DNA from: a virus
DNA: 64,000 nt
IMG/VR virus record: IMGVR_UViG_3300030019_000003
Coordinates: 186,001 to 250,000 of that record
Direction: 5' to 3' (one strand)
In this document: piece by piece, positions 1 to 64,000 of the stretch
Numbering within the stretch: the stretch's first letter is position 1
Layout of the letters: each line of letters opens with the position of its first letter
The notes under the pieces: model-generated
What the model saw: the letters and a program-made list of their open reading frames with translations, nothing else
Told to the model about the DNA's origin: nothing
The model's database searches: none
Made by a program: the position numbers and the translations under genes

Positions 1-5
1 GCGAT

Positions 6-656
6 ATGATGAGCAGTAATGGGCTATTAACAGCAGAGTCTATAGCTGAAGTAAAAAGGATTCTTAATACAAAAGAATACTATATTACTCCAGACGGTGA
101 AGCTACCTATACTATAGCTACAGATACTTTAGAATATGTTATGGCTCATTTATCAGATACTAGTCTATTATCTAAGGTATATCAATTTCAAGAGCTAACA
201 GATTTCATACCTGTTGATAAACTTTGCACCGCTTTAACAAAAATTTATAATACTTCTTTTGGTCATAATGAAACTGTAGAAACATTTAAAAAATGGTTAG
301 AGACACGAATATACCGAGAAGGTGATGAAGTTGATGTTGTTGCTAATGGTAAAGGTGATATATACGGATATGGTAGATACCGAGAATTTAATAAAGGTAC
401 AGAGATTTACTCACCTCTTTCTAAAACTAAGAGATATGGTTTTATTTCAGATCTAGCCAGTGTTGTTAAAGGAACTGGTACTAAGATACTAAACCATATA
501 TTAACCGAAGTAGATACTAAGAAAATAGATGTGATGCTTTTAGCTAGAACTGAAAGTCTTATACCTTACTATGAGAAATTTGGATTTAAAGTTGTTGATG
601 CTAAAGGTGTCAATGTAAAGATAACTAAACCTTTGATGGTGAGGTACGCACAGTAA
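6..656 (+). CDS. GNAT-like acetyltransferase domain protein
   Basis: The C-terminal half looks like a GNAT N-acetyltransferase: an acetyl-CoA loop-like KGTGTK at residues 155-160 after a beta strand, then an alternating strand/helix pattern, and YYEKFGF at 188-194, the usual end of the fold. The N-terminal 140 residues are not recognised. Substrate unknown. The gene begins at the window edge: two ATGs lie at bases 6 and 9, and the true start could be further upstream. It overlaps the following HNH gene by one base (TAATG), so the two are translationally coupled. Domain call is by motif only. Confidence 0.55.
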   Translation: MMSSNGLLTAESIAEVKRILNTKEYYITPDGEATYTIATDTLEYVMAHLSDTSLLSKVYQFQELTDFIPVDKLCTALTKIYNTSFGHNETVETFKKWLETRIYREGDEVDVVANGKGDIYGYGRYREFNKGTEIYSPLSKTKRYGFISDLASVVKGTGTKILNHILTEVDTKKIDVMLLARTESLIPYYEKFGFKVVDAKGVNVKITKPLMVRYAQ

Positions 657-1078
657 TGGCAACGTTAGTAGAAATTGACAAACTTGATGTTAAATTTCTA
701 AACAACCTTGATAGTGAACGTTTTGATAGGAGATATGCCTGTAACGATAGCGGACAAGTCTATTTGATTAAACAAGATGGTGGGAAGACATGGGTTGCGC
801 AACCCATGTCACCCTTTGTCACTCGCGATGGTTATGTAGAATATGTTTTAACGTCTATAACTAAAAGAAAGATACATATACAGGCGCAACGTATCGTTGC
901 TGGGTTATATTGTAAAAAGAAACCTGGTTGTAATTATGTTAATCATAAGAATGGTATTCGTTACGATAACCACTATAAGAATTTAGAGTGGGTTACCCAA
1001 TCTGATAATATTAAACATTCTTATAGAGTTTTAAGAACACGCTGGAATAGTAAAGCCAGTAAGTTTGAATTGTATTAA
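656..1078 (+). CDS. HNH homing endonuclease (free-standing)
   Basis: A 140-residue HNH_3-type nuclease. The core reads VNHKNG at residues 95-100, then N105-H106, and NLEW at 109-112, which is the canonical H-N-H layout of phage homing endonucleases. The N-terminal part (strand-rich, residues 25-85) resembles the DNA-contact segment that often precedes this domain. It is expected to make a double-strand break in an allele lacking the element. It sits between a GNAT gene and a zinc protein and does not interrupt either reading frame, so it looks like a free-standing mobile gene rather than an intron-borne one. Confidence 0.85.
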   Translation: MATLVEIDKLDVKFLNNLDSERFDRRYACNDSGQVYLIKQDGGKTWVAQPMSPFVTRDGYVEYVLTSITKRKIHIQAQRIVAGLYCKKKPGCNYVNHKNGIRYDNHYKNLEWVTQSDNIKHSYRVLRTRWNSKASKFELY

Positions 1079-1084
1079 TTTTTG

Positions 1085-1100
1085 AACATATATTATTAAC
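1085..1100 (+). promoter_or_regulatory. Putative phage promoter, TATATTAT type
   Basis: AACATATATTATTAAC lies 25 bases before the ATG of the zinc protein, in the only sizeable gap of this region. It matches the motif found upstream of several other genes in the window and resembles the phiKZ early element TATATTAC. Motif match only. Confidence 0.5.
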
Positions 1101-1124
1101 ATAGAACAGCTCAAAGGAACAGTA

Positions 1125-1442
1125 ATGTCTGTGAAGTTTGTTTGTGTCGATTGTAGTGAGATTTTTGAAGCAGCCTCTATAGAGGATATTGCTTTAAGAG
1201 AAAAAAGGTGCGGCTATTGCTATAGCTGTTATATACAAAGTAAACGTTCTGGCTTAAGAGATTTACAACTACGGAAGGAAAAGGTTATACATGTTGATGA
1301 TAAGCACAAATTAAAGCATATTTTCATATGTTCAAATTGTGGTACATCGACTAAGCCACTTTCAGTTCCACCTCATAAGTGTCCAGAGTGTTTTAAAAAA
1401 GCATTTAAAAAACAAAAGGAGTGCGTCCATGTTATTATTTAG
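1125..1442 (+). CDS. Small zinc-ribbon protein with two Cys clusters
   Basis: 105 residues. The N-terminal cluster has Cys 7, 10, 29, 32 and 35 and the C-terminal one has Cys 69, 72, 86 and 89, each CxxC...CxxC like a zinc ribbon. No enzymatic motif is visible; nucleic-acid or protein binding is the likely role. Shine-Dalgarno AAAGGA precedes the ATG and a putative phage promoter lies just upstream. The 3' end overlaps the start of the next gene. Not recognised as a named family. Confidence 0.6.
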   Translation: MSVKFVCVDCSEIFEAASIEDIALREKRCGYCYSCYIQSKRSGLRDLQLRKEKVIHVDDKHKLKHIFICSNCGTSTKPLSVPPHKCPECFKKAFKKQKECVHVII

Positions 1443-1737
1443 CCAATTACCGCAAGAAGAAAGAACTGAGATTACAGACACGCTGAGCGAAAGATTTACA
1501 GAGTTATTAGAACACAATGTAAAAGACTTTAAAGTTGTTTCAACAATACCAATGGGCGAAGAGACAGCCTATGATTATGAATCTGCTAGCGAATTCTTAG
1601 ATATTGAAAATCTAAGCGAATTATCAAAAGACTGCTCTATTGAAGCATTAGTAAATCTTTTGTACTATCTCAGCGAGTCTAAAAACCTTACAGTTGCTTT
1701 GAACTTTGTTCCAGGTAACTTCATCGTTCTGGAATAA
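1429..1737 (+). CDS. Small acidic protein, paralogue of the next gene
   Basis: Start set at 1429 because AAAAGGAG lies just ahead of this ATG; the longer open frame from 1339 lies entirely inside the zinc-protein gene. The 102-residue product is acidic and ends NFVPGNFIVLE. The next gene ends in almost the same way (FDLIPGNFLI) and shares the general layout, so the two look like tandem duplicates. Function unknown. Both sit directly upstream of the PhuZ-like tubulin gene and are probably co-transcribed with it. Confidence 0.6.
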   Translation: MLLFSQLPQEERTEITDTLSERFTELLEHNVKDFKVVSTIPMGEETAYDYESASEFLDIENLSELSKDCSIEALVNLLYYLSESKNLTVALNFVPGNFIVLE

Positions 1738-1742
1738 CTGCC

Positions 1743-2045
1743 ATGGTGTATGGTGATATACCTAGACCATTATCGGATACGTTTAAAAAACACATTACTG
1801 AAGCAGTTAATCGTATGGTAATGGATCAGCCAAATCTTATCATTGAGAGTGCTGAAGAAGAGGCGTTATTTAATCGTAAAGTCGCAGCTAGGTATTTAAA
1901 ACTAGCTCCGATAATGCCTTCTGGAAATGAACCTATTTATAATATTGTTTCTTCCCAACATCTTGCTGGGTTACAATATTATATCAGTACGTGTGGTGAC
2001 CAGGATTTAATGTTCGATCTTATCCCAGGAAACTTTCTAATTTAA
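1743..2045 (+). CDS. Small protein, paralogue of the previous gene
   Basis: 100 residues, five bases after the previous stop, ATG in the context GCCATGG. The C-terminus FDLIPGNFLI matches the previous product's NFVPGNFIVLE. The middle is charged and helical, with no membrane segment. Function unknown. The 20-base gap to the PhuZ gene suggests one transcript. Confidence 0.6.
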   Translation: MVYGDIPRPLSDTFKKHITEAVNRMVMDQPNLIIESAEEEALFNRKVAARYLKLAPIMPSGNEPIYNIVSSQHLAGLQYYISTCGDQDLMFDLIPGNFLI

Positions 2046-2065
2046 AAATAAAATAAGGAATATCA

Positions 2066-3103
2066 ATGTCTAACAAAATTGTAATTCATGCGTGCGGTGG
2101 TGCTGCCATCTCTGTTAGTAGTAAAGTTATCATGGCTAATCTTCCAGTAGGTTTTGGTTATGCTGAAGTAGATATTCACGCTGTTGATACTACTGATGCT
2201 GACTATAAAGATTCAAATCTTCTGAACCCATTATGGCTTATCAGTGGTGATTCACACTCTAAAGGTGTTATCAATGGTTCCGGTGGTGAAAGAGGTGAGA
2301 ACCTAAATGACATCAAAGCAGGTATTCCTAACTATCTTGATGACAAAGGTTTTAAACATCTTAAAGATGGCGAGTTTCATATTGTTATGTCAGCCCTTGG
2401 TGGTGGTTCTGGATCAGTTATAGGACCTATTATTTACAAAGGTCTTGCTGAGAGAAACATTCCTACGATCTATATCGGTATTGGCGATTCTAGAGATTTC
2501 CTACACGGTAATCACACCATCAACACTATCAAAACATTAGAGTCATTTGCTAAAAAAGCAGCTAAAGCATGCAGCTTTATTTATCTTAATAACACGACTG
2601 CTGATAAGGTGATGAATGTTGGTGAGGAAAAAGTCAATATGGAGATTAAAAATATCCTAACCGGGTTAACAATCTTCTTATCTGGTGAGAATCAGTCTTT
2701 GGATAATAAAGATATGATTAACCTCATGTGTATGGACGAGTATACCTCTATCGATATTCAACCAGGTATTTATGGTTTGAGTTTAGTGTCTAAAGTCCCT
2801 ACGCCACCAACAGGTTCTATCCCATTGGTAGCTAGGACATTGACGATTCCAAACATAAGTCCTGATCTTAACATTCAGACTTTCCATCACAAGTACGGCT
2901 ATGTTAAATCCCCAGAAATCATTGAGATCGTTGAAAAACAACTACCATTACATCTTATCAGCTATGGTAATGTTTTCGGTGCCATTACTCGTGAGATTAA
3001 CGAGATGGTATCAAAACAAAAAGAAGTGATCAGCTCTATCGTATATGATGGTGTTACTGGATCAGACAGCGCTACTGCAGACGATGACGGTATGTTTATT
3101 TAA
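2066..3103 (+). CDS. phuZ: PhuZ-like phage tubulin (GTPase)
   Basis: A 345-residue tubulin/FtsZ-superfamily protein. The glycine-rich GTP-binding signature is GGGSGS at residues 112-117 inside MSALGGGSGSVIGP; a Gly-rich loop GSGGERGEN lies at 71-79. The C-terminal tail is acidic (ATADDDGMFI), as in PhuZ, where it drives filament assembly. In nucleus-forming phages PhuZ filaments centre the phage nucleus and carry capsids to it. The signature has Ser where cellular homologues have Thr. Shine-Dalgarno ATAAGGA; a strong hairpin terminator follows at 3112. Homology by motif is firm; the spindle role is inferred from the family and from the chimallin gene in the same genome. Confidence 0.85.
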   Translation: MSNKIVIHACGGAAISVSSKVIMANLPVGFGYAEVDIHAVDTTDADYKDSNLLNPLWLISGDSHSKGVINGSGGERGENLNDIKAGIPNYLDDKGFKHLKDGEFHIVMSALGGGSGSVIGPIIYKGLAERNIPTIYIGIGDSRDFLHGNHTINTIKTLESFAKKAAKACSFIYLNNTTADKVMNVGEEKVNMEIKNILTGLTIFLSGENQSLDNKDMINLMCMDEYTSIDIQPGIYGLSLVSKVPTPPTGSIPLVARTLTIPNISPDLNIQTFHHKYGYVKSPEIIEIVEKQLPLHLISYGNVFGAITREINEMVSKQKEVISSIVYDGVTGSDSATADDDGMFI

Positions 3104-3111
3104 TGTCAAAC

Positions 3112-3147
3112 TAACACTATAGAGAGGGAAGCCTCTCTATAGTGTTA
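3112..3147. terminator. Terminator hairpin after phuZ
   Basis: Perfect 16-bp stem with a GAAG tetraloop, nine bases after the phuZ stop, followed by a T-rich stretch (ATATTTTTT). Confidence 0.85.
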
Positions 3148-3198
3148 TGAATATTTTTTCTATTTCAGGTGTATATATGATAAGAGGGGGGAGTATCT

Positions 3199-3585
3199 AT
3201 GGTCACTTATAATAATACAACAGATTGCTTATTAGTAATAGATATCGATGATGTACTATTTTCACTCATAAACAATCTAAGAGAACGCAATATTGGAATA
3301 CTAAAAAAACATGTTGATACTATTGTACTGAACTCAATTGTCTATAGTTTAAACATGTTTGGATATTTTACAGTAAACTATGAACCTCCATTAACACCAA
3401 GATCTTTTAGTGTTATGCGGGGTAGGAATCTTATTTATGATTTCTATACTAGCATACGTGAAACTATGCTATCTAAAATCTTTAGTATACTTTCAAGTAC
3501 TCCATTAGTTTTTAATAAAGCTTACTTTATACGGGCTATAACTGTCAATACAAAAATATTCATAATATTAACAACTGAAAGGTAA
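3199..3585 (+). CDS. Unknown protein, first gene of the small-gene operon
   Basis: 128 residues, ATG after GAGGGGGGAG. Begins with an alternating hydrophobic segment LLVIDIDDVLFSLINNL (about residues 11-27). The next gene has VIIDIDNELIVIENIL at a comparable place, suggesting divergent paralogy. No catalytic motif recognised and no clear membrane helix. First of eight closely packed genes (3199-7075) ended by one terminator. Confidence 0.5.
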   Translation: MVTYNNTTDCLLVIDIDDVLFSLINNLRERNIGILKKHVDTIVLNSIVYSLNMFGYFTVNYEPPLTPRSFSVMRGRNLIYDFYTSIRETMLSKIFSILSSTPLVFNKAYFIRAITVNTKIFIILTTER

Positions 3586-3590
3586 TACCT

Positions 3591-4304
3591 ATGGGTAGTG
3601 AATCACATGTACACAATACTGAATACCGTGAAGAAGAAGGACTCTGCGTTATACGCTATACGCGTAACCCAATGCTTTTGGAAAACAACTATATTATTCG
3701 TGAACAAAAAGCTCCGCACCGAACTGTCATTATTGATATTGACAATGAGCTCATCGTTATAGAAAATATACTTAAAAAATATATTCCAACTTCAAAATAC
3801 TGGTGGTTTACAGCGTCTACACGTTATCCTTTAACAGTAGAAGAAAAAATAGCATACTCTGAAACACATAAGATAGTTAACACGCCTTATTATCCTTTTA
3901 TAGGATTGCCTATCGTATTAGAGATACTTAAAAATATGGCTGTTGTAAACAGTGATGCTTATGAGCTATATTTTGGTAATCCTGTGCTAGATAAAAAAGA
4001 AGCTATCGTGTATGCCAATAGGGATAGAGTTAATACACAGCATGTTAATATAGTATTAGACTATATCGAAGATAACTCATCTGTTAATCTTAGGAATAGT
4101 GAACTTCTGAATGATGTGTCCTTTATAGTCAAGATTGTTGAAGAATTATTTACAAATAAGATAGCTTCTTTAGCGGCTGCATTTACAACGCACATCATTG
4201 ATTTTAATGTTACTGGCAAGTATGTTGTTATGTACAGTTATGGCGAAGCAGGATTAATTAGACTAGATGAAGCTACGGAGGTGATACGTGAGCGAGTATC
4301 TTAA
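3591..4304 (+). CDS. Unknown protein, DIDxxL motif family
   Basis: 237 residues, ATG five bases after the previous stop, overlapping the next gene by 17 bases. Residues about 44-60 read VIIDIDNELIVIENIL, comparable to the previous product and to the leftward gene at 49207 (YVDIDTLFDTRLPLLYMF). The paired acids could suggest a metal or nucleotide site, but no full family signature is present. Function unknown. Confidence 0.5.
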   Translation: MGSESHVHNTEYREEEGLCVIRYTRNPMLLENNYIIREQKAPHRTVIIDIDNELIVIENILKKYIPTSKYWWFTASTRYPLTVEEKIAYSETHKIVNTPYYPFIGLPIVLEILKNMAVVNSDAYELYFGNPVLDKKEAIVYANRDRVNTQHVNIVLDYIEDNSSVNLRNSELLNDVSFIVKIVEELFTNKIASLAAAFTTHIIDFNVTGKYVVMYSYGEAGLIRLDEATEVIRERVS

Positions 4305-4875
4305 TAACCCAGATGTTCTTTACAGTATAGAGGATATGTACAGCCCTAAGAAAGCTAAAAAAGAGATGTTGGTTATACCTGCGGATATGCTACTTGAATT
4401 ACTTCCTGAGAAGTTCCTGCCATTATGCACTACTGCATACGCAGTTTTAACTTCAGATGAAAAGAATATGATACAAGCTGGTTTACTGGAAGGTCTTATA
4501 CGATTTATCACTACCTTTGGTTATGACGATTTATCAGTATGCCGAGTTAACCAACAATTTGTAAATACCTTTATTTCTATTTACTCTTATATTACAGAGA
4601 TACACTTTATAACGTATAATATTCTTGATATATCCTTAACAGAGAGTCAGGTGTACGAATATGTTTTCTTATTGAGACAAGCTGTTAATGATTTGCTACA
4701 TAATAATAACGTTGGATATAAAGATCTATCCGCAGCTGAGGATCCATCTGAGTTTAACATGTGCATGAAGTATTATGTTTATCTTGATGCTGATATTTCG
4801 TTAATAACAGATAACCATAAGAAGCAACCTTATTGTAACCTGTTTATAAAAAGGGTTACCTGTGCGCGAAATTAA
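4288..4875 (+). CDS. Unknown protein of the small-gene operon
   Basis: 195 residues, GTG start after GGAGGTG, overlapping the preceding gene. Predominantly helical and hydrophobic by inspection, with no signal peptide and no recognised motif. It ends inside the start of the next gene. Probably part of a translationally coupled set. Confidence 0.5.
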   Translation: MSEYLNNPDVLYSIEDMYSPKKAKKEMLVIPADMLLELLPEKFLPLCTTAYAVLTSDEKNMIQAGLLEGLIRFITTFGYDDLSVCRVNQQFVNTFISIYSYITEIHFITYNILDISLTESQVYEYVFLLRQAVNDLLHNNNVGYKDLSAAEDPSEFNMCMKYYVYLDADISLITDNHKKQPYCNLFIKRVTCARN

Positions 4876-5302
4876 AACAACCGTTATTGAAATTAACCTA
4901 ACAAGGCTTATGGGTCTAACTGGCAATATGATCCAAGACAGTCCAATAGAGTTGGAACTTATACCCTTATATAAGTATAGACATACAGAGGATAGCAACA
5001 CGTACACATTGTTCACAAACATCGTATTAGAAAAGTTATATGGCTCTGTTAAAAACTATACCCTAAGTGATATATACACGTTCATACCTAAAAAACGTTA
5101 TGAACATTGTTTCTTAAACTTTGTTCATACGTTGGAGATATTTATACTTAATAAGATACGACCTAATCCACTGGATATTGTGTTTCTTAAGTATAAAGTA
5201 TTTACTAAAGAAAGTATCATTGCTATCTTTAGAGTTGATTTTCTTAAGGAGAATTATAATGACGCTTTACCCATCGCTACTGACTCAGTATGTGCCGGAT
5301 AA
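4862..5302 (+). CDS. Unknown protein of the small-gene operon
   Basis: 146 residues with a GTG start overlapping the previous stop by 14 bases. Mixed alpha/beta by inspection, no cysteine cluster or Walker motif. Overlaps the next gene, whose start lies at 5259. Function unknown. Confidence 0.5.
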   Translation: MREIKTTVIEINLTRLMGLTGNMIQDSPIELELIPLYKYRHTEDSNTYTLFTNIVLEKLYGSVKNYTLSDIYTFIPKKRYEHCFLNFVHTLEIFILNKIRPNPLDIVFLKYKVFTKESIIAIFRVDFLKENYNDALPIATDSVCAG

Positions 5303-5768
5303 GATATCGTTTCTAGAATTTTCAGCAGTAGATCTATCTGACTTTGCCAATATTATTATGGGGGTACTTTCTAAAAACTACTCATATGACAAGGGCACAC
5401 TTCTTAATATTACTTTTTGTTTATTAGAATATGTTGCGATGGATTCAACTGAAGAAAATACTGATGCTGATACAGGGTTCTCTATTATTAGTTATCATAT
5501 GGAATACACCTTTGGATATAAAGTAACTGAGAAAGTATTAAGAAAACTATCGCCTGTCTTTGAACAAGCTTTAAAACGTATTCGAATCGTTACATCCACA
5601 TGCTTTAAAGACAATAACTCTGTTACTCCAAAATGCTGGCTGTATGACGATATGACAGGTACGTTTAAACTCTATCTCTTATCAGAGAGAAAGTATAAAT
5701 ATAACAGTGAGCTAATTGTTAATATTGCCGATAGAGTATATGATAGCATTCATAAGATAAGGAATTAA
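5259..5768 (+). CDS. Unknown protein of the small-gene operon
   Basis: Start placed at 5259 because AAGGAG lies seven bases ahead of it; the frame is open further upstream (to 5121), but that part lies inside the preceding gene and has no ribosome site. 169 residues. The first helix region (VDLSDFANIIMGVL) and the middle are hydrophobic-helical. No recognised domain. Confidence 0.5.
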   Translation: MTLYPSLLTQYVPDKISFLEFSAVDLSDFANIIMGVLSKNYSYDKGTLLNITFCLLEYVAMDSTEENTDADTGFSIISYHMEYTFGYKVTEKVLRKLSPVFEQALKRIRIVTSTCFKDNNSVTPKCWLYDDMTGTFKLYLLSERKYKYNSELIVNIADRVYDSIHKIRN

Positions 5769-5769
5769 A

Positions 5770-6273
5770 ATGACCGATTTATCCTTAACCTTATATGGTG
5801 CTGAGGAGTATAAGCAGACTAAGTTTGAATATGAGGAAGGTATTAGATATACTATTGATTTAACCGATATTTTTATCATTCATGAGCATCTCTTTAAAGA
5901 AGAGGGTATGTCCATTACCGATACTGTTATGACGTTTAAATTTCTAGTAGAAGAGTACCTCCTAGCCATACGAGAACATGCAGATGTAAATACTTTTTTA
6001 CAAGCAAGTAAAAGTGATTGGTTTGCTTTGAAGTACGCAACCTGGGCAAGTGAGAATATTGTTGAGATACCTGATGTATCACATCATGGATTTATGAAAC
6101 TTTATACTGAACCTTTTTATTATCAAAAATTGATAGGTGAAATCACTGAACGTATTTTACTTCTTTGCAATCCAGATGATCTTGGCCGTAGATTAATAAC
6201 AATACCTGAAGAATGGTATATCATGCATAATAAGCATGATATTGTTTTTGTAAAATTAAAACTAATACTGTAA
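5770..6273 (+). CDS. Unknown protein of the small-gene operon
   Basis: 167 residues. ATG one base after the previous stop, with the ribosome site AAGGA inside the previous gene's end. The early segment IDLTDIFIIHEHLF recalls the DIDxxL segments of other members of this cluster, but too weakly to claim homology. Function unknown. Confidence 0.5.
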   Translation: MTDLSLTLYGAEEYKQTKFEYEEGIRYTIDLTDIFIIHEHLFKEEGMSITDTVMTFKFLVEEYLLAIREHADVNTFLQASKSDWFALKYATWASENIVEIPDVSHHGFMKLYTEPFYYQKLIGEITERILLLCNPDDLGRRLITIPEEWYIMHNKHDIVFVKLKLIL

Positions 6274-6283
6274 GGAGTATCCT

Positions 6284-6661
6284 ATGAATGATAAACAGTA
6301 TCTTCATATACCACATCCAGAGATGTTAACAATGTATTTGACATCTAACGGTATCATGATGCATACAGAGTTTACTAAAGTATTTTACGAAGAAGTACTT
6401 CATCTTGGTCCATCACGTATTTATGACACTGTTGGAGATGACTTTAGAGCTCTTCTAGAAGATAAGACTTATAGGTTAGCCCTGCAGAAAACTCCCTTAG
6501 GTTTGGTTGAGTGTGAAAAAGTTATCAAGACTACTTTGGATGTACTACTACAATATATCCCTATAAGTCGTATAACCGATTATATTCATATCATCGACAT
6601 TAAAGATACGCTCATTAATCTTGAGCTTGAAACTATTAATCTTGAATTAGAAAAAACATAG
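6284..6661 (+). CDS. Unknown protein of the small-gene operon
   Basis: 125 residues after AAGGAG. The C-terminus contains a short internal repetition (LINLELETINLELEKT). No recognised domain; a helical cytoplasmic protein by composition. Confidence 0.5.
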   Translation: MNDKQYLHIPHPEMLTMYLTSNGIMMHTEFTKVFYEEVLHLGPSRIYDTVGDDFRALLEDKTYRLALQKTPLGLVECEKVIKTTLDVLLQYIPISRITDYIHIIDIKDTLINLELETINLELEKT

Positions 6662-6670
6662 GAGTGACAC

Positions 6671-7075
6671 GTGGCTGAAGCAAAAACTTTCGAGTTAGGT
6701 AAGAGTTATGATTTTGAAACCCTAGCTCCCATTATATTAAATGCTAGTTATAAAAACGTCAGAGTTTTACAGATGATGCTTGCAGAGAAGGCTATAACTG
6801 AAGGTGATGTTGTCACAACACATGAGGTTTTAAAAGCGTATATCTCTGGATTACCAAACTCTATAAATGATTGTTCTTTTATACAATTTGTTACTCAAGA
6901 TGGTGTTGAGTTTATTCTTGCTAAAGAATATATCAATCCTTACAGTATCGTACAAGTTACTAAAACAAATCTTGTGTTAACTGCCGTTAGTGTAACCTCT
7001 ACGGATATCGCTAACGTCTTAAATGTCGTAAAAGAACTCGGTATTAGTTATACCTATACTACAGTAACAGAGTAG
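6671..7075 (+). CDS. Unknown protein, last of the small-gene operon
   Basis: 134 residues, GTG start after AGGAGTGA. Strand-rich C-terminal half with many Thr and Val. The stop codon lies inside the terminator palindrome 7064-7100. No domain recognised. Confidence 0.55.
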   Translation: MAEAKTFELGKSYDFETLAPIILNASYKNVRVLQMMLAEKAITEGDVVTTHEVLKAYISGLPNSINDCSFIQFVTQDGVEFILAKEYINPYSIVQVTKTNLVLTAVSVTSTDIANVLNVVKELGISYTYTTVTE

Positions 7076-7100
7076 ATCCTTTAAGGATCTACTCTGTTAC
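7064..7100. terminator. Terminator hairpin overlapping a stop codon
   Basis: 17-bp perfect stem with a 3-base loop, starting inside the end of the preceding gene and followed by AATTTTCC. Closes the 3199-7075 gene run. Confidence 0.8.
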
Positions 7101-7174
7101 AATTTTCCTCACAGCTTTCTTTTTTGATTTAGGCACTAGTATGAAAATATGAGTTAAAACACAAGGGGAAATAT

Positions 7175-9373
7175 ATGGATTCTGAAGTAACAGATATTAA
7201 TAATCTATATAATGAAAAGTATGATCCGTATATATTTAAACGTGCCAATACGGCTTATGATATTCATCTTTCACCTGTAAGTGAGTATTTTAAACAAAGT
7301 ACCTCTTATATTAGTAAGATGACAGGTATGTCAGATGAGCTAGCTAATAAATGGGTTAAAAAAGCTTTAAAAACATTTAAATTAAAAAATCCAGAAGTAA
7401 CCTATAATGAGAAACAAGAAAATGGTGATATGGAAGTTAGTAGTTGTAAACTTACAGATTATATTAAAAATGTTTTAGCTTCAGGAGATGTTGTCGTACC
7501 CTCTTTTACAACATACATGCATCCTAGCAAAGAGAAAAGTCTACACGCTGACTTCTTGTCTATCAACATTGCTGCACGTAAATCTGATAAGAAGATGTCT
7601 CATAAGTTTGAACAAGCTTCAGAATCTGAAACAGCAACTCCTTCTGAAAAAGCTACTGCTAAAGATAAAGCATTATACTATGAGGTTATGCAGAAAACTC
7701 GTAAGGTTGCAAACAACTCATTATCAGGAGCATATGCTAGTAAATCATCTATCTTATTCAATCCATCAGCGCACTATACCTTAACCAGTATGACACGTTG
7801 TGTCGCTAGTATTGGTAATGCCATTACTGAATCTATGGTAGCAGGTAATAAGATGTTTAAAACACCCCAGGTAGTTTTAAATTATTTGGTTGCTATTGTA
7901 AGTAATATTAGTAAAGCTAAGGTTAACTATGCTTTACACAAATATAACTTACATGTTCCTACGCCAGAAGAGATTCTTAAAAGTATTAAACTAAGTTCTG
8001 ATAGGTATTGGCTTAACGCTGAGACAGATCAAGAGGTACTTGATTATTTAAATAAACTTGATGATGCTGAAAGAGCTGCTGTGCTCTATACTAACGATAT
8101 GTGGAATATGCGTAACTATAATGAAGATGTTGTGCGTATCCTAATAAGGCGAATGATTAAACGTGTTGAAAAAGGTTCCGTTAACCAACTTGATGATTTA
8201 TACCATTCACCTGAAGGTGTTACAACTACAGCTCACTTTATTTGTGCTAATGAAATCAAAGGTAAGAATATAGAATACGATAAGATGGTTGGATCAGAAT
8301 TATTAGAAACATTAGCCTCTACAACACGTAATATTTCTACGTGGTTGATATATTATAAACCTTTAATAGAAGCTTTCTTTACAACAGATATTTTACCATT
8401 GGATATTACCTATATTAGAGAGATGCTGCGTGATGTTATCGTGTTATCAGATACTGATAGTACATGTGGCTCTTACGATGAATGGGTACGTTGGTATTGT
8501 GGTGAGGATAACTTTGAAACGGTAGGGTCGTCTGTTGCGGCATGTGTTATGATGTTTAATACACAAGCTATGGATCATAACATTAAACAGTTTGCACGTA
8601 ATATGAATATTGATCCTGATAGGGTAGAACTTCTTAAGATGAAAAATGAATTCTATTGGCCAGTGTTTATTACGGCTAATAAGAATAAACATTATTTTGC
8701 TATGACCGCTGTTAAAGAAGGTAATGTTTTTGCTAAACCGAAACTAGAACGTAAAGGCGTCCATCTTATTGCTTCTGCTATTGATCAAGATCTTGTTAAA
8801 GTAAGTGAAGAGATGATGATAGAGGTCTCTAATAAGATTATTAAAAGAGAAGGTATTAATCTTTTTAGTTATGTTAAAAGAATAGCAGATATAGAAAGAG
8901 AGATTATACGTAAAATAGATAGCGGCGCTGTTAGTATGTATAAGCTTGAAAAAGTTAAGAATAAAGATAGCTACAAGAACGATGAAGACAAATCTCCTTA
9001 TATGCATCACATTGTATGGCGAGAGGTCTTTGCTGCCAAATATGGGTCAGCAGGTGATCCTATGTACATGGTTGTTAAAATACCTTTAAAAATAAAAGGT
9101 AAGAATGAATTGAAAGCATTTATGGAAAGTATCAAAGATACTGATATACGTGAACGTTGGTTGAAACTACTGGATGATTATGATAAAGATAGTATTGGTA
9201 CTTTTAAACCTCCTGTTATGATTGTGAATACACGTGGTATTCCTGAAGAAGTCAAAGCGGTTATTGATATTAAACGTATTGTTTTTGATAACTGTACCGT
9301 ATTCTATAACATCCTAGAGTCATTAGGCTTTTATAGAAAACCTAAGATGATGATTTGTGAGATGGGTTACTAG
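7175..9373 (+). CDS. Divergent family B DNA polymerase, palm/fingers part
   Basis: 732 residues. Motif B is visible as NNSLSGAY at 180-187 (family B consensus KxxxNSxYG), motif C as LSDTDST at 424-430 with the two metal-binding aspartates, and the downstream lysine region as ERKGVHL at 525-531. No 3'-5' exonuclease domain precedes it, and motif A is not clear; HADFLSI at 124-130 is the only candidate. Either the polymerase is split, with exonuclease and motif A encoded outside this window, or motif A is highly diverged. Expected to act in phage DNA replication. ATG after AAGGGGAAA. Confidence 0.8.
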   Translation: MDSEVTDINNLYNEKYDPYIFKRANTAYDIHLSPVSEYFKQSTSYISKMTGMSDELANKWVKKALKTFKLKNPEVTYNEKQENGDMEVSSCKLTDYIKNVLASGDVVVPSFTTYMHPSKEKSLHADFLSINIAARKSDKKMSHKFEQASESETATPSEKATAKDKALYYEVMQKTRKVANNSLSGAYASKSSILFNPSAHYTLTSMTRCVASIGNAITESMVAGNKMFKTPQVVLNYLVAIVSNISKAKVNYALHKYNLHVPTPEEILKSIKLSSDRYWLNAETDQEVLDYLNKLDDAERAAVLYTNDMWNMRNYNEDVVRILIRRMIKRVEKGSVNQLDDLYHSPEGVTTTAHFICANEIKGKNIEYDKMVGSELLETLASTTRNISTWLIYYKPLIEAFFTTDILPLDITYIREMLRDVIVLSDTDSTCGSYDEWVRWYCGEDNFETVGSSVAACVMMFNTQAMDHNIKQFARNMNIDPDRVELLKMKNEFYWPVFITANKNKHYFAMTAVKEGNVFAKPKLERKGVHLIASAIDQDLVKVSEEMMIEVSNKIIKREGINLFSYVKRIADIEREIIRKIDSGAVSMYKLEKVKNKDSYKNDEDKSPYMHHIVWREVFAAKYGSAGDPMYMVVKIPLKIKGKNELKAFMESIKDTDIRERWLKLLDDYDKDSIGTFKPPVMIVNTRGIPEEVKAVIDIKRIVFDNCTVFYNILESLGFYRKPKMMICEMGY

Positions 9374-9394
9374 TTTAAATAAAAAAGGAATAAC

Positions 9395-10189
9395 ATGGGG
9401 TATGATAAAAGTATATCCTTTTATGGCATAGGTATCGTAGCTAAGAATAAAGAAGTTAATAGTCTCTATATAGAAGTAACACCTACAGAGACTATGCCTA
9501 CTATGGATGGTGAGCTTGGTAAACAAAATATTGTAACCTCTGAGTCTACAGATTCTTCTGGAAATGCCAGTATTAGTAAAGTAGATAAAACAGGAGCTAT
9601 AACCGCAAGGTGGCTGAATGATAATACCAGTAATGTTATCTCACCACCTCAAGTACGTGTAGGTGAGCAGGTTAAGCTTTATGTATTAGCAGGTGGTAAT
9701 GAGTATGGTTGGAAAACCTTAGGTTCTGATCACGATCTAAGAGATCGTGATCGCTATATCGTATTTGCTTCTAGTAAACCTGAGAAGTCTTCTGACTGGA
9801 TAACTAAAGGTTATTACGTATTGCTAGACGCTATTGATAAAAAAGTACAAATACATACTTCTACTGCTGATAGTGAACCAGTAGGATTTGATATGGTGTT
9901 TGATACTAAAGAAGGTGCATTCTTTTTGGTTGATACACTTGGTAACTATATCAAGCTAGACTCTGTTAAAGGTAACTACGAGATTGGTCTTATTAATAAG
10001 ATGGATATAAAGCTTAAAAAGTTCTCTGTTGATAATGGTACATGTAATCTAGTACAAACTCTTTCTGATCTATGCTCTGTATTAATAGCACAGTCACACA
10101 TAGATAGCATGCGCGGGCATACAACTATTTCACCAGAGACTAAGAGTGCCATAGAAGGCATAAAGTCTAAATTAAATACATTTATATAA
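9395..10189 (+). CDS. Probable tail/baseplate structural protein
   Basis: 264 residues, strand-rich, with repeated short beta segments (VGFDMVFDTKEGAFFLVD, then GNYIKLDSVKGNYEI) reminiscent of spike or OB/beta-helix baseplate proteins, and a C-terminal helical stretch. No signal peptide. Sits between the polymerase and a gp49-like gene with good Shine-Dalgarno AAAAAAGGA. The structural role is a guess from fold appearance only. Confidence 0.4.
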   Translation: MGYDKSISFYGIGIVAKNKEVNSLYIEVTPTETMPTMDGELGKQNIVTSESTDSSGNASISKVDKTGAITARWLNDNTSNVISPPQVRVGEQVKLYVLAGGNEYGWKTLGSDHDLRDRDRYIVFASSKPEKSSDWITKGYYVLLDAIDKKVQIHTSTADSEPVGFDMVFDTKEGAFFLVDTLGNYIKLDSVKGNYEIGLINKMDIKLKKFSVDNGTCNLVQTLSDLCSVLIAQSHIDSMRGHTTISPETKSAIEGIKSKLNTFI

Positions 10190-10200
10190 AGGATAAAAAT

Positions 10201-10518
10201 ATGCATGAGAGTACAGTTGAGGCGTTATTAAAATTAAGAAAAGCTTGGGCACCACGTTTAACGCCAGAGTTGATAGATGCTGCTATTATTAAAGAGAGCT
10301 ATTTAATCTTTCCAGAGACAACTGTTACCGTATGCTGTTTAACACTTGTAAATGGCTTTAACGTAGTTGGGTATAGCAGTTGTGCCTCTATAGAGAATTT
10401 TAATAAAGAGATAGGCGAGAAAGTTGCTAGAACTAATGCTAGAGATAAAATCTGGGATCTAGAAGGTTATCTTCTTAAACAAAAACTGTATGAGGACGCA
10501 CAAAATGTCACTGCCTAA
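10201..10518 (+). CDS. Phage Gp49/66 family protein
   Basis: 105 residues that match the pattern of the N4 Gp49/Sf6 gene 66 family as remembered: an early ELIDAAIIKESY segment, then CCLTLVNGFNVVGYSSC, then ENFNKEIGEKVARTNARDKIWDLEGYLL in slightly varied form. The family is widespread in phages and has no firmly established role. Overlaps the next gene by 14 bases. Confidence 0.8.
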   Translation: MHESTVEALLKLRKAWAPRLTPELIDAAIIKESYLIFPETTVTVCCLTLVNGFNVVGYSSCASIENFNKEIGEKVARTNARDKIWDLEGYLLKQKLYEDAQNVTA

Positions 10519-11134
10519 TACATATGTTATACCGCCTATCGGTACTAAAGGTGTCTTTAGTTTTAAAGCACCTTTTGATACAGTAGATAAGATAGGAGCT
10601 ACAGAGGAGTTAACGGTTACAGCGGTAAGATCTCTTATTGAGTTGGTTAACTCTGATGAGAAACCCTACGATACTATTTATACACCAATAGGTTTAACAA
10701 TTACTGAGTATAAAGAGGATCTTGATACTAATGTACCTATCATTGTTTTAATCAAAACAAACGGCGATCACTTTTATGTCCCGGCAGATAGAATAAAAAG
10801 TCTTCCTGACATTTCAGGTTATAGATATCGTAAGGTTATGATAGGTATGAATTTAGGTTCTTTACCAATGGATTATGATCTTACTTTACTTAAGGCTAAC
10901 CTTGAAAGTTCTGTTAAAGAGAGTACGGGTATAGTGACCGTAGCCACGGCTATTCCTATGTCGGCTATTACTTACGTAACTGCTGCAGAGCATAATAAGC
11001 TAAAAGCCTTATTAGAGAATAAATCTTCTGTTGATTTATCTTATAAAACTCTTTATGAACAACAGCTCTCGCTTAACACCACATTAAAAACTACAATTAC
11101 CTCTCTAGAAAATGAATTGAAGAAACATGTATAA
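10505..11134 (+). CDS. Conserved phage protein, unknown role
   Basis: Start chosen at 10505 because GAGGA lies eight bases ahead, inside the end of the previous gene; an ATG at 10490 in the same frame would add five residues but has no ribosome site. 209 residues. Strand-rich first 130 residues, then a helical, coiled-coil-like C-terminus (residues about 165-209, heptad Leu). Possibly a structural or assembly protein. The stop lies inside the following terminator. Confidence 0.5.
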   Translation: MSLPNTYVIPPIGTKGVFSFKAPFDTVDKIGATEELTVTAVRSLIELVNSDEKPYDTIYTPIGLTITEYKEDLDTNVPIIVLIKTNGDHFYVPADRIKSLPDISGYRYRKVMIGMNLGSLPMDYDLTLLKANLESSVKESTGIVTVATAIPMSAITYVTAAEHNKLKALLENKSSVDLSYKTLYEQQLSLNTTLKTTITSLENELKKHV

Positions 11135-11165
11135 CACTACAGAGACATTGTCTCTGTAGTGTTAT
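11131..11165. terminator. Bidirectional terminator between convergent genes
   Basis: 16-bp stem (closed by a C-G pair around an ATT loop) starting at the rightward gene's last codon, followed by TTTTC. It also serves the leftward gene that ends at 11170. Confidence 0.8.
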
Positions 11166-11169
11166 TTTC

Positions 11170-11994
11170 TTAACTGTTGATTGGTAACATACTTTTTATA
11201 AAAGCTGATTTAGATATGTTGTTATTAAAGAAGGCAACTTTCTTCCAGCGTTTTAATTCATCTGCATAGATTTGTGCTGCATCAGAATATTCATCTATTG
11301 TTTCTTTTACAGTAGAGAGCTCATGACCACCTAGAACATAACCCTTATCTAACTTTATTCTAAGATGTTTAAAAATATACATCTTGATACATGCTACAAC
11401 AAGATCCCCAAAAGCTAGATAAGATCTTGGATTAATATTTTCAAGATTCTTACTATTCTCTACAGTACATTTTAGGACACCTGTTGTAATCATAAAGTTA
11501 GGTTCTTCTACAATGATAGTATTCTCACCTATAACTTCTAATCGCGCTGTTTGGACTATGTTAAGATCGCTTAGCGCATTCATCATTTTTAATCCAGCTG
11601 TTAGCATAGGAGAAACCGTTAAGTTATTAAAACCATCATACCACATATTGCTGTTATTAGAAAAATAGGAATTAGCGTACATTGTGTTAGTAGAAAGAAT
11701 AGTGTTAGCACTAACGATACTGGCACCGTTAGTAAGTGATTTAGGTATTTCTAGAATAAATTTAGTAGGTTCTAATCTGCGAACATTCGCAGGTGAAAAG
11801 GGTACGACTAGGTCAATACCGCCAACAATGTTACAGTCTATTAATACCTTAGGACGTATAACCTTACACATTATTCGTTCATCAATACTGATGACTTGAT
11901 TTACCCTGTGTGTATTATCTATAAAGGCTATTTCTAAAACTTCTTCAGGTATTCTAAAATGGATTTCATTAAGTCCATAAAGTATTGCATTCAT
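11170..11994 (-). CDS. Unknown phage protein
   Basis: 274 residues. Mixed alpha/beta, Asn-rich in the middle (about residues 95-125), C-terminal helices with KRWKKVAFFNNN. No catalytic motif recognised. Its start is close to the terminator of the next leftward gene, so it probably has its own promoter. A virion role is possible but not shown. Confidence 0.5.
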   Translation of the reverse strand: MNAILYGLNEIHFRIPEEVLEIAFIDNTHRVNQVISIDERIMCKVIRPKVLIDCNIVGGIDLVVPFSPANVRRLEPTKFILEIPKSLTNGASIVSANTILSTNTMYANSYFSNNSNMWYDGFNNLTVSPMLTAGLKMMNALSDLNIVQTARLEVIGENTIIVEEPNFMITTGVLKCTVENSKNLENINPRSYLAFGDLVVACIKMYIFKHLRIKLDKGYVLGGHELSTVKETIDEYSDAAQIYADELKRWKKVAFFNNNISKSAFIKSMLPINS

Positions 11995-12022
11995 GATGAT
12001 CCTCTCATGGTGATAATATCAA

Positions 12023-12057
12023 CTAAGATAGTACTGGATTATCCAGTACTATCTTAG
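12023..12057. terminator. Terminator for the leftward 12064-12561 gene
   Basis: 17-bp perfect inverted repeat (CTAAGATAGTACTGGAT and its complement) with a single-base centre, seven bases beyond the leftward stop. Confidence 0.75.
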
Positions 12058-12063
12058 CATTAT

Positions 12064-12561
12064 CTATTTTGTAGCAGGGGGCGTGTCTAGTACACCATCG
12101 CCGTCAGAATCAGTCCAACCTGTTTTACCAATGGAAACTGCTTTATCTTTAACATATGTTTGTACGGCTGCGCCATAAGTATTAATAAGACCTGGGTCAA
12201 CTTCTTTTAAGAAGTCAATACTGTGTTTATTTTTAGAAACAGCTGCACCAATAGCAGTTTCAGCCATTTTCTCTGCAAAGGTAATCGCACCCATAACTAA
12301 AGATTCAAAATGAGTTTCGTCATAACCGAACTCATTTAACTTCGCTTTAAAGCTATCACTAGAACGTGTTTTCTTAAACAGATAGTACGAACCAATCAAT
12401 AGAATGGCTACAATAATAACCATCACTACTTGAGTAATTAGCGCGTTAGTAGATGCTAACGCCGGATCAGGAACAACGGCTGTGCTATTTGCATCATCCG
12501 CAAAAAGAAAGCTTAAACAACTAGAAAACATTAACCCCATGAAAAAAAGCAATTTTTTCAT
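12064..12561 (-). CDS. Secreted, membrane-anchored small protein with a Ca-loop
   Basis: 165 residues. N-terminal signal peptide (KK, hydrophobic core, LFADD cleavage-like site near residue 22). One transmembrane helix follows at about residues 43-62 (VVMVIIVAILLIGSYYLF), then a helical domain. The C-terminus carries DSDGDGVLD, an EF-hand/dockerin-type calcium loop. The topology resembles phage holin-like (LLH) or membrane-stabilising proteins, but no family is certain. A Cys in the signal region (SSCLS) could also make it a lipoprotein. Good Shine-Dalgarno (GGAGTC). Confidence 0.6.
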   Translation of the reverse strand: MKKLLFFMGLMFSSCLSFLFADDANSTAVVPDPALASTNALITQVVMVIIVAILLIGSYYLFKKTRSSDSFKAKLNEFGYDETHFESLVMGAITFAEKMAETAIGAAVSKNKHSIDFLKEVDPGLINTYGAAVQTYVKDKAVSIGKTGWTDSDGDGVLDTPPATK

Positions 12562-12633
12562 ATGTGACTCCTTACGATAAGAATTTGAATAATCATTGAA
12601 TATTGTTTGATATTAATATTCTAAGGATCATTA

Positions 12634-12897
12634 ATGCCGTGTCTTTCAATTTCAGCAAAGTTACGAATAGAGACTAGCATAAAGAACATCGAAGACGAGC
12701 ATCTTGAACGACACATGACCTCTGCCGAAAGTGCTTGTTACGAAAATGCTAAAAAGATTAAAGAGACCTTTACTATAAAAGTAATGGGTACAGATTATCC
12801 TGTTAACACTTATGAAAAACTCCAAAGACACTTATTAAAAGTATCTAATGAGTTAAGTAACCTTGTGTGTATACTGCGAAAAAGAAGTTATAAGTAA
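12634..12897 (+). CDS. Small unknown helical protein
   Basis: 87 residues, charged and helical, with AAGGATC ahead of the ATG. Lies alone in a divergent/convergent slot between two leftward genes and ends inside a palindromic terminator. No domain recognised. Confidence 0.5.
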   Translation: MPCLSISAKLRIETSIKNIEDEHLERHMTSAESACYENAKKIKETFTIKVMGTDYPVNTYEKLQRHLLKVSNELSNLVCILRKRSYK

Positions 12898-12923
12898 GAG
12901 AAGCGGATATCCGCTTCTCTTAC
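12894..12923. terminator. Bidirectional palindromic terminator
   Basis: Perfect 30-base palindrome covering the stop of the rightward gene and the last codons of the leftward helicase gene. Confidence 0.7.
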
Positions 12924-15727
12924 CATGATTTCATCAACTCTTCTAAACCTATTCTTCCGTACTGTATCGTTGGGGGTATCTCTTTATAATCCTCTGTCGA
13001 TACATTCATATCCGCCTCATTAATAATATCAACATCAGATGAGTAACCTGTTATCTTTTCCACTTCATCTTTAAAGAACGCGATAATATCAATATTACGA
13101 CTGTTAATATTAGGAACTTCTCCTGTATCTAATAGTGGTATATAAACATATGTTTGTTTATCTTGACCTCTACGCCACACACGGGCTATCGCTTGATCGT
13201 ATATGTACATCCTGAATGGGGTATCTAAGATGATAACAATATTAGCCGCTACAACAGGAACAGATTCACCTAGTGATTTGTAAGTCGCTATCAATGGGTT
13301 AACATTCTCATTCTCTGTAAATAACTTAACGGTTTGTGTTAAATGTTTAACATTTTCACCGTAGACACTAACAGGACTGTATCCCTCATTTCTTACATTT
13401 TTAAGAGCAGCATCACAAACATCTATATAGCTACTGAAAATAAGTGTTTTCTTTTCGGTAGATTCTATAATCTCTGTGAAATCAAAATGATACGCCATAT
13501 CCCTATGACATTCAATTCTAGCTTTACCTATAACCCCCGCTAACGCTTCACCCTGTACTTTTAAAGAAGGATATTTATAAATAGTTTTAGCCTCTTTAAA
13601 CAGTTTCTTTTCATCTCCCTGTAAAACAGGAAGCAAATACTTATTCTCAAAAACATTAGCATCTTTAATCGTTTGCGACATAAACATTAATTGTTTTCGT
13701 TTATAGCCATTTACGATATCTCTAATATTCTTTTCATAAGTATTAAAAAACTTAGGATCCACTTTATTTTTTAATTGTATCGCCTTAGCTTTCTCATAAA
13801 GTGACGTATAAAGTTTAGCATAGAGTTCTGCTTGCTTCTCAAGTTCTTCCATTCTCCTAGTTATAAATATTTTTAAATTAGTAGCTATAACTGGCAATGT
13901 GTAATCAACACCATTATCTAGTACCATGGGTATATTTCTAACAATAGGTTTTGGCCCAACATTATCTTTAGAAACTCTAACTGAGAAGTCCCCGTACCGC
14001 ATTCGTAATGTTTCTTTAAAAACATTACCAGGGTTCCTATATAATGCTAAGAAACGTTTTACAACAGCTCCTCTGAAGCGTAAGTCTAACATACTGATCA
14101 ATACTGCTAATTCAGCAACACCTGACTTAATAGGCGTTCCTGATAGTAATATAATATCTTCTGTATTTATAAGATCTAGTAACTTTAACAAAGCTACTGT
14201 TCTATTAGACTTAGCATCTAAGAAGTTATGTATTTCGTCTATGATGACAGTAATCTTCTTACCACTTATCTCTGGTAAAATATCAAAAAGTTTCTCTATT
14301 GACTCATAGTTACTTAAAATGAATTTTTCATTCTTATAACCTGTTTCATTCTTGACATTATAATAAGATTGTGGTTTCTTATAAATCTCTGTTGTCAATC
14401 CCTTTATCCAAACATTATCAACAGAGTTATTAGGAATAATACAGATAGCTACTTCAGTATTAACACATTCTGAAATAGCCAATGCTGTAAATGTATTATG
14501 GGTAGTAATGTAATTATCAACAACAAATAAATGATCTACATTATCTACTGCTATACAAGTAGCGTAATCAGATTTTGTTTTAACAATACTTTCTATGCCT
14601 AATAACATTTTTGTTTTAATAGGCTCAATAGTATTTATTAAATCCATATGGGCATTTGATGTAAAAAACTTATATGCTTCAGGGTGTTTAAACTTTAATA
14701 CACAAAGTCTTTTCTTGTTGTTTATCTTTGCTACTCCGCCAAGACTAAAAATGATAGACTGTAGATCTTTAACAAGAATTTCTGAATATGATGTGAATAT
14801 GAATTCACCTTCTTCGTTAACCGTGATATTTGCTTTATCAAAAATACCTTGCAATAAACTCCAGCGTTGTAATACACTACCATTCTTATACTCATTAGGT
14901 ATATACCAGTCTGTCGTTGCTAAGAAGTAAGGATCCTCTGGTAATGAAATAGAATCTATTTTCTCTGGGGTAATTAAGTCTATACTGGCTTTATTTCCAT
15001 TTATAGCTAGGAAATCAATAAGGTCCATTGTTGACATTATTTCATAATGACCTTGATTAACAAACGTATCCATTTCAGGATATATTTTCCATAAGTGATC
15101 ACCACAGGATACTATCTCACGACCATCTTCAAAACGTACAGTATATAAACATACGATACCTTGAGGATGTACCGAAAGTACTTTAGTAGGTTTACCGTCA
15201 TTACCTATAACTGTCTCACCTTTTATAAGACTGCCTATTGGCTTCCAACCGCCTGGTACTCTAACAGGTGTATCATCCCTTAAGGCTTTACCTGTACCAG
15301 TTCCCATATCAAAAAGTAACCCACGATAATGAAGTTTACTTTTATTTATCTCATATTTATCAAAAGCAGCCTGCTGATCTTCTAGTATCTTATAATGCAT
15401 TTTTTCATTAATAACCGATGTATCTAATGGTTCAACAGTATCATATTTTGATAGCTCTTTTATTTTAACAAGAAAAGCCCTTAAGGCTTTAATATTAACT
15501 CCGTACACGGAGTCACTGATAATAACATTCTCTAGGACATAAATAACTTCTGGAATAAAAAATCCATAGAAGCTAAAACCAATTAGTCCAAACTTAATAA
15601 ACAGAGCATCTATTTTTTGTATACCTAATTTACGTATAGATCTATTCCTAAAATTATTTCCGAAAAAACCTGTTACTGAGTATACATCATTTTTACTGTC
15701 ATAATTTATCATAACATTATTGAACAT
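12920..15727 (-). CDS. SNF2-type helicase precursor interrupted by an intein
   Basis: 935-residue precursor; about 671 residues after intein removal. Walker A is GTGTGK (142-147) followed, after the intein, by T412, giving GTGTGKT. Motif II is DEIH (497-500), motif III LSGTP (528-532), and near the C-terminus QAIARVWRRGQ is the SNF2-type motif VI. Likely an ATP-driven DNA or RNA translocase acting in replication, repair or transcription. The first 110 residues are not recognised. Divergent from the RNA polymerase beta gene at 15822. Without splicing the ATPase would be inactive, because the intein splits the phosphate-binding loop. Confidence 0.88.
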   Translation of the reverse strand: MFNNVMINYDSKNDVYSVTGFFGNNFRNRSIRKLGIQKIDALFIKFGLIGFSFYGFFIPEVIYVLENVIISDSVYGVNIKALRAFLVKIKELSKYDTVEPLDTSVINEKMHYKILEDQQAAFDKYEINKSKLHYRGLLFDMGTGTGKALRDDTPVRVPGGWKPIGSLIKGETVIGNDGKPTKVLSVHPQGIVCLYTVRFEDGREIVSCGDHLWKIYPEMDTFVNQGHYEIMSTMDLIDFLAINGNKASIDLITPEKIDSISLPEDPYFLATTDWYIPNEYKNGSVLQRWSLLQGIFDKANITVNEEGEFIFTSYSEILVKDLQSIIFSLGGVAKINNKKRLCVLKFKHPEAYKFFTSNAHMDLINTIEPIKTKMLLGIESIVKTKSDYATCIAVDNVDHLFVVDNYITTHNTFTALAISECVNTEVAICIIPNNSVDNVWIKGLTTEIYKKPQSYYNVKNETGYKNEKFILSNYESIEKLFDILPEISGKKITVIIDEIHNFLDAKSNRTVALLKLLDLINTEDIILLSGTPIKSGVAELAVLISMLDLRFRGAVVKRFLALYRNPGNVFKETLRMRYGDFSVRVSKDNVGPKPIVRNIPMVLDNGVDYTLPVIATNLKIFITRRMEELEKQAELYAKLYTSLYEKAKAIQLKNKVDPKFFNTYEKNIRDIVNGYKRKQLMFMSQTIKDANVFENKYLLPVLQGDEKKLFKEAKTIYKYPSLKVQGEALAGVIGKARIECHRDMAYHFDFTEIIESTEKKTLIFSSYIDVCDAALKNVRNEGYSPVSVYGENVKHLTQTVKLFTENENVNPLIATYKSLGESVPVVAANIVIILDTPFRMYIYDQAIARVWRRGQDKQTYVYIPLLDTGEVPNINSRNIDIIAFFKDEVEKITGYSSDVDIINEADMNVSTEDYKEIPPTIQYGRIGLEELMKSW
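14495..15286 (-). mobile_element. Class 3 intein in the helicase Walker A motif
   Basis: Precursor residues 148-411 (264 residues). It starts with Ala instead of Cys/Ser in ALRDDTPVRVPGGWKPIG (block A), has GDHLW with W213 in block B, TCIAVDNVDHLF with C391 in block F, and ends YITTHN followed by Thr412 as the +1 residue. Ala1 together with the Trp-Cys-Thr set (W213, C391, T408 or T409) is the hallmark of class 3 inteins, in which the block F Cys starts splicing. Residues 288-333 (RWSLLQGIFDKAN, then DLQSIIFSLGG) look like a remnant of a LAGLIDADG endonuclease half; the catalytic DTDG position reads DKAN, so nuclease activity is doubtful. Confidence 0.9.
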
Positions 15728-15821
15728 AAGTCCTCTCCTTTAACTCTCATTGAAATCGATCTATCTATTATATAAGTATCTTAAAACTGGGGTATAGTTG
15801 ATAAAACATGAAGGAATACAC

Positions 15822-18800
15822 ATGGTCTTTCCAGAATACAATAACCTATACCGGGCGGTGGGTACGACACGTTTAGTACACTTTGTAAGCCCTAGAATTA
15901 TAGACGGCGCGACGTTTAAATTCTGTAAAAATCCAATACTTTACTGGTTTACAGTTTCAGATATACCTGTTAAAATAGATAATACTTCTTCTTACTTAAA
16001 AGATATTAAGAAAACGTATATCAAAACTATTTTTGAATATATCGGTGAGGGTACGTTAGGTAACTTTCATAGGACTAATAATGTATCGACATCACAAGCA
16101 GTAAGCGAACTCGTTAAAAACGCACCTTACTTTAAATTCTTATCACCTACAGCAACAGAGTTAACAATGCCTAATACTACTCTAGCGATTGTTAATTATG
16201 GCTTATTAAATTCACGCTATCTGTATAGCTCTAACATACTTAATCCATATTATAAATGGTATAACGCTTTTCAAAAGATGTGTTCACAGCTATCTGATGC
16301 TACCTATAAAACAGATAGGCATCGTTTTGTTACTATTAATCTTCCTACATCATTGCCAACACGTAATCGTTTGGATATGTTTGCTGAAAAGATATTATCA
16401 TCACATCTTAAAGAACTCTCTATCTATCCTTATTTTACACTAGTAGATATTTGGAGATTCTTAACACCAGAATTAAAACAAACAAGCCTATTGGCAACTG
16501 TTCCAGAAAGTGAGTATCCTAATATAGATTTCATGTTTATAGTAGATACCAAAATAGTTCTCTTAAACTTTGGTATATTAGCAGGTCTTGTAAAAGAATA
16601 TAATCTACCAACAAAACTTCATGCTGATAGAGCTACCACTATTCGTAAACTCTTCTATCTGTTTTTACTTAATATTAACAGATTAACAAGTAAGCCTATT
16701 GATGAGATTATTAAAGATGGTGATAGTCAGCCTGATATCGCTATCACTGATAAACTCTTTGAGAAGATAGATACTTTTGGAACAGATGTAAATGCACCTA
16801 TACCAGTTGTAAACAATCCTGCAGTAGATATTAATCTAGAATTAGATAAACATGAGCCTGTTACGCCGGAAGAAGTTATTACAACGAATACTGATCTTCC
16901 TGAAGAATTAGTAGATGATTTTGACGAAGGTATTGATATCACAGCAGGTGAGTTAAGAGATCTTGCTAGTAGTAGCGATCATGTTGTTTATGATAATAAG
17001 GCTGAGATCTATAAAGAAGTAGCGCAGCCACAAGTCACCTTAGCAGTTCAAATAGGCGCTTTACAGGATTACGGTGTACTGACTAAATCTGAGGTAAACA
17101 AATACAATAACATCCTTATATCTCAAGAGTCATTACCTTCTCCTTATCCAGGAGATGTAACGCCGTTAAAAGATATGCTAAATAGTGCTCTAGATGTTTA
17201 TACACTGCCTGAAGAAGATTTAGCTATTACTGATAATCCTGTTGTTATTGACAAGAAAACACAAAAAGATGTTATAGGGACTATTAATAAAAACTATATC
17301 AAACATCAGCTTAAAAAAGATATTGTACGCTCCATCTATAAGATGCAAAGTGCGGGTGTTATCATCGATGACTATAAGGTAACTGATTCATCTACTATCC
17401 TAGGTGATTATAATCAGCATAGCTTTAGAATGATCCCACTAGATGGTAAAGCCTCTACTATTAAAGTAGCTTTTCCTGTTGTCAATGAGGATGGTACAAT
17501 TCGTTTATCCGGAAACCAATATAGAATGCGGGCTCAGCGTGCTGATTTTCCGATACGTAAGATAGATGCGACAACAGTATCTCTTTCTAGTAACTATGGT
17601 AAACTCTTTATAAGTAAAGCTGCTTATAAGAAGAATGATATAGGATATTGGTTACGAAATCTTATCATGACAAAGTATGATCTGAATGATGGATTAAGAG
17701 ATCTTGTTTTAGCAGAAGTTGATAATGAGGATTGTAAACAGCCATCACTTTACGGTTATCTATCCCGTTATATTAGATCTTTTAAGTACAACGATATTAT
17801 CTTCTCATTTGATTATAAACTACGGTACACATTATTAGCTAACACTACCGTTGAAGAGATTAAGAAGATTGAGGGCGATAAGTATATACTAATAGGTACA
17901 GAGAATGCTGTTCCAGTTTATGTTGATTTTGATAATAAACTGTATCATTATGTTGATGGAACTTTTCAAGTGTATTCTTCACTCTATGATGTTATCGGCA
18001 TTACTAAAGAGGATATGCCGTCAGAGCATACTGTTGTTAAAGTATTTAAACGTAGTGTTCCTACGGTATTAATGTTATCTTACTACATGGGTATCACAAA
18101 CCTTTTAAACATTTTAAAGGTTGAAGTTAGATATGTAGACTTTACCAGTCACCCTGGTGTAAAGATAAGAGAGAAGATGCCGGTAGGTGAACATCGCTTT
18201 ATGTTTAAAGATAAACTAGTCTATGTTAAAAAAGACTATGGCGATGCAGATCTTATTTTATCAGGTCTTAGTGAACTAGAGTCTTTAACACAACTATTTA
18301 ACTTTGAGGCTTTTAATAATAAAGAATCTTTTGAAACTATTTTCATACGTAGCGGGTTTAGTTATATGTATGTTAATGAAGTTAAATTAATGGAGTCTTT
18401 ATTTGTAGATCCTATTACCGAGACTATATTGAAAAAGATGGGTGAGCCATTAACTTTTAAAGGGCTATTACTAAGAGCCAATGAAATGCTCGTAGATGAT
18501 AACTATAAACACAGTAACAATGTTACTGAGATGACATTTAAAGGTTATGAGCGTGTACCAGGTATGTTCTATAATGAATTAGTTAAGGCAGTACGCGATC
18601 ATGAGAACAGAAGTTACTGGACTAAGTCTAGAGTAGTATTTCCAGAGTATAAAGTTATTGCTAATATAACTGAGGATAGCACTACTGTTATGGTTGATGA
18701 TACTAATCCTATAGCCTCTTTGAAGCAACGCGATGATACGACATACCTTGGCTATGGTGGGAGATCCCGTGAGGGAATGCAAAAGGATACTAGGCCTATT

Positions 18801-20117
18801 CATATTTCTGAAATAGGTATAACATCTGAAGCTACTAAAGATAGTGGAGATGTCGGTATTTCTTCTTATTTAACAGCTACTCCTAACCTAACGACTATAC
18901 GTGGTAACCCTGGTGTAACTGATGTAGCAAATGCTTCTTGGGGAGAGTTACTATCTGATACTGCCCTATTGTGTCCATTTTCCATAAATGATGATGCAAA
19001 ACGTTTAAATTTTGCTGGTATTCAAGCAGCACATGTTATTCCTATTATTAATTCTAGGGCTCCGTATGTAAGAACGGGACATGAAGCTATTATCCCTATT
19101 AAGGTAAAAGGTAGGTTCGTAACTATTGCAGAAGATAATGGAGTTGTTAAAAAAGTAACTTCTTCTAGTATGAAAGTTATGTATGAAAAACTAGGTGAAA
19201 AAGAGTATCCTATTTATTCATGGACAACCTCTAAAGAAGAATCCGGCTCATGTTATAGACATGATCTGGTTCCTAATCTTGTTGAAGGTGACGTGTTCGG
19301 AAAAGACGATACACTCATTTATGATATTGCTTTCTTTGAACCTGATATCTTTAATCGTAAACGTGTTGTTTATAAACAAGGTACTATGGTTAAAACAGCA
19401 TTTATAGATGATCCAGATACATATGAAGATAGTGGTGGAATTAGTAAACGATTTTGCGAGTCTCTTAAAACAAGACAAACAAAATATACTTCAGAAGTTA
19501 TTAGTAGTACAGACAATATACATAATCTTGTAAAACCTGGTGATAGAGTTGAAGCTACAACACCATTATTCAGTATAGCAGATGAGATGCTTAGTAATCT
19601 TGGTGATATGGACAAAAGAACTTTAAGTATTCTTCAAGAGTTAAAAATGAATACGCCTAAATCAAAAATAGCAGGTATCGTAAATAAGGTACACGTATTT
19701 TATAACTGTGCTTTAGAAGAACTTAGTCCGACACTGTTAGCTTTAGCAACAGAAGCTGATGCTGATTTACTTAAGAGTGCAGGTCATACAGGTAGAGTAA
19801 ATTCTAGTTATTCTATTGCAGGAGTTCCGTTATTACCAAATCAAGTAGAGGTAAAAGTCTATATTGATCTTATTGATAATATGGGTCTTGGTGATAAGGC
19901 TATTTTGGCTAATCAACTTAAATTTACTGTTGGTACTGTTGCCGATTATGAAATGACTACGGAATCAGGTGAGCCTATTGATCTATGGTTTGGTATACGA
20001 AGTGTCTCAGCTAGAATTGTTAATAGTGCCTATCTTATGGGAACTACAGCTTCTACTTTAGATGCTTTAAAAAACCTTATGGTTAAAACGTATAAAGAAC
20101 TTAAAGGCTCTAAATAA
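15822..20117 (+). CDS. RNA polymerase beta-like subunit (probably virion RNAP)
   Basis: Start at 15822, where AAGGA precedes ATG; the frame continues upstream but without a ribosome site. 1431 residues. Beta-subunit landmarks are clear: NFAGIQAAHVIPI and RAPYVRTGHE at about 1063-1088 (matching the E. coli region with MQRQAVP and VGTGME), GDKAILANQLKF near 1356 (matching GDKxxxRHGNKG) and PIDLWFGIRSVSARI near 1384 (matching DIVLNPLGVPSRM). An acidic linker lies at about 300-390. Its position a few genes before the prohead protease matches phiKZ gp178 and gp175, so I favour the virion-packaged polymerase that transcribes early genes. Not the nucleus-stage enzyme by context. Confidence 0.85.
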   Translation: MVFPEYNNLYRAVGTTRLVHFVSPRIIDGATFKFCKNPILYWFTVSDIPVKIDNTSSYLKDIKKTYIKTIFEYIGEGTLGNFHRTNNVSTSQAVSELVKNAPYFKFLSPTATELTMPNTTLAIVNYGLLNSRYLYSSNILNPYYKWYNAFQKMCSQLSDATYKTDRHRFVTINLPTSLPTRNRLDMFAEKILSSHLKELSIYPYFTLVDIWRFLTPELKQTSLLATVPESEYPNIDFMFIVDTKIVLLNFGILAGLVKEYNLPTKLHADRATTIRKLFYLFLLNINRLTSKPIDEIIKDGDSQPDIAITDKLFEKIDTFGTDVNAPIPVVNNPAVDINLELDKHEPVTPEEVITTNTDLPEELVDDFDEGIDITAGELRDLASSSDHVVYDNKAEIYKEVAQPQVTLAVQIGALQDYGVLTKSEVNKYNNILISQESLPSPYPGDVTPLKDMLNSALDVYTLPEEDLAITDNPVVIDKKTQKDVIGTINKNYIKHQLKKDIVRSIYKMQSAGVIIDDYKVTDSSTILGDYNQHSFRMIPLDGKASTIKVAFPVVNEDGTIRLSGNQYRMRAQRADFPIRKIDATTVSLSSNYGKLFISKAAYKKNDIGYWLRNLIMTKYDLNDGLRDLVLAEVDNEDCKQPSLYGYLSRYIRSFKYNDIIFSFDYKLRYTLLANTTVEEIKKIEGDKYILIGTENAVPVYVDFDNKLYHYVDGTFQVYSSLYDVIGITKEDMPSEHTVVKVFKRSVPTVLMLSYYMGITNLLNILKVEVRYVDFTSHPGVKIREKMPVGEHRFMFKDKLVYVKKDYGDADLILSGLSELESLTQLFNFEAFNNKESFETIFIRSGFSYMYVNEVKLMESLFVDPITETILKKMGEPLTFKGLLLRANEMLVDDNYKHSNNVTEMTFKGYERVPGMFYNELVKAVRDHENRSYWTKSRVVFPEYKVIANITEDSTTVMVDDTNPIASLKQRDDTTYLGYGGRSREGMQKDTRPIHISEIGITSEATKDSGDVGISSYLTATPNLTTIRGNPGVTDVANASWGELLSDTALLCPFSINDDAKRLNFAGIQAAHVIPIINSRAPYVRTGHEAIIPIKVKGRFVTIAEDNGVVKKVTSSSMKVMYEKLGEKEYPIYSWTTSKEESGSCYRHDLVPNLVEGDVFGKDDTLIYDIAFFEPDIFNRKRVVYKQGTMVKTAFIDDPDTYEDSGGISKRFCESLKTRQTKYTSEVISSTDNIHNLVKPGDRVEATTPLFSIADEMLSNLGDMDKRTLSILQELKMNTPKSKIAGIVNKVHVFYNCALEELSPTLLALATEADADLLKSAGHTGRVNSSYSIAGVPLLPNQVEVKVYIDLIDNMGLGDKAILANQLKFTVGTVADYEMTTESGEPIDLWFGIRSVSARIVNSAYLMGTTASTLDALKNLMVKTYKELKGSK

Positions 20118-20126
20118 TGTTATACT

Positions 20127-20154
20127 ACATTAGGCTGGGAAACCAGCCTAATGT
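20127..20154. terminator. Terminator after RNA polymerase beta
   Basis: 12-bp stem (ACATTAGGCTGG and its complement) with loop GAAA, ten bases after the stop, followed by TTTAAT. Confidence 0.8.
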
Positions 20155-20188
20155 TTTAATGAATATTTTAAATTAAAGGACGGGACGT

Positions 20189-20389
20189 ATGATATCGAAC
20201 TTAAGAGAGTTAAACACCACCAATTTACGTCTAATGGTAAGTGTTTCTAAGAAGACACTTGATGCTGTTGTATCTGGTGATAGAACCGAGGCTTTTAGTC
20301 AACCATCAAACGTGGCTGAACTTGATGCTTTTAATCAACAAGTAGAAGCTATTATTGTAGATAAAATAAGAAATAGATTGAAGGTGTGA
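20189..20389 (+). CDS. Small unknown protein, probably virion-related
   Basis: 66 residues; ATG after AAAGGACGGG. Helical, no cysteines. Its end lies two bases before the start of the next gene, with the ribosome site of that gene (AAGGTG) inside it. Function unknown; by position part of the head/virion gene run. Confidence 0.5.
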   Translation: MISNLRELNTTNLRLMVSVSKKTLDAVVSGDRTEAFSQPSNVAELDAFNQQVEAIIVDKIRNRLKV

Positions 20390-20391
20390 CC

Positions 20392-21690
20392 ATGGAAGAA
20401 ATTGAAATCTTAGCTAATAAACTAGCTGAAAAAGGCTCTCTATTCGATATTAAATCTAACAGCATTTTTACTGTTAGCCAATTACCTGGTGGCAATGCTG
20501 ACTTAGAAGAAATTGTGGCACAGGTAGGTATCAAACTTAGAAATGAAACAAGCTTATTTAGGATGAAAATAAATCCTTTACTAGGTGAATATGTTTCCGC
20601 TGTCACCGATGAGATCTCACGTTTAAGAGATACCAGTGAAGTCACTAAGTACATTATTAAAGAATGTACTATACCTAGTATAGCAGAAGAACTAAATTCA
20701 AAAGTTAGTTCTAGCTTAAAAGGTAGTATTTCTGCTGTTGGTATTTCATTTAGTATCCCCACTCCTGAGACCATCAAAGACTATTTTAAACCTGTAGGTG
20801 ATCTTAAGATCCCTGCGACAGAGTTCCTAGCAACACTAAGTGTTGATGTGATGATCGAGTTTTGGAATAAGTTTCTAACAAATATAAGTAGCGATAATAC
20901 TAATTACAATATTTTTAAATCAGGATCACCTGTAAACATTACTGATCTATGTTTAAATATTTTAGCTATCACTTTCTTAAGAGAAAATCAGCCATCTTAT
21001 GATACTACGGATAATACAGTTTATCGTAAATTCATGACTGAGACTTTGGAAGAATTAAAAGGCTTCTTAGCGTTTGCCATCACCGTTTATAAAGGCGAGA
21101 TCGATGTTAAGAAAGTAATCTCCGCTATTCCTGATAGATATACCGTTTATGTTAATCCGGCTGTATACGATGAGTTCTTAAAATTGGGTGGTAAGCCTGA
21201 GACTGTTTTAGGTTTCTTACTATCTGAACAAAAAGACAGTGAAAAATACATAGACACATTATTGAATAACGCAGCGATATTAGAAGGTGAGTGGTCTAGA
21301 CGTTATAACCTTTGTAGATTAGAGTCTATTGATCTTAATATCAGAAATCACAAAGCTATTCACAAGCTTTATGTTAATAAATTCTTTAACGAATTGTTAC
21401 CAAAATATCTAGTGGATTACGTACGGTTAACACCTGCTGAATCAGAGAGTAAGATTGATGAATTATTATCAGGTGTTGATAGTGCTACGATCGTTGATGT
21501 TGAAAAGATAAGCAGACTTATTTTTGGTATGGTGTATTTTGCATCTACGAACTATTTTGCATTCACAGAGTATATGCTTAGTTATCTTAAATTGTTTAAA
21601 GACAATGATCTTAAGAAAGCTGCATCTTTTGCTGTGCTTGACATTATTTTAGACTATCTATTCACACAGGTGGATGTTAGAGGTATCTAA
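20392..21690 (+). CDS. Probable virion structural protein
   Basis: Start at ATG 20392 after AAGGTG; a GTG at 20386 is possible. 432 residues, helical, no known motif. Lies between RNA polymerase beta and the prohead protease, the place of virion proteins (gp176/gp177 neighbourhood) in phiKZ. The last base of its stop codon is the first base of the next ATG. The assignment is by position only. Confidence 0.5.
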   Translation: MEEIEILANKLAEKGSLFDIKSNSIFTVSQLPGGNADLEEIVAQVGIKLRNETSLFRMKINPLLGEYVSAVTDEISRLRDTSEVTKYIIKECTIPSIAEELNSKVSSSLKGSISAVGISFSIPTPETIKDYFKPVGDLKIPATEFLATLSVDVMIEFWNKFLTNISSDNTNYNIFKSGSPVNITDLCLNILAITFLRENQPSYDTTDNTVYRKFMTETLEELKGFLAFAITVYKGEIDVKKVISAIPDRYTVYVNPAVYDEFLKLGGKPETVLGFLLSEQKDSEKYIDTLLNNAAILEGEWSRRYNLCRLESIDLNIRNHKAIHKLYVNKFFNELLPKYLVDYVRLTPAESESKIDELLSGVDSATIVDVEKISRLIFGMVYFASTNYFAFTEYMLSYLKLFKDNDLKKAASFAVLDIILDYLFTQVDVRGI

Positions 21691-22418
21691 TGGAAGTCAT
21701 TTATCCTGATAAACTAACCAGAAATAGTGAAGCTATTAAAAGTTGTTTTAATATTATAGGGGATGTTACTATAGCAACTAGAGATATTAAGATTGTTTTT
21801 CCTACACGTTATATCAATAGGAATCTAGCGGTACTTGGTAGTACCGTTAAAACATTATCAGTATATGCTATTATCGACGAAGATGATAACTATGATATCT
21901 CAATCGCCCCTATTATTGAGGGGCTATCCCCTTACAGCGTTCATGATGCTGTACTTTATGAATCTGATTATAAGATACTTACCTTTAGAAAAAATGACGT
22001 TGTTATTGCAAATAACAATCTTGTTATGTCAGATGGTTTTCTTTATGAGATGTTTGATGAGTTTTTTATTAAAGGTAACATACCTTTTTTCTTAGACTAC
22101 GACGATGTCGGTAATCTATTTTTAGAGACTATGAAATATGCTAATAGCCGTATTGGTAAGAACATGCTAACTTTTGAATTATTAGCATCTATCATAGCAA
22201 GAGATCCTGATGATAAACGTATCTTTTTTAGGCAGACCCTTAAAACAGTAGAAGATCTTAAAAAGAAACCTGCTTACGTTGGAATCAATAACGTCTTCTA
22301 TAGTTTAAATACAACTGCTGCTAAACTAATAGGTGGGTATTTTAGACAAGGAATTAAAACAGCTCTTGTAGATAATGAGGTAACTACCTCAAAACTTTCA
22401 GAGATATTAAGAAAATAA
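21690..22418 (+). CDS. Probable virion structural protein
   Basis: 242 residues, start coupled to the previous stop (TAATG). Alternating strands in the first half, helical in the second. No motif recognised. Fourteen bases separate it from the protease gene, so the two are co-transcribed. Confidence 0.5.
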   Translation: MEVIYPDKLTRNSEAIKSCFNIIGDVTIATRDIKIVFPTRYINRNLAVLGSTVKTLSVYAIIDEDDNYDISIAPIIEGLSPYSVHDAVLYESDYKILTFRKNDVVIANNNLVMSDGFLYEMFDEFFIKGNIPFFLDYDDVGNLFLETMKYANSRIGKNMLTFELLASIIARDPDDKRIFFRQTLKTVEDLKKKPAYVGINNVFYSLNTTAAKLIGGYFRQGIKTALVDNEVTTSKLSEILRK

Positions 22419-22431
22419 CCAAGGTGATAAC

Positions 22432-23223
22432 ATGAGTTTACCAAGAATATCATTTACAAATATCGATGTCCTTCCTCAGAACAAGAAACTGGAGAAAGAT
22501 GCTGATGGATATTATAAGATGGACGTTGGAGCATTTAACTGCTTCAACTCTGCTGGAGAATTTTATCTTAAAGACAATATAGAAGAAACGATCAAAGGTA
22601 GTTCGAGTGCATTCATGCGTCGTATTACTTCAGGATACCTTAAAGGTGAAGCAGGGCATCCTGCTTTTGTACCTGGTATGTCTGCCGCTCAGTATTATGC
22701 TAGAAACATGCGTATTGAATTAACAAATGTGTCACACCATATTAAGGCAGTTGATCTTGTTCCCACTGCTACCGATTCAGGATTAGCGGGTAAAGGTAAC
22801 ATTATTAAAGTTGTTGCCTGGTTAAGACCTACTGGAGCTATGGGTGATGGTTTAGCTAAAGATCTTGAAGACCCTAATTGTAATGTTGCTTTTTCTATAC
22901 GTTGCATTACTAATAACCAAATTATTGGTGGTGTAAATCATAAAGCATTAGACACTATTATAACATGGGACTGGGTTTTAGAACCTGGTATTAAATATGC
23001 TAATAAGGCGGATACTTTAAAAAATAGTTTAGGTTTAACTATTGAAAGTTTAGATACACAAACTCTTGATATTAAAGCTTTATTATCCGGTGTTTCACTG
23101 CAGCAGATTTTAGGTGGCGGTAACTTCTCGATTGAAGATAGTGCTTATCTAAATGAAATCACAATGGAACTTAGGGCCAAATACTCTGTAGATCCTGCTT
23201 TTAAACATTTACGTAAATGGTAA
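22432..23223 (+). CDS. Prohead maturation protease
   Basis: 263 residues. The T4 gp21/herpes-assemblin-like layout is visible: KGEAGHP at 71-77 (catalytic His76; compare the GExxHP motif of prohead proteases) and a serine in NVAFSIRC at 151-158 (probable nucleophile Ser155). The enzyme is expected to cleave capsid and internal head proteins during maturation; the phiKZ counterpart is gp175. The C-terminal 60 residues may be a cleavable tail. The gene ends in a long palindromic terminator. Confidence 0.85.
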   Translation: MSLPRISFTNIDVLPQNKKLEKDADGYYKMDVGAFNCFNSAGEFYLKDNIEETIKGSSSAFMRRITSGYLKGEAGHPAFVPGMSAAQYYARNMRIELTNVSHHIKAVDLVPTATDSGLAGKGNIIKVVAWLRPTGAMGDGLAKDLEDPNCNVAFSIRCITNNQIIGGVNHKALDTIITWDWVLEPGIKYANKADTLKNSLGLTIESLDTQTLDIKALLSGVSLQQILGGGNFSIEDSAYLNEITMELRAKYSVDPAFKHLRKW

Positions 23224-23254
23224 CTAACTTAGGGCTTAAGCCCTAAGTTAGTTA
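23221..23254. terminator. Palindromic terminator with T tract
   Basis: Perfect 34-base palindrome beginning at the protease stop codon, immediately followed by a run of T. Confidence 0.92.
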
Positions 23255-23287
23255 TTTTTTTGATTATGAGATTATAAGGAGCTTTAA

Positions 23288-25465
23288 ATGGCTGAAGATA
23301 CAACTGGGTTAGGGATAACTGATTTATACCCAACCTATGATATAAGTTCCGTTATCAAAACAACAACTGATAAAGAAAGTGCTAATAATAACAGTGTTAA
23401 AGTTATTGATAAAGATTGGGTTGATTTTAGATTTTTTATGTCAGATGATCAATTAGAAGATATAGATGCTGTTAATAGGTACTTTACAACAACAGCCTGG
23501 AAATTCTCAGATACAACACTAGGTGGTAATATCGCCATTAATGCCAGACCACAATTTACACGCTATGCTGATATACGTAGTGGAAGTAGGGTTACACGTA
23601 ACGAAGTTACAGTTCCATCTCATGAAGGTAATTACGGTATGGGACGTTACTATTCTGAGGCTATAGATGATAACTTACAATTAATTTATTTTACGTTTGG
23701 TGTAGCTGAATTTAACAGTTTACCTAACTTCTTTACTAGAGCTATAGATTATACCGATAGTGTTGTAGCTAATACAGGTAAGGTTCCTGTTGGTTATATT
23801 GTAGGTCAATTTCTTGGAGATGGTATCATGCTTGCCGCATTCCCTATGATAACCTTATCGATATGGGCATTAAAGTTAGTTTCTAAATTGATATTAGGCA
23901 GTGAAGAATTTAACTTTTACTACATGAAACCCGCCATGCATGCCTATTGGGGTACTGTTAATACATTGGTAACTACATTAGCTACTGAAATGGGCATATT
24001 AATACCAGAGCTAATGAATGACTCTACTGTAGCACAACGTATGGGTTTACCGGTACGATTGAATCAAGAAGATCTAAGTGAGATGCGTAGACAATTTCCA
24101 ATGTTACTAAGTAACAATAACTATATAGATGTTTATGCCATAGCCGCTAGACCACAAATCATTGCTAATCACCAACACTATTATGAACGAGAACTTTATG
24201 ATCAAAATCCTGATGGTGCTTTTAACTTTGTAGGTTATGTTAAAAATGAAAACGCAACATCTTCTCAGAATAGTCCATCAAGTTTAATATCCATGATGAA
24301 TACCGCTATATCCTTTGAAAGAACAGTTGTAAAATTTCAAGATTTTCTAGATAAGATGGTTAAAGGTAGTGAGTTATACGGAGAAAGATTTAACGATACG
24401 TCTACGGCAACTACATCGCAAACAGCCACAACAACATCTGCTGATAGTACAACTACTAAGCCAAACTATACTAAAGATAATGCTGGTACCTATCCTGGTA
24501 AAGATGATCCGGATAGAGAGGGTTACTTAAATAAGTTAACACGAGCTTTAGACTCTAGTATTAGAGATGGTGCTATGCATGCTGTGTTTGCTGTTGACTA
24601 CTCCGGTCCTGTAAGTGAATCTTTTAGTAACTCTACCGGCAATATAGGATTAGCAGATAAGATTAAAAGTGTCGCTACCGCTGCTAGAAATATTAAGTTT
24701 GATCTAGAGGGGGGTAATATTAATGATACTGTAACTGCTGGGCTAGCTACAGTTAAGAATGTTCTTTCTGGTGCATTAGATAGTGTGTCTTTTGGGTTAT
24801 CTGGTGCTATAGCTACAGCTACAGGTAGCGCTTTCGTAGATATACCTAAAAAATGGGAAGATTCAGATATGAGCATGCCGTCAGCATCTTATACGATACA
24901 ATTGATATCACCTTACGGTAATACTATATCTCAGATGCAAAATATTTATATACCACTTTGTATGCTACTAGCAGGGACGTTACCACTATCTGCAGGTATG
25001 AGTTCCTACGCTTCGCCTTATTTATGTTCTGCGTTTTGTAAAGGTGTACAAAATATTAAGATGGGTATGATAACGAGTTTAAGTATTACCAGAGGAACTT
25101 CTAACTTAGGGTTTAGTAAAACACGTAGACCACTTGCTATTGATGTTAGTTTTACAGTTACAGATTTTAGTAATAAAATAACTGCACCAGTATCAAGTAG
25201 TATTTTTAGTTCATTTGGTGTTGCGCTTAATGACAATACTCCTATGGGTAATTATCTAGCGGTACTAGGTTCTAGAGATATTCTAACCAGTAAGTATACT
25301 GTTCCTAAGATTAAATTAAGAGCTTCTAGGTTATTGATGTCTTTTGATCAAATGATATCACCTGCGTCTATGGGTGTTAGAATGGGTGCAGGAGGATTAA
25401 ATAATATCCTAGGTGGTCTTCTTATGGATCATACTGTTAACGTTAACCAGTTAAACAAATACTAA
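23288..25465 (+). CDS. Large virion structural protein
   Basis: 725 residues. Pattern RYADIRSGSRVTRNE, then GNYGMGRYYSEAIDDN and NSLPNFFTRAID, recalls a conserved structural protein of large phages whose exact role I do not know. A hydrophobic stretch lies at about 175-210 (GYIVGQFLGDG, AAFPMITLSIWALKLV). A low-complexity Thr/Ser linker lies at about 375-395. The C-terminal half has IQLISPYGN and a Met/Gly-rich end. Its own ribosome site AAGGAG lies downstream of the protease terminator, so an independent promoter is likely. It is not a recognisable HK97-type capsid protein. Confidence 0.6.
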   Translation: MAEDTTGLGITDLYPTYDISSVIKTTTDKESANNNSVKVIDKDWVDFRFFMSDDQLEDIDAVNRYFTTTAWKFSDTTLGGNIAINARPQFTRYADIRSGSRVTRNEVTVPSHEGNYGMGRYYSEAIDDNLQLIYFTFGVAEFNSLPNFFTRAIDYTDSVVANTGKVPVGYIVGQFLGDGIMLAAFPMITLSIWALKLVSKLILGSEEFNFYYMKPAMHAYWGTVNTLVTTLATEMGILIPELMNDSTVAQRMGLPVRLNQEDLSEMRRQFPMLLSNNNYIDVYAIAARPQIIANHQHYYERELYDQNPDGAFNFVGYVKNENATSSQNSPSSLISMMNTAISFERTVVKFQDFLDKMVKGSELYGERFNDTSTATTSQTATTTSADSTTTKPNYTKDNAGTYPGKDDPDREGYLNKLTRALDSSIRDGAMHAVFAVDYSGPVSESFSNSTGNIGLADKIKSVATAARNIKFDLEGGNINDTVTAGLATVKNVLSGALDSVSFGLSGAIATATGSAFVDIPKKWEDSDMSMPSASYTIQLISPYGNTISQMQNIYIPLCMLLAGTLPLSAGMSSYASPYLCSAFCKGVQNIKMGMITSLSITRGTSNLGFSKTRRPLAIDVSFTVTDFSNKITAPVSSSIFSSFGVALNDNTPMGNYLAVLGSRDILTSKYTVPKIKLRASRLLMSFDQMISPASMGVRMGAGGLNNILGGLLMDHTVNVNQLNKY

Positions 25466-25501
25466 TAACACAGACTAGGACTAATGTCCTAGTCTGTGTT
25501 A
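25466..25501. terminator. Bidirectional terminator between convergent genes
   Basis: 15-bp perfect stem (TAACACAGACTAGGA and its complement) with a 6-base loop between the two convergent stop codons. Confidence 0.8.
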
Positions 25502-25502
25502 C

Positions 25503-26666
25503 TTACGCCACTGCGTTTATTGCGTAGATAGTTTCTGATTCTGAAAGACTGGTATTATAAGTACCAGATGTATCTGTAGAACTTTTACCAGTAACATCTG
25601 TTGCCGATAGGGATGATAATCTTTTATTACCATTAGTTCTATAATAGTTTGTATCTCCTGCAGAGTCTTTATTCCAAGAAGAGTCAACATTGTTTAAACC
25701 TGTAACAACATTCTTATAGTCACCTGTGCCATAGGTAGTGTTAGTGTTTGTTGTGTTATCTAGATTACCTATAACGTTATCTAGACTTGATTTAGTATAA
25801 TTTTGAGATAATGAACCTGAACCTGCTGGATCTGTGCTTACAACTGAATTTAAAACAGAAAGCTTTGTCTCAGTATTATTATCATTTGTCCCACTTAAAG
25901 AATATCCTAAACCACTGTAGATAGTATCTCTACTTGTACCATTTGATAGCATACCATCTATAAAGGTAGATGATGTTGCTGCGCCAGAGCTACTAACATG
26001 ATTAATAACACTCCCTGTTGTAGCTGTTGTAACACTACTATTTGACATAATACCACTAACAGCTTTAGTTAAACAACGTGCTAAACTAGAATTAAGTAAG
26101 TTTGTTAAACCTAGCTTTCTGGATAATGATGAACCTATCTTATTTAAGGCACTTAGGAGGCCACTCAGTACACTTCCTATCAAACAGACAGGTATTGATA
26201 TCAAACCACCTATGGTTGACCCAAATAAGCTTGTAGCTGTAGAGTTAATCATATTCGTAAGACCCATGATACTGGTTGTTGGTAATCTTACACTAACGTT
26301 ATCAAAACTACTTAAGTTATTAACATTTCCTAAAACACCGTCCATACCATTACTACGACGTCCATTACTACATAACGTTGAACCACCATAACCTAAATTT
26401 CTAGAATCACGAGAAGTATAATAGTTACTTCGTTGGTTAGAAGATAGTCCAGAGGTGTTACACGATGTATCAAACATTCCTAAAGATGATGATAAACTTT
26501 GATTACCCATTCTGACATTACTACCAATACCACTCATAATGTCACTACCACTATCGGATAATGAACGAGTATTATTAACAGCATTAGTATCGGATGCTGT
26601 AGAGTAGTTACCGACTGGTATGTCGGTTAGGCTTGATAATGATAGCCTGTCCGTGGATATAGCCAT
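25503..26666 (-). CDS. Ser/Asn/Gly/Thr-rich low-complexity protein
   Basis: 387 residues, dominated by Ser, Asn, Thr, Gly and Asp. A hydrophobic island at about 130-210 (ISIPVCLIGSVLSGLLSALN and neighbours) could insert in a membrane or form a helical core. Shine-Dalgarno AGGAGGAG is very strong. No family recognised. It is convergent with the 725-residue virion protein and divergent from 26761. A structural or tail role is possible. Confidence 0.5.
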   Translation of the reverse strand: MAISTDRLSLSSLTDIPVGNYSTASDTNAVNNTRSLSDSGSDIMSGIGSNVRMGNQSLSSSLGMFDTSCNTSGLSSNQRSNYYTSRDSRNLGYGGSTLCSNGRRSNGMDGVLGNVNNLSSFDNVSVRLPTTSIMGLTNMINSTATSLFGSTIGGLISIPVCLIGSVLSGLLSALNKIGSSLSRKLGLTNLLNSSLARCLTKAVSGIMSNSSVTTATTGSVINHVSSSGAATSSTFIDGMLSNGTSRDTIYSGLGYSLSGTNDNNTETKLSVLNSVVSTDPAGSGSLSQNYTKSSLDNVIGNLDNTTNTNTTYGTGDYKNVVTGLNNVDSSWNKDSAGDTNYYRTNGNKRLSSLSATDVTGKSSTDTSGTYNTSLSESETIYAINAVA

Positions 26667-26720
26667 AAGCTCCTCCTGTATATTTATAAATCAAAAAATA
26701 CAGTTTAGACTATTGTATAG

Positions 26721-26736
26721 ACATATATTATTTAAG
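26721..26736 (+). promoter_or_regulatory. Putative phage promoter, TATATTAT type
   Basis: ACATATATTATTTAAG, 25 bases before the ATG at 26761, in the divergent gap. Matches the motif family found at 29063, 37053, 43383 and elsewhere. Confidence 0.55.
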
Positions 26737-26760
26737 TATAAACTACTAAAGGAGAATCCT

Positions 26761-27645
26761 ATGGGATTAGCAATTAAGGATATCAACATTACTAGACTGG
26801 CAACACATGATGCAGCCTTTGGTGATGTTATTGAAAAAATAATAATCAGTATTAAGGATACTGATACTAATGTTGTAACAAACTATCCCATTGATGAGAT
26901 GGAGATAGGTACTGATATCATTATAGCCGATGATGTTACTGAAGGGGCTAGAGTTACAGTAATACTTAAAAATGGTAAACCTTCTAACAAGGAACAATCT
27001 ATTAACCATGTTATAGGATTGTTTGTAGGTCGCGAAACAGCATATGTGTGCGTAAAAGCCAAGAATGGGTTTAAGGTTTTTGTAATTGGGTCTATAGAAC
27101 ATCTCGTTGGATTAAGTACAGCTAATAAGGTATTTAAAACTGAACCGCATGTAACATGTAGCTTTGGTTGGTTTCCACTTTATGCTGGTGGTGTCACTAA
27201 GTATTTTAAATCTTTTAGTGCCGGAGCTGACTTCATTGTTTATTACGCTGATAAGGCTGAAACAACCTATGCTGGTAAGAATAACTACGATGAGTATAGC
27301 GATGGAGAAGCACTATTAGCTTTACCATATGGTGTTGTTTATGCTAATAAAGTTTTAGTTCCAGATGTTAAACAAATAGAGGCTACTTTAAGTTACTCTG
27401 GGTTATGTAAAAATAAGCTTATTAATAACGCAGTAACAGTGTTAACAACTGAGATTAATCATAGACCTAATGCTACACTTAAATTGGTAAAGGGCCTTAT
27501 GAATGATGTATTTGTAACTGTTACACCTGAAACTAAAAAAGAGTGCGAAGCATTCCTAGCATTAAAAGAAGCGCAAGGAGGTATTCTATTACAGAATATT
27601 GATTTCGGTGGTGTTCTTGTTTTAAATAAAGAAAAGGGCAACTAA
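26761..27645 (+). CDS. Unknown protein, possibly early-expressed
   Basis: Start at 26761 because GGAG lies seven bases ahead; the open frame continues upstream only into the oppositely oriented gene. 294 residues, alpha/beta, no cysteine cluster or Walker motif. A promoter-like motif directly precedes it. Its stop overlaps the ATG of the next gene (TAATG), so both are coupled. Function unknown. Confidence 0.5.
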   Translation: MGLAIKDINITRLATHDAAFGDVIEKIIISIKDTDTNVVTNYPIDEMEIGTDIIIADDVTEGARVTVILKNGKPSNKEQSINHVIGLFVGRETAYVCVKAKNGFKVFVIGSIEHLVGLSTANKVFKTEPHVTCSFGWFPLYAGGVTKYFKSFSAGADFIVYYADKAETTYAGKNNYDEYSDGEALLALPYGVVYANKVLVPDVKQIEATLSYSGLCKNKLINNAVTVLTTEINHRPNATLKLVKGLMNDVFVTVTPETKKECEAFLALKEAQGGILLQNIDFGGVLVLNKEKGN

Positions 27646-29030
27646 TGAAATATATTAATAACGAAAAACACCAGTTAGTATTAACAATTAACAGTCCGTT
27701 TGACCCATTCCCTTCTACGCTATCCCATCAAAAATTAAATACTATTGTTGATGAGGCTATCTGTTTTGAAGATGTTTTAGTGTCTTTTTACAAGGCTATG
27801 AAACTGCATTCTAAATCTATCGAGTTACTTGGTAAAGCTTATGTTTATAAAAATGAACTTGAAACTGATCCTAGTAAAGATTATATTAAACATATGAAAA
27901 CGTTATCTAAACTTTACACAGAGCTTACACAGTTACTTAAAGAAACCGGTGCCGGTGTGATCAAAGATGTTAAAATCACCACTGAAGATAAAGAAATGAT
28001 ACTAACGATTACATACGAATATTTAGTAGTAACTCTTCTTGATTTTATTAAGAAGGCTGAAAACTTCTTTAGGTCCGCTGGTAATACAAAGCCTATTACA
28101 GGAACACGAGAAACATATCTTAATCTGATTAGGGATGAGTCTTACACGTTTTTATCTGGATTTTCAAATGGTATATTGCACATTAACCCTGATAAAATAC
28201 TTGAAAAGCTACTTATGACTAATGGTAGTAAAATGAATATTAGTACTATCATAGCTACAGCTGCTTTTATTAAATCAAGATATGATATTAGTAAAGTGCT
28301 TCAGGCCTATAATGATGACGGTATCAATACTTCCAGGAACTCTTTACATCTGGTTTTCGGTAAGGTAACCGATGCTTACACACAAGCCTTGAATAACCCT
28401 AAGTATGAACACTATATAAAATTTATTACTCGTAGCAAAAGTGATGAATCCTTCGAATTATCCTATGATGATAAAAGTATGGAAGATGTAAAACTTAATA
28501 TCTCACATCTGATAAATGAACTTGATGTATTCGAGCCAACTGTGAATAATCGTTTTGCAGGTACTGTTATCCTAAATGCCGAGGCTACACTCTATAAGAA
28601 CGAGCACTTGCTCACATCGCTTATAAAATACAAAGATGTAGAACAACACTATGAGAAATATCTTAAGAAGGGTATTGATCCTGAAGGAGATATTGTTACA
28701 TCAGAAGATACTATGTTGCCATCGACATTTATGAATCTTGTACATACTTTGTTAAATATCAATATCGCTACTTTAATTAGTATGGATTTAGAAAAACGTC
28801 TTGATAAGAATAAATCTGAACCTATAGTTTTAAATAGAGATATCCTAACTCCCGAATTCTTAAAAGAGCAGCCTGGTGCATATGAGGATATTGTTCATTA
28901 CAGTCTTATTGTACCAATGTTAGCTAAAGCTACCAAGTTAGGTTATTTTTACAAACGTGTTGTTACTATGATAAATACGCTTACATTGTTAAGAATTATT
29001 CTTGATACTGATAAGCCAATGAGTAACTAG
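27645..29030 (+). CDS. Unknown helical protein
   Basis: 461 residues, translationally coupled to the gene before it. Largely helical, with regular Leu/Ile spacing at about 340-460. No known motif. No terminator hairpin is evident after it; the next gene has its own promoter-like sequence. Confidence 0.5.
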   Translation: MKYINNEKHQLVLTINSPFDPFPSTLSHQKLNTIVDEAICFEDVLVSFYKAMKLHSKSIELLGKAYVYKNELETDPSKDYIKHMKTLSKLYTELTQLLKETGAGVIKDVKITTEDKEMILTITYEYLVVTLLDFIKKAENFFRSAGNTKPITGTRETYLNLIRDESYTFLSGFSNGILHINPDKILEKLLMTNGSKMNISTIIATAAFIKSRYDISKVLQAYNDDGINTSRNSLHLVFGKVTDAYTQALNNPKYEHYIKFITRSKSDESFELSYDDKSMEDVKLNISHLINELDVFEPTVNNRFAGTVILNAEATLYKNEHLLTSLIKYKDVEQHYEKYLKKGIDPEGDIVTSEDTMLPSTFMNLVHTLLNINIATLISMDLEKRLDKNKSEPIVLNRDILTPEFLKEQPGAYEDIVHYSLIVPMLAKATKLGYFYKRVVTMINTLTLLRIILDTDKPMSN

Positions 29031-29062
29031 AACAGAGGTTGTGTTAATTGTTAATAAATTTT

Positions 29063-29079
29063 AACACTATATTATTTAG
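29063..29079 (+). promoter_or_regulatory. Putative strong phage promoter
   Basis: AACACTATATTATTTAG upstream of 29125, preceded by TTAATTGTTAATAAATTTT. The whole 40-base block closely parallels the one upstream of the chimallin gene, including the shared downstream ATTATTTAGTTAGAG. Confidence 0.65.
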
Positions 29080-29080
29080 T

Positions 29081-29098
29081 TAGAGTGTATACGCTCTA
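29081..29098 (+). promoter_or_regulatory. 5' leader hairpin
   Basis: TAGAGTGTATACGCTCTA folds with one G-U pair directly downstream of the promoter motif, so it should form the 5' end of the transcript. Confidence 0.5.
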
Positions 29099-29124
29099 GA
29101 AAAAATCACCGGTGAGGAGAAAAT

Positions 29125-29589
29125 ATGTCAGAAGAGAAAAAACCAGTAGAGATTACGGGTTCGTTTAAAGTTGAAGTTGTCGGTAAAGTAGCGTCAGCTG
29201 TTCTTGATAATCAAGAAGCATTCGTTGAAGCGGCTAAAGGTCAAGGTATTACAAAAGTGGTTCTGGAAGATGTACAACGTTTTCAAAAAGCTTACATTGA
29301 TGCTGCAGGTGAAAAAGCTGTTGAAGAAGGTAAGAAGATTCTTAAAGGTAACAAAGATCTTGATTCTGTTTCACTTCAAGCGCCATATACTACAAATGCA
29401 AATGGCTCTGTAGCGTATACTGTTACTCGTGAGAAAACCTTTACACCTGGATTCGGTTCTGGTGAGCCTGTAACAAAATCAACTATTCGTACCGTTATCA
29501 CTGATCCTTATGCAAAACCAACACAAAAATTTATCAAAGGTTTGGAAGCGATGCTTACAAAAGACCTTCTTGGTATTGATCTAAAATAA
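29125..29589 (+). CDS. Probable highly expressed small protein, unknown role
   Basis: 154 residues after GAGGAG. Alpha/beta by inspection, Lys/Glu-rich. It has a promoter block nearly the same as that of the chimallin gene, a leader hairpin and its own terminator, all suggesting strong independent expression early in infection. No domain recognised; not histone-like by composition. Confidence 0.6.
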   Translation: MSEEKKPVEITGSFKVEVVGKVASAVLDNQEAFVEAAKGQGITKVVLEDVQRFQKAYIDAAGEKAVEEGKKILKGNKDLDSVSLQAPYTTNANGSVAYTVTREKTFTPGFGSGEPVTKSTIRTVITDPYAKPTQKFIKGLEAMLTKDLLGIDLK

Positions 29590-29620
29590 CTGCTGGTGAA
29601 AGTCAAACTGTAAAAAATAA

Positions 29621-29652
29621 CAACTACATATCCAGAAATGGATATGTAGTTG
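29621..29652. terminator. Terminator hairpin
   Basis: 13-bp stem (CAACTACATATCC and its complement) 31 bases after the stop; a T tract lies a little further on (CTATTTTTTTG). Confidence 0.75.
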
Positions 29653-29728
29653 TGTGTTTATCTATTTTTTTGCTATCTAGCTGGCTCTAGAATCAACGAT
29701 CCCTATAGCGTAGGTATCATTTATCAAG

Positions 29729-30613
29729 TTAAGCAGAAGGCGTGTCAGAATACCCAACACCTGTTTGTGCGGTAACACTTGAATCAATTGCTGTAGGAAC
29801 AATGATCTTAGTGTCAGGCATATATTTAAGAGTGTTGATCGTTGGAAGAATCGTAGCTGCTAGAGCATGCGTTGCTTCGTTATTAATAGTAATGTTTTTA
29901 AATTCAATACTAATATCTTTAGTATCACCTGCTGAGTGTAAGTCACGTGAACCTGTTCTGTCACCTGCGGTTGAAGGATAGAAGTTAGTAGAATACCAAG
30001 CATCAACAACAACAAGTTGTGTAATATCTGGTTCGATAAACAACATAGTACCCGCATAGAAATCTGGAGTATACGCACCTGTAAATGCACTTGAAAAAGC
30101 ATCTAAGTTTGCTACTAAAGGTTTCTTAGTAAATGGATCCATAATTGTGTAACGAATTACTTTATCCCAGAACTTAACAACAGACTTTAAACTCTTCTCT
30201 TTCCAAGTATAAGTAATACTGGATTGTGAATAGGTACTGTTAGTTGGTTCTGATTGTTGTTCGCCACCACCACCAAATGGATGATCATCAGAATCAACCG
30301 TTAGTGTTGTGTTAAGACCATCAATAGTTTCCATCGCTGTTTCCAACAAATGCTTATACGCTTTAATCCACTCTTCAGAGTTTGGTAAATAAGTAAATGC
30401 TGTTGGAGCTGCAATAAGAATAGGAATAACATTTCTACGTACATACGCTTGATTACTTACATAAACATGAGCGTATTCGCCACCATCCATAGCGCCAAGA
30501 ACAGGCATCTGCCCACTTTGGCCACCACGGGATAAATTCATACTTGCTGTATTGGTATCAGAATAGCCTGTACCCTTAGCTATCAATAAGTCGCTTAATG
30601 TTTTAGTTGCCAT
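29729..30613 (-). CDS. Tail tube protein
   Basis: 294 residues directly downstream of the tail sheath gene on the same strand, ten bases apart; this sheath-then-tube order is standard in contractile-tailed phages (phiKZ gp29 and gp30). The sequence is beta-rich, with IEFKNITINN and a Gly-rich insertion at about 112-118 (FGGGGEQ). It would polymerise inside the sheath as the DNA conduit. The N-terminus GTGYSDTN is echoed by the C-terminus GVGYSDTP. Assigned mainly by position and size. Confidence 0.75.
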   Translation of the reverse strand: MATKTLSDLLIAKGTGYSDTNTASMNLSRGGQSGQMPVLGAMDGGEYAHVYVSNQAYVRRNVIPILIAAPTAFTYLPNSEEWIKAYKHLLETAMETIDGLNTTLTVDSDDHPFGGGGEQQSEPTNSTYSQSSITYTWKEKSLKSVVKFWDKVIRYTIMDPFTKKPLVANLDAFSSAFTGAYTPDFYAGTMLFIEPDITQLVVVDAWYSTNFYPSTAGDRTGSRDLHSAGDTKDISIEFKNITINNEATHALAATILPTINTLKYMPDTKIIVPTAIDSSVTAQTGVGYSDTPSA

Positions 30614-30623
30614 ATGCTATCCT

Positions 30624-32822
30624 TTAGTTGCTAGTTGATGTAAGATCAGATGCACGATATACACCTGTGTTATAGACTTGTTTAGTCTTAATAACATTAC
30701 CATAAAGCTTACATATAGCATGCCAACTGTAACCTCTGGCTGTGTCATTGTCGTCAATATAGACAACAGGAACAACAGTAAATAAGCTTCCGAACACATC
30801 TTTTAACTCTTTGTTGTAATCCGCTTTAACTTTATCTATGAACTCAGCATCTGTTAGTTTTGTACTACCAGTATTCATACGCCAAACTTTATCACTTGTT
30901 TTAGCTAACACTGTTAATGCAAAAGAACCCCACCAGCTATTTAACACTGAGGTATCATCACTGTAGACAGTTTGCCATGCAGCAACATGATAAGATGATC
31001 TGTCATAAGGTTGTGCATAAACAAGACCGTTATTCCATAATGTTGTTTTATAAGACTCAGGAATATCTTCAGGTTTGTAATTGATGATATAATCTAACTT
31101 AGCTTTAGGAGCTGTATCAAAAAGTTCGTCGATTTTCCATAGTCCATTAGAGGCACCCATCATAGCTGCGTTTTTAACAGCAAGTTCATAAGTCAATGGT
31201 ACCAAATTGGTATAGTCAGAATTTTTAATATTACCTTCACCCAGACAAATGATACATCTCGCAACACTTGTTCCAAAATAGGTTGACTCTGGAGCTAACA
31301 TCAAACGAGTTTCCAAGGCTGTTCCAATAGCAGCAGCATCTGTTAGTGATTGGTATTTTTCACCCATAGAGGCAAGATAGGTTGCTAATGCTACAGCAGT
31401 ATCTTTACGTACAGTGATATAGTTAATCATAGCCATTTTAATAGGCAAAGAGAAACCTGAATCGTACATAATAGAATCGACATTGATAGCCGTATCCATA
31501 ACACCCGTATCATCAGAATCTAAATAACGTTTTAACTCAACAGCAAAAGCATCTTCAAATGCTTGGTCTGTTAATGTACCATCGTCGCTACCTGATAAAT
31601 AAATAGGTGTTGAACCTGAGAATTGTACTTCAGCTTGAGTACCTGTTAATGTAGAACTTTCAGTATCTTTACTAATTGTAAAATACTGTACAGCCGTAGA
31701 TGATTTACATACGAATGGATTCATTAAGTAAATATCATTTATAATTGCTGTAGCATCCGTAGTTGTAAAATCAAACCATGATGAAGATGCTGCATTGATG
31801 CCGTCGTTCCATGCTGCAGGTGTATTGCTAAGATACTTAACTTCTTCATTAACAAAAAGTTTAAGAGCAGTTTCAAAGTTACTTCTGTAGAAATACAACC
31901 CATCATACTCTTTATATGCAATACGTTTTGTTTTATCTGTTTCGTTAAACCATAAGTTTTTAAACACACTCTCAAAGTCAATCTTACCATTAGTAGCAGG
32001 GTGAATAGCTTTCTCTTTTAAAGAAATTATTACTGAGGTTTCACCTGATAATGTTCTAACATTAATAGGGCTGCTGTTTTCAGTTACTTTGTTAACAAGA
32101 TACAAACCATAAGGTAATGCTTTTGTTTTAGAAATGATTGTAGTATCAGCATCCGAATTATACATCGTTGTTAAACCAAAACCATTAAGATTATAACCTG
32201 AACCTTTTTCAGAAGCTCTTGCCTCATAGATAGGAACCATAATGGATTGATTCGTACCATCTGTCATGGTACCTGTTTTAGATTTTTTAAGACCTAGAGG
32301 TACGCTATCAGGATCAAATGTAATTTTACCACTAACATCTTTAGCATAAGTATCATACTCAGAGATGTACTTAATCTTATAACCTTTAATAGTAGGCGTT
32401 GTAGGGTCTACTTTATAGGCTCCTGTTGAAGAATCTGCTACAAGATCACCTGTAGAGGTTCTAAGGTAATTAGGAACATCTGTATAGAGATAATCCATAT
32501 AGACAGTTACATTAGCTTTTGGACCTGCATCTAAAGATACAAGACGTAGCCCCATAACAATATTACCTTGGTTAAAAAGACCTTCTATAAAAGGTGTTTG
32601 ATGGTGATAAAACTTACCTGATTTATCAATAGCTGCATCTGTTGCGGCTAATCTAAATTTGTCCGATGTGAAAATCGTACGTTTAGTAGGGCCCTTAGGT
32701 GCTCTATAGACAACCCACGGCATGTGCGTTGGAATATCCTCTTCCGTAGCAAGTACCGTCCTTGGACTTTGATCATCAGCACCCAAATTAACAGAACCAG
32801 GCGTAGCGCTATAATAGCTCAT
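30624..32822 (-). CDS. Contractile tail sheath protein
   Basis: 732 residues, close to the size of phiKZ-type sheath proteins. Begins MSYYSATPGSVNLGADD and continues with a beta-rich core; the C-terminal domain (about residues 500-725, with GLVYAQPYDRSSYHVAAW and YSWHAICKLYGN) resembles the conserved sheath C-terminal fold. Followed by the tube gene in the same transcript. It forms the outer contractile cylinder that drives the tube through the cell envelope. Confidence 0.78.
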   Translation of the reverse strand: MSYYSATPGSVNLGADDQSPRTVLATEEDIPTHMPWVVYRAPKGPTKRTIFTSDKFRLAATDAAIDKSGKFYHHQTPFIEGLFNQGNIVMGLRLVSLDAGPKANVTVYMDYLYTDVPNYLRTSTGDLVADSSTGAYKVDPTTPTIKGYKIKYISEYDTYAKDVSGKITFDPDSVPLGLKKSKTGTMTDGTNQSIMVPIYEARASEKGSGYNLNGFGLTTMYNSDADTTIISKTKALPYGLYLVNKVTENSSPINVRTLSGETSVIISLKEKAIHPATNGKIDFESVFKNLWFNETDKTKRIAYKEYDGLYFYRSNFETALKLFVNEEVKYLSNTPAAWNDGINAASSSWFDFTTTDATAIINDIYLMNPFVCKSSTAVQYFTISKDTESSTLTGTQAEVQFSGSTPIYLSGSDDGTLTDQAFEDAFAVELKRYLDSDDTGVMDTAINVDSIMYDSGFSLPIKMAMINYITVRKDTAVALATYLASMGEKYQSLTDAAAIGTALETRLMLAPESTYFGTSVARCIICLGEGNIKNSDYTNLVPLTYELAVKNAAMMGASNGLWKIDELFDTAPKAKLDYIINYKPEDIPESYKTTLWNNGLVYAQPYDRSSYHVAAWQTVYSDDTSVLNSWWGSFALTVLAKTSDKVWRMNTGSTKLTDAEFIDKVKADYNKELKDVFGSLFTVVPVVYIDDNDTARGYSWHAICKLYGNVIKTKQVYNTGVYRASDLTSTSN

Positions 32823-32871
32823 GATTACTCCTTATTAAAATTTAAAATATTTCATAGAATACTGTGGAATT

Positions 32872-34677
32872 TTATTTGAAAACCAGTGTTATAAGCTCAT
32901 TTTCTTTATCTTCCCAAAACTCTTTATAGTTATAGCGTATAAGCCCTATGTCACCATTTAGAAATGATAATGATGTTGTAGGTACCTTATCTTTTTCAAA
33001 GACATACGGTACTTCTGTAAAAAGTGATGTTTGATAATTGAAATGTAACATTGAATTTTCAGTCTCAGGTTTATACGATGTTTTATAAATAAGAACATCA
33101 CCATTAATAAGTTTAACAGATTTAAGCTCCCTATTAACAAACGTATTAGGGTAAGTACTAACACCTTCAGTAACAAGATTATCTTGTATATCATAAAGAT
33201 AGTTAGTATAATCTCCACCTATGATTAGTATCCTACCACCACTTACTCTAAAGATGATACCTGTGTTCATATTAGCATTAGGAACTACAAGAAGATCTAC
33301 CATTGTAGCAGTAACAATGTTATATTTACGTAGCGTATTTAATCCTACTGGTAAATAGATAAACTCGGTATCAGATACCCACACGATAGCATTTGTTTTA
33401 CCAATACCTATAGTTTCATCATTTCTACTATAAGTAGATATAAGAGTTGCCGTATTAGTTCCTCTATTATAAGTATAATGTAAAAAACAAGGATGACCAC
33501 TACCATTATCTGTATCAATAAGTAAGTTATCACCTGGCAAAACCTTAATATAGGTATTATCAACATTGGTAGAAAGTAAACTCAATCCTATAACAATACC
33601 TTTATTTTCATACAGCCCCGTAGTTGTGTTTAAAACAAATCTTGATACTGTCTTATTGCCATAAATAGGTACTAAAATAGTACTATTAGGTAACTCCTCT
33701 GATACTGTTCCGTTAGGAACAAATGTTTGATCCATGAAAGCACTAGCTGCTACTGTATCCGTATAGTTAAAACTGGGATCATTAACATCGATCTCTTTAC
33801 CTTTTTGAACACTAAGTTTCTTAGTAGTAAAAGACAGGTCTCCATTACTATTTCTAGCATTAATAACAAGATTAAAAACATAATTAGGATTAAGAACATA
33901 CCAGGGTATTGTTATAAAGTCATCCTCTTGAAGAATCTTGTTGTAATAGGTTTGTCCTGTGCTGGCTTCGTTAACATCAATGCTGACGATACCATTACTG
34001 ATATTAGCATTAATTTTATTAAAGACAACCTTTAAATCTTTTAAAGGAATAACTTGTTCTAGATTGGTACCAAGCTCAAAGTTATAACTTGTAAGTTCTA
34101 TAATAGCTGTACCAACTGGACTCTCAACACCTAACATAGAGATATGAATACATGAGAATTTAAGAACATTCTTATTAAGCATATCACTTGTTTTAGTAAT
34201 CGTTATACTTTCTAAATTTGTACCTACGGATTTAGTATAAAAAAGTACATCGTCATTTCCATCTCTAATGATCCATATCGAACCTTGCTGGGCATCATTA
34301 CCTTTATACTTTGAAGAAGTAACTGTAAATGAAACAGCATCTGATAAGACATCATCTTTGCTTACATTTACTGTAGGGGTAATGATCTCAATTTCATCTT
34401 CTAACAGTATTGTTGACTCTGGTGAATCTGTACCAAGTGTTTTTCTATATGCCGTAGTATAATCATAGCTTGGTGTATCAAAATGTCTGATAGCCCTACC
34501 ATACCATACTTCACCTGCAGGAACATTTAGATTATAAGTAGAAAGGTTTAATTTAGTTGTAGATTTTTCATCTACTATAAGCACAGCAAAATCAGTATCT
34601 CTTGATACCTGCCACGTGGTGGCAATTTGTACCTCTCCGGATACGGGAACATATTGCTTTAATCGTAATACAAGCAT
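32872..34677 (-). CDS. Fibre/kelch-like virion protein
   Basis: 601 residues, strand-rich throughout, with FN3/Ig-like segments in the first half and a kelch-like series in the second (WVSDTEFIYLPVGLN, SGGRILIIGGDYTNYLYD, LINGDVLIYK). First gene of the leftward sheath/tube block. Shine-Dalgarno AAGGAG. Possibly a tail fibre or tail-surface protein that binds the host; no specific family recognised. Confidence 0.5.
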   Translation of the reverse strand: MLVLRLKQYVPVSGEVQIATTWQVSRDTDFAVLIVDEKSTTKLNLSTYNLNVPAGEVWYGRAIRHFDTPSYDYTTAYRKTLGTDSPESTILLEDEIEIITPTVNVSKDDVLSDAVSFTVTSSKYKGNDAQQGSIWIIRDGNDDVLFYTKSVGTNLESITITKTSDMLNKNVLKFSCIHISMLGVESPVGTAIIELTSYNFELGTNLEQVIPLKDLKVVFNKINANISNGIVSIDVNEASTGQTYYNKILQEDDFITIPWYVLNPNYVFNLVINARNSNGDLSFTTKKLSVQKGKEIDVNDPSFNYTDTVAASAFMDQTFVPNGTVSEELPNSTILVPIYGNKTVSRFVLNTTTGLYENKGIVIGLSLLSTNVDNTYIKVLPGDNLLIDTDNGSGHPCFLHYTYNRGTNTATLISTYSRNDETIGIGKTNAIVWVSDTEFIYLPVGLNTLRKYNIVTATMVDLLVVPNANMNTGIIFRVSGGRILIIGGDYTNYLYDIQDNLVTEGVSTYPNTFVNRELKSVKLINGDVLIYKTSYKPETENSMLHFNYQTSLFTEVPYVFEKDKVPTTSLSFLNGDIGLIRYNYKEFWEDKENELITLVFK

Positions 34678-34731
34678 GGTGCTTCTCCTTAGTTCAATTC
34701 ATTTAAGTGAATTTTATCTTAAGGAGTAGGG

Positions 34732-35145
34732 ATGTTTGATATGATAAAAAAGTATAGGGATATGGCCGTAGCTATTATTATAACTGCCGCTATTATAGGT
34801 GTTGGAGGAGGTATTATTTACAAATATCTTAGCCTGACTGGGGAGATAGAAAAACTGAATAAAGCTGCTACAACTAAGGATCTTGATATCTCTAGACTTA
34901 ATGAAAAAGTGGGCGCACTCACTGCTTCTAAACTAGCATTAGAAAAATCACTTGATGATCAAAATACTGAGCTTCAAAAGCGACAAGTTAATATTGATGA
35001 AAGAGATGCAGAGATTCAAAAACTTAGAGATATGACGACAGCTCAACGTTATGGTGCTGATAGTAATATAACAAAAGCCTATAATGATACTGAAATACAT
35101 TCTAAACTCAGAACAATAGCAGGAATAAAATATGAAGATCTTTAA
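34732..35145 (+). CDS. Inner-membrane spanin (i-spanin, Rz-like)
   Basis: 137 residues with a short cytoplasmic N-terminus, one transmembrane helix at about 12-32 (AVAIIITAAIIGVGGGIIY) and a long periplasmic coiled coil (about 33-110, LNKAATTKDLDISRLNEKV and following heptads). The 3' end overlaps the start of a lipoprotein gene by 14 bases, exactly the Rz/Rz1 arrangement. The pair is expected to fuse the inner and outer membranes in the last step of lysis of a Gram-negative host. Confidence 0.85.
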   Translation: MFDMIKKYRDMAVAIIITAAIIGVGGGIIYKYLSLTGEIEKLNKAATTKDLDISRLNEKVGALTASKLALEKSLDDQNTELQKRQVNIDERDAEIQKLRDMTTAQRYGADSNITKAYNDTEIHSKLRTIAGIKYEDL

Positions 35146-35443
35146 TCTTATAGCGTTCAGCATCGCTATTTTAACCATGCTTATAGGTTGTGGAGCAAAA
35201 CAACAACCGGATACTGTTTACTTAACTAACACTAAGAAGGTATACATTCCAGTATACTGTAACACTAGAGTTAAAGTAAAATGTGAATTTAATAATCCTG
35301 AGGATACTAAAGTAATTGATGGAATGTTGACATGTATCATAAGTCAAAAAGACGTCATATCGGCATGTAGTGAAGATAAACTACGTAAGCATGTCGATGA
35401 CCTTATAGCAAAAGATAAAGAAGATGATAATACTACTAAGTAG
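35132..35443 (+). CDS. Outer-membrane spanin lipoprotein (o-spanin, Rz1-like)
   Basis: 103 residues; signal sequence with lipobox LIGC, lipidated Cys at residue 20, followed by a hydrophilic periplasmic domain with further cysteines (VYCNTRVKVKC, MLTCIIS, SACSED). Start lies inside the i-spanin gene, an overlap typical of spanin pairs. The stop codon lies inside the following palindromic terminator. Confidence 0.85.
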   Translation: MKIFNLIAFSIAILTMLIGCGAKQQPDTVYLTNTKKVYIPVYCNTRVKVKCEFNNPEDTKVIDGMLTCIISQKDVISACSEDKLRKHVDDLIAKDKEDDNTTK

Positions 35444-35467
35444 TCCCATATGGGACTACTTAGTAGT
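35432..35467. terminator. Bidirectional palindromic terminator
   Basis: Perfect 36-base palindrome around the o-spanin stop, followed by a run of ten T; convergent with the leftward gene ending at 35479. Confidence 0.92.
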
Positions 35468-35478
35468 TATGTTTTTTT

Positions 35479-36450
35479 TTATGCTGGTTCTGATGTTGGT
35501 TTAAATTGCTTATAAAGTCTTTCGAGTTCACTGTAGACATAGTCACCGGTAATATCTTCTTTAGAGTCAACAATCTCTAAGAGATAAACGTTGTCTTCAA
35601 CATCTCCCCAAAGTTTAGTATACTCTTGTGTTTTATAACCGTTGTCTTGTCTAAACTTATTAAGCATGTGTTTACCGATGTAAAGTTTATATAAAGAATT
35701 GAAATTAAATCCTTTATACTCTTTACCTAAGATAACACAAAGTGCCAAGAATCTTACAAGTAGGTTATCTGTATCATAAGTGTAGAAGCTAAGTTGTTTT
35801 AACAACATAACGATTCTTGATTTAGTATCGGTCACTTCATTATAGAAACCCTGTAGTAGGATATCAACCTCACTTCTTAATGTCTTAATAGATTCTTTTG
35901 TTACAAGACCCTCTATCACCTCGTCAATCTTGCTATTATAAGTTAGCCTATCAACAGGTGTGTATGTTGTTGTTAGCATGATATGATTTTGCAGATAATT
36001 AAGATCTCTTATTTTTAGAGATTTATAGTAATTATCAATAAGAATACTCATACCAAAATGAATACTGTCAACAATCTCCATACGAAGGTTAGACACATTG
36101 ACATGACCATCTATATTAGCCCAATGTTTCCAAGGGAAACAATCTAATGACTCAAACAGCTCACCTTTAAAAGCAGCAACCCAATCTATGACTCTGTTTT
36201 CTTTTGTATAACCTTCAAGCCATACTTCACCATTGGTTGTAAAGTTTAGACTGGCTTGTAGTCTAAATAAGGATACTACCTTTTGAAAGAAATCGCCACA
36301 CTCTTCAACATCAGCGATGCACTCTACTTCTTCTAATACAGGTTCAACATATAAGGTAGTTGTACCTGTATTGTCAATTTCATTTTGAGCAATTGTTTCA
36401 TTTGATAAGCCACGTACTGCAGCTTCTTCTTCACTTGTTAACATAATCAT
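35479..36450 (-). CDS. Unknown protein
   Basis: 323 residues, acidic N-terminus, then helical, with no known motif. Shine-Dalgarno AAGGAT. Follows the GNAT gene on the same strand by 24 bases and ends at the spanin terminator. Function unknown. Confidence 0.5.
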   Translation of the reverse strand: MIMLTSEEEAAVRGLSNETIAQNEIDNTGTTTLYVEPVLEEVECIADVEECGDFFQKVVSLFRLQASLNFTTNGEVWLEGYTKENRVIDWVAAFKGELFESLDCFPWKHWANIDGHVNVSNLRMEIVDSIHFGMSILIDNYYKSLKIRDLNYLQNHIMLTTTYTPVDRLTYNSKIDEVIEGLVTKESIKTLRSEVDILLQGFYNEVTDTKSRIVMLLKQLSFYTYDTDNLLVRFLALCVILGKEYKGFNFNSLYKLYIGKHMLNKFRQDNGYKTQEYTKLWGDVEDNVYLLEIVDSKEDITGDYVYSELERLYKQFKPTSEPA

Positions 36451-36474
36451 CCTTCTTAGTGTTTAATCATTTAT

Positions 36475-36993
36475 TTACAGGTTAATAAAATATTCTTTTA
36501 CAGGATTAATCTCAGAGACTATTGCGTGTGTTCTTACTGTTCCGTTAGCCTGTATATATTTAGACATGTTTTCTTCATGTATCCACACATTAACAGTTCC
36601 TGATGTGTCATATTCAGACGGTCTAGTTGATATGAATGTCCAACCTTTTTTCTTAAGTAGTTTTTCTAATACGGGATTAGACGTTGTTAATTCATGTACA
36701 GTAGTATTGCTCACGACCCAATCTAATAACTTGCTGGCATAACCTCTATCTCTAAATGGATAGTAAACTATAAAACCAAATAAGGTAACATCTGAAAAAC
36801 AAAATCTTGCTACACAATAATCTCTACATCCTGCTACACGATCATGAACCTCTACAAAATTAAGAGTTCCCCAGTTACCCATACCGTATAAACTTTCATC
36901 TTCAATAACGCTCACAGGATCAGTTCTTTCAGAATAGCCTGTTTTTAATAACCAATCATAACCATCTACACTATTTTGAACACAGAGCCTCAT
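36475..36993 (-). CDS. GNAT-type acetyltransferase
   Basis: 172 residues. Motif A of the GNAT fold is readable: the strand LFGFIVYYPF (71-80) runs into RDRGYASKLLDWVV (81-94), the acetyl-CoA pyrophosphate loop and helix; NPVLEKLLKKKGW further on matches the end of the fold. Substrate unknown; phage GNAT proteins often modify host proteins or RNAs. Transcribed together with the next leftward gene. Confidence 0.75.
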   Translation of the reverse strand: MRLCVQNSVDGYDWLLKTGYSERTDPVSVIEDESLYGMGNWGTLNFVEVHDRVAGCRDYCVARFCFSDVTLFGFIVYYPFRDRGYASKLLDWVVSNTTVHELTTSNPVLEKLLKKKGWTFISTRPSEYDTSGTVNVWIHEENMSKYIQANGTVRTHAIVSEINPVKEYFINL

Positions 36994-37052
36994 AGGTATC
37001 CTTTTAGTATAATCTATTTAATTATACGTATGTTATATTTTAATAATGGTTA

Positions 37053-37069
37053 ATGATATATTATTTAAC
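37053..37069 (+). promoter_or_regulatory. Putative strong phage promoter
   Basis: ATGATATATTATTTAAC, about 50 bases before the 37120 ATG, preceded by AT-rich TTATATTTTAATAATGGTTA like the blocks at 29041 and 43363. Confidence 0.6.
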
Positions 37070-37090
37070 TAATAACCTATAACTAGTTAA
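37065..37090 (+). promoter_or_regulatory. 5' leader hairpin
   Basis: TTAACTA and TAGTTAA pair across a 12-base loop directly after the promoter motif; third example of a hairpin at this position. Confidence 0.45.
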
Positions 37091-37119
37091 GTTACAAGTA
37101 TAACCCCAAAGGAATAAAT

Positions 37120-37569
37120 ATGAAAGATATTAACAAGCTAACTTCACAAAGAGTTGATGAACTTTACACTACCTGTCTATCTCAGAGTGAAGAAAACACT
37201 GCTGTAACTATTAAAGGTATTATACTATCAGCAACATTCTCTGTAGCTAATCTGAATGCTGTTAAAGAGGATATTGTAGAATTGATCATGCAGTTACCAG
37301 AAGGTGCCTTTAAAGGTTCAAAAGATAATGGTCTGTCATTCTTAACATTGTGTCATGATAAAGATGAAGAACAATGGACGTCTTTTCACGCATGTGTAGA
37401 AAGGCTTATGATGCTAGCTATGTGTATTCAACGTTGTGTGTTCTTGATGCCTAGAAATATGTGGAAGGTTCTACCAGGCGGGCTACCATACTTATTATTT
37501 AATACTGAGGACTTCACCAGTAATGAAATGTGTGCGTGTTCTGATCTTGAAAATGAACTTTCAAAATGA
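37120..37569 (+). CDS. Unknown small protein, probably early
   Basis: 149 residues after AAAGGAAT, with a promoter-like block and leader hairpin upstream and its own terminator. The sequence is helical with scattered Cys (CVERLMMLAMCIQRCVF). No family recognised. Monocistronic layout like 29125. Confidence 0.55.
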   Translation: MKDINKLTSQRVDELYTTCLSQSEENTAVTIKGIILSATFSVANLNAVKEDIVELIMQLPEGAFKGSKDNGLSFLTLCHDKDEEQWTSFHACVERLMMLAMCIQRCVFLMPRNMWKVLPGGLPYLLFNTEDFTSNEMCACSDLENELSK

Positions 37570-37572
37570 TAG

Positions 37573-37605
37573 CTAACTAGGTAACCACGATGGTTACCTA
37601 GTTAG
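37573..37605. terminator. Terminator hairpin
   Basis: 15-bp perfect stem with loop CGA, four bases after the stop, followed downstream by ACTTTTTTT. Confidence 0.85.
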
Positions 37606-38121
37606 ATTTATACTACTTTTTTTACTCTATTTAACAACAAGGTTCCCCCATTCAGTCGGGGAGCTAACGCTCCCCTCCTCCCCCTCCAAAAAAAAGATTA
37701 TTATATATACGGTTTTTTATTCTTATCTTTACTCTTTTTAATTCACTCATTTCATTCGTTCATTAAAAAGGATTTTTGATCAAATTTTATTTTTTTTTGT
37801 TTTTAGTACGTATGATGTAGATAAGCTATAGACAAGATATATTAAAATATTTAACTATTATTTTTTTAATAATAGTTATGTTTTATAAAAGTAACAAATA
37901 GATACGTAAGTATCTTATATAAAATAAAAAACTAAAATATACTATTTTAGTGAGTATGTATATGTATGTGTTACCACCTTGTAAAGTTGATTTTGGGATT
38001 TTTGAGATACATACTCACCTTTTATCTACTAGTAGAGTTTTTGGACTCTACTAGTAGTGAGAGGAGTATCAAAATTTGATTATTAAAATATTAAGTAGAT
38101 AAGACTATTAAGGGTACGATT
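37606..38121. promoter_or_regulatory. Long hairpin-rich, AT-rich intergenic region
   Basis: The longest gene-free stretch apart from the intron. It contains a GC hairpin (37658-37675, GGGGAGC with loop TAAC), an 11-bp AT hairpin (37852-37878), a perfect 12-base inverted repeat GTGAGTATGTAT at 37950-37961 with its complement at 38007-38018, and a 13-bp hairpin at 38026-38057. A 32-codon frame at 37956-38054 has no ribosome site. It could be a control region, an origin or hold a small RNA. Confidence 0.5.
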
Positions 38122-40584
38122 ATGACCATTACTAAATTGATACTCTCAGGGTATAAGAGATTATTTTTAAATACAATAGAGGTACTAGAATTTACACCTG
38201 TTAACATCGTTAATATTATACTAGGTGCTAATGGTTCTGGTAAGTCTTCTTTACTTTATATGTTGAATCCTTTACCAGCTGACTTAAAGAAAGACTTTAA
38301 AGAAGATGGTTATAAGTATATAGAGATAGATCATCATAACAAAAAGTACATACTATCCTCTGGAATGATTACTAAAAATAAACATAGTTTCAAATGTGAT
38401 GATATTGAATACAATGAAGGTGGTACCCGTAAGGTACAACTAGAACTAGTAAGAGAACATTTTAATATTACTAATGATATTAATAATATTTTGATCGGTA
38501 ACGTTAACTTCTCTAGTATGGGGCTACAAGAACGTAAATATTGGTTCTCAGAACTTAGCACGATAGATTACAAGTTTCCTATTAGTGTTTATAATAGTTT
38601 AAAACAAAGAGAACGAGATATACTAGGTGGTATAAAACTATCTCAAGAACAGCTTATAAAAGCTGAGACGAATATACTATCACAGGAAGGCTTAGATAAG
38701 CTTATAACGGATAGTGTTATGCTAGAGAAGTATATTGATCATTGTGTGTCATTATACGATCACAGCGTTGCTGTACACGGAACGAGTCATACTTTAGAAA
38801 GTATACGTGAAGCGAATACTACTGTTAGATATATCATGAAGAATTTGAATACAAATGAAAGTTTAGAAGATATACGAAACAAGATACACTATTTTACAGA
38901 ATATGAAAAAACTCTTAAAGACAAATTAATAACGATCAATAATGATATTCATACCTTAGAAGACAGTTACTGCCCTATTGATAATCTAAAAGAGGCTGAG
39001 GATGCTAAGAAGGACTATTTAGATAAACTTGATGAATTAAAAAATAACATGTTTATAGCCATACCTCTTAACACTATAGAATCAGTTATCACTTCGTATA
39101 ACTTTATCATAAATGATGTACTAGGATGTTTTAATCAATTATCCGATTATAGCAGTTACGATAGTAGCAAAGATAACATAGAGTTATTAATGATTAAGAG
39201 AACTAACCTTGCAAGAGAACTCAAGGTTATCTTAACAGAAATAACAATATTAACAGCTGAACAGAATATGATTATTAAATCTAAGCAAGAGGATAATCTT
39301 GTTAAATGTGGTAATTGTAATCATGAGTGGTATTTAGGATATGACGAGAATAAATTAAACAGTATCCTAAAGAGATTAAAGAAGATAGAAGAGGATAAAG
39401 AGATTAAAGAAAAAGAATCTTTAATCTTAGAAGAACTCTACACTTCAATAGTAGCTAAAGCAGAGATTATAAATAACATTAAACATCTCATAAGTTCTAA
39501 CACATACTTAAAAGAAATATGGTCTTATGTTTTTAATCGACATAATATTCATAAGGATAGTCCATCTGTTTTTGTAAGCGATCTTAATAAGATAAGTGGT
39601 ATGCTTGAACAGTGTAAAGAGTATAGTAACTTTGAAAAACATTTATGGGAACTAGAGAAGAATATTTTACTTTTAAGAGATGTTAATAAGGCTAAGGATG
39701 ATGTTATTTCTATACGAGTAGCAACACTTGAAAAAGAGCTTATCTCTATAACAACTAAACTTACTCAAAATAGTAATGACCTAAGGGCCTATTCTACTAT
39801 ACTAATCTTAAAAGAGAAGTTATATACTACTCGAAAAGATCTTGTTACTATGATCCGTAAGTATCGTAAAGAGATAGAAAATGAGATCATCATAGAGAGG
39901 AATAAAACACTCTCTGAATTAGTGACACATTTAAAATCAGAACTGGTTGGCATCCTTCAAACGATTAACACTTCTAAACAACTCGTTAGAGACACAGAAA
40001 TGGTCAAAAAACGATTAGAAGAGTATAAGCTTAGGGATAAGGTGTTAAGTCATTTATTAAAGGCTCTATCCCCTTCTGAGGGTATCATTGCTAAAAGTAT
40101 TAATAGTTTCTTAAATGTCTTTATAACTGAAATGAATCATATTATTAATTCAGTATGGAGTTATAGTATGATCTTGTTACCTTGTGAGGTAACAGAAGAA
40201 AATGATTTAGATTATAAATTCAGAGTAAGAGTAAATAATACCGATACTATTGAAGATATTAGTAAGTTATCAACCTCCATGCAAGAGATTGTTAACTTAG
40301 CGTTTAAAATAGTCTTTGTTAAATATCTTAAGATAGCAGATACACCATTATTCCTAGATGAGTTTGGTAGGACTATGGATCCAGCACATCGTATCAGTGC
40401 TTATAATGTTGTTGATAGGATCTTAAGTAGTAACTTTAGCCAGATATTTATAGTCTCACATTTTGAGAGTATGTACGGTAGATTTGCTAATGCGGATATT
40501 TCTGTTCTCGATCCTAAGAATTTAGAACTCAATCCAGACGTATCTTATAACACGGTATTAAAAATAAACCATAGTAAGAGATAA
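38122..40584 (+). CDS. SbcC/Rad50-like SMC-family ATPase
   Basis: 820 residues. Walker A GANGSGKSS at 35-43; two long coiled-coil stretches flank a zinc-hook CGNC at 396-399 in KCGNCNHEW; a signature-like segment LSTSMQE at 716-722; Walker B LFLDEFG with D746-E747; and the switch His in VSH at 778-780. This is the full Rad50/SbcC architecture, though somewhat shorter than E. coli SbcC (over 1000 residues). It should work with an SbcD/Mre11 nuclease, none of which is seen here, in processing DNA ends during phage replication or host-DNA degradation. ATG after AAGGGTACG. Confidence 0.88.
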   Translation: MTITKLILSGYKRLFLNTIEVLEFTPVNIVNIILGANGSGKSSLLYMLNPLPADLKKDFKEDGYKYIEIDHHNKKYILSSGMITKNKHSFKCDDIEYNEGGTRKVQLELVREHFNITNDINNILIGNVNFSSMGLQERKYWFSELSTIDYKFPISVYNSLKQRERDILGGIKLSQEQLIKAETNILSQEGLDKLITDSVMLEKYIDHCVSLYDHSVAVHGTSHTLESIREANTTVRYIMKNLNTNESLEDIRNKIHYFTEYEKTLKDKLITINNDIHTLEDSYCPIDNLKEAEDAKKDYLDKLDELKNNMFIAIPLNTIESVITSYNFIINDVLGCFNQLSDYSSYDSSKDNIELLMIKRTNLARELKVILTEITILTAEQNMIIKSKQEDNLVKCGNCNHEWYLGYDENKLNSILKRLKKIEEDKEIKEKESLILEELYTSIVAKAEIINNIKHLISSNTYLKEIWSYVFNRHNIHKDSPSVFVSDLNKISGMLEQCKEYSNFEKHLWELEKNILLLRDVNKAKDDVISIRVATLEKELISITTKLTQNSNDLRAYSTILILKEKLYTTRKDLVTMIRKYRKEIENEIIIERNKTLSELVTHLKSELVGILQTINTSKQLVRDTEMVKKRLEEYKLRDKVLSHLLKALSPSEGIIAKSINSFLNVFITEMNHIINSVWSYSMILLPCEVTEENDLDYKFRVRVNNTDTIEDISKLSTSMQEIVNLAFKIVFVKYLKIADTPLFLDEFGRTMDPAHRISAYNVVDRILSSNFSQIFIVSHFESMYGRFANADISVLDPKNLELNPDVSYNTVLKINHSKR

Positions 40585-40605
40585 CCCATATGGGTTATCT
40601 CTTAC
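40574..40605. terminator. Bidirectional palindromic terminator
   Basis: Perfect 32-base palindrome that contains the SbcC-like stop and runs into the leftward gene's last codons. Confidence 0.75.
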
Positions 40606-41689
40606 CTATGATCTCTTTAATTTTAAAAGTATAACTATCAAGTTTAGCTAACTGTACACCAGGAAGCCTAACAGTTGTTGAACGATTTTCTAGTCTACGT
40701 ATCATAGCAGGTAGATAATAAAGTTCATCTTTATTTTTAACTTCACCCTTCTTACCAATATACAACATCAGATCGTAAATATAACGTATACGACTAACCC
40801 AGAGTATCCATTCAGATTGTCGTGTAAAGAATTGCTTATGCAATCTCAACACACCATCCATGTTTTCTTGTTCGATAGCAGGTATCGTTAGAAATAATTG
40901 TTCAAGATAAAGATCTTCACCGGAGGTATCATAGTTTATACTGTTTAATAGTCTATCAATATCTCTTGTGAAATCCATAACCTGTATAGGATGTTCAAAC
41001 CTAAATTTAGGTATCTCTTCTTGTTTATTAATTTTAAAGAGTCTATTAAGAATAGCCAAGTCAGTCATACTACCTATCATGTTAGGCATAACGTACATCG
41101 CTAGAAAACGTGTTGGGTTAGTAGACATGTTGTTTTCAATACGTTCCAAAGACCAATACCTATACTGTGCCATCAGGAGTATGATATCTATCTCATAGAC
41201 AAACAATGCTTGGTCCTGTAGTTCCATCGTACCAAACATAGGGTAATAGTTAATATCTGTTAGCTCGTGATAAACACAACGAATAGGTATGGCATCACGC
41301 CATGTTTTTTCTAGAGTGAACCAATCCACATCATTCTCAACAGCATATAAAACTTCAATAGCGTTCTTACTAAAGAATAAATTTTCATGGTAGAAGCCAT
41401 CATTGATATTAGAAACAATTTCCAGCTGCTTAACCGTATAAAGATAACTTGCTTTTATCGTAGCTCTGTAAGCCATATCACTTAGTTCTATGTTACTAGA
41501 ACACATAGAAATTAATCTGTTAAGCATGTGACTATTATTGACGCCACGTTCTCTATTCCTATAGTATTTTTTTAATCGCGCTATTTCAGAAACCATCATT
41601 CGTTTTACATAATCCATACGACTATATTTTTTTATAGTAAAGTCTCTGGATGGTGGAAGTTTATAATATTTAGTAAATAAATCAAACAT
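40595..41689 (-). CDS. Unknown helical protein
   Basis: 364 residues, rich in Arg, Tyr and Met, helical, no known motif. Convergent with the SbcC-like gene. The ATG lies after AGGAGAAC. Function unknown. Confidence 0.5.
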   Translation of the reverse strand: MFDLFTKYYKLPPSRDFTIKKYSRMDYVKRMMVSEIARLKKYYRNRERGVNNSHMLNRLISMCSSNIELSDMAYRATIKASYLYTVKQLEIVSNINDGFYHENLFFSKNAIEVLYAVENDVDWFTLEKTWRDAIPIRCVYHELTDINYYPMFGTMELQDQALFVYEIDIILLMAQYRYWSLERIENNMSTNPTRFLAMYVMPNMIGSMTDLAILNRLFKINKQEEIPKFRFEHPIQVMDFTRDIDRLLNSINYDTSGEDLYLEQLFLTIPAIEQENMDGVLRLHKQFFTRQSEWILWVSRIRYIYDLMLYIGKKGEVKNKDELYYLPAMIRRLENRSTTVRLPGVQLAKLDSYTFKIKEIIGKR

Positions 41690-41721
41690 TGGGTTCTCCT
41701 AGAGTTTCATTAAAAATGAAT

Positions 41722-41735
41722 AACATATTATTCAT
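41722..41735 (+). promoter_or_regulatory. Putative phage promoter
   Basis: AACATATTATTCAT, about 30 bases before the GTG at 41764; supports that start over the upstream ATG at 41689. Confidence 0.5.
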
Positions 41736-41763
41736 ATGGAAACTATTTACAGAAAGGACTATT

Positions 41764-42153
41764 GTGAAGAAAGATATTGATAAAGACCATGTAACTAAAA
41801 TACTTGCAACACCGAGTTTATGTAACTACATGGTTTACTACATGCCGCATTATCCAGAAGATAAAAAACATTTAGAAATCTGCCTAGGATTTGGTACGAA
41901 AATACGATTAGGAGCAGACATAATCTACTTTACTAATAGTAAAAGAAAAGAGTCTAAAACAGATAAAGGTCACTGGTGGGTTATGACCGATCATAAATGT
42001 ATTTCCATACCTAAAAGATTTAATACCGCAGATGCAGCTGTTGATTATGCCCGCAAGCAATATGCAAAATGGTGTAAGAAAGAACTTGCTAAAACTGTTG
42101 AAGATATCGTTGAGGCTAATAAGCTTAGGGCTGAGGCTACTGAAATTAATTAA
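41764..42153 (+). CDS. Unknown small basic protein
   Basis: GTG start at 41764 with AAAGGA five bases ahead and a promoter motif upstream; the frame opens at 41689, but that 25-residue extension would cross the promoter and the opposite gene's start. 129 residues, Lys-rich, with HWWVMTDHKCISIPKRF in the middle. Nucleic-acid binding is possible from charge alone. Confidence 0.5.
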   Translation: MKKDIDKDHVTKILATPSLCNYMVYYMPHYPEDKKHLEICLGFGTKIRLGADIIYFTNSKRKESKTDKGHWWVMTDHKCISIPKRFNTADAAVDYARKQYAKWCKKELAKTVEDIVEANKLRAEATEIN

Positions 42154-42166
42154 AAAAGGATAGTGT

Positions 42167-43267
42167 ATGTTGTTTAATAAACAAGTGTTGATACTCATGA
42201 CAGACTTCATGATAAATGATGGTATCATAACCAATGATGTTGGAGGATCTATTAAGGATATGTATCTTTACGATAGACCTGAGGATTTAACAGATATACG
42301 TTATAGTCTGTTTTTCAAAAATGTATTCAGATATATTAATACCAAAATAGAAACAGAAAATATTGATCAACAGTCTATTCCAAAACTTATGCTTAAAGCA
42401 CTGACTAACTTAACAGGGATACTTGAAGATAAATACACAATTAGGGATAACATTATCCCTATCGATAACCTTGAAAAATTCTTAGGAAAAGAGATTATAA
42501 CCATCGCTGGTTTAGATAAACATTTGTTAGTTTATGAAGCTTACTGTAGAGTAGTAAGTCACGATGAACATAGAACAATACAGCTAATTCATATTATTGG
42601 TTTGAAACTAGCCATAATCATACGTGATGATTTGCTCATTGTTATTGACTTTGTTACAGGTAGACTGATAACGCCTACTTATAATTCTGTTGTAAACATT
42701 AAGAATATTCTGAAATCTCGCGATGAAATAAAAGCAGTAGACACTATTGACGATGAGCAGGATACTTTTAATAAACGTAAGTTTTATCTTTTAGCCGAAC
42801 TCGCTAAGACACCTACAAAACCTTTTACGCCACACGAGGTAGATGCTATAGGTATTAATCTTTACGATGCTCTTGGCTACGATGATGAGGGTAGTCCTAT
42901 TTCTATCTCTAGAGAAGAACTGCACTCCATGACACTTCACTCCATGACACTTAGAAACTTTATAGATACTATTGAAAAATCTACATGTTATCTAGGATGC
43001 TTGGATCAAGCTGGCGGGATCTCTTTAGAGGTAGCCGCTAAGTTAGAACGTGAAATATTGTTAGGTAAGAACTATGAATATTTCAATAATGGTGATCCAG
43101 GGGAATTAGCTAAATGGATTGCTAATCCAAATATAGCTACCTTACCAAACATAGTGGTTAATGATGAATTTGTCGTTATAAGATTAGAGTATGACATCAT
43201 GCTAAATGTTAATAAACTTACAGGGGAGTTACAGTTTATGTTTAAGAGCCTTATCCATTTAGAATAA
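42167..43267 (+). CDS. Unknown protein
   Basis: 366 residues after AAAAAAGGA. Contains an in-frame duplication in the coding sequence: HSMTLHSMTL (about residues 256-265). No domain recognised. Co-transcribed with the gene before it (13-base gap). Confidence 0.5.
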   Translation: MLFNKQVLILMTDFMINDGIITNDVGGSIKDMYLYDRPEDLTDIRYSLFFKNVFRYINTKIETENIDQQSIPKLMLKALTNLTGILEDKYTIRDNIIPIDNLEKFLGKEIITIAGLDKHLLVYEAYCRVVSHDEHRTIQLIHIIGLKLAIIIRDDLLIVIDFVTGRLITPTYNSVVNIKNILKSRDEIKAVDTIDDEQDTFNKRKFYLLAELAKTPTKPFTPHEVDAIGINLYDALGYDDEGSPISISREELHSMTLHSMTLRNFIDTIEKSTCYLGCLDQAGGISLEVAAKLEREILLGKNYEYFNNGDPGELAKWIANPNIATLPNIVVNDEFVVIRLEYDIMLNVNKLTGELQFMFKSLIHLE

Positions 43268-43382
43268 TTTTTCTTAACATATCCTATTATATGATAAAAA
43301 TCTCATTGGTGAAAACCGATGAGGTAAGATAGGGCATGTATAAGATTGCGTTTTTAATTATTGTTAAAATGAATAATTTTTA
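43268..43382 (+). promoter_or_regulatory. Structured intergenic segment before the chimallin promoter
   Basis: Contains CTCATTGGT-GAAA-ACCGATGAG (near 43302-43322, one mismatch) inside outer arms CCTAT and ATAGG. It may be the terminator of the preceding gene or a leader structure; nothing coding is seen. Confidence 0.4.
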
Positions 43383-43398
43383 ACAACATATTATTTAG
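43383..43398 (+). promoter_or_regulatory. Putative strong early promoter of the chimallin gene
   Basis: ACAACATATTATTTAG with AT-rich upstream block; nearly the same as 29063-29079 over about 40 bases. In phiKZ, early genes have the element TATATTAC, and chimallin is an early gene. Confidence 0.65.
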
Positions 43399-43401
43399 TT
43401 A

Positions 43402-43452
43402 GAGAACAATAACGTACTGTTGTTCTTAAAAATACTTTTGTCGACAAAAGTA
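43402..43452 (+). promoter_or_regulatory. Two leader hairpins, including a 20-base palindrome
   Basis: First AGAACAA and TTGTTCT (about 43403-43426), then the perfect palindrome TACTTTTGTCGACAAAAGTA (43433-43452), ten bases before the ribosome site AAGGAG. Possibly stabilises or regulates the mRNA, or is an operator. Confidence 0.5.
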
Positions 43453-43472
43453 CAACATCACAAGGAGATACC

Positions 43473-45332
43473 ATGAATGGTAACAACAATGGAGCAGGGT
43501 TAACGTTTGATGAAAATGAGGGTACTGGAAATCCAGCAGTAGGTCAAAATGAGAATTTGCAGCAACCTAATGGATACGCGCCTTATCAAAATGAGGGTTC
43601 AACCACGTATGATAATGGATTCAATTTGTTTCAAAGTGGCTTCTTATCAACACAACCTGGCTCAGAACTTACTGCGAAATACTCTAAAGGTATTTTAGAG
43701 TTTATCGAAAAAATTAAAAGAACCGGTTTTAAAGTTAGCGAACTTGACAACGCTACGATTACAAATTTAAAATACAGTTCTATCATCATCTCTGCGGTCA
43801 ATGGACCAGAAGTACTTTATTACACATTGCTTATTGCCGCTACAGGTAAAGCTTCTCATAATGTTAAAGATTACTTCAATGTTCTTTCTGATGCAGAACG
43901 TATGAGTCTTAAAGATGCAGATGAAGCAGTGCGCTCATTGTACTTACCTTATATCGCATTTGATAATGACTATAAAGCAGCGATCGAAGCAAAACTTGAT
44001 GAAACTTATGGTACAAAATACAAATACGTTTCTCTTGATGGTTTCATCATTCATGAAGATGTTGTTGACAGTGAAGATCTATATCGTCATATGTTTGCAA
44101 AAGCGTTTAATGCGTTCCATGCTGAAACAAAAATGAGTGATGGTGTTGGCGATGCTACTATTGAAAACATTGCAAGATCTGCAAACTATCGTATCGCAAG
44201 TAACGGATGTAGAAACAGCGTTTCAGCATTGACTCCATTTGGTGCTGCTGTTAGAACTGACTGGCAGTTATCTTTGATTCCACAACCTCGTAAACAATCT
44301 TCTAACAGTATTCACACTGAAGGTGCTGTTGGACCTATCTTAACAGTTGGTGGTTTTGTAGATGCTATCCCTGAACAAACAATGATCCAAGAAGGCTTTG
44401 GTCAAATTGCAGGTATCCGTTATCACCCACATATTATCGTAACAAATGTTGCAAGTGCGTATGAAACAACGGGTATGGCTCTTCTTGCTATTACTGTTGG
44501 TGTAAGTATGGTTAAACCTGAAATGTATCTTGCGTCATTATCGCCAAGAGCTAAAAACAATCCAGGCGCATTGAATGTATTTGCTAACCTTGCTAACAAT
44601 CCAAATGGTGGTGAGTTCTTAGATATGACAACTGCAGCGTATACTCCTGATGCTATCATGGATTCATTGTCTAAAATGTTTACATTGGCTCCAGTGTTCT
44701 CTATTGATATTGAAACTTTTGGTCCTGATGCTTATACACTTTCTGCATTCACAAGTCTTACTAAAGAGAACCCAACAACATTCGCAGGTGCTGCAGCTTA
44801 CTTGGTTAACGTTGCGTCTAAACTTACAAAAGGCATGTTTCCTACTGAATATGACCTTAACAAAGTTATTGCTGGATTTACACGTGTCCCAACAGGTTCA
44901 TATATTGATCATGGTTCTAATGTACCATCTGATATTCGTGACTTTGATATGATCCGTGTTGTTAATGAGTCTGTTAACAATCCTAAATTGATTTACAAAT
45001 GGTACAACTCTAACACTAACCCAAATGGTTACAATGAAAAAGTTGAAGTTCTTGCAGCTATTAATCCAGGTGCTAAGATCACTGGTGAAGCAAGACGTGT
45101 TACGTTACATCCTGAGTTTATTGCAACACTTGTTAACGCAGTTTCTGCAAATAACCTTAGACCAAGTGCTACTCCTGAGGTTGAACTACAAACAACAAAT
45201 GGTTTCGTAGGTGGTGGTTTCTTTGCTACTGCTGGTGTTACCAATGTTGGTTTTGGTAACTTTGGTGGATTTGGTACAAATAGACCTGTAGGCTTTGGTA
45301 ACAACCAAGCTACATTTAGTAATCGTTTCTAA
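43473..45332 (+). CDS. chmA: Chimallin, phage-nucleus shell protein (probable)
   Basis: 619 residues, close to known chimallins (about 600-630). An Asn/Gly/Gln-rich flexible N-terminus (about 45 residues) precedes a folded alpha/beta core, and a Gly/Phe/Asn-rich tail ends the protein (FVGGGFF, NFGGFG, about 575-619); flexible N- and C-terminal segments link subunits in the chimallin lattice. Identity rests mostly on gene order, since the next large gene is RNA polymerase beta'-N, as phiKZ gp54 is followed by gp55, on size, on the PhuZ gene in the same genome, and on a strong early-type promoter. Core sequence similarity is recalled, not computed. Confidence 0.75.
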   Translation: MNGNNNGAGLTFDENEGTGNPAVGQNENLQQPNGYAPYQNEGSTTYDNGFNLFQSGFLSTQPGSELTAKYSKGILEFIEKIKRTGFKVSELDNATITNLKYSSIIISAVNGPEVLYYTLLIAATGKASHNVKDYFNVLSDAERMSLKDADEAVRSLYLPYIAFDNDYKAAIEAKLDETYGTKYKYVSLDGFIIHEDVVDSEDLYRHMFAKAFNAFHAETKMSDGVGDATIENIARSANYRIASNGCRNSVSALTPFGAAVRTDWQLSLIPQPRKQSSNSIHTEGAVGPILTVGGFVDAIPEQTMIQEGFGQIAGIRYHPHIIVTNVASAYETTGMALLAITVGVSMVKPEMYLASLSPRAKNNPGALNVFANLANNPNGGEFLDMTTAAYTPDAIMDSLSKMFTLAPVFSIDIETFGPDAYTLSAFTSLTKENPTTFAGAAAYLVNVASKLTKGMFPTEYDLNKVIAGFTRVPTGSYIDHGSNVPSDIRDFDMIRVVNESVNNPKLIYKWYNSNTNPNGYNEKVEVLAAINPGAKITGEARRVTLHPEFIATLVNAVSANNLRPSATPEVELQTTNGFVGGGFFATAGVTNVGFGNFGGFGTNRPVGFGNNQATFSNRF

Positions 45333-45339
45333 CGCTTAA

Positions 45340-45373
45340 AACTACAGGTAAGGTTAACGCCTTACCTGTAGTT
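45340..45373. terminator. Terminator after chimallin gene
   Basis: 14-bp perfect stem, loop TTAACG, eight bases after the stop, followed by ATTTTTGTTTTTTT. Confidence 0.9.
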
Positions 45374-45399
45374 ATTTTTGTTTTTTTAAGGGGAGAACT

Positions 45400-45606
45400 A
45401 TGGCCTACACACCATATGTAAAAGTAACTACAGAAGATATTAAGGAAATGATAGCCTCAGGACAAATCACACCAGGCTCAACGGTGTGCGATAGCTGTCA
45501 TGGTACTGGCGAGTGTCCTATTGATATTTACGACGAAGATGATAAAAGAAATGATGATCTTTATGAAGAGTGCAAAGTATGCGGTGGTAATGGACATGTA
45601 TGTTAA
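45400..45606 (+). CDS. Small DnaJ-type zinc-finger protein
   Basis: 68 residues with two CxxCxGxG motifs, CDSCHGTG (30-37) and CKVCGGNG (58-65), plus Cys39 and Cys68, like half of the DnaJ cysteine-rich domain. An acidic linker separates them. No J domain. It might be a zinc-binding accessory factor; its place between chimallin and the polymerase gene may be significant. ATG after AAGGGGAG. Confidence 0.7.
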   Translation: MAYTPYVKVTTEDIKEMIASGQITPGSTVCDSCHGTGECPIDIYDEDDKRNDDLYEECKVCGGNGHVC

Positions 45607-45641
45607 TGTTCTGTTCACCGAACGTTTATAAGGAGAAATAA

Positions 45642-47634
45642 ATGGCTATAACACAAACGCTTATACCTATAGATCAACTCTATCAACGTACAGGTGCCAA
45701 GATCATATTGAATAAGCTAAATGCCTTCAGTATGACTGATCAAGAAACCTTGTCTAAAAGTATCATGACTGTTTATGATAATGTTGACGTTATTTCTACG
45801 ATACCGCAATGTGATTGTGGCGCTATTAAAGGTAGGTACCTATTAGGAACACGTTGCCATACCTGCGGTACTGAGTGTAAAGAACTACATGAGAAAGTAG
45901 ATCCTATCCTATGGTTAGAAGCTATGGATAAAGGTTTACGATTCTTAAATCCAGGATTCTGGATGTTGATGTCCGAGATACTAGATTCTAAAAAACTGGT
46001 AGATTGGCTAAGATGGCTATGTGATCCAACCTATAGTAATGAAACACCTGTTCCACCACATATACAAGGAATTTATCTTGACGTCTTAAAAAGTAAACGT
46101 GAGTATAATAATACGATGTTACGCTTAAGAGATATCATGGTTTATATTCTTAATATACCAAGACCAACAGCAAAAGCAGATAGCTTATCTAAAGTATCTA
46201 TTATTAAACTAATAGAACTGTATGATCAGTATACAGCAGATGATATTTTATTCTCAACATATCTTCCGATTGTTAATAAGAAATTGTTTGTTATGGAAAA
46301 TACGGCTAAGGGTAAGTTTGTTAATCTTGTTGTATCTGAGATTCTTGATATCGTACTATCGTGGGTTAAAAGTTCTAATGCATTTGAGATTGATAGGAAT
46401 CTTAAAAAAGCAGGCATCATTACAGCTATGGCAGTATCGGAATTAAGTAAGTTCTTTTCAGAATTTACGGATAAGTATATCTTGAAAAAATCAGGATTGT
46501 TTCGTAAGCATGTATATGGTTCACGAGGTCACTTTACTTTCCGATGTGTTATCGTGTCAATATCAGGTCCGCATGATTATGACGAGATACACATACCTTG
46601 GGCTGTAGGTGTAACTGTTTTACGACCTATGCTTCTTAATAAGCTACGCCAACGCGGTGTAACCTATAAAGCAAGTCATAAGTTGCTTATGCAATCTGTT
46701 AAAAAGTTTGATCCGTTAATAAATGAGTTACTATTAGAGTTACTAGCAGAATCTCCATTAGGAAAACTACCAGTAATATCACAACGTAACCCATCACTAA
46801 CACAATCTAGTGCACTATTAACGTATATTACTAAAGTAAAGACGGATGTTGATGATAAGACTGTAGGTATTAGCAGCCTTGTTTGTAAACTACCTAATGC
46901 TGATTTTGATGGGGATGAACATTTCGTCCCCCTAGGCATTGCTGCCTAGTAAAAAACCTCTCTAATTGCGGGAACCGACTTAAGACTATAGCTACTACTC
47001 GTACCTAGAAATAGAGTATGATACTTACGGAGTAATGTTTCCAGTAAGAAAAGTAAAAACGCTATAATATTGCGGAATCGACGCAGCGAAGCTTCTAAGT
47101 CCGATGAGGATATGAAGTAGGCTCAACGACTATCGAAACGACGCACTACAGTGTATGAGATGCCTATAGACGGTGTCGGTATAGGTAACTATACTCAACG
47201 GAGTAGAGTAGGGCCCAAGTGGGTGGGTATAGAATCCCTTAAATCGAAACGAGAGGAATTTGTAATTTTTAATTACAAGTTATGATATAGTCTATGCGAC
47301 TTATAAGTCTTTCCTAGTTTACAAACTAGGTCATCGTGTAAAACACACGAGCCGCATGTAAAGATGCGAGTATATTTAACGAATATGCTAAATATTTTAA
47401 GAAATTAATTTTACGTTAATTTTAGATACTTATCTACATGAGTTAGCTAAAACGTTCGCACCACATCACAATGTATTTGATGGTGCTAAACCTTATAGTA
47501 TCAATGGGTTTATTACATTATTAACACCTGCTAATGCTTTGTTATCAGACGCGCTAGATGATGATGAAGAAAGACCACTAGAAGACACTATTTATGACAA
47601 GTTAAAGTTTGTAAAAGTAGGTGTTAATAAATAA
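45642..47634 (+). CDS. RNA polymerase beta' N-terminal part, intron-split
   Basis: Exon 1 is 45642-46916 (425 residues) and exon 2 is 47401-47634 (77 residues), giving 502 residues. Exon 1 has a zinc-type pair CDCG and CHTCG near 63-80 and ends in the catalytic motif NADFDGD (419-425), which binds the active-site magnesium. Exon 2 continues EINFTLILD and then LAKTFAPHH, restoring the conserved sequence after DFDGD. Read through without splicing, the protein would stop at 46949. By its place after the chimallin gene it is the counterpart of phiKZ gp55, a subunit of the non-virion RNA polymerase that transcribes middle and late genes; the beta' C-terminal part is at 53612. Confidence 0.88.
46917..47400 (+). 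ncRNA. Group I self-splicing intron without ORF
   Basis: About 484 bases. P1 pairs exon end GGGGAU with GUCCCC (46911-46916 with 46926-46931) and has the diagnostic U-G pair at 46916/46926. P2 is a 7-bp hairpin (46932-46949). A P-type element AATTGCGGGAA lies at 46964-46974. P7 pairs GACTAT (47128-47133) with ATAGTC (47287-47292) in R- and S-like contexts CTCAACGACTATC and TGATATAGTCTATGCG. P9-type hairpins follow (CCTAGTTT-AC-AAACTAGG and others). P10 pairs exon 2 GAAAU with AUUUC (46921-46925). Because intron and exon 2 both start GAA, the junction can slide by up to three bases with the same mRNA; the shift by one gives a terminal G. Confidence 0.9.
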
Positions 47635-47649
47635 GCATATATTATTCAT
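47634..47649 (+). promoter_or_regulatory. Putative phage promoter
   Basis: AGCATATATTATTCAT, 36 bases before the ATG at 47685 and touching the stop of the polymerase gene. Confidence 0.5.
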
Positions 47650-47684
47650 TTGTACTGTGAGAAAGATTATTAGAAAGGAGATTT

Positions 47685-48287
47685 ATGACAGTGACATTGC
47701 ACGAAACAGGTACTGCAGGATTCAATGCACTACTGTATACTCCACCATCACAACCATTGATTGATTATATTGGACGGCATGTAAATGCAGCCATGGAGGC
47801 TACAGGCACGCTCGGTCAAAGATTTGTGGACAATGTCAAATCTATTTATAATAGGTTTGGCAGCGAGAGAAGTATCTTGGATAGCAAAAGACTTCTTGCG
47901 CAAACAGGTCCAGGGTTTAGGGATGATGTTATTTATAATGTTGGTTATAATGACTTAGGGAATGCAAACCTTTGGATGCAACATTATATTATGGCTAATC
48001 CTAGAGTAGGTGATCTATACAGTAAAGGTATGTGTCATGGTTATGCAGATACATATATTAATTCTGAAAAAGACACTTATGGTGAGAACACTATGTTATA
48101 TATGGATGTTATGGACGGGGTCTATGATCTCGAAAAAGACACACTCCATCACTACTATCATACAGAGATGTCTGATAATGGTATGGACACAGTTGACAAG
48201 ATGAGTGTTCTTAACACTTGGGACAATGTAGTAGAATCAATCTTTAAAGGATTGGATCCTACTGATCCAGATAAAGGGTCCTTATGA
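47685..48287 (+). CDS. Conserved unknown protein, probably early
   Basis: 200 residues after AAAGGAG. Recurrent aromatic and His pattern (LWMQHYIMANPRVGDLY, then CHGYADTYINSEKDTYGEN and YHTEMSDNGMD). It seems familiar as a conserved hypothetical protein of phiKZ-like phages, but I cannot name it. Own promoter-like motif upstream and a small hairpin over its stop codon. Confidence 0.55.
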   Translation: MTVTLHETGTAGFNALLYTPPSQPLIDYIGRHVNAAMEATGTLGQRFVDNVKSIYNRFGSERSILDSKRLLAQTGPGFRDDVIYNVGYNDLGNANLWMQHYIMANPRVGDLYSKGMCHGYADTYINSEKDTYGENTMLYMDVMDGVYDLEKDTLHHYYHTEMSDNGMDTVDKMSVLNTWDNVVESIFKGLDPTDPDKGSL

Positions 48288-48294
48288 GACCCTT
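48274..48294 (+). terminator. Weak terminator hairpin over a stop codon
   Basis: AAGGGTC and GACCCTT pair around a 7-base loop that contains the stop codon; AT-rich sequence with few T follows. Confidence 0.45.
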
Positions 48295-48308
48295 ATTAAT
48301 TTTAACAT

Positions 48309-48375
48309 AAAGGAGACATCGGCTATGACCATTTAGTGTGCTTGTTTAAATTTAAACTACTCTAAACAAAACACA
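48309..48375 (+). promoter_or_regulatory. Leader with a three-codon minigene and inverted repeats
   Basis: A good ribosome site AAGGAG is followed after nine bases by ATG ACC ATT TAG (48325-48336). Downstream are the palindrome GTTTAAATTTAAAC (48344-48357) and a longer imperfect repeat (AGTGTG, then ACACACT). Precedes the transglycosylase gene; possibly a regulatory leader. Confidence 0.35.
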
Positions 48376-48411
48376 CTTAACCGAAGAATTGAAGCTAATA
48401 AGGAGTTAATT

Positions 48412-49161
48412 ATGAAAAAGCTTATATTATTGTTAATGGTACTCGTTGTATCGTTATTCGCAAAACCATTAAAACCAGAGAGTGTTCTTGCTAAAGAACT
48501 TACCAAACTAGATAAGGGTCAGCAAGAATTACTATTTAAATCTTACATTTATGCTGAACAAAATGGATACGGGTATACATTAACAGCTGTGGCTTGGAAA
48601 GAAAGTAACTTTGGTAAGATAGTTGCTAATCCAAAAGAGGGAAAGTACGGAACGTACGGACCATATCAATCTAAAGTAGAAGATGTCCTAGCAAGGAACC
48701 ATTTAAAGCCTACTAAAGATAATATCGCTAAGGTGAGAGAGCAATTATTGCACGATCTTAAATTCGCGGCTAATGATGCCATAATCGAATTAAAAGCATG
48801 GGATCATTCACATGCTAAAAAGAAAAAGGTAAATGTATATCGCAGTACACTAGCAGCTTATAATGCAGGTACGGCAGCGGAGAAATCTAGCTTAGGAAAA
48901 GGATACGCTGAAGATATCGTACATCGATTACCAATCGTTAAAAAGTACATAATGAGTAAGCCTGAACTTTTAGCATCTTATAAAGAACATGCAAAGACAA
49001 TAGATAGATTGTCATCTTTTATAAAAGTTTCAGATCCTAAGGATATACGAATTATCTTATCTTGTACTACGTTTGACTTAAAACCGCTAGGTGCTACTTA
49101 TCTTAGTACTGTCACAGCGCGGGAGTTAATACCTAGTTTAGCAAAAGACGAATTAGTTTAA
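48412..49161 (+). CDS. Secreted lytic transglycosylase-like muralytic enzyme
   Basis: 249 residues. Signal peptide (residues 1-17, LLLMVLVVSLFA). SLT/lysozyme-like fold: catalytic Glu64 in AWKESNFGK, the follow-up YGPYQ segment, and AYNAG near 150, as in soluble lytic transglycosylases. It cleaves peptidoglycan in the periplasm, so either the endolysin (using the host Sec route) or a wall-modifying enzyme. Shine-Dalgarno AAGGAG. Sits between the polymerase region and a convergent leftward block; the spanins lie about 13 kb away. Confidence 0.82.
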   Translation: MKKLILLLMVLVVSLFAKPLKPESVLAKELTKLDKGQQELLFKSYIYAEQNGYGYTLTAVAWKESNFGKIVANPKEGKYGTYGPYQSKVEDVLARNHLKPTKDNIAKVREQLLHDLKFAANDAIIELKAWDHSHAKKKKVNVYRSTLAAYNAGTAAEKSSLGKGYAEDIVHRLPIVKKYIMSKPELLASYKEHAKTIDRLSSFIKVSDPKDIRIILSCTTFDLKPLGATYLSTVTARELIPSLAKDELV

Positions 49162-49174
49162 TACATGCTTAAAA

Positions 49175-49209
49175 TAACATACACAGAGACATAGTCTCTG
49201 TGTATGTTA
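49175..49209. terminator. Bidirectional terminator
   Basis: 16-bp perfect stem with loop ATA between convergent genes; T-rich on the right side (TTTCTTTTTTC). Confidence 0.85.
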
Positions 49210-49917
49210 AGATTTCTTTTTTCTACTAAAGTCAACTGAAAAATGTGCGGCATCTATAAACGATAAATCAATAACGGTACCTACGGCATAAGCCATGTTC
49301 ATAAAGGTTTCATACTTAGCAGCTGACTGCTTCATAGTACCTGTTAACAAAGCAGGTGCAAATAAAGAAACATTTAAGAGAGGCGTATTAATAAGGCTGC
49401 ACGTACCAACATGATAGTCTATCCAATCTAAAGCATCGTATTTAAACATGATACCTATATGCTCGTCTATCCATAACGGTGTTAATTCTGCATTATCAAC
49501 ATTAATAAAGTCTATCTTACAATCTGGTATTAGCGCCATGATGACAATACTAAATATCTCTTTCTCTTCTAGATCAAGACTATAGGGATAGGTGTTAATG
49601 AAAAGAGTAGGACGTTCACTTATGGTAATATCGTTAAGACCTGTTAATTCTTCACCGTAGTGTTTACGTATCATACCTATAATACGCGTTGGTAAAGCAA
49701 GTTTTAGAAGTTGTTTATCACGACTTCTATAGAACGCTCTAAAGATATCATAAGAGATCGTTTCAAACTCATCCTTAATACGTTTGTCATACTTACCTGT
49801 TGAACGCATACGTACCGCTATATCGTTATTAAACATATATAACAAAGGTAATCGTGTATCAAAAAGAGTATCGATATCTACATAGATATTCTTAGGTTGT
49901 TTTTTAACGTCTTCCAC
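49207..49917 (-). CDS. Unknown protein, last of a leftward operon
   Basis: 236 residues, GTG start after GGAGAAGACA, overlapping the previous gene's end by 14 bases. Starts with YVDIDTLFDTRLPLLYMF, comparable to the DID segments of the 3199 and 3591 products. No recognised domain. Probably a virion or assembly protein by operon context. Confidence 0.5.
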   Translation of the reverse strand: MEDVKKQPKNIYVDIDTLFDTRLPLLYMFNNDIAVRMRSTGKYDKRIKDEFETISYDIFRAFYRSRDKQLLKLALPTRIIGMIRKHYGEELTGLNDITISERPTLFINTYPYSLDLEEKEIFSIVIMALIPDCKIDFINVDNAELTPLWIDEHIGIMFKYDALDWIDYHVGTCSLINTPLLNVSLFAPALLTGTMKQSAAKYETFMNMAYAVGTVIDLSFIDAAHFSVDFSRKKKS

Positions 49918-50305
49918 TGTCTTCTCCTAAAGAGCGTTTGATAGCATCTAGCTGATTTAAACTTTCTTCGTCTGCTTTACGTTTTTCCATTTTTAAAAGT
50001 TTAAGTTCTTCAATATAGGCATCCTTCTGAGAACGTGTCAACTCCATAAACTCACTCAACGACATACCAAAAAAATCTTTAAATTCATAAATATGATATT
50101 CCGCTATAAAATCTTTTAGTTCATTATGCTCTCGTGTTGATTCTTCTTCTTTGTATAGGGTTACTGAGAATACCGAATAAAGATCATCATCCTCAGGTTT
50201 CTTACTATAGTACATATTATTAAACGACTCTTTAAGAAGTAGTTTTGTACCTATACTTGATAAAGCTGTTGTGACATTGGAGTACAAATTATCAATATAC
50301 TCCAT
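49904..50305 (-). CDS. Unknown small charged protein
   Basis: 133 residues; C-terminal half is a Lys/Glu-rich helix likely to form a coiled coil (LKLLKMEKRKADEESLNQL). Could be a tail assembly or scaffold-type protein. Follows the 509-residue structural-like gene by about 50 bases. Confidence 0.5.
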   Translation of the reverse strand: MEYIDNLYSNVTTALSSIGTKLLLKESFNNMYYSKKPEDDDLYSVFSVTLYKEEESTREHNELKDFIAEYHIYEFKDFFGMSLSEFMELTRSQKDAYIEELKLLKMEKRKADEESLNQLDAIKRSLGEDSGRR

Positions 50306-50344
50306 TTTATTAACACGTGTATCACTCCAGTCAACACCTAAGAT

Positions 50345-50364
50345 ATGGGGTTTACTTACCCCAT
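50345..50364. terminator. Possible attenuating hairpin over a stop codon
   Basis: ATGGGGT and ACCCCAT pair around a 6-base loop at the end of the leftward 509-residue gene; no clear T tract on the leftward side, so it may only reduce read-through. Confidence 0.4.
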
Positions 50365-51885
50365 CCTTCCTGCCAACAGCGTCGCGTTGAGAGAGCTTAG
50401 GGCGAAAAAATAGTCAACTATATTAAAAGGTATAATTTCTGGATGACCACCTTCCTTTGCAGCATTATCATTAAGTTCTTTACAACTAGGACATTCAAAG
50501 ATAGGAAATCCTATCGCTGTAATATAGGACGCATTGATAAAATCATAACAAACATCAATAACCTCGTCAGTGATAACGTTATCCCTAGATAACTCATCAA
50601 GAGCGTTATCTATAGCGGAACGTGTTGTCAATGTTACCACCTTGCCATTTTCATCTGTTAATGACATCTTCGCGATAACGGTATTATAGATACCTGCAAC
50701 AACGGTTCCAATAATATCTCTAACCTTGTTCTCTTTAGTAACATTATTATCAGCCGACGTAAATATCTCTTCAGCTATTTTAGATATTTTATTAATCCAT
50801 CTCACGCCGTTGACGCACATGTTCATAATATTAGGTATGGCCAACTCTAGTGTCAACACGGTACCTGCGGCAGAACCATCATAAATGGTGATCTCTTTTG
50901 TTGCTGTCATTTTACCTGCCAGCTTACTTTGATATTCTAATACTTCTTCAATACTAACAGAATTAGGATTTCGTTTAGAAAGTGTCAGTAGCATACTATC
51001 TGTAAACTGTGAATCATCACGAACCATCATAGCTGAAAGATCAACTCTACCTGTGATACTAAAATTACATTTAGGTCTACCATCAGAATCAAGAACGATG
51101 TTGTTTTTACAATAGCGTGTGATGATAGTTCCCTTAGGGTATTGTGACATTAAAAGTCCAAGTACTAATGAATAGTAATCATTACCAGAAATATAGTTTC
51201 TGACATCATCACCATCTGGACAGATCAATGTATAGCTACGAATATGAGAACAAATTAAGTCAACAATAGCGGTGTTAACAGTAGCACCAAGATTGTTAAA
51301 CGCGATGGTGTTAGTATCTTTACCAGCTCTAATAAGCTCTGCTGATATTCTATTTTGAAATGCTACGATAGTTGTTAATGTTGGAGCTTGCAAGGTTACC
51401 CAAAACCCAGAGTGTGGTAATGGGATATCGATGATATCTGTTTGCTTAGCAACAGATAAAAAACGCATAACATTGATATTAGAATCTTTGTTTGTTTTAT
51501 TTGTAGCCATAGGCGTAGGACCATGTATCAAATCTTTACCACCATAGCGCATAGCGTTATGCTTTGGGAGTGATTGATTATTTACCATGTTCTCTAGAAA
51601 AGCTGTACCGTATAGTAAACTTATTCCAGGTATTAGAGCTTTGAATTGTTGATCAATACCATCGGGTAATTTGATGTTCATATTTTCATCGGTAACACTT
51701 CGTAGGAATTCTTTAAAAACAGAAGTATTAGCAAAAGTATCAACAGGAAACGGCATGTTAACAGAAGCTATTTTAGATTCATCTTTAGAGTCAACAGGTA
51801 TGAACCAGTTCTTATTAAAGAAGTTATCATTTTTAGGGGGTTGTTGTTCTTCTGTAGGAAGATCTGCATTAATGTTAGAGTCCAC
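50356..51885 (-). CDS. Probable virion structural protein
   Basis: 509 residues. Pro/Asn-rich N-terminus, a long alpha/beta core, and FECPSCKEL near 465, a single CxxC that could bind metal or form a disulfide. Follows the 240-residue gene by nine bases. Looks like a structural or assembly protein of a large phage; no named family identified. Confidence 0.5.
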   Translation of the reverse strand: MDSNINADLPTEEQQPPKNDNFFNKNWFIPVDSKDESKIASVNMPFPVDTFANTSVFKEFLRSVTDENMNIKLPDGIDQQFKALIPGISLLYGTAFLENMVNNQSLPKHNAMRYGGKDLIHGPTPMATNKTNKDSNINVMRFLSVAKQTDIIDIPLPHSGFWVTLQAPTLTTIVAFQNRISAELIRAGKDTNTIAFNNLGATVNTAIVDLICSHIRSYTLICPDGDDVRNYISGNDYYSLVLGLLMSQYPKGTIITRYCKNNIVLDSDGRPKCNFSITGRVDLSAMMVRDDSQFTDSMLLTLSKRNPNSVSIEEVLEYQSKLAGKMTATKEITIYDGSAAGTVLTLELAIPNIMNMCVNGVRWINKISKIAEEIFTSADNNVTKENKVRDIIGTVVAGIYNTVIAKMSLTDENGKVVTLTTRSAIDNALDELSRDNVITDEVIDVCYDFINASYITAIGFPIFECPSCKELNDNAAKEGGHPEIIPFNIVDYFFALSSLNATLLAGRMG

Positions 51886-51894
51886 AGTAATTCC

Positions 51895-52617
51895 TTAATG
51901 GTTAATTTTATCAATAATTGTTTTAGCGGCTAAGCTTATGTTCTTAATTTCTTCAGCGTATTTAGGATCGGCACCTACAGCAGGTATAACATCCAGTGCT
52001 ATCGCAGAGTATATCTCACCAATGGTTTGTCTAACCGTAACATAGCGTAGACCAAGACTACTGTAAGTCATGAAGTCTTCATCGGAATAGTTAATGGTAC
52101 CTTGTTTAAAACTGAAGATAGGCAAGAAAGGGTTGAGTACATGACCCACGCCATCAGGAATAAGTTTACTATCTGCAAAGATAGAAAAGCTATCATAATT
52201 AGTAATAGCTGCAGTATTCAAAGCAGTTGTTAAACGCTCGTTAAAAAGTGTATTGTATTGCTCAGGATTATTAACAATCTTAGCAGGTGTGCTCATACCA
52301 TTAAAAATAATAACAGTATCTGAAAATAGACCAGGGTATTCTCTAAGAACACTGTCTCTGATAGTATGTAAGTTAACACCGTGTTCAGCTCCTGTAGTAA
52401 GAATAATACTAGCAGCTTGATTTAAGCTAACAGTAGCTCCGTTAAATACTTCTTTAAGAGAGATGTCGCGTTCAATAACTGGAGCTAGTAATCGCTTACT
52501 CTCCTCAACATTATAATAGGCGTTGTTTAATTCCTTAATAACGGCTAGGAATTCTTCTCTCATAGTTTCCCAACTTAGAACTTCTTGTTTTTTAGGGAGT
52601 TGTTTCTTAGTGCTCAT
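51895..52617 (-). CDS. Unknown protein, first of a leftward operon
   Basis: 240 residues, helical N-terminus with a basic start (STKKQLPKKQEV), then alpha/beta. First of four leftward genes that appear to be one transcription unit. ATG after AAGGATGAA. Role unknown; possibly virion. Confidence 0.5.
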   Translation of the reverse strand: MSTKKQLPKKQEVLSWETMREEFLAVIKELNNAYYNVEESKRLLAPVIERDISLKEVFNGATVSLNQAASIILTTGAEHGVNLHTIRDSVLREYPGLFSDTVIIFNGMSTPAKIVNNPEQYNTLFNERLTTALNTAAITNYDSFSIFADSKLIPDGVGHVLNPFLPIFSFKQGTINYSDEDFMTYSSLGLRYVTVRQTIGEIYSAIALDVIPAVGADPKYAEEIKNISLAAKTIIDKINH

Positions 52618-52712
52618 GCTTCATCCTTAATGTGTGATTATCATAGATACCAATGGATACAAATAATTAATCGCCCAGAGATTAACTGAAATTATCAAAA
52701 AGGACATGCCTG

Positions 52713-53615
52713 ATGATGAACTATGAAATACAAGATTATCTTGACAGTTATTTAAGAGAGGCTTTAATTGCTAATAAATATGTTATGTATCGCCGTCTTT
52801 TTAATTTGTTGTTTAATCTCAACACTACGATCAAAAATAATAATCATATCGAGCTTGATGATCTTCAGGGTGAAATGATTGATACTATTACCGTATACGA
52901 AGACGATACGGACTCTGTTAATTTACATCTTGAGGTGGTGTTTACAAAAGCCATGAAAACTTATATTGGTAGATACGGCATTATTATAAGCGATGATGCA
53001 ACTTTATCAGATTATGAAGCGATACTATTAGGATATTATAACCTGATAAATCCTGATCCTAACATGATAGAATATATACAGATGCAGTTAGAGGATATAG
53101 AGTATGAAGATAACCTATTAAAACTTGCTAGTATCTTAAGTATGAATTCTACTAAATCAGTTACATCAGTATATGAAGTACTGGATGATGTTAGAGAGGA
53201 TATTTTTATACTACTAGCAACTTACTTCAGTAACATGCTAGATGTTAATGGTGAACCACTTACGGATAATACTATCGATATTGTGTTAGCTTTAACAAAA
53301 GCTGATCCAGGTTTTAATAATACCTTTATATTAAAAGATGTTATTATTAATGGTTACCGTGCTGTTGGTATTGACATGCTGTTAACAGATCTTTACAGTA
53401 ATATTAATAAGCATACTAATGATTACAATCTTATACCCTATGAGATCGTTGCGACGCTATACATAGCAAATGATACTAAGGATGACATGTTGTCAGGATA
53501 CTTAGAAAAATTTAATATGGAAGCATTAGTGTTCATGCAGAATGAAAGTGGTAAAGAAGTTATTAATGCTGCCGTAGAAATGTTAATAAATAAGATATAT
53601 GCGAGTCTAACATGA
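52713..53615 (+). CDS. Unknown protein coupled to RNA polymerase beta'-C
   Basis: 300 residues; two adjacent ATGs after AAAAAGGACA. Acidic and helical, no known motif. Its stop overlaps the ATG of the beta' C-terminal gene (ATGA), so the two proteins are made in step; it could be an extra subunit or assembly factor of the non-virion polymerase, but the sequence itself does not show this. Confidence 0.55.
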   Translation: MMNYEIQDYLDSYLREALIANKYVMYRRLFNLLFNLNTTIKNNNHIELDDLQGEMIDTITVYEDDTDSVNLHLEVVFTKAMKTYIGRYGIIISDDATLSDYEAILLGYYNLINPDPNMIEYIQMQLEDIEYEDNLLKLASILSMNSTKSVTSVYEVLDDVREDIFILLATYFSNMLDVNGEPLTDNTIDIVLALTKADPGFNNTFILKDVIINGYRAVGIDMLLTDLYSNINKHTNDYNLIPYEIVATLYIANDTKDDMLSGYLEKFNMEALVFMQNESGKEVINAAVEMLINKIYASLT

Positions 53616-54877
53616 AAGCAACTGAATACTTTTTAAAAATGATACAAACAGATCATGTCTTTAAACTTAAATGGTATTATTCTGTTTTTGCACTTATAAG
53701 TAAGAATGCGACTGCTAATGAGTACCTTAAGATAGAAGAAGACAGTTACTACGTTCTTATAGAAAAAGAATGGATTAAGATAGATGATAGACTTCCTGTT
53801 GATGGCGCGTTATTAAGTATGATGGAACCTATCGTTTTAGAAAAAGATAGTTTAGAGAATGTACATGAGCGTTTAGAAACAACAATCGGTCTAACAGTTA
53901 TGAATGTTCTTTACTTCACATCTATCTTTGGTACTATGTTTAATTTTCAAAATAAAGCTATGACACCTAAAAGTGTTGAGAATATGGTCATCACCGCCTA
54001 TAAAAAAGATGCTATAACGGTAGAACAATATCACAGCTTTATGGATGTTGGTACCTTCTTAGAAGGTCTTGCAAGAATCATAACCGTATCAATTACGCCT
54101 AAGACCATTGTTCCTCCCCCTGGTATTAAGGAATACTCTATAAAAGTGCGAGAAGAGATGGTTGCCAAGTATGGTACTAACTGGGTAAAAGATAGATCTA
54201 GAATTGTTGAGTATGAAGAGGCTCTTAAGAAGTATGATAAGGCTTGGCTAAAAGATGATCCTTCTTTAGGTAAACTTATGTCTGGTAAGATACTTAATGA
54301 TGCCAGGGTTAAAATGAATTTAGGATTTGGGGCAGAGTCTGCGTTTGATGAAACAGGTACCGATGTTAATCTTATTACTAACTCATTACTAGACGGTTAT
54401 CCGAAGGATGCTGCTTCATTAGCTGTTATTTTTAACACTTCAAGAGCAGGGTCATTCTTTAGGGGCCATGAGACACAGAAAGGCGGTGCCAGTGCTAAAG
54501 ACCTACTAAGAGCTACTGCTGGTATCGTTATTGTTCCTGGCGATTGTAACACCCGCCTAGGCCATCCTGTGACGGTTGGTAAATGGATGGGAGATAATCT
54601 TACAGGTAGATATATTATAGAAGGTGACAAAGTTTCTAAAATAGAAAACATGTTTGATTATATAGGTAAGACTATTGTTATTAGATCTCCACAATATTGT
54701 AATCAGGCTAATGGTATTTGTTCTATATGTTCAGGTGAGGTTATGGCTAAATATCCTAACGGTGTATCTATTTTAGCCACAGATATTTCAGGAGCTATGT
54801 TAAATAGTTCGTTAAAGAAAATGCATGCTTCAAAGTCAACAACTATGAAGTTTAATATAAAAGAAACTATCCGCTAA
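53612..54877 (+). CDS. RNA polymerase beta' C-terminal part
   Basis: 421 residues. Landmarks of the beta' second half are clear: [20 protein letters not shown] (about 275-294) and LLRATAG correspond to the bridge-helix/trigger-loop stretch [33 protein letters not shown] (about 363-375) matches the zinc-binding CEARYGVCRKCYG; and [19 protein letters not shown] matches AAQSIGEPGTQLTMRTFH. With the intron-containing gene at 45642 it makes one split beta'. By analogy with phiKZ gp74 it belongs to the non-virion polymerase. Confidence 0.87.
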   Translation: [421 protein letters not shown]

Positions 54878-54930
54878 TATTTTATATACAGTGTAATAGT
54901 TGATAAAACAACATTAAGAAGGGGTTCCGT

Positions 54931-55761
54931 ATGGACGATATTTTAGATTTGTTAGAGAGTAATGAGAAACCGTCGTTTCAGAATGAAGGTAACTCCGCAG
55001 AAAAACCTGCAACTGAGTGGAAACCTAAAAGTGACTGGAAGCCACGTGGGGAGTGGAAACCTAACAGTAACTATAGTGGTGGTACTCGTAAACCATTTGT
55101 AAGTCTTTGGAATAAAAAAGACTTTACACCTAAAGAGATTAAGATCTCTGAGTTAACACGTAAAAAAGCATTTATGGTTGTTATTGCCAACAAAACCTCT
55201 TTACCAGATAACATTAATAAACTTCTCGTTAACATGTCGTTGATGTTGTCTAAAGCAGGTTATACTTTTAGATGTAATGCTGACAAAAACGATGTCGTGC
55301 AGCTTACGATTCTAAACAAGATTAAAGAAGAGGGTGATGCCGCTAAAGGTGACCCTAAATTTGAAGTTTACTTACCTTGGGCAAAGTTTAACGAGGATAT
55401 TGAAAAACCAACGATGACGTATCCTAATGAGGCTGGTTACAGTATTGCTGTTAATATGCACAATACATTCTACGATCAAAAAGAGTCTGTGAGAGCAATC
55501 ATCTCGAGAGATGTTCATATGAGTCTAGGTACAACAGGTACCGAAGCTGTAGAGTTCATGGTGATCTATACAGAGTGTGGATCAGAATCTATTGGACAAC
55601 ATCCTGATTATAGAAAACTAGGTAATGCTACATTCTATATTAAACTTGCCGAGAAGGCAAACATTCCTGTATTCAATGTTAAGAATCCAGAATCGATTAA
55701 AAGACTGTCAGAGTTTATTAAATCAAAACAGGCGCTAGCCGAGGTTACAGGTGAGGAGTAA
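54931..55761 (+). CDS. SLOG/DprA-like Rossmann protein with WKP repeats
   Basis: 276 residues. The N-terminus has three short repeats around EWKPKSDWKPRGEWKPN (28-44), a flexible linker-like region. The C-terminal part resembles the SLOG (DprA/YpsA-like) fold: FMVIYTECGSES followed by TFYIKLAEKANIPVFNV, where IGQHPDY would sit near the ligand. Such proteins bind nucleotides, nucleotide-like ligands or ssDNA. The function in phage is unknown. Its own terminator follows. Confidence 0.6.
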   Translation: MDDILDLLESNEKPSFQNEGNSAEKPATEWKPKSDWKPRGEWKPNSNYSGGTRKPFVSLWNKKDFTPKEIKISELTRKKAFMVVIANKTSLPDNINKLLVNMSLMLSKAGYTFRCNADKNDVVQLTILNKIKEEGDAAKGDPKFEVYLPWAKFNEDIEKPTMTYPNEAGYSIAVNMHNTFYDQKESVRAIISRDVHMSLGTTGTEAVEFMVIYTECGSESIGQHPDYRKLGNATFYIKLAEKANIPVFNVKNPESIKRLSEFIKSKQALAEVTGEE

Positions 55762-55772
55762 TCCTCATCTGT
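55747..55772 (+). terminator. Terminator hairpin overlapping the stop
   Basis: 11-bp stem with one G-U pair and loop GTAA, followed directly by TTTTTTT. Confidence 0.85.
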
Positions 55773-55803
55773 TTTTTTGAATATCATACATTAAGGAAAC
55801 ACA

Positions 55804-56772
55804 ATGGCTAGAAATACTAAAGATACCGAATCAGGTGTAACACCAGTAGACGAAACTACTGCAGTACCTGATAGTAATACAGCAATCGATACTACAGGTA
55901 CATCACCAGTAGATGAATCACCTGATCTTGACACAGTTGATCAAGCTCCAGAACAAGAATCTACACCAGATGTAGAAAGTGCGTCAGTTGATACAAGTAC
56001 GCCACCAGATATGCTTCAGGTAGAATCTCAACCTGCAGATGGCGCAACATCGACACCGGCTACTGAGGAACCTAATACTGATATACCTCCTGTAGATCAA
56101 ACGCTTACTCCCGCAGATGTTGAAAAAGAACCAGAGGTAGTACAACAAGACCCAGCTACAAATCAAGCATTACCAGAAGCACCACTTGATGATGCATCTG
56201 CTGATAGTATTGAAACAGCAACACCAGAAGTAGAGACTATTCCTACTCCTGTAAGTCCTAGCGTTGTTAGCGTTAAAGCGATCATTGCTTCTGACGATAA
56301 AACAATTATCGAAAAACTTGAAGCTATCATGGCTTGCGGTATTCCTGTTTATCAATTGTTAGCAGGTAATCTACATAACTATATTAAACGTATGGATGGC
56401 ACTGAAGTTGTTAGTAACACTGAAGGTGCTGCTTTAAATCATAGCCTTTACACCACTATTGTTAATGCTGCAGATACCGAAGACAAGTCAACGTTTAAAA
56501 CGCTTTTTGATATCATCAACCTAACATTCGCACATCATAAAGAGGGTGTGTTTAGTTTGGAATCATTAATGCGATTTGACCAAGATTGGAAATACGGTGC
56601 TGAGAAATTACTAGGATTTAGATATATCGCGACATTGATTCATCATTTATCGGATATCACAACTCGTAAAGACAATCTTAATTCTATCAGCATTGATGCT
56701 GCGGTTAAACCTGAGAGAACAGGTTTTGGAAAAACACTGATCGATAACATTAAACATTACTATATGTCATAA
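55804..56772 (+). CDS. Protein with acidic Pro/Thr-rich N-terminal half
   Basis: 322 residues. About residues 1-150 are a disordered, acidic, Pro/Thr/Glu/Asp/Ser-rich stretch with recurring VDE, TPxVE and APE words; residues about 160-322 are a compact helical domain. No family recognised. The composition suggests a flexible tether, as in internal head or surface proteins. Confidence 0.55.
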   Translation: MARNTKDTESGVTPVDETTAVPDSNTAIDTTGTSPVDESPDLDTVDQAPEQESTPDVESASVDTSTPPDMLQVESQPADGATSTPATEEPNTDIPPVDQTLTPADVEKEPEVVQQDPATNQALPEAPLDDASADSIETATPEVETIPTPVSPSVVSVKAIIASDDKTIIEKLEAIMACGIPVYQLLAGNLHNYIKRMDGTEVVSNTEGAALNHSLYTTIVNAADTEDKSTFKTLFDIINLTFAHHKEGVFSLESLMRFDQDWKYGAEKLLGFRYIATLIHHLSDITTRKDNLNSISIDAAVKPERTGFGKTLIDNIKHYYMS

Positions 56773-56784
56773 CGATGTTAAAGC

Positions 56785-56818
56785 CTAACACTAACCAGGA
56801 TATCCTGGTTAGTGTTAG
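56785..56818. terminator. Palindromic terminator
   Basis: Perfect 34-base palindrome 13 bases after the stop, followed by TTACTTTTTT. Confidence 0.92.
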
Positions 56819-57044
56819 TTACTTTTTTCAATAGTATATCTTAAGGTGATAAAAAAACACTAGATAACGAACTTAACCATTATCTAGTGAAATTCATAAA
56901 GGGGCCCCAACGCGTACTTAAGAAGGGTCGGTTGTAATGTTAGGGCAGTGAGACGGGAGGATAGGGCATCTCAACTAATAGGTTATTAAATCCCAAGAAG
57001 TTATAAATATATATTATAAAGGTAATAACTTAAAGGAGTATCCT
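56819..57044 (+). promoter_or_regulatory. Non-coding region with a possible small structured RNA
   Basis: Contains hairpin CACTAGATAA/TTATCTAGTG (56858-56867 with 56880-56889), then an unusually G-rich stretch at 56901-56975 (GGGGCCCC, AGGGCAGTGAGACGGGAGG), unlike the AT-rich surroundings. A promoter motif follows at 57003. No gene or tRNA recognised. Confidence 0.4.
57003..57020 (+). promoter_or_regulatory. Putative phage promoter
   Basis: TAAATATATATTATAAAG, 25 bases before the ATG at 57045; same family as the other TATATTAT sites. Confidence 0.45.
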
Positions 57045-57317
57045 ATGAAAAAAGAAATTATTGTGTTGTGCTTATGCGCACTAATAAGTTTTGTGTTAGT
57101 TCTTATCTACATGTCATGTGATCTAGAAATAAAACTAGGTGTCGTGATTGGATTACTAGTGTCATCAATAATTGCGTGGAAAAAAGGTTTAAAAGAGTTT
57201 AAAAGTCTTAATACTATTAATACTGTCAACAACAGATTACTTAATGATATTAATACGATGCAAAAAATGTCTAGAAGAGACAACACGTTACTACGTGCAT
57301 TAACCTGTAAAGGATAA
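57045..57317 (+). CDS. Small membrane protein with two transmembrane helices
   Basis: 90 residues. Helices at about 5-24 (IIVLCLCALISFVLVLIY) and 31-46 (LGVVIGLLVSSIIAW) with a short loop, followed by a charged cytoplasmic C-terminus. The shape would fit a holin or superinfection-type membrane protein, but there is no lysis gene nearby. ATG after AAGGAG. Confidence 0.55.
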   Translation: MKKEIIVLCLCALISFVLVLIYMSCDLEIKLGVVIGLLVSSIIAWKKGLKEFKSLNTINTVNNRLLNDINTMQKMSRRDNTLLRALTCKG

Positions 57318-57320
57318 GTA

Positions 57321-58118
57321 ATGAAAAAGATTGCTGTGCATGATGGTAAATTTCATGCTGATGAGATTCTAGCAGTAGCTCTGCTAGATGTATTTCTAAA
57401 AGAAAATTTTGATGTTACACGCGTTGGTCATGATGAAGTAGAGTTTGATAACTATGATTTCGTTATTGATGTTGGTCTACACTATGATCGTGTTAAATAT
57501 TTTGATCACCATCAGAATGCTAAGGGAACACCTGCAGCTTGTTTCATGGTATGGGAGTATTTAAAATACAGATTAAGTCTTGAACAATATGGCTATACCG
57601 AAATCGATGAACTTGTTAAGTACTGTAGCGAAAACGATGTTGGTAACAACATGGCTATCGTAGGTAGTTTACCTTATATTGTCGGATTGTATAACAATGA
57701 AAATATTTACAGTCCTAAACAACATGTTGCCTTTCTTAATGTTCTTACATTAGTAACTTCTATCATTGGAGCTATGAAAGAAATGCAGGATAAGATCAAT
57801 TGTGAGAACGCTGTTGTAGATTCATTATCGATCGACGAATGTGGTATCCTATGGTTGCCATGTTATTTACACGCGATGAAAAGAATTAATGGTTTTACAA
57901 GACCAGAGGTTAAATACATAGCGTGGTATGAGAGTGAGAAGCAACAATGGTATCTCAGAGTACCTAATACAGGTGATGGTAGCTATAACCTTGTTAGTGA
58001 TCCATTACAGTCATCTGAGTTGGCAACATTTGTACATGCTTCTGGTTTCTTAGCTACTTTTAAAACAGAAGAGAATATTAAAAAATATTTTAAGGAATTC
58101 CTATGCAAGACGATTTAA
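57321..58118 (+). CDS. MYG1-like metal-dependent phosphoesterase
   Basis: 265 residues. The MYG1/UPF0160 layout is clear: H7-D8 in AVHDGKFHADE with H12 and D14 (metal ligands), D50 in FVIDVG, and D62-H63-H64 in YFDHHQN, the DHH-like triad. MYG1 proteins are described as 3'-5' exonucleases for RNA or DNA and act on nucleic-acid ends. Most cellular members are around 300 residues or longer, so this one is compact. It overlaps the next gene by 16 bases. Confidence 0.8.
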   Translation: MKKIAVHDGKFHADEILAVALLDVFLKENFDVTRVGHDEVEFDNYDFVIDVGLHYDRVKYFDHHQNAKGTPAACFMVWEYLKYRLSLEQYGYTEIDELVKYCSENDVGNNMAIVGSLPYIVGLYNNENIYSPKQHVAFLNVLTLVTSIIGAMKEMQDKINCENAVVDSLSIDECGILWLPCYLHAMKRINGFTRPEVKYIAWYESEKQQWYLRVPNTGDGSYNLVSDPLQSSELATFVHASGFLATFKTEENIKKYFKEFLCKTI

Positions 58119-58585
58119 CAATTATAAAAGAGTTGGTATTACTAAGAGTAGACGAAGACAGTCTTCCTAAGTTAACAAGTAGAAATGATACTTTTCAAGC
58201 GGTTATTAATCGTATTGTTAAAGTAGCCCCTACCTTAAATAAACTGGATGCTGCTTCAGTACACAATGTTCCTGTGAAATTAGATGCAGGTGATTTCTTT
58301 ATCACTGCATTTCATTCTAAGAAACCCTATGCGGATATGTTACCTGAGACACAAATCATTGTGTTCAGGGTATTGGAAGAAGCCGATCCTATCATTGAGA
58401 CCTATCGTGCCTTTGTACCAGCATCTGAGAACATCGTGAAGATGGTAAGATTACTTCCACATGAATATATGCGATCATGCCCTATGTTAGGAAGTATCAT
58501 TAGTGGCATCAGTGCCGAATTAACATACTTCATCGCTAACACTCCTGTGTTAGAGATAACTGATCCAGATGAAGAACTAGTCTAG
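58103..58585 (+). CDS. Unknown protein coupled to the MYG1-like gene
   Basis: 160 residues; the ribosome site AAGGAATT lies in the end of the MYG1-like gene, and the ORFs overlap. Alpha/beta, no motif recognised. Ends in a palindromic terminator. Confidence 0.5.
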   Translation: MQDDLTIIKELVLLRVDEDSLPKLTSRNDTFQAVINRIVKVAPTLNKLDAASVHNVPVKLDAGDFFITAFHSKKPYADMLPETQIIVFRVLEEADPIIETYRAFVPASENIVKMVRLLPHEYMRSCPMLGSIISGISAELTYFIANTPVLEITDPDEELV

Positions 58586-58614
58586 CAGATACAGGGATAT
58601 CCCTGTATCTGCTA
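58583..58614. terminator. Bidirectional palindromic terminator
   Basis: Perfect 32-base palindrome between convergent stop codons (58585 and 58619). Confidence 0.8.
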
Positions 58615-58618
58615 TTAA

Positions 58619-59833
58619 CTAACTTTTATTTTTGTACATCGATCTTAAAAATACATAAAGTAAAATACCTATTGTTATAGTCGTTATCATCCACTTTGTC
58701 TTAACACCTGTAGCGGATTGAGCTATATTAAATAAATAGTTTTTAATATACTTAACTTCGGGACTCTTTACAGAGCTACTGCTCCAAAATCCTTTCATAC
58801 GATTAAGACAATCTAAAACCTGTTTATTATACTCATCTACGATACCACACTGGCGTAAGTAACTAATAGAGGTTATAATACCGATTCCTATAAAATCATT
58901 CTTAGTAGATGATTCAACAGGTATCTTCTCAGAAAGATAACGCAAGGTTGTAACAAAATGTTCCTCAGGTATATTCGGCATAACATGCTTTATTAAATAG
59001 ACAAGATCGTTATTAATAAAGTCATTAGGACGACTATAGGTATCTCGTACATAATGTACATAAGATTCATGAGAACTAGTAACAGCCTTTGAACCCATAC
59101 CGCCTTCATCATCTTCTTCTAGTACTGAGCTAGAATAGACTTTCTCATTCTTCTTATTAACATCTATTAGTACAGTATAGATGTTCTTAATAGCCTCTCT
59201 TATCCTACCCTGCATATCAGCAATGGCTCTAACAGCATCCTCTGTTGTACCACGTTTAACTCTATCATAATGTAGACCACCTAGGATAACATCTTTAGCA
59301 CGGTGATCAAAGACCTTTTGCCATGTTCCAAAACGTTTAATCAAATATCTATTAGATAGTCTTTCATAAACAGCTTTGGCTGTAGCAATATCAACATTAT
59401 AAATAAAGTAATGCGTTATAAGGGAACTTATTACCTTATAAGCAAAAACATAATAAGCTTCAATAACATCATTAGGATACTGGCTAATCTTATTTTCATT
59501 CTTTGTAAACATGTGCATTAACCAGAAGATTGTTAGATAAGTAGGATTACTTGTAGTTGCTCTGGTTTTATCAATTCCTGGTACTTTGTAAAGGTCATAA
59601 CGTAAAGAAGGTAAATCACATTTTACAACATTTGTGTAAAAGAGATTCTCATCTGCATCGCTAAAACGGATGGGGTGAACACCAGTTAAGTTACCACCTA
59701 AAAAATCAACATACATGTCTGACTTTTGTGTCCATTTTATTCTAAAGCGTTGTAGAGCAGAGTAAAGCTCCTTGTCATAACTGATGTGTTTGAGGTGTTC
59801 CTCAAACACATCCTTTATTTCATTATGTTTCAC
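58619..59833 (-). CDS. Tail-anchored membrane protein, unknown
   Basis: 404 residues, helical, with one C-terminal transmembrane helix at about 380-397 (MITTITIGILLYVFLR) followed by a short basic end, so it is anchored by its C-terminus. An acidic patch (LEEDDEGGMG) lies near 240-250. Its start overlaps the end of the next leftward gene. No family recognised. Confidence 0.5.
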   Translation of the reverse strand: MKHNEIKDVFEEHLKHISYDKELYSALQRFRIKWTQKSDMYVDFLGGNLTGVHPIRFSDADENLFYTNVVKCDLPSLRYDLYKVPGIDKTRATTSNPTYLTIFWLMHMFTKNENKISQYPNDVIEAYYVFAYKVISSLITHYFIYNVDIATAKAVYERLSNRYLIKRFGTWQKVFDHRAKDVILGGLHYDRVKRGTTEDAVRAIADMQGRIREAIKNIYTVLIDVNKKNEKVYSSSVLEEDDEGGMGSKAVTSSHESYVHYVRDTYSRPNDFINNDLVYLIKHVMPNIPEEHFVTTLRYLSEKIPVESSTKNDFIGIGIITSISYLRQCGIVDEYNKQVLDCLNRMKGFWSSSSVKSPEVKYIKNYLFNIAQSATGVKTKWMITTITIGILLYVFLRSMYKNKS

Positions 59834-60009
59834 TTCGTATCTTTAAGCATGGCCGCAGCCTGTTGCCTAATAGTTTGCCCCATGTACGCAGCAGGGGTTG
59901 ATGGTTTTTTAGATTTATCCGTAGCGTTTGTATTAAATACTCTTGGAGGTTTCTTCTCCCCCATTTTTACAATAGCCATAGATGAATCACTATGATTTCT
60001 TGTCATCAT
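59830..60009 (-). CDS. Small basic protein
   Basis: 59 residues counted from the ATG at 60009, chosen because GAGGAGG precedes it; a further in-frame ATG at 60036 has no ribosome site. Rich in Lys, Pro and Ala with no cysteine. It overlaps both neighbours slightly, so it is translationally coupled. Function unknown. Confidence 0.5.
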   Translation of the reverse strand: MMTRNHSDSSMAIVKMGEKKPPRVFNTNATDKSKKPSTPAAYMGQTIRQQAAAMLKDTK

Positions 60010-60595
60010 TTGCAGCCTCCTCTTTAACGATTTCATTAATTTTAAATGTGTTAAGTTTATCCTTAGGATTAACTTCTATGGTCTGGCTATAAACATTACC
60101 TTGTGAATCTTTACCACGCCACGATAACACACATTCACCTACGATCTCTAATACAGGATAAGGTGAGATGTATTCATTATTACCACGGATCTTGCCACTC
60201 GCACCAGCGCCTAATAATGCAGCTTTTACAGAATGCTTATAGGTAACATCTACAAAGTTAAAGTTAGGAATTTCCCAGAAGAGTAAGATATCTTGTTTGT
60301 GACCAGGATCGTTATCAATAGTGATACAATAGAGTTCGTTACCGCGAGTATCTTTAACACAAACTCCTTTTTTCATAACAGGTTTTAGAATGTAATTATT
60401 ATTATTAAGCTCTAATACGTCATTAACAGTTCTAGGTGAAAAAAACTTATGGTTAAGAGAACACACATAGCTCCATAATTTCTGAGCTCTGCGCCCATGC
60501 CATATATTAAAATAGAGACTTCCTGTTCTTAAGTTTTCGATAACGGTAGCTTGGGCTGGACTAGCTGTTTCACTATTTAATCTTACAACTCGCAT
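59990..60595 (-). CDS. Unknown protein, first of a leftward set
   Basis: 201 residues, strand-rich, with a charged C-terminus. ATG after AAGGATATC. Divergent from the RecJ-like gene. Function unknown. Confidence 0.5.
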   Translation of the reverse strand: MRVVRLNSETASPAQATVIENLRTGSLYFNIWHGRRAQKLWSYVCSLNHKFFSPRTVNDVLELNNNNYILKPVMKKGVCVKDTRGNELYCITIDNDPGHKQDILLFWEIPNFNFVDVTYKHSVKAALLGAGASGKIRGNNEYISPYPVLEIVGECVLSWRGKDSQGNVYSQTIEVNPKDKLNTFKINEIVKEEAANDDKKS

Positions 60596-60686
60596 TAGAT
60601 ATCCTTGTCATTTTGTCACTGAATACGGTATGGGTAATATTCGATAATGACTGGAATAATTGAAAGAATGAAAAAAAGGAAAGCCC

Positions 60687-62495
60687 GTGGTATTGACAAA
60701 ATATACTTTAGGGGAATATGGTTTCTTATTAAAAGATCCACCATCCTCTCCGGAATTTAACAAAATAGCGACGGACTTGTCGCCTATGCAATTAGCTGTA
60801 GTGGCCAATCGTGTTAGTGCTACTGTGAAAAGTGAAGAATTAATAGAGCTTGTCTATAATAATCTTAACCTTTATAAGGATATAGAATTATTAAAAGATG
60901 TCTATGTAGGTGCTGATCTTATCGTATCCCATATTAACAAAGGGTCGCGAATAGGTTTAGTTACAGACTACGATTCTGATGGTATTAACTCAGCCGTTGT
61001 TTTAACAAAAACGATGCTAGATGTTTTTAAAATACCTAAAGAAAAAGTTGTTACTATTATTAATAAACGAAAAAATGGTAACGGATTTAATAAGATTCTT
61101 ATAGATACGGTACTAACAGAAAAGAATACAAGAGGACTAGATATTATTATTTGTGCTGATCATGGCTCAAGTGATAATATTGCTTTTAAGGTACTTAAAG
61201 AAGCTGGTCTAGATATAGTATTAACCGATCACCATCAGATTCCTGAAAGTAATTATCCAGCCTATGCAGATGTTGTTATTAACAATCAGAGAGCAGATAG
61301 TTATTTTTCTAAGGATGTCTCTGGGTGCTGTGTTGCGTTCATAACAATGTTAGCGACATTTGAAAAACTATACGGTCGTAAAGCCGAAACAGAATTTGAT
61401 GCTATTCTTCCTTATGTATGTATCTCTACAGTTACAGATGTTATGGCATTAAATGTTTCTTATAATCGACACCTTATAGCCTCAGGTCTTAATGAGATTA
61501 ATTCTTATAGAAATAAAACATGGGCTGCTATCTTTAGTGCGCTAGGCATTTCTGGAAAGATAACCTATAAAGATATAGGTTTTAAAATAGGACCATTGAT
61601 AAACACAGGTAATAGATTAGATTGTGAAGAGTTAGTATTTGAACTCTTAATGGAAAAAGAGCACAAACAGGCATTTCAATTAGCTCTTAAGTTATCAGAA
61701 TTTAACGATTACCGTAAAGAGGTAACTAAAAAGCTTCATAAGCATATTATTGCTAATTATGAACATGATGATGCTAAAGTAGTCGTATGTGTTACCGAAA
61801 CAGATATTGATGTTAAAGGTATCATTGCTACTAAAGTAGGATTAATGCTAGGTAAGACATGTGTATGTTTTACAGAAAAAGATACTAAGTACTCTGGTAG
61901 TGCTAGAGGAATTGTTTATGGTGTTAATGTTCATGATGCTTTAACACGTATTACAACAGAACATCCTGGTATCATTTGTATAGCTGATAGCGGACAACCA
62001 GAATACGGTGGTCATGAGGGTGCTGCTGGTGTTAATGTTTATAAAGATAAACTAGACGCTTTTAAAGAGGCTTTTAATACTTATATTTCAGAACAACTTT
62101 CTAATATAGTAGTATCAGATACAATTACGGTAGATGCTATTATTAAAAATGTAGATATAACCCCTAACTTACCTATGGTCTTAGATGTTTGTGGCCCATA
62201 TGGTAAAGACTGGGAGAAACCTCTTTTAATCTCTACCTTTAAACTTGATACTATTATTAATATGGGATCAATATGTAAAATCATGTTACGATGTGACAAC
62301 GGGGCTATTGTAGAAGGATTCCATTTCTTTAACACTATTGGTAAATATACTGCTAAGAACATTAAAGAATTTATACATAGAGGTGACGAAGTAGTTGTAT
62401 CGTATAATGTTGACATAGAACGATATAACGATGTCTATGGTGTATCTATAACGATCAACTCTATTGAAAAAATAAGGACAAATGATGGGGACTAA
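60687..62495 (+). CDS. RecJ-like single-strand DNA exonuclease (DHH family)
   Basis: 602 residues; GTG start with AAAAAAAGGA ahead. Motif I TDYDSDG at 93-99 (metal-binding Asp 94, 96, 98), CADHG at 156-160 and the hallmark TDHHQ at 180-184, followed by the DHHA1-like glycine-rich stretch GGHEGAAGV (near 450). This is the RecJ/DHH layout; 5'-3' digestion of ssDNA in replication and repair is the known role. A second DHH-type enzyme lies at 57321. The start of the next gene overlaps its stop. Confidence 0.87.
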   Translation: MVLTKYTLGEYGFLLKDPPSSPEFNKIATDLSPMQLAVVANRVSATVKSEELIELVYNNLNLYKDIELLKDVYVGADLIVSHINKGSRIGLVTDYDSDGINSAVVLTKTMLDVFKIPKEKVVTIINKRKNGNGFNKILIDTVLTEKNTRGLDIIICADHGSSDNIAFKVLKEAGLDIVLTDHHQIPESNYPAYADVVINNQRADSYFSKDVSGCCVAFITMLATFEKLYGRKAETEFDAILPYVCISTVTDVMALNVSYNRHLIASGLNEINSYRNKTWAAIFSALGISGKITYKDIGFKIGPLINTGNRLDCEELVFELLMEKEHKQAFQLALKLSEFNDYRKEVTKKLHKHIIANYEHDDAKVVVCVTETDIDVKGIIATKVGLMLGKTCVCFTEKDTKYSGSARGIVYGVNVHDALTRITTEHPGIICIADSGQPEYGGHEGAAGVNVYKDKLDAFKEAFNTYISEQLSNIVVSDTITVDAIIKNVDITPNLPMVLDVCGPYGKDWEKPLLISTFKLDTIINMGSICKIMLRCDNGAIVEGFHFFNTIGKYTAKNIKEFIHRGDEVVVSYNVDIERYNDVYGVSITINSIEKIRTNDGD

Positions 62496-62901
62496 TGTTG
62501 TTGGTATACCTACCCTAACCGCTGATGGTTCAATAACAGATTATTACGAAATACTCAAAAAGCAATTTGAATATTTCTTAGCCTGTGATCATTCGCAGTC
62601 TAATTATTTTATAGGTAACATACAGAGTTTGAAGTATATACTTACTTTAAAGAAAGATCCTAACGATATAGCCTATGCTATTAAAGAGGCTCTTAAAGCT
62701 TTGTATGCTAGTTACTTTACGTCAACAACAATAAGTATCAACATCGATGATAGTACAAGTATTGTTGTCTATACTATTGATGTTAAAGCCTATGTTGGAA
62801 CAACTCTTTATGAAATGAGCGGAGTTATTGATGGAACGCTTGCTAACACTAACAACTACGCTGAAGCGTTAGCTAATCTGATTAAAAAATACTATTATTA
62901 A
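62482..62901 (+). CDS. Unknown small protein
   Basis: 139 residues. Two adjacent ATGs (62482, 62485) after AAGGACA, overlapping the RecJ-like stop. Mixed alpha/beta; no recognised motif. Coupled to RecJ, so it may act with it, but this is not shown by the sequence. Confidence 0.5.
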   Translation: MMGTNVVGIPTLTADGSITDYYEILKKQFEYFLACDHSQSNYFIGNIQSLKYILTLKKDPNDIAYAIKEALKALYASYFTSTTISINIDDSTSIVVYTIDVKAYVGTTLYEMSGVIDGTLANTNNYAEALANLIKKYYY

Positions 62902-62909
62902 GGCAACCT

Positions 62910-63572
62910 ATGGATACGTCAAAAACACAATCACCTACGGCTACAGTAGGTGTTGATAAAAATTTGTTACAAGATTATGCTAAAGAATTGCAGCTTGAAG
63001 CTAGCGATCAAATTGGCAAAGATATTCATGCTATTTTTGTGGATATTACACGTGAGGATACTAAGACTATTCCTGAATCTGTTTTTAAAGCAAGATTTCT
63101 TGGAAAGTTTAAAGCTATTCGAGAGGATACTAAAGGTGAAGGAAATCATGAAGCAGTTGTTCGTGAGTTTATAACCTATACAGGATCACCTTACGCAGGT
63201 GTTGACGTTATAAATTCCGCAGGAGAAGTTGTTGTAACAACTCCTGGTATTTATAGTCGCGCTAATGTTGACCTAGCGGAAACAGGTAAACAAGGTATTT
63301 CGGATAAGATGTTAACCTATAAAGAAAAGGTAGCCTTCTCCCCTATCCAAGCAAATGCTTTCATACGCAGTGTGATGAGCGCATCTGTTCAAACATTAAG
63401 AACTGATATTAATACAGACGCAGACCAATGGAAACAAGTGTTTGATACTTTTGATACGACTAAGAAAAAAGTAGTTGCAGCTGAGAATAATAATGAAGAT
63501 GAAGCCGTATTTAAACCAAAAGGGCTTGGAAAATCATTAAGTCAGTTAGCTGCTGAAGATACGGATCAATAG
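62910..63572 (+). CDS. Unknown protein
   Basis: 220 residues. Helical N-terminus, then GSPYAGVDVINSAGEVVVTTPGIY (strand-rich) and an acidic C-terminus with EDEAVF. No recognised domain. Shares its last base with the GTG start of the next gene. Confidence 0.5.
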   Translation: MDTSKTQSPTATVGVDKNLLQDYAKELQLEASDQIGKDIHAIFVDITREDTKTIPESVFKARFLGKFKAIREDTKGEGNHEAVVREFITYTGSPYAGVDVINSAGEVVVTTPGIYSRANVDLAETGKQGISDKMLTYKEKVAFSPIQANAFIRSVMSASVQTLRTDINTDADQWKQVFDTFDTTKKKVVAAENNNEDEAVFKPKGLGKSLSQLAAEDTDQ

Positions 63573-63886
63573 TGTTTAGTAAGATTAGCGATACTGAGTA
63601 TCTTTTAAAAGAACCCAGACCGTTTATAGAACAGGCTGATCAGGTATTTAAATTAATACATGGTAATGATCTTACTGATTTTGAACCTGTAACCTCTAAA
63701 GAACTTTATAACAGTATACTATCTCGCATAGTAGCAGTAGAGTTCTTAAAGAAAGGAATGCCTGAAACGTCTACTAACTTTGTAAACATACGTGTTAAGG
63801 CTAAAGATGAGGAGATACTGTGTGTAGCAGGTACTCTTGTATTAAACGATAAATGTAAAAAAACGTCAGGTGTACTATACAAGTAG
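63572..63886 (+). CDS. Unknown small protein
   Basis: 104 residues; GTG start joined to the previous stop (TAGTG). Ribosome site is weak (ACGGAT). Ends inside a palindromic terminator. No domain recognised. Confidence 0.5.
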   Translation: MFSKISDTEYLLKEPRPFIEQADQVFKLIHGNDLTDFEPVTSKELYNSILSRIVAVEFLKKGMPETSTNFVNIRVKAKDEEILCVAGTLVLNDKCKKTSGVLYK

Positions 63887-63907
63887 GGAATTCCCTACTT
63901 GTATAGT
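63874..63907. terminator. Bidirectional palindromic terminator
   Basis: Perfect 34-base palindrome containing the stop of the rightward gene, followed by TATGCTGTTTTTT. Confidence 0.88.
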
Positions 63908-64000
63908 TATGCTGTTTTTTCTTGGTCTATAGGTTTTGTAACCATGATAAATAGAATAGCGCTAAGTGTTTTCTTAGCAAAATTATAACTGTAAAAAATA
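63907..64000 (-). CDS. C-terminal end of a leftward gene (partial)
   Basis: The reverse strand is open from the window edge to TAA at 63907-63909; the last residues read KKTLSAILFIMVTKPIDQEK and end TA. It converges on the shared terminator like other convergent pairs here. Only 30 residues are visible, so it is a likely but unproven gene end. Confidence 0.45.
   Translation of the reverse strand, partial: IFYSYNFAKKTLSAILFIMVTKPIDQEKTA

Follow-up and report, generated by a model that had tools for sequence, protein, structure and literature searches.

The interrupted gene and its phage

The window, by which we mean the whole 64,000-nucleotide stretch analysed here, comprises positions 186001-250000 of a 252,159-base virus record, a linear metagenomic contig of 252 kb that may be incomplete. 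The genes and the insertion considered below are as follows:

2066-3103, PhuZ tubulin
43473..45332, plus strand, nuclear shell protein (chimallin; phrog_4795, E 1.8e-22)
45642..46916, plus strand, exon 1 of the nvRNAP beta' N-terminal subunit gene, 425 codons, ending in NADFDGD
46917..47400, plus strand, predicted group I intron, 484 nt, no ORF (RF00028, relatives and fold)
47401..47634, plus strand, exon 2, 77 codons, starting with EINFTLILD (reading frame and tblastn)

Markers of the Chimalliviridae type, namely the nuclear shell protein, PhuZ tubulin and a multisubunit RNAP, are present (phrog_4795, phrog_4733, phrog_3148 and phrog_2987), and since all three are encoded we class the virus among the jumbo phages of chimallivirus type. 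Directly 3' of the shell gene comes the nvRNAP beta' N-terminal gene, an order identical to that of gp54-gp55 in phiKZ. Exon 1 matches the RNA polymerase beta subunit family phrog_2987 (E 3.4e-100), which bears out the original prediction of a phage RNA polymerase beta' gene, as well as PDB 7OGP chain A (PHIKZ055-PHIKZ056.1), and the identification is further supported by tblastn to 273 phage records. Judged by these matches, the interrupted gene is the homologue of phiKZ gp55, the nvRNAP beta' N-terminal subunit.

Removal of 46917-47400 joins NADFDGD to EINFTLILD in a single open frame of 502 amino acids, as had been predicted; reading past exon 1 in the unspliced message adds EHFVPLGIAA and then meets a stop, ten codons on, where termination had been foreseen. 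Exon 2 is itself conserved as coding sequence, with 37-48% identity to exon 2 of three IMG/VR contigs, L014, L015 and L017 (tblastn). The residue following DGD is Q, A, E, Y, M, S, T or N in 81 intact readings (homologous genes in the fetched loci, some of them near-duplicates), and after that one residue the intronless homologues mostly show L or M and then N, like the spliced product. EINFTLILD is thus the kind of continuation expected, similar residues standing directly after NADFDGD in the intronless homologues. The proposal that the intron lies inside the DFDGD motif has to be amended: the insertion is at the motif, but the catalytic triad is not split, the three aspartate codons all being in exon 1.

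Structure of the intron and proposed splicing

A covariance search, which the original prediction had named as a check of its group I assignment, finds the core: RF00028 reports a single group I intron in the window, at 46907-47317 on the plus strand (E 1.1e-11), with a modest score of 56.6 bits, the gathering score being 50, and the match covers the full model (1-253). It stops within the P9 region, and the reading frame carries the intron on to 47400. The structural elements are:

46911..46931, plus strand, P1, GGGGAU GAACAUUUC GUCCCC (46911-46916/46926-46931), with the pair U46916.G46926 at the 5' splice site
46921-46925, plus strand, P10, pairing with exon 2 over 5 bp
46932..46949, plus strand, P2 hairpin, CUAGGCA/UGCCUAG, 7 bp
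46957..46962 and 47251-47256, plus strand, P3, 5' strand CCUCUC and 3' strand GAGAGG (RF00028 and centroid fold)
47128..47133 and 47287-47292, plus strand, P7, 5' strand GACUAU and 3' strand AUAGUC, 6 bp
47260..47278, plus strand, P8 hairpin, UUGUAAUU-UUUA-AUUACAA, short and perfect
47295..47296, plus strand, P9.0, 5' half UG, pairing with UA 47398-47399 before A47400
47298..47388, plus strand, five P9-type hairpins from the fold, named P9, P9.1, P9.1a, P9.2 and P9.2a by their order along the intron

The U-G pair in P1, the 6-bp P7 and the 5-bp P10 all agree with what had been drawn from the sequence beforehand, and P1 is further extended by a GAA/UUC pairing. The G-C pair of P7 that binds guanosine is unchanged and the same as in the relatives. 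A long insertion separates P7-5' from P3-3', a feature of IA-type introns, so that the intron is IA-like. The intron RNA has a fold z of -5.4, none of 100 dinucleotide shuffles being equally stable, and it contains no ORF of at least 80 aa, in keeping with the predicted absence of an internal reading frame. Rfam E-value matches to microRNA families elsewhere in the window were dismissed as chance.

We consider, with a probability of about 0.93, that in this nucleus-forming jumbo phage the nvRNAP beta' N-terminal gene is interrupted at 46917-47400 by a self-splicing group I intron, a real and probably functional one in an essential gene, which would be spliced in vivo. P1 would hold U46916 to the internal guide sequence while a guanosine bound in P7 attacks after it; the freed exon 1 would then attack the 3' splice site, placed after A47400 by P9.0 and P10, and the joined exons would encode a subunit of 502 aa whose active-site barrel is intact. 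The polymerase for the later phage genes could then be made only after a ribozyme has removed itself from the message.

Comparison with phiKZ and PhiPA3

The nvRNAP beta' gene of phiKZ (L162, NC_004629) is interrupted at N|ADFDGD, between PHIKZ055 and PHIKZ056.1, by a group I intron that bears an HNH gene. This intron with PHIKZ056 (HNH) shares with the window its group I type, the homologous gene and the NADFDGD motif, but it lies six codons further upstream, is 1372 nt long, carries an HNH gene and ends in omega-G. NC_004629 annotates the phiKZ pieces as three separate genes. The joined gp55 and gp56.1 have a computed mass of 55.7 kDa versus 47.9 kDa for the unspliced ORF, and gp55 purified from phiKZ-infected cells was 56 kDa (PMC4666361). 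PDB 7OGP chain A is PHIKZ055 fused to PHIKZ056.1, and DFDGD 417-421 is in the active site of the solved phiKZ enzyme (PMC8287921). The spliced phiKZ product therefore fits both the published 56-kDa subunit and 7OGP; in the literature searched we did not find a statement that the gp55/gp56.1 interruption is an intron.

In PhiPA3, the gp210 intron of the vRNAP beta gene has been named (Birkholz 2024, PMC11620839), as has another RNAP intron (PMC10449902). Like that of the window, the gp210 intron is of group I and follows codons for conserved aspartates in the RNAP gene of a chimallivirus; however, the subunit and the polymerase are different ones, and the PhiPA3 intron encodes a nicking HNH endonuclease, which acts against a co-infecting phage (PMC11620839). 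Both the kind of intron and the motif that it targets are already known from phiKZ-type phages. New are the apparent omega-A end, the occurrence at one site of introns that carry an endonuclease and of one that lacks it, and the dense clustering of insertion points, together with predicted micro-exons.

The 3' splice site

A guanosine, omega-G, is nearly universal at the 3' end of group I introns. At the proposed boundaries the last intron base is A47400, a point on which the original prediction is silent: given a 5' cut after U46916, the motif is restored in frame only by a 3' cut after A47400. As a test of this register we asked, in 14 tabulated introns, whether bases +3/+4 after the P7 3' strand can pair with the dinucleotide that precedes omega. 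The P9.0 pairing holds in 14/14 (AC/GU, AA/UU, GU/AC, UU/AA, AG/CU, CU/AG and UG/UA), with two Watson-Crick pairs in every intron except that of the window (UG/UA). It puts omega at an A in the window, L014 and L015, and the remaining 11 introns end in G. At the omega-A register P10 has 5 bp in the window and 6 bp in each of L014 and L015. Other 3' splice sites within 9 nt were tried and each fails on frame, P9.0 or P10. Sequencing error at the terminal A is unlikely, as three separate records agree. The intron of the window and those at the same site in L014 and L015 thus apparently end in A rather than omega-G, and the exact 3' end in the window would lie after A47400. Since the guanosine site of P7 is unchanged, the second step of splicing should be hindered by a terminal A; it may indeed be slow, or P10 and P9.0 may assist it. 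In a tree of P4-P7 cores the window intron does not stand beside those of L014 and L015 and the three are not firmly grouped, so that the terminal A may be inherited or convergent, possibly having arisen more than once.

It could instead be argued that these are standard omega-G introns cut one base later at both ends, in the window after G46917 and G47401, which would accord with the near-universality of omega-G. The window product is unchanged by this shift, G46917 and G47401 being the same base, and the mRNA would be identical. However, the 5' cut would be moved off the U.G pair, the shift would put a lysine after DFDGD in L014 and L015, where none of the 81 homologue readings has one, and at the register of the other introns P9.0 can form in each of the three only if omega is A. 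We regard this shifted reading as rather unlikely. The terminal A might also be taken as the mark of a dead intron, the beta' gene being a pseudogene or its protein being made as two pieces. Against this stand the conservation of both exons as coding sequence across relatives, the absence of a second beta' gene copy from the record (a 252-kb contig that is possibly incomplete), and the phiKZ homologue, which functions as a single fused chain in the enzyme whose structure was solved, and we find a dead intron very improbable.

For the apparent omega-A end, the only precedent for a missing omega-G known to us is the Coxiella 23S rRNA intron, reportedly L1951, which is said to end in A. One group I intron in the Coxiella burnetii 23S rRNA is reported to lack omega-G, and two introns to flank a 34-bp exon (Raghavan 2007, PMID 17644584). 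Both the omega-G-less end and the short flanked exon recall the phage cases, although the Coxiella introns are in a bacterial 23S rRNA. Since omega-G is missing from an established group I intron, an intron ending in A could still belong to the group. A functional omega-A intron, if true, would test how strictly the second splicing step needs guanosine.

Introns at the same site and mobility

An intron occupies the identical site, DFDGD|x, in the window, in the Pseudomonas phages fnug, PA7 and PS119XW, and in the IMG/VR contigs L014, L015, L017 and L018. Exon 1 of the window is 51%, 49% and 44% identical to that of L014, L015 and L017, respectively, in which the intron follows the same GAU codon. 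Over 382 nt, the L015 intron and its 5' flank match the window at 75.7% identity. In L014 and L015 the P8 loop holds a NUMOD4/HNH_3 protein (454 and 445 aa, 49% identical to each other) where the window intron has only UUUA. The fnug, PA7 and PS119XW introns, at DFDGD|Q, share the insertion site, and that of PS119XW is likewise ORF-less; they differ in having about 61% core identity to the window intron and in ending in omega-G, and an ORF is present in those of fnug and PA7, in fnug an HNH one. Pattern scans for close relatives of the intron returned only the phage of L015, terminase copies identical to the terminase intron of the present genome, and an RNAP beta intron with omega-G.

The record contains no NUMOD4 or GIY-YIG match and no close homologue of the L015 NUMOD4/HNH nuclease, the single weak HNH match being the following:

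656-1078 of the window, freestanding HNH_3 protein, 140 aa

With only UUUA in its P8 loop and no close nuclease homologue in the record, the window intron is best read as an endonuclease-free form, probably of a mobile NUMOD4/HNH intron that persists at the same site in relatives; it would have lost its nuclease and by itself is probably no longer mobile. Shared descent of the window and L015 introns rests on the whole-intron match and the shared site, because the core tree places the window intron apart. The earlier suggestion that mobility would need a nuclease in trans fits the missing P8 gene and the lack of a close homologue. ORF-less introns can home by separately encoded nucleases, and continued mobility through a freestanding protein such as that at 656-1078, 32% identical to the L015 nuclease over 68 residues, could be envisaged. 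However, this HNH gene is 45 kb away from the intron, its product has no NUMOD4 and resembles the L015 nuclease in the HNH part only, and the record offers no NUMOD4 or GIY-YIG alternative, so that we hold mobility by this route to be improbable.

Other introns of the same phage

Two further introns were identified, with positions given in the record:

25163-25584, minus strand, ORF-less group I intron in the DNA polymerase gene
135070-135455, minus strand, ORF-less group I intron in the terminase large subunit gene

A 45-nt stretch of the terminase intron is 93% identical to the window intron, a similarity suggesting that introns have spread inside this genome or from one related phage to another. 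The possibility that these two introns also end in A was rejected, since intronless homologues and P1/P9.0 give normal omega-G ends; the DNA polymerase intron, outside the table of 14, shows one of two P9.0 pairs at its omega-G boundary. They provide no further omega test, because at those sites introns are absent from the DNA polymerase relatives and from most of the terminase ones.

An insertion hotspot with predicted micro-exons

Across different phages, five codon boundaries of NADFDGD in the nvRNAP beta' gene are occupied by introns:

N|ADFDGD, phiKZ
NA|D, L019 and L020
NAD|F, L018
DFDG|D, L019 and L020
DFDGD|x, the window and seven others

The same few codons have thus been invaded repeatedly in different phages. 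In Vibrio phage Yong XC31 (L002, about 2862-4290) a different type of RNAP beta' is interrupted at GAD|FDGD by an intron that carries an HNH-like ORF. Every one of these occupied boundaries, including GAD|F of Yong XC31, follows a U. Introns at the inner sites are rare among the 80 loci, a sampling effect, since an intact NADFDGD was one of the grounds on which these loci had been selected. Insertions also recur at a site some 40 codons upstream, in fnug, L017, L018 and L019.

In the beta' genes of three contigs from other jumbo phages, L018, L019 and L020, a 12-nt micro-exon encoding FDGD or DFDG is predicted between two group I introns:

L018, 10211-10222, predicted micro-exon TTTGATGGAGAT, 12 nt
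L019, 7922-7933, predicted micro-exon GATTTCGACGGT, 12 nt
L020, 8659-8670, predicted micro-exon GATTTTGACGGT, 12 nt

Both flanking introns score above the Rfam gathering threshold in L019 and L020 and below it in L018. That phage introns splice with a 3'-terminal A and an ordinary guanosine site, in a motif invaded at five NADFDGD boundaries where intron pairs isolate a 12-nt exon for two catalytic aspartates, is a combined reading towards which we lean at little better than even odds. The nvRNAP active site is naturally suited to testing how introns home, how co-infecting nucleus-forming phages interfere with one another (PhiPA3 gp210 is an example) and how precise splicing is when two adjacent introns enclose a 12-nt exon.

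In L018, an apparently NUMOD-like coding remnant (LRKAAKFLNIDRKTLVKKL) lies at 10223-10370 in the P1 loop of the site-C intron and is perhaps a decayed endonuclease. In L016 (7240-9168) the beta' gene breaks off near DFDG/DFDGD, and next comes an ORF of 476 aa that includes an HNH-like stretch; a group I core runs up to the contig end, and exon 2 is off the contig. Finally, a group I-like intron missed by Rfam at E 0.001 is present in L160 (1706-2241), at GxKG (GS|KGVV) in an RNAP beta-type gene from a phage, with an omega-G and an AG/CU P9.0 pair.
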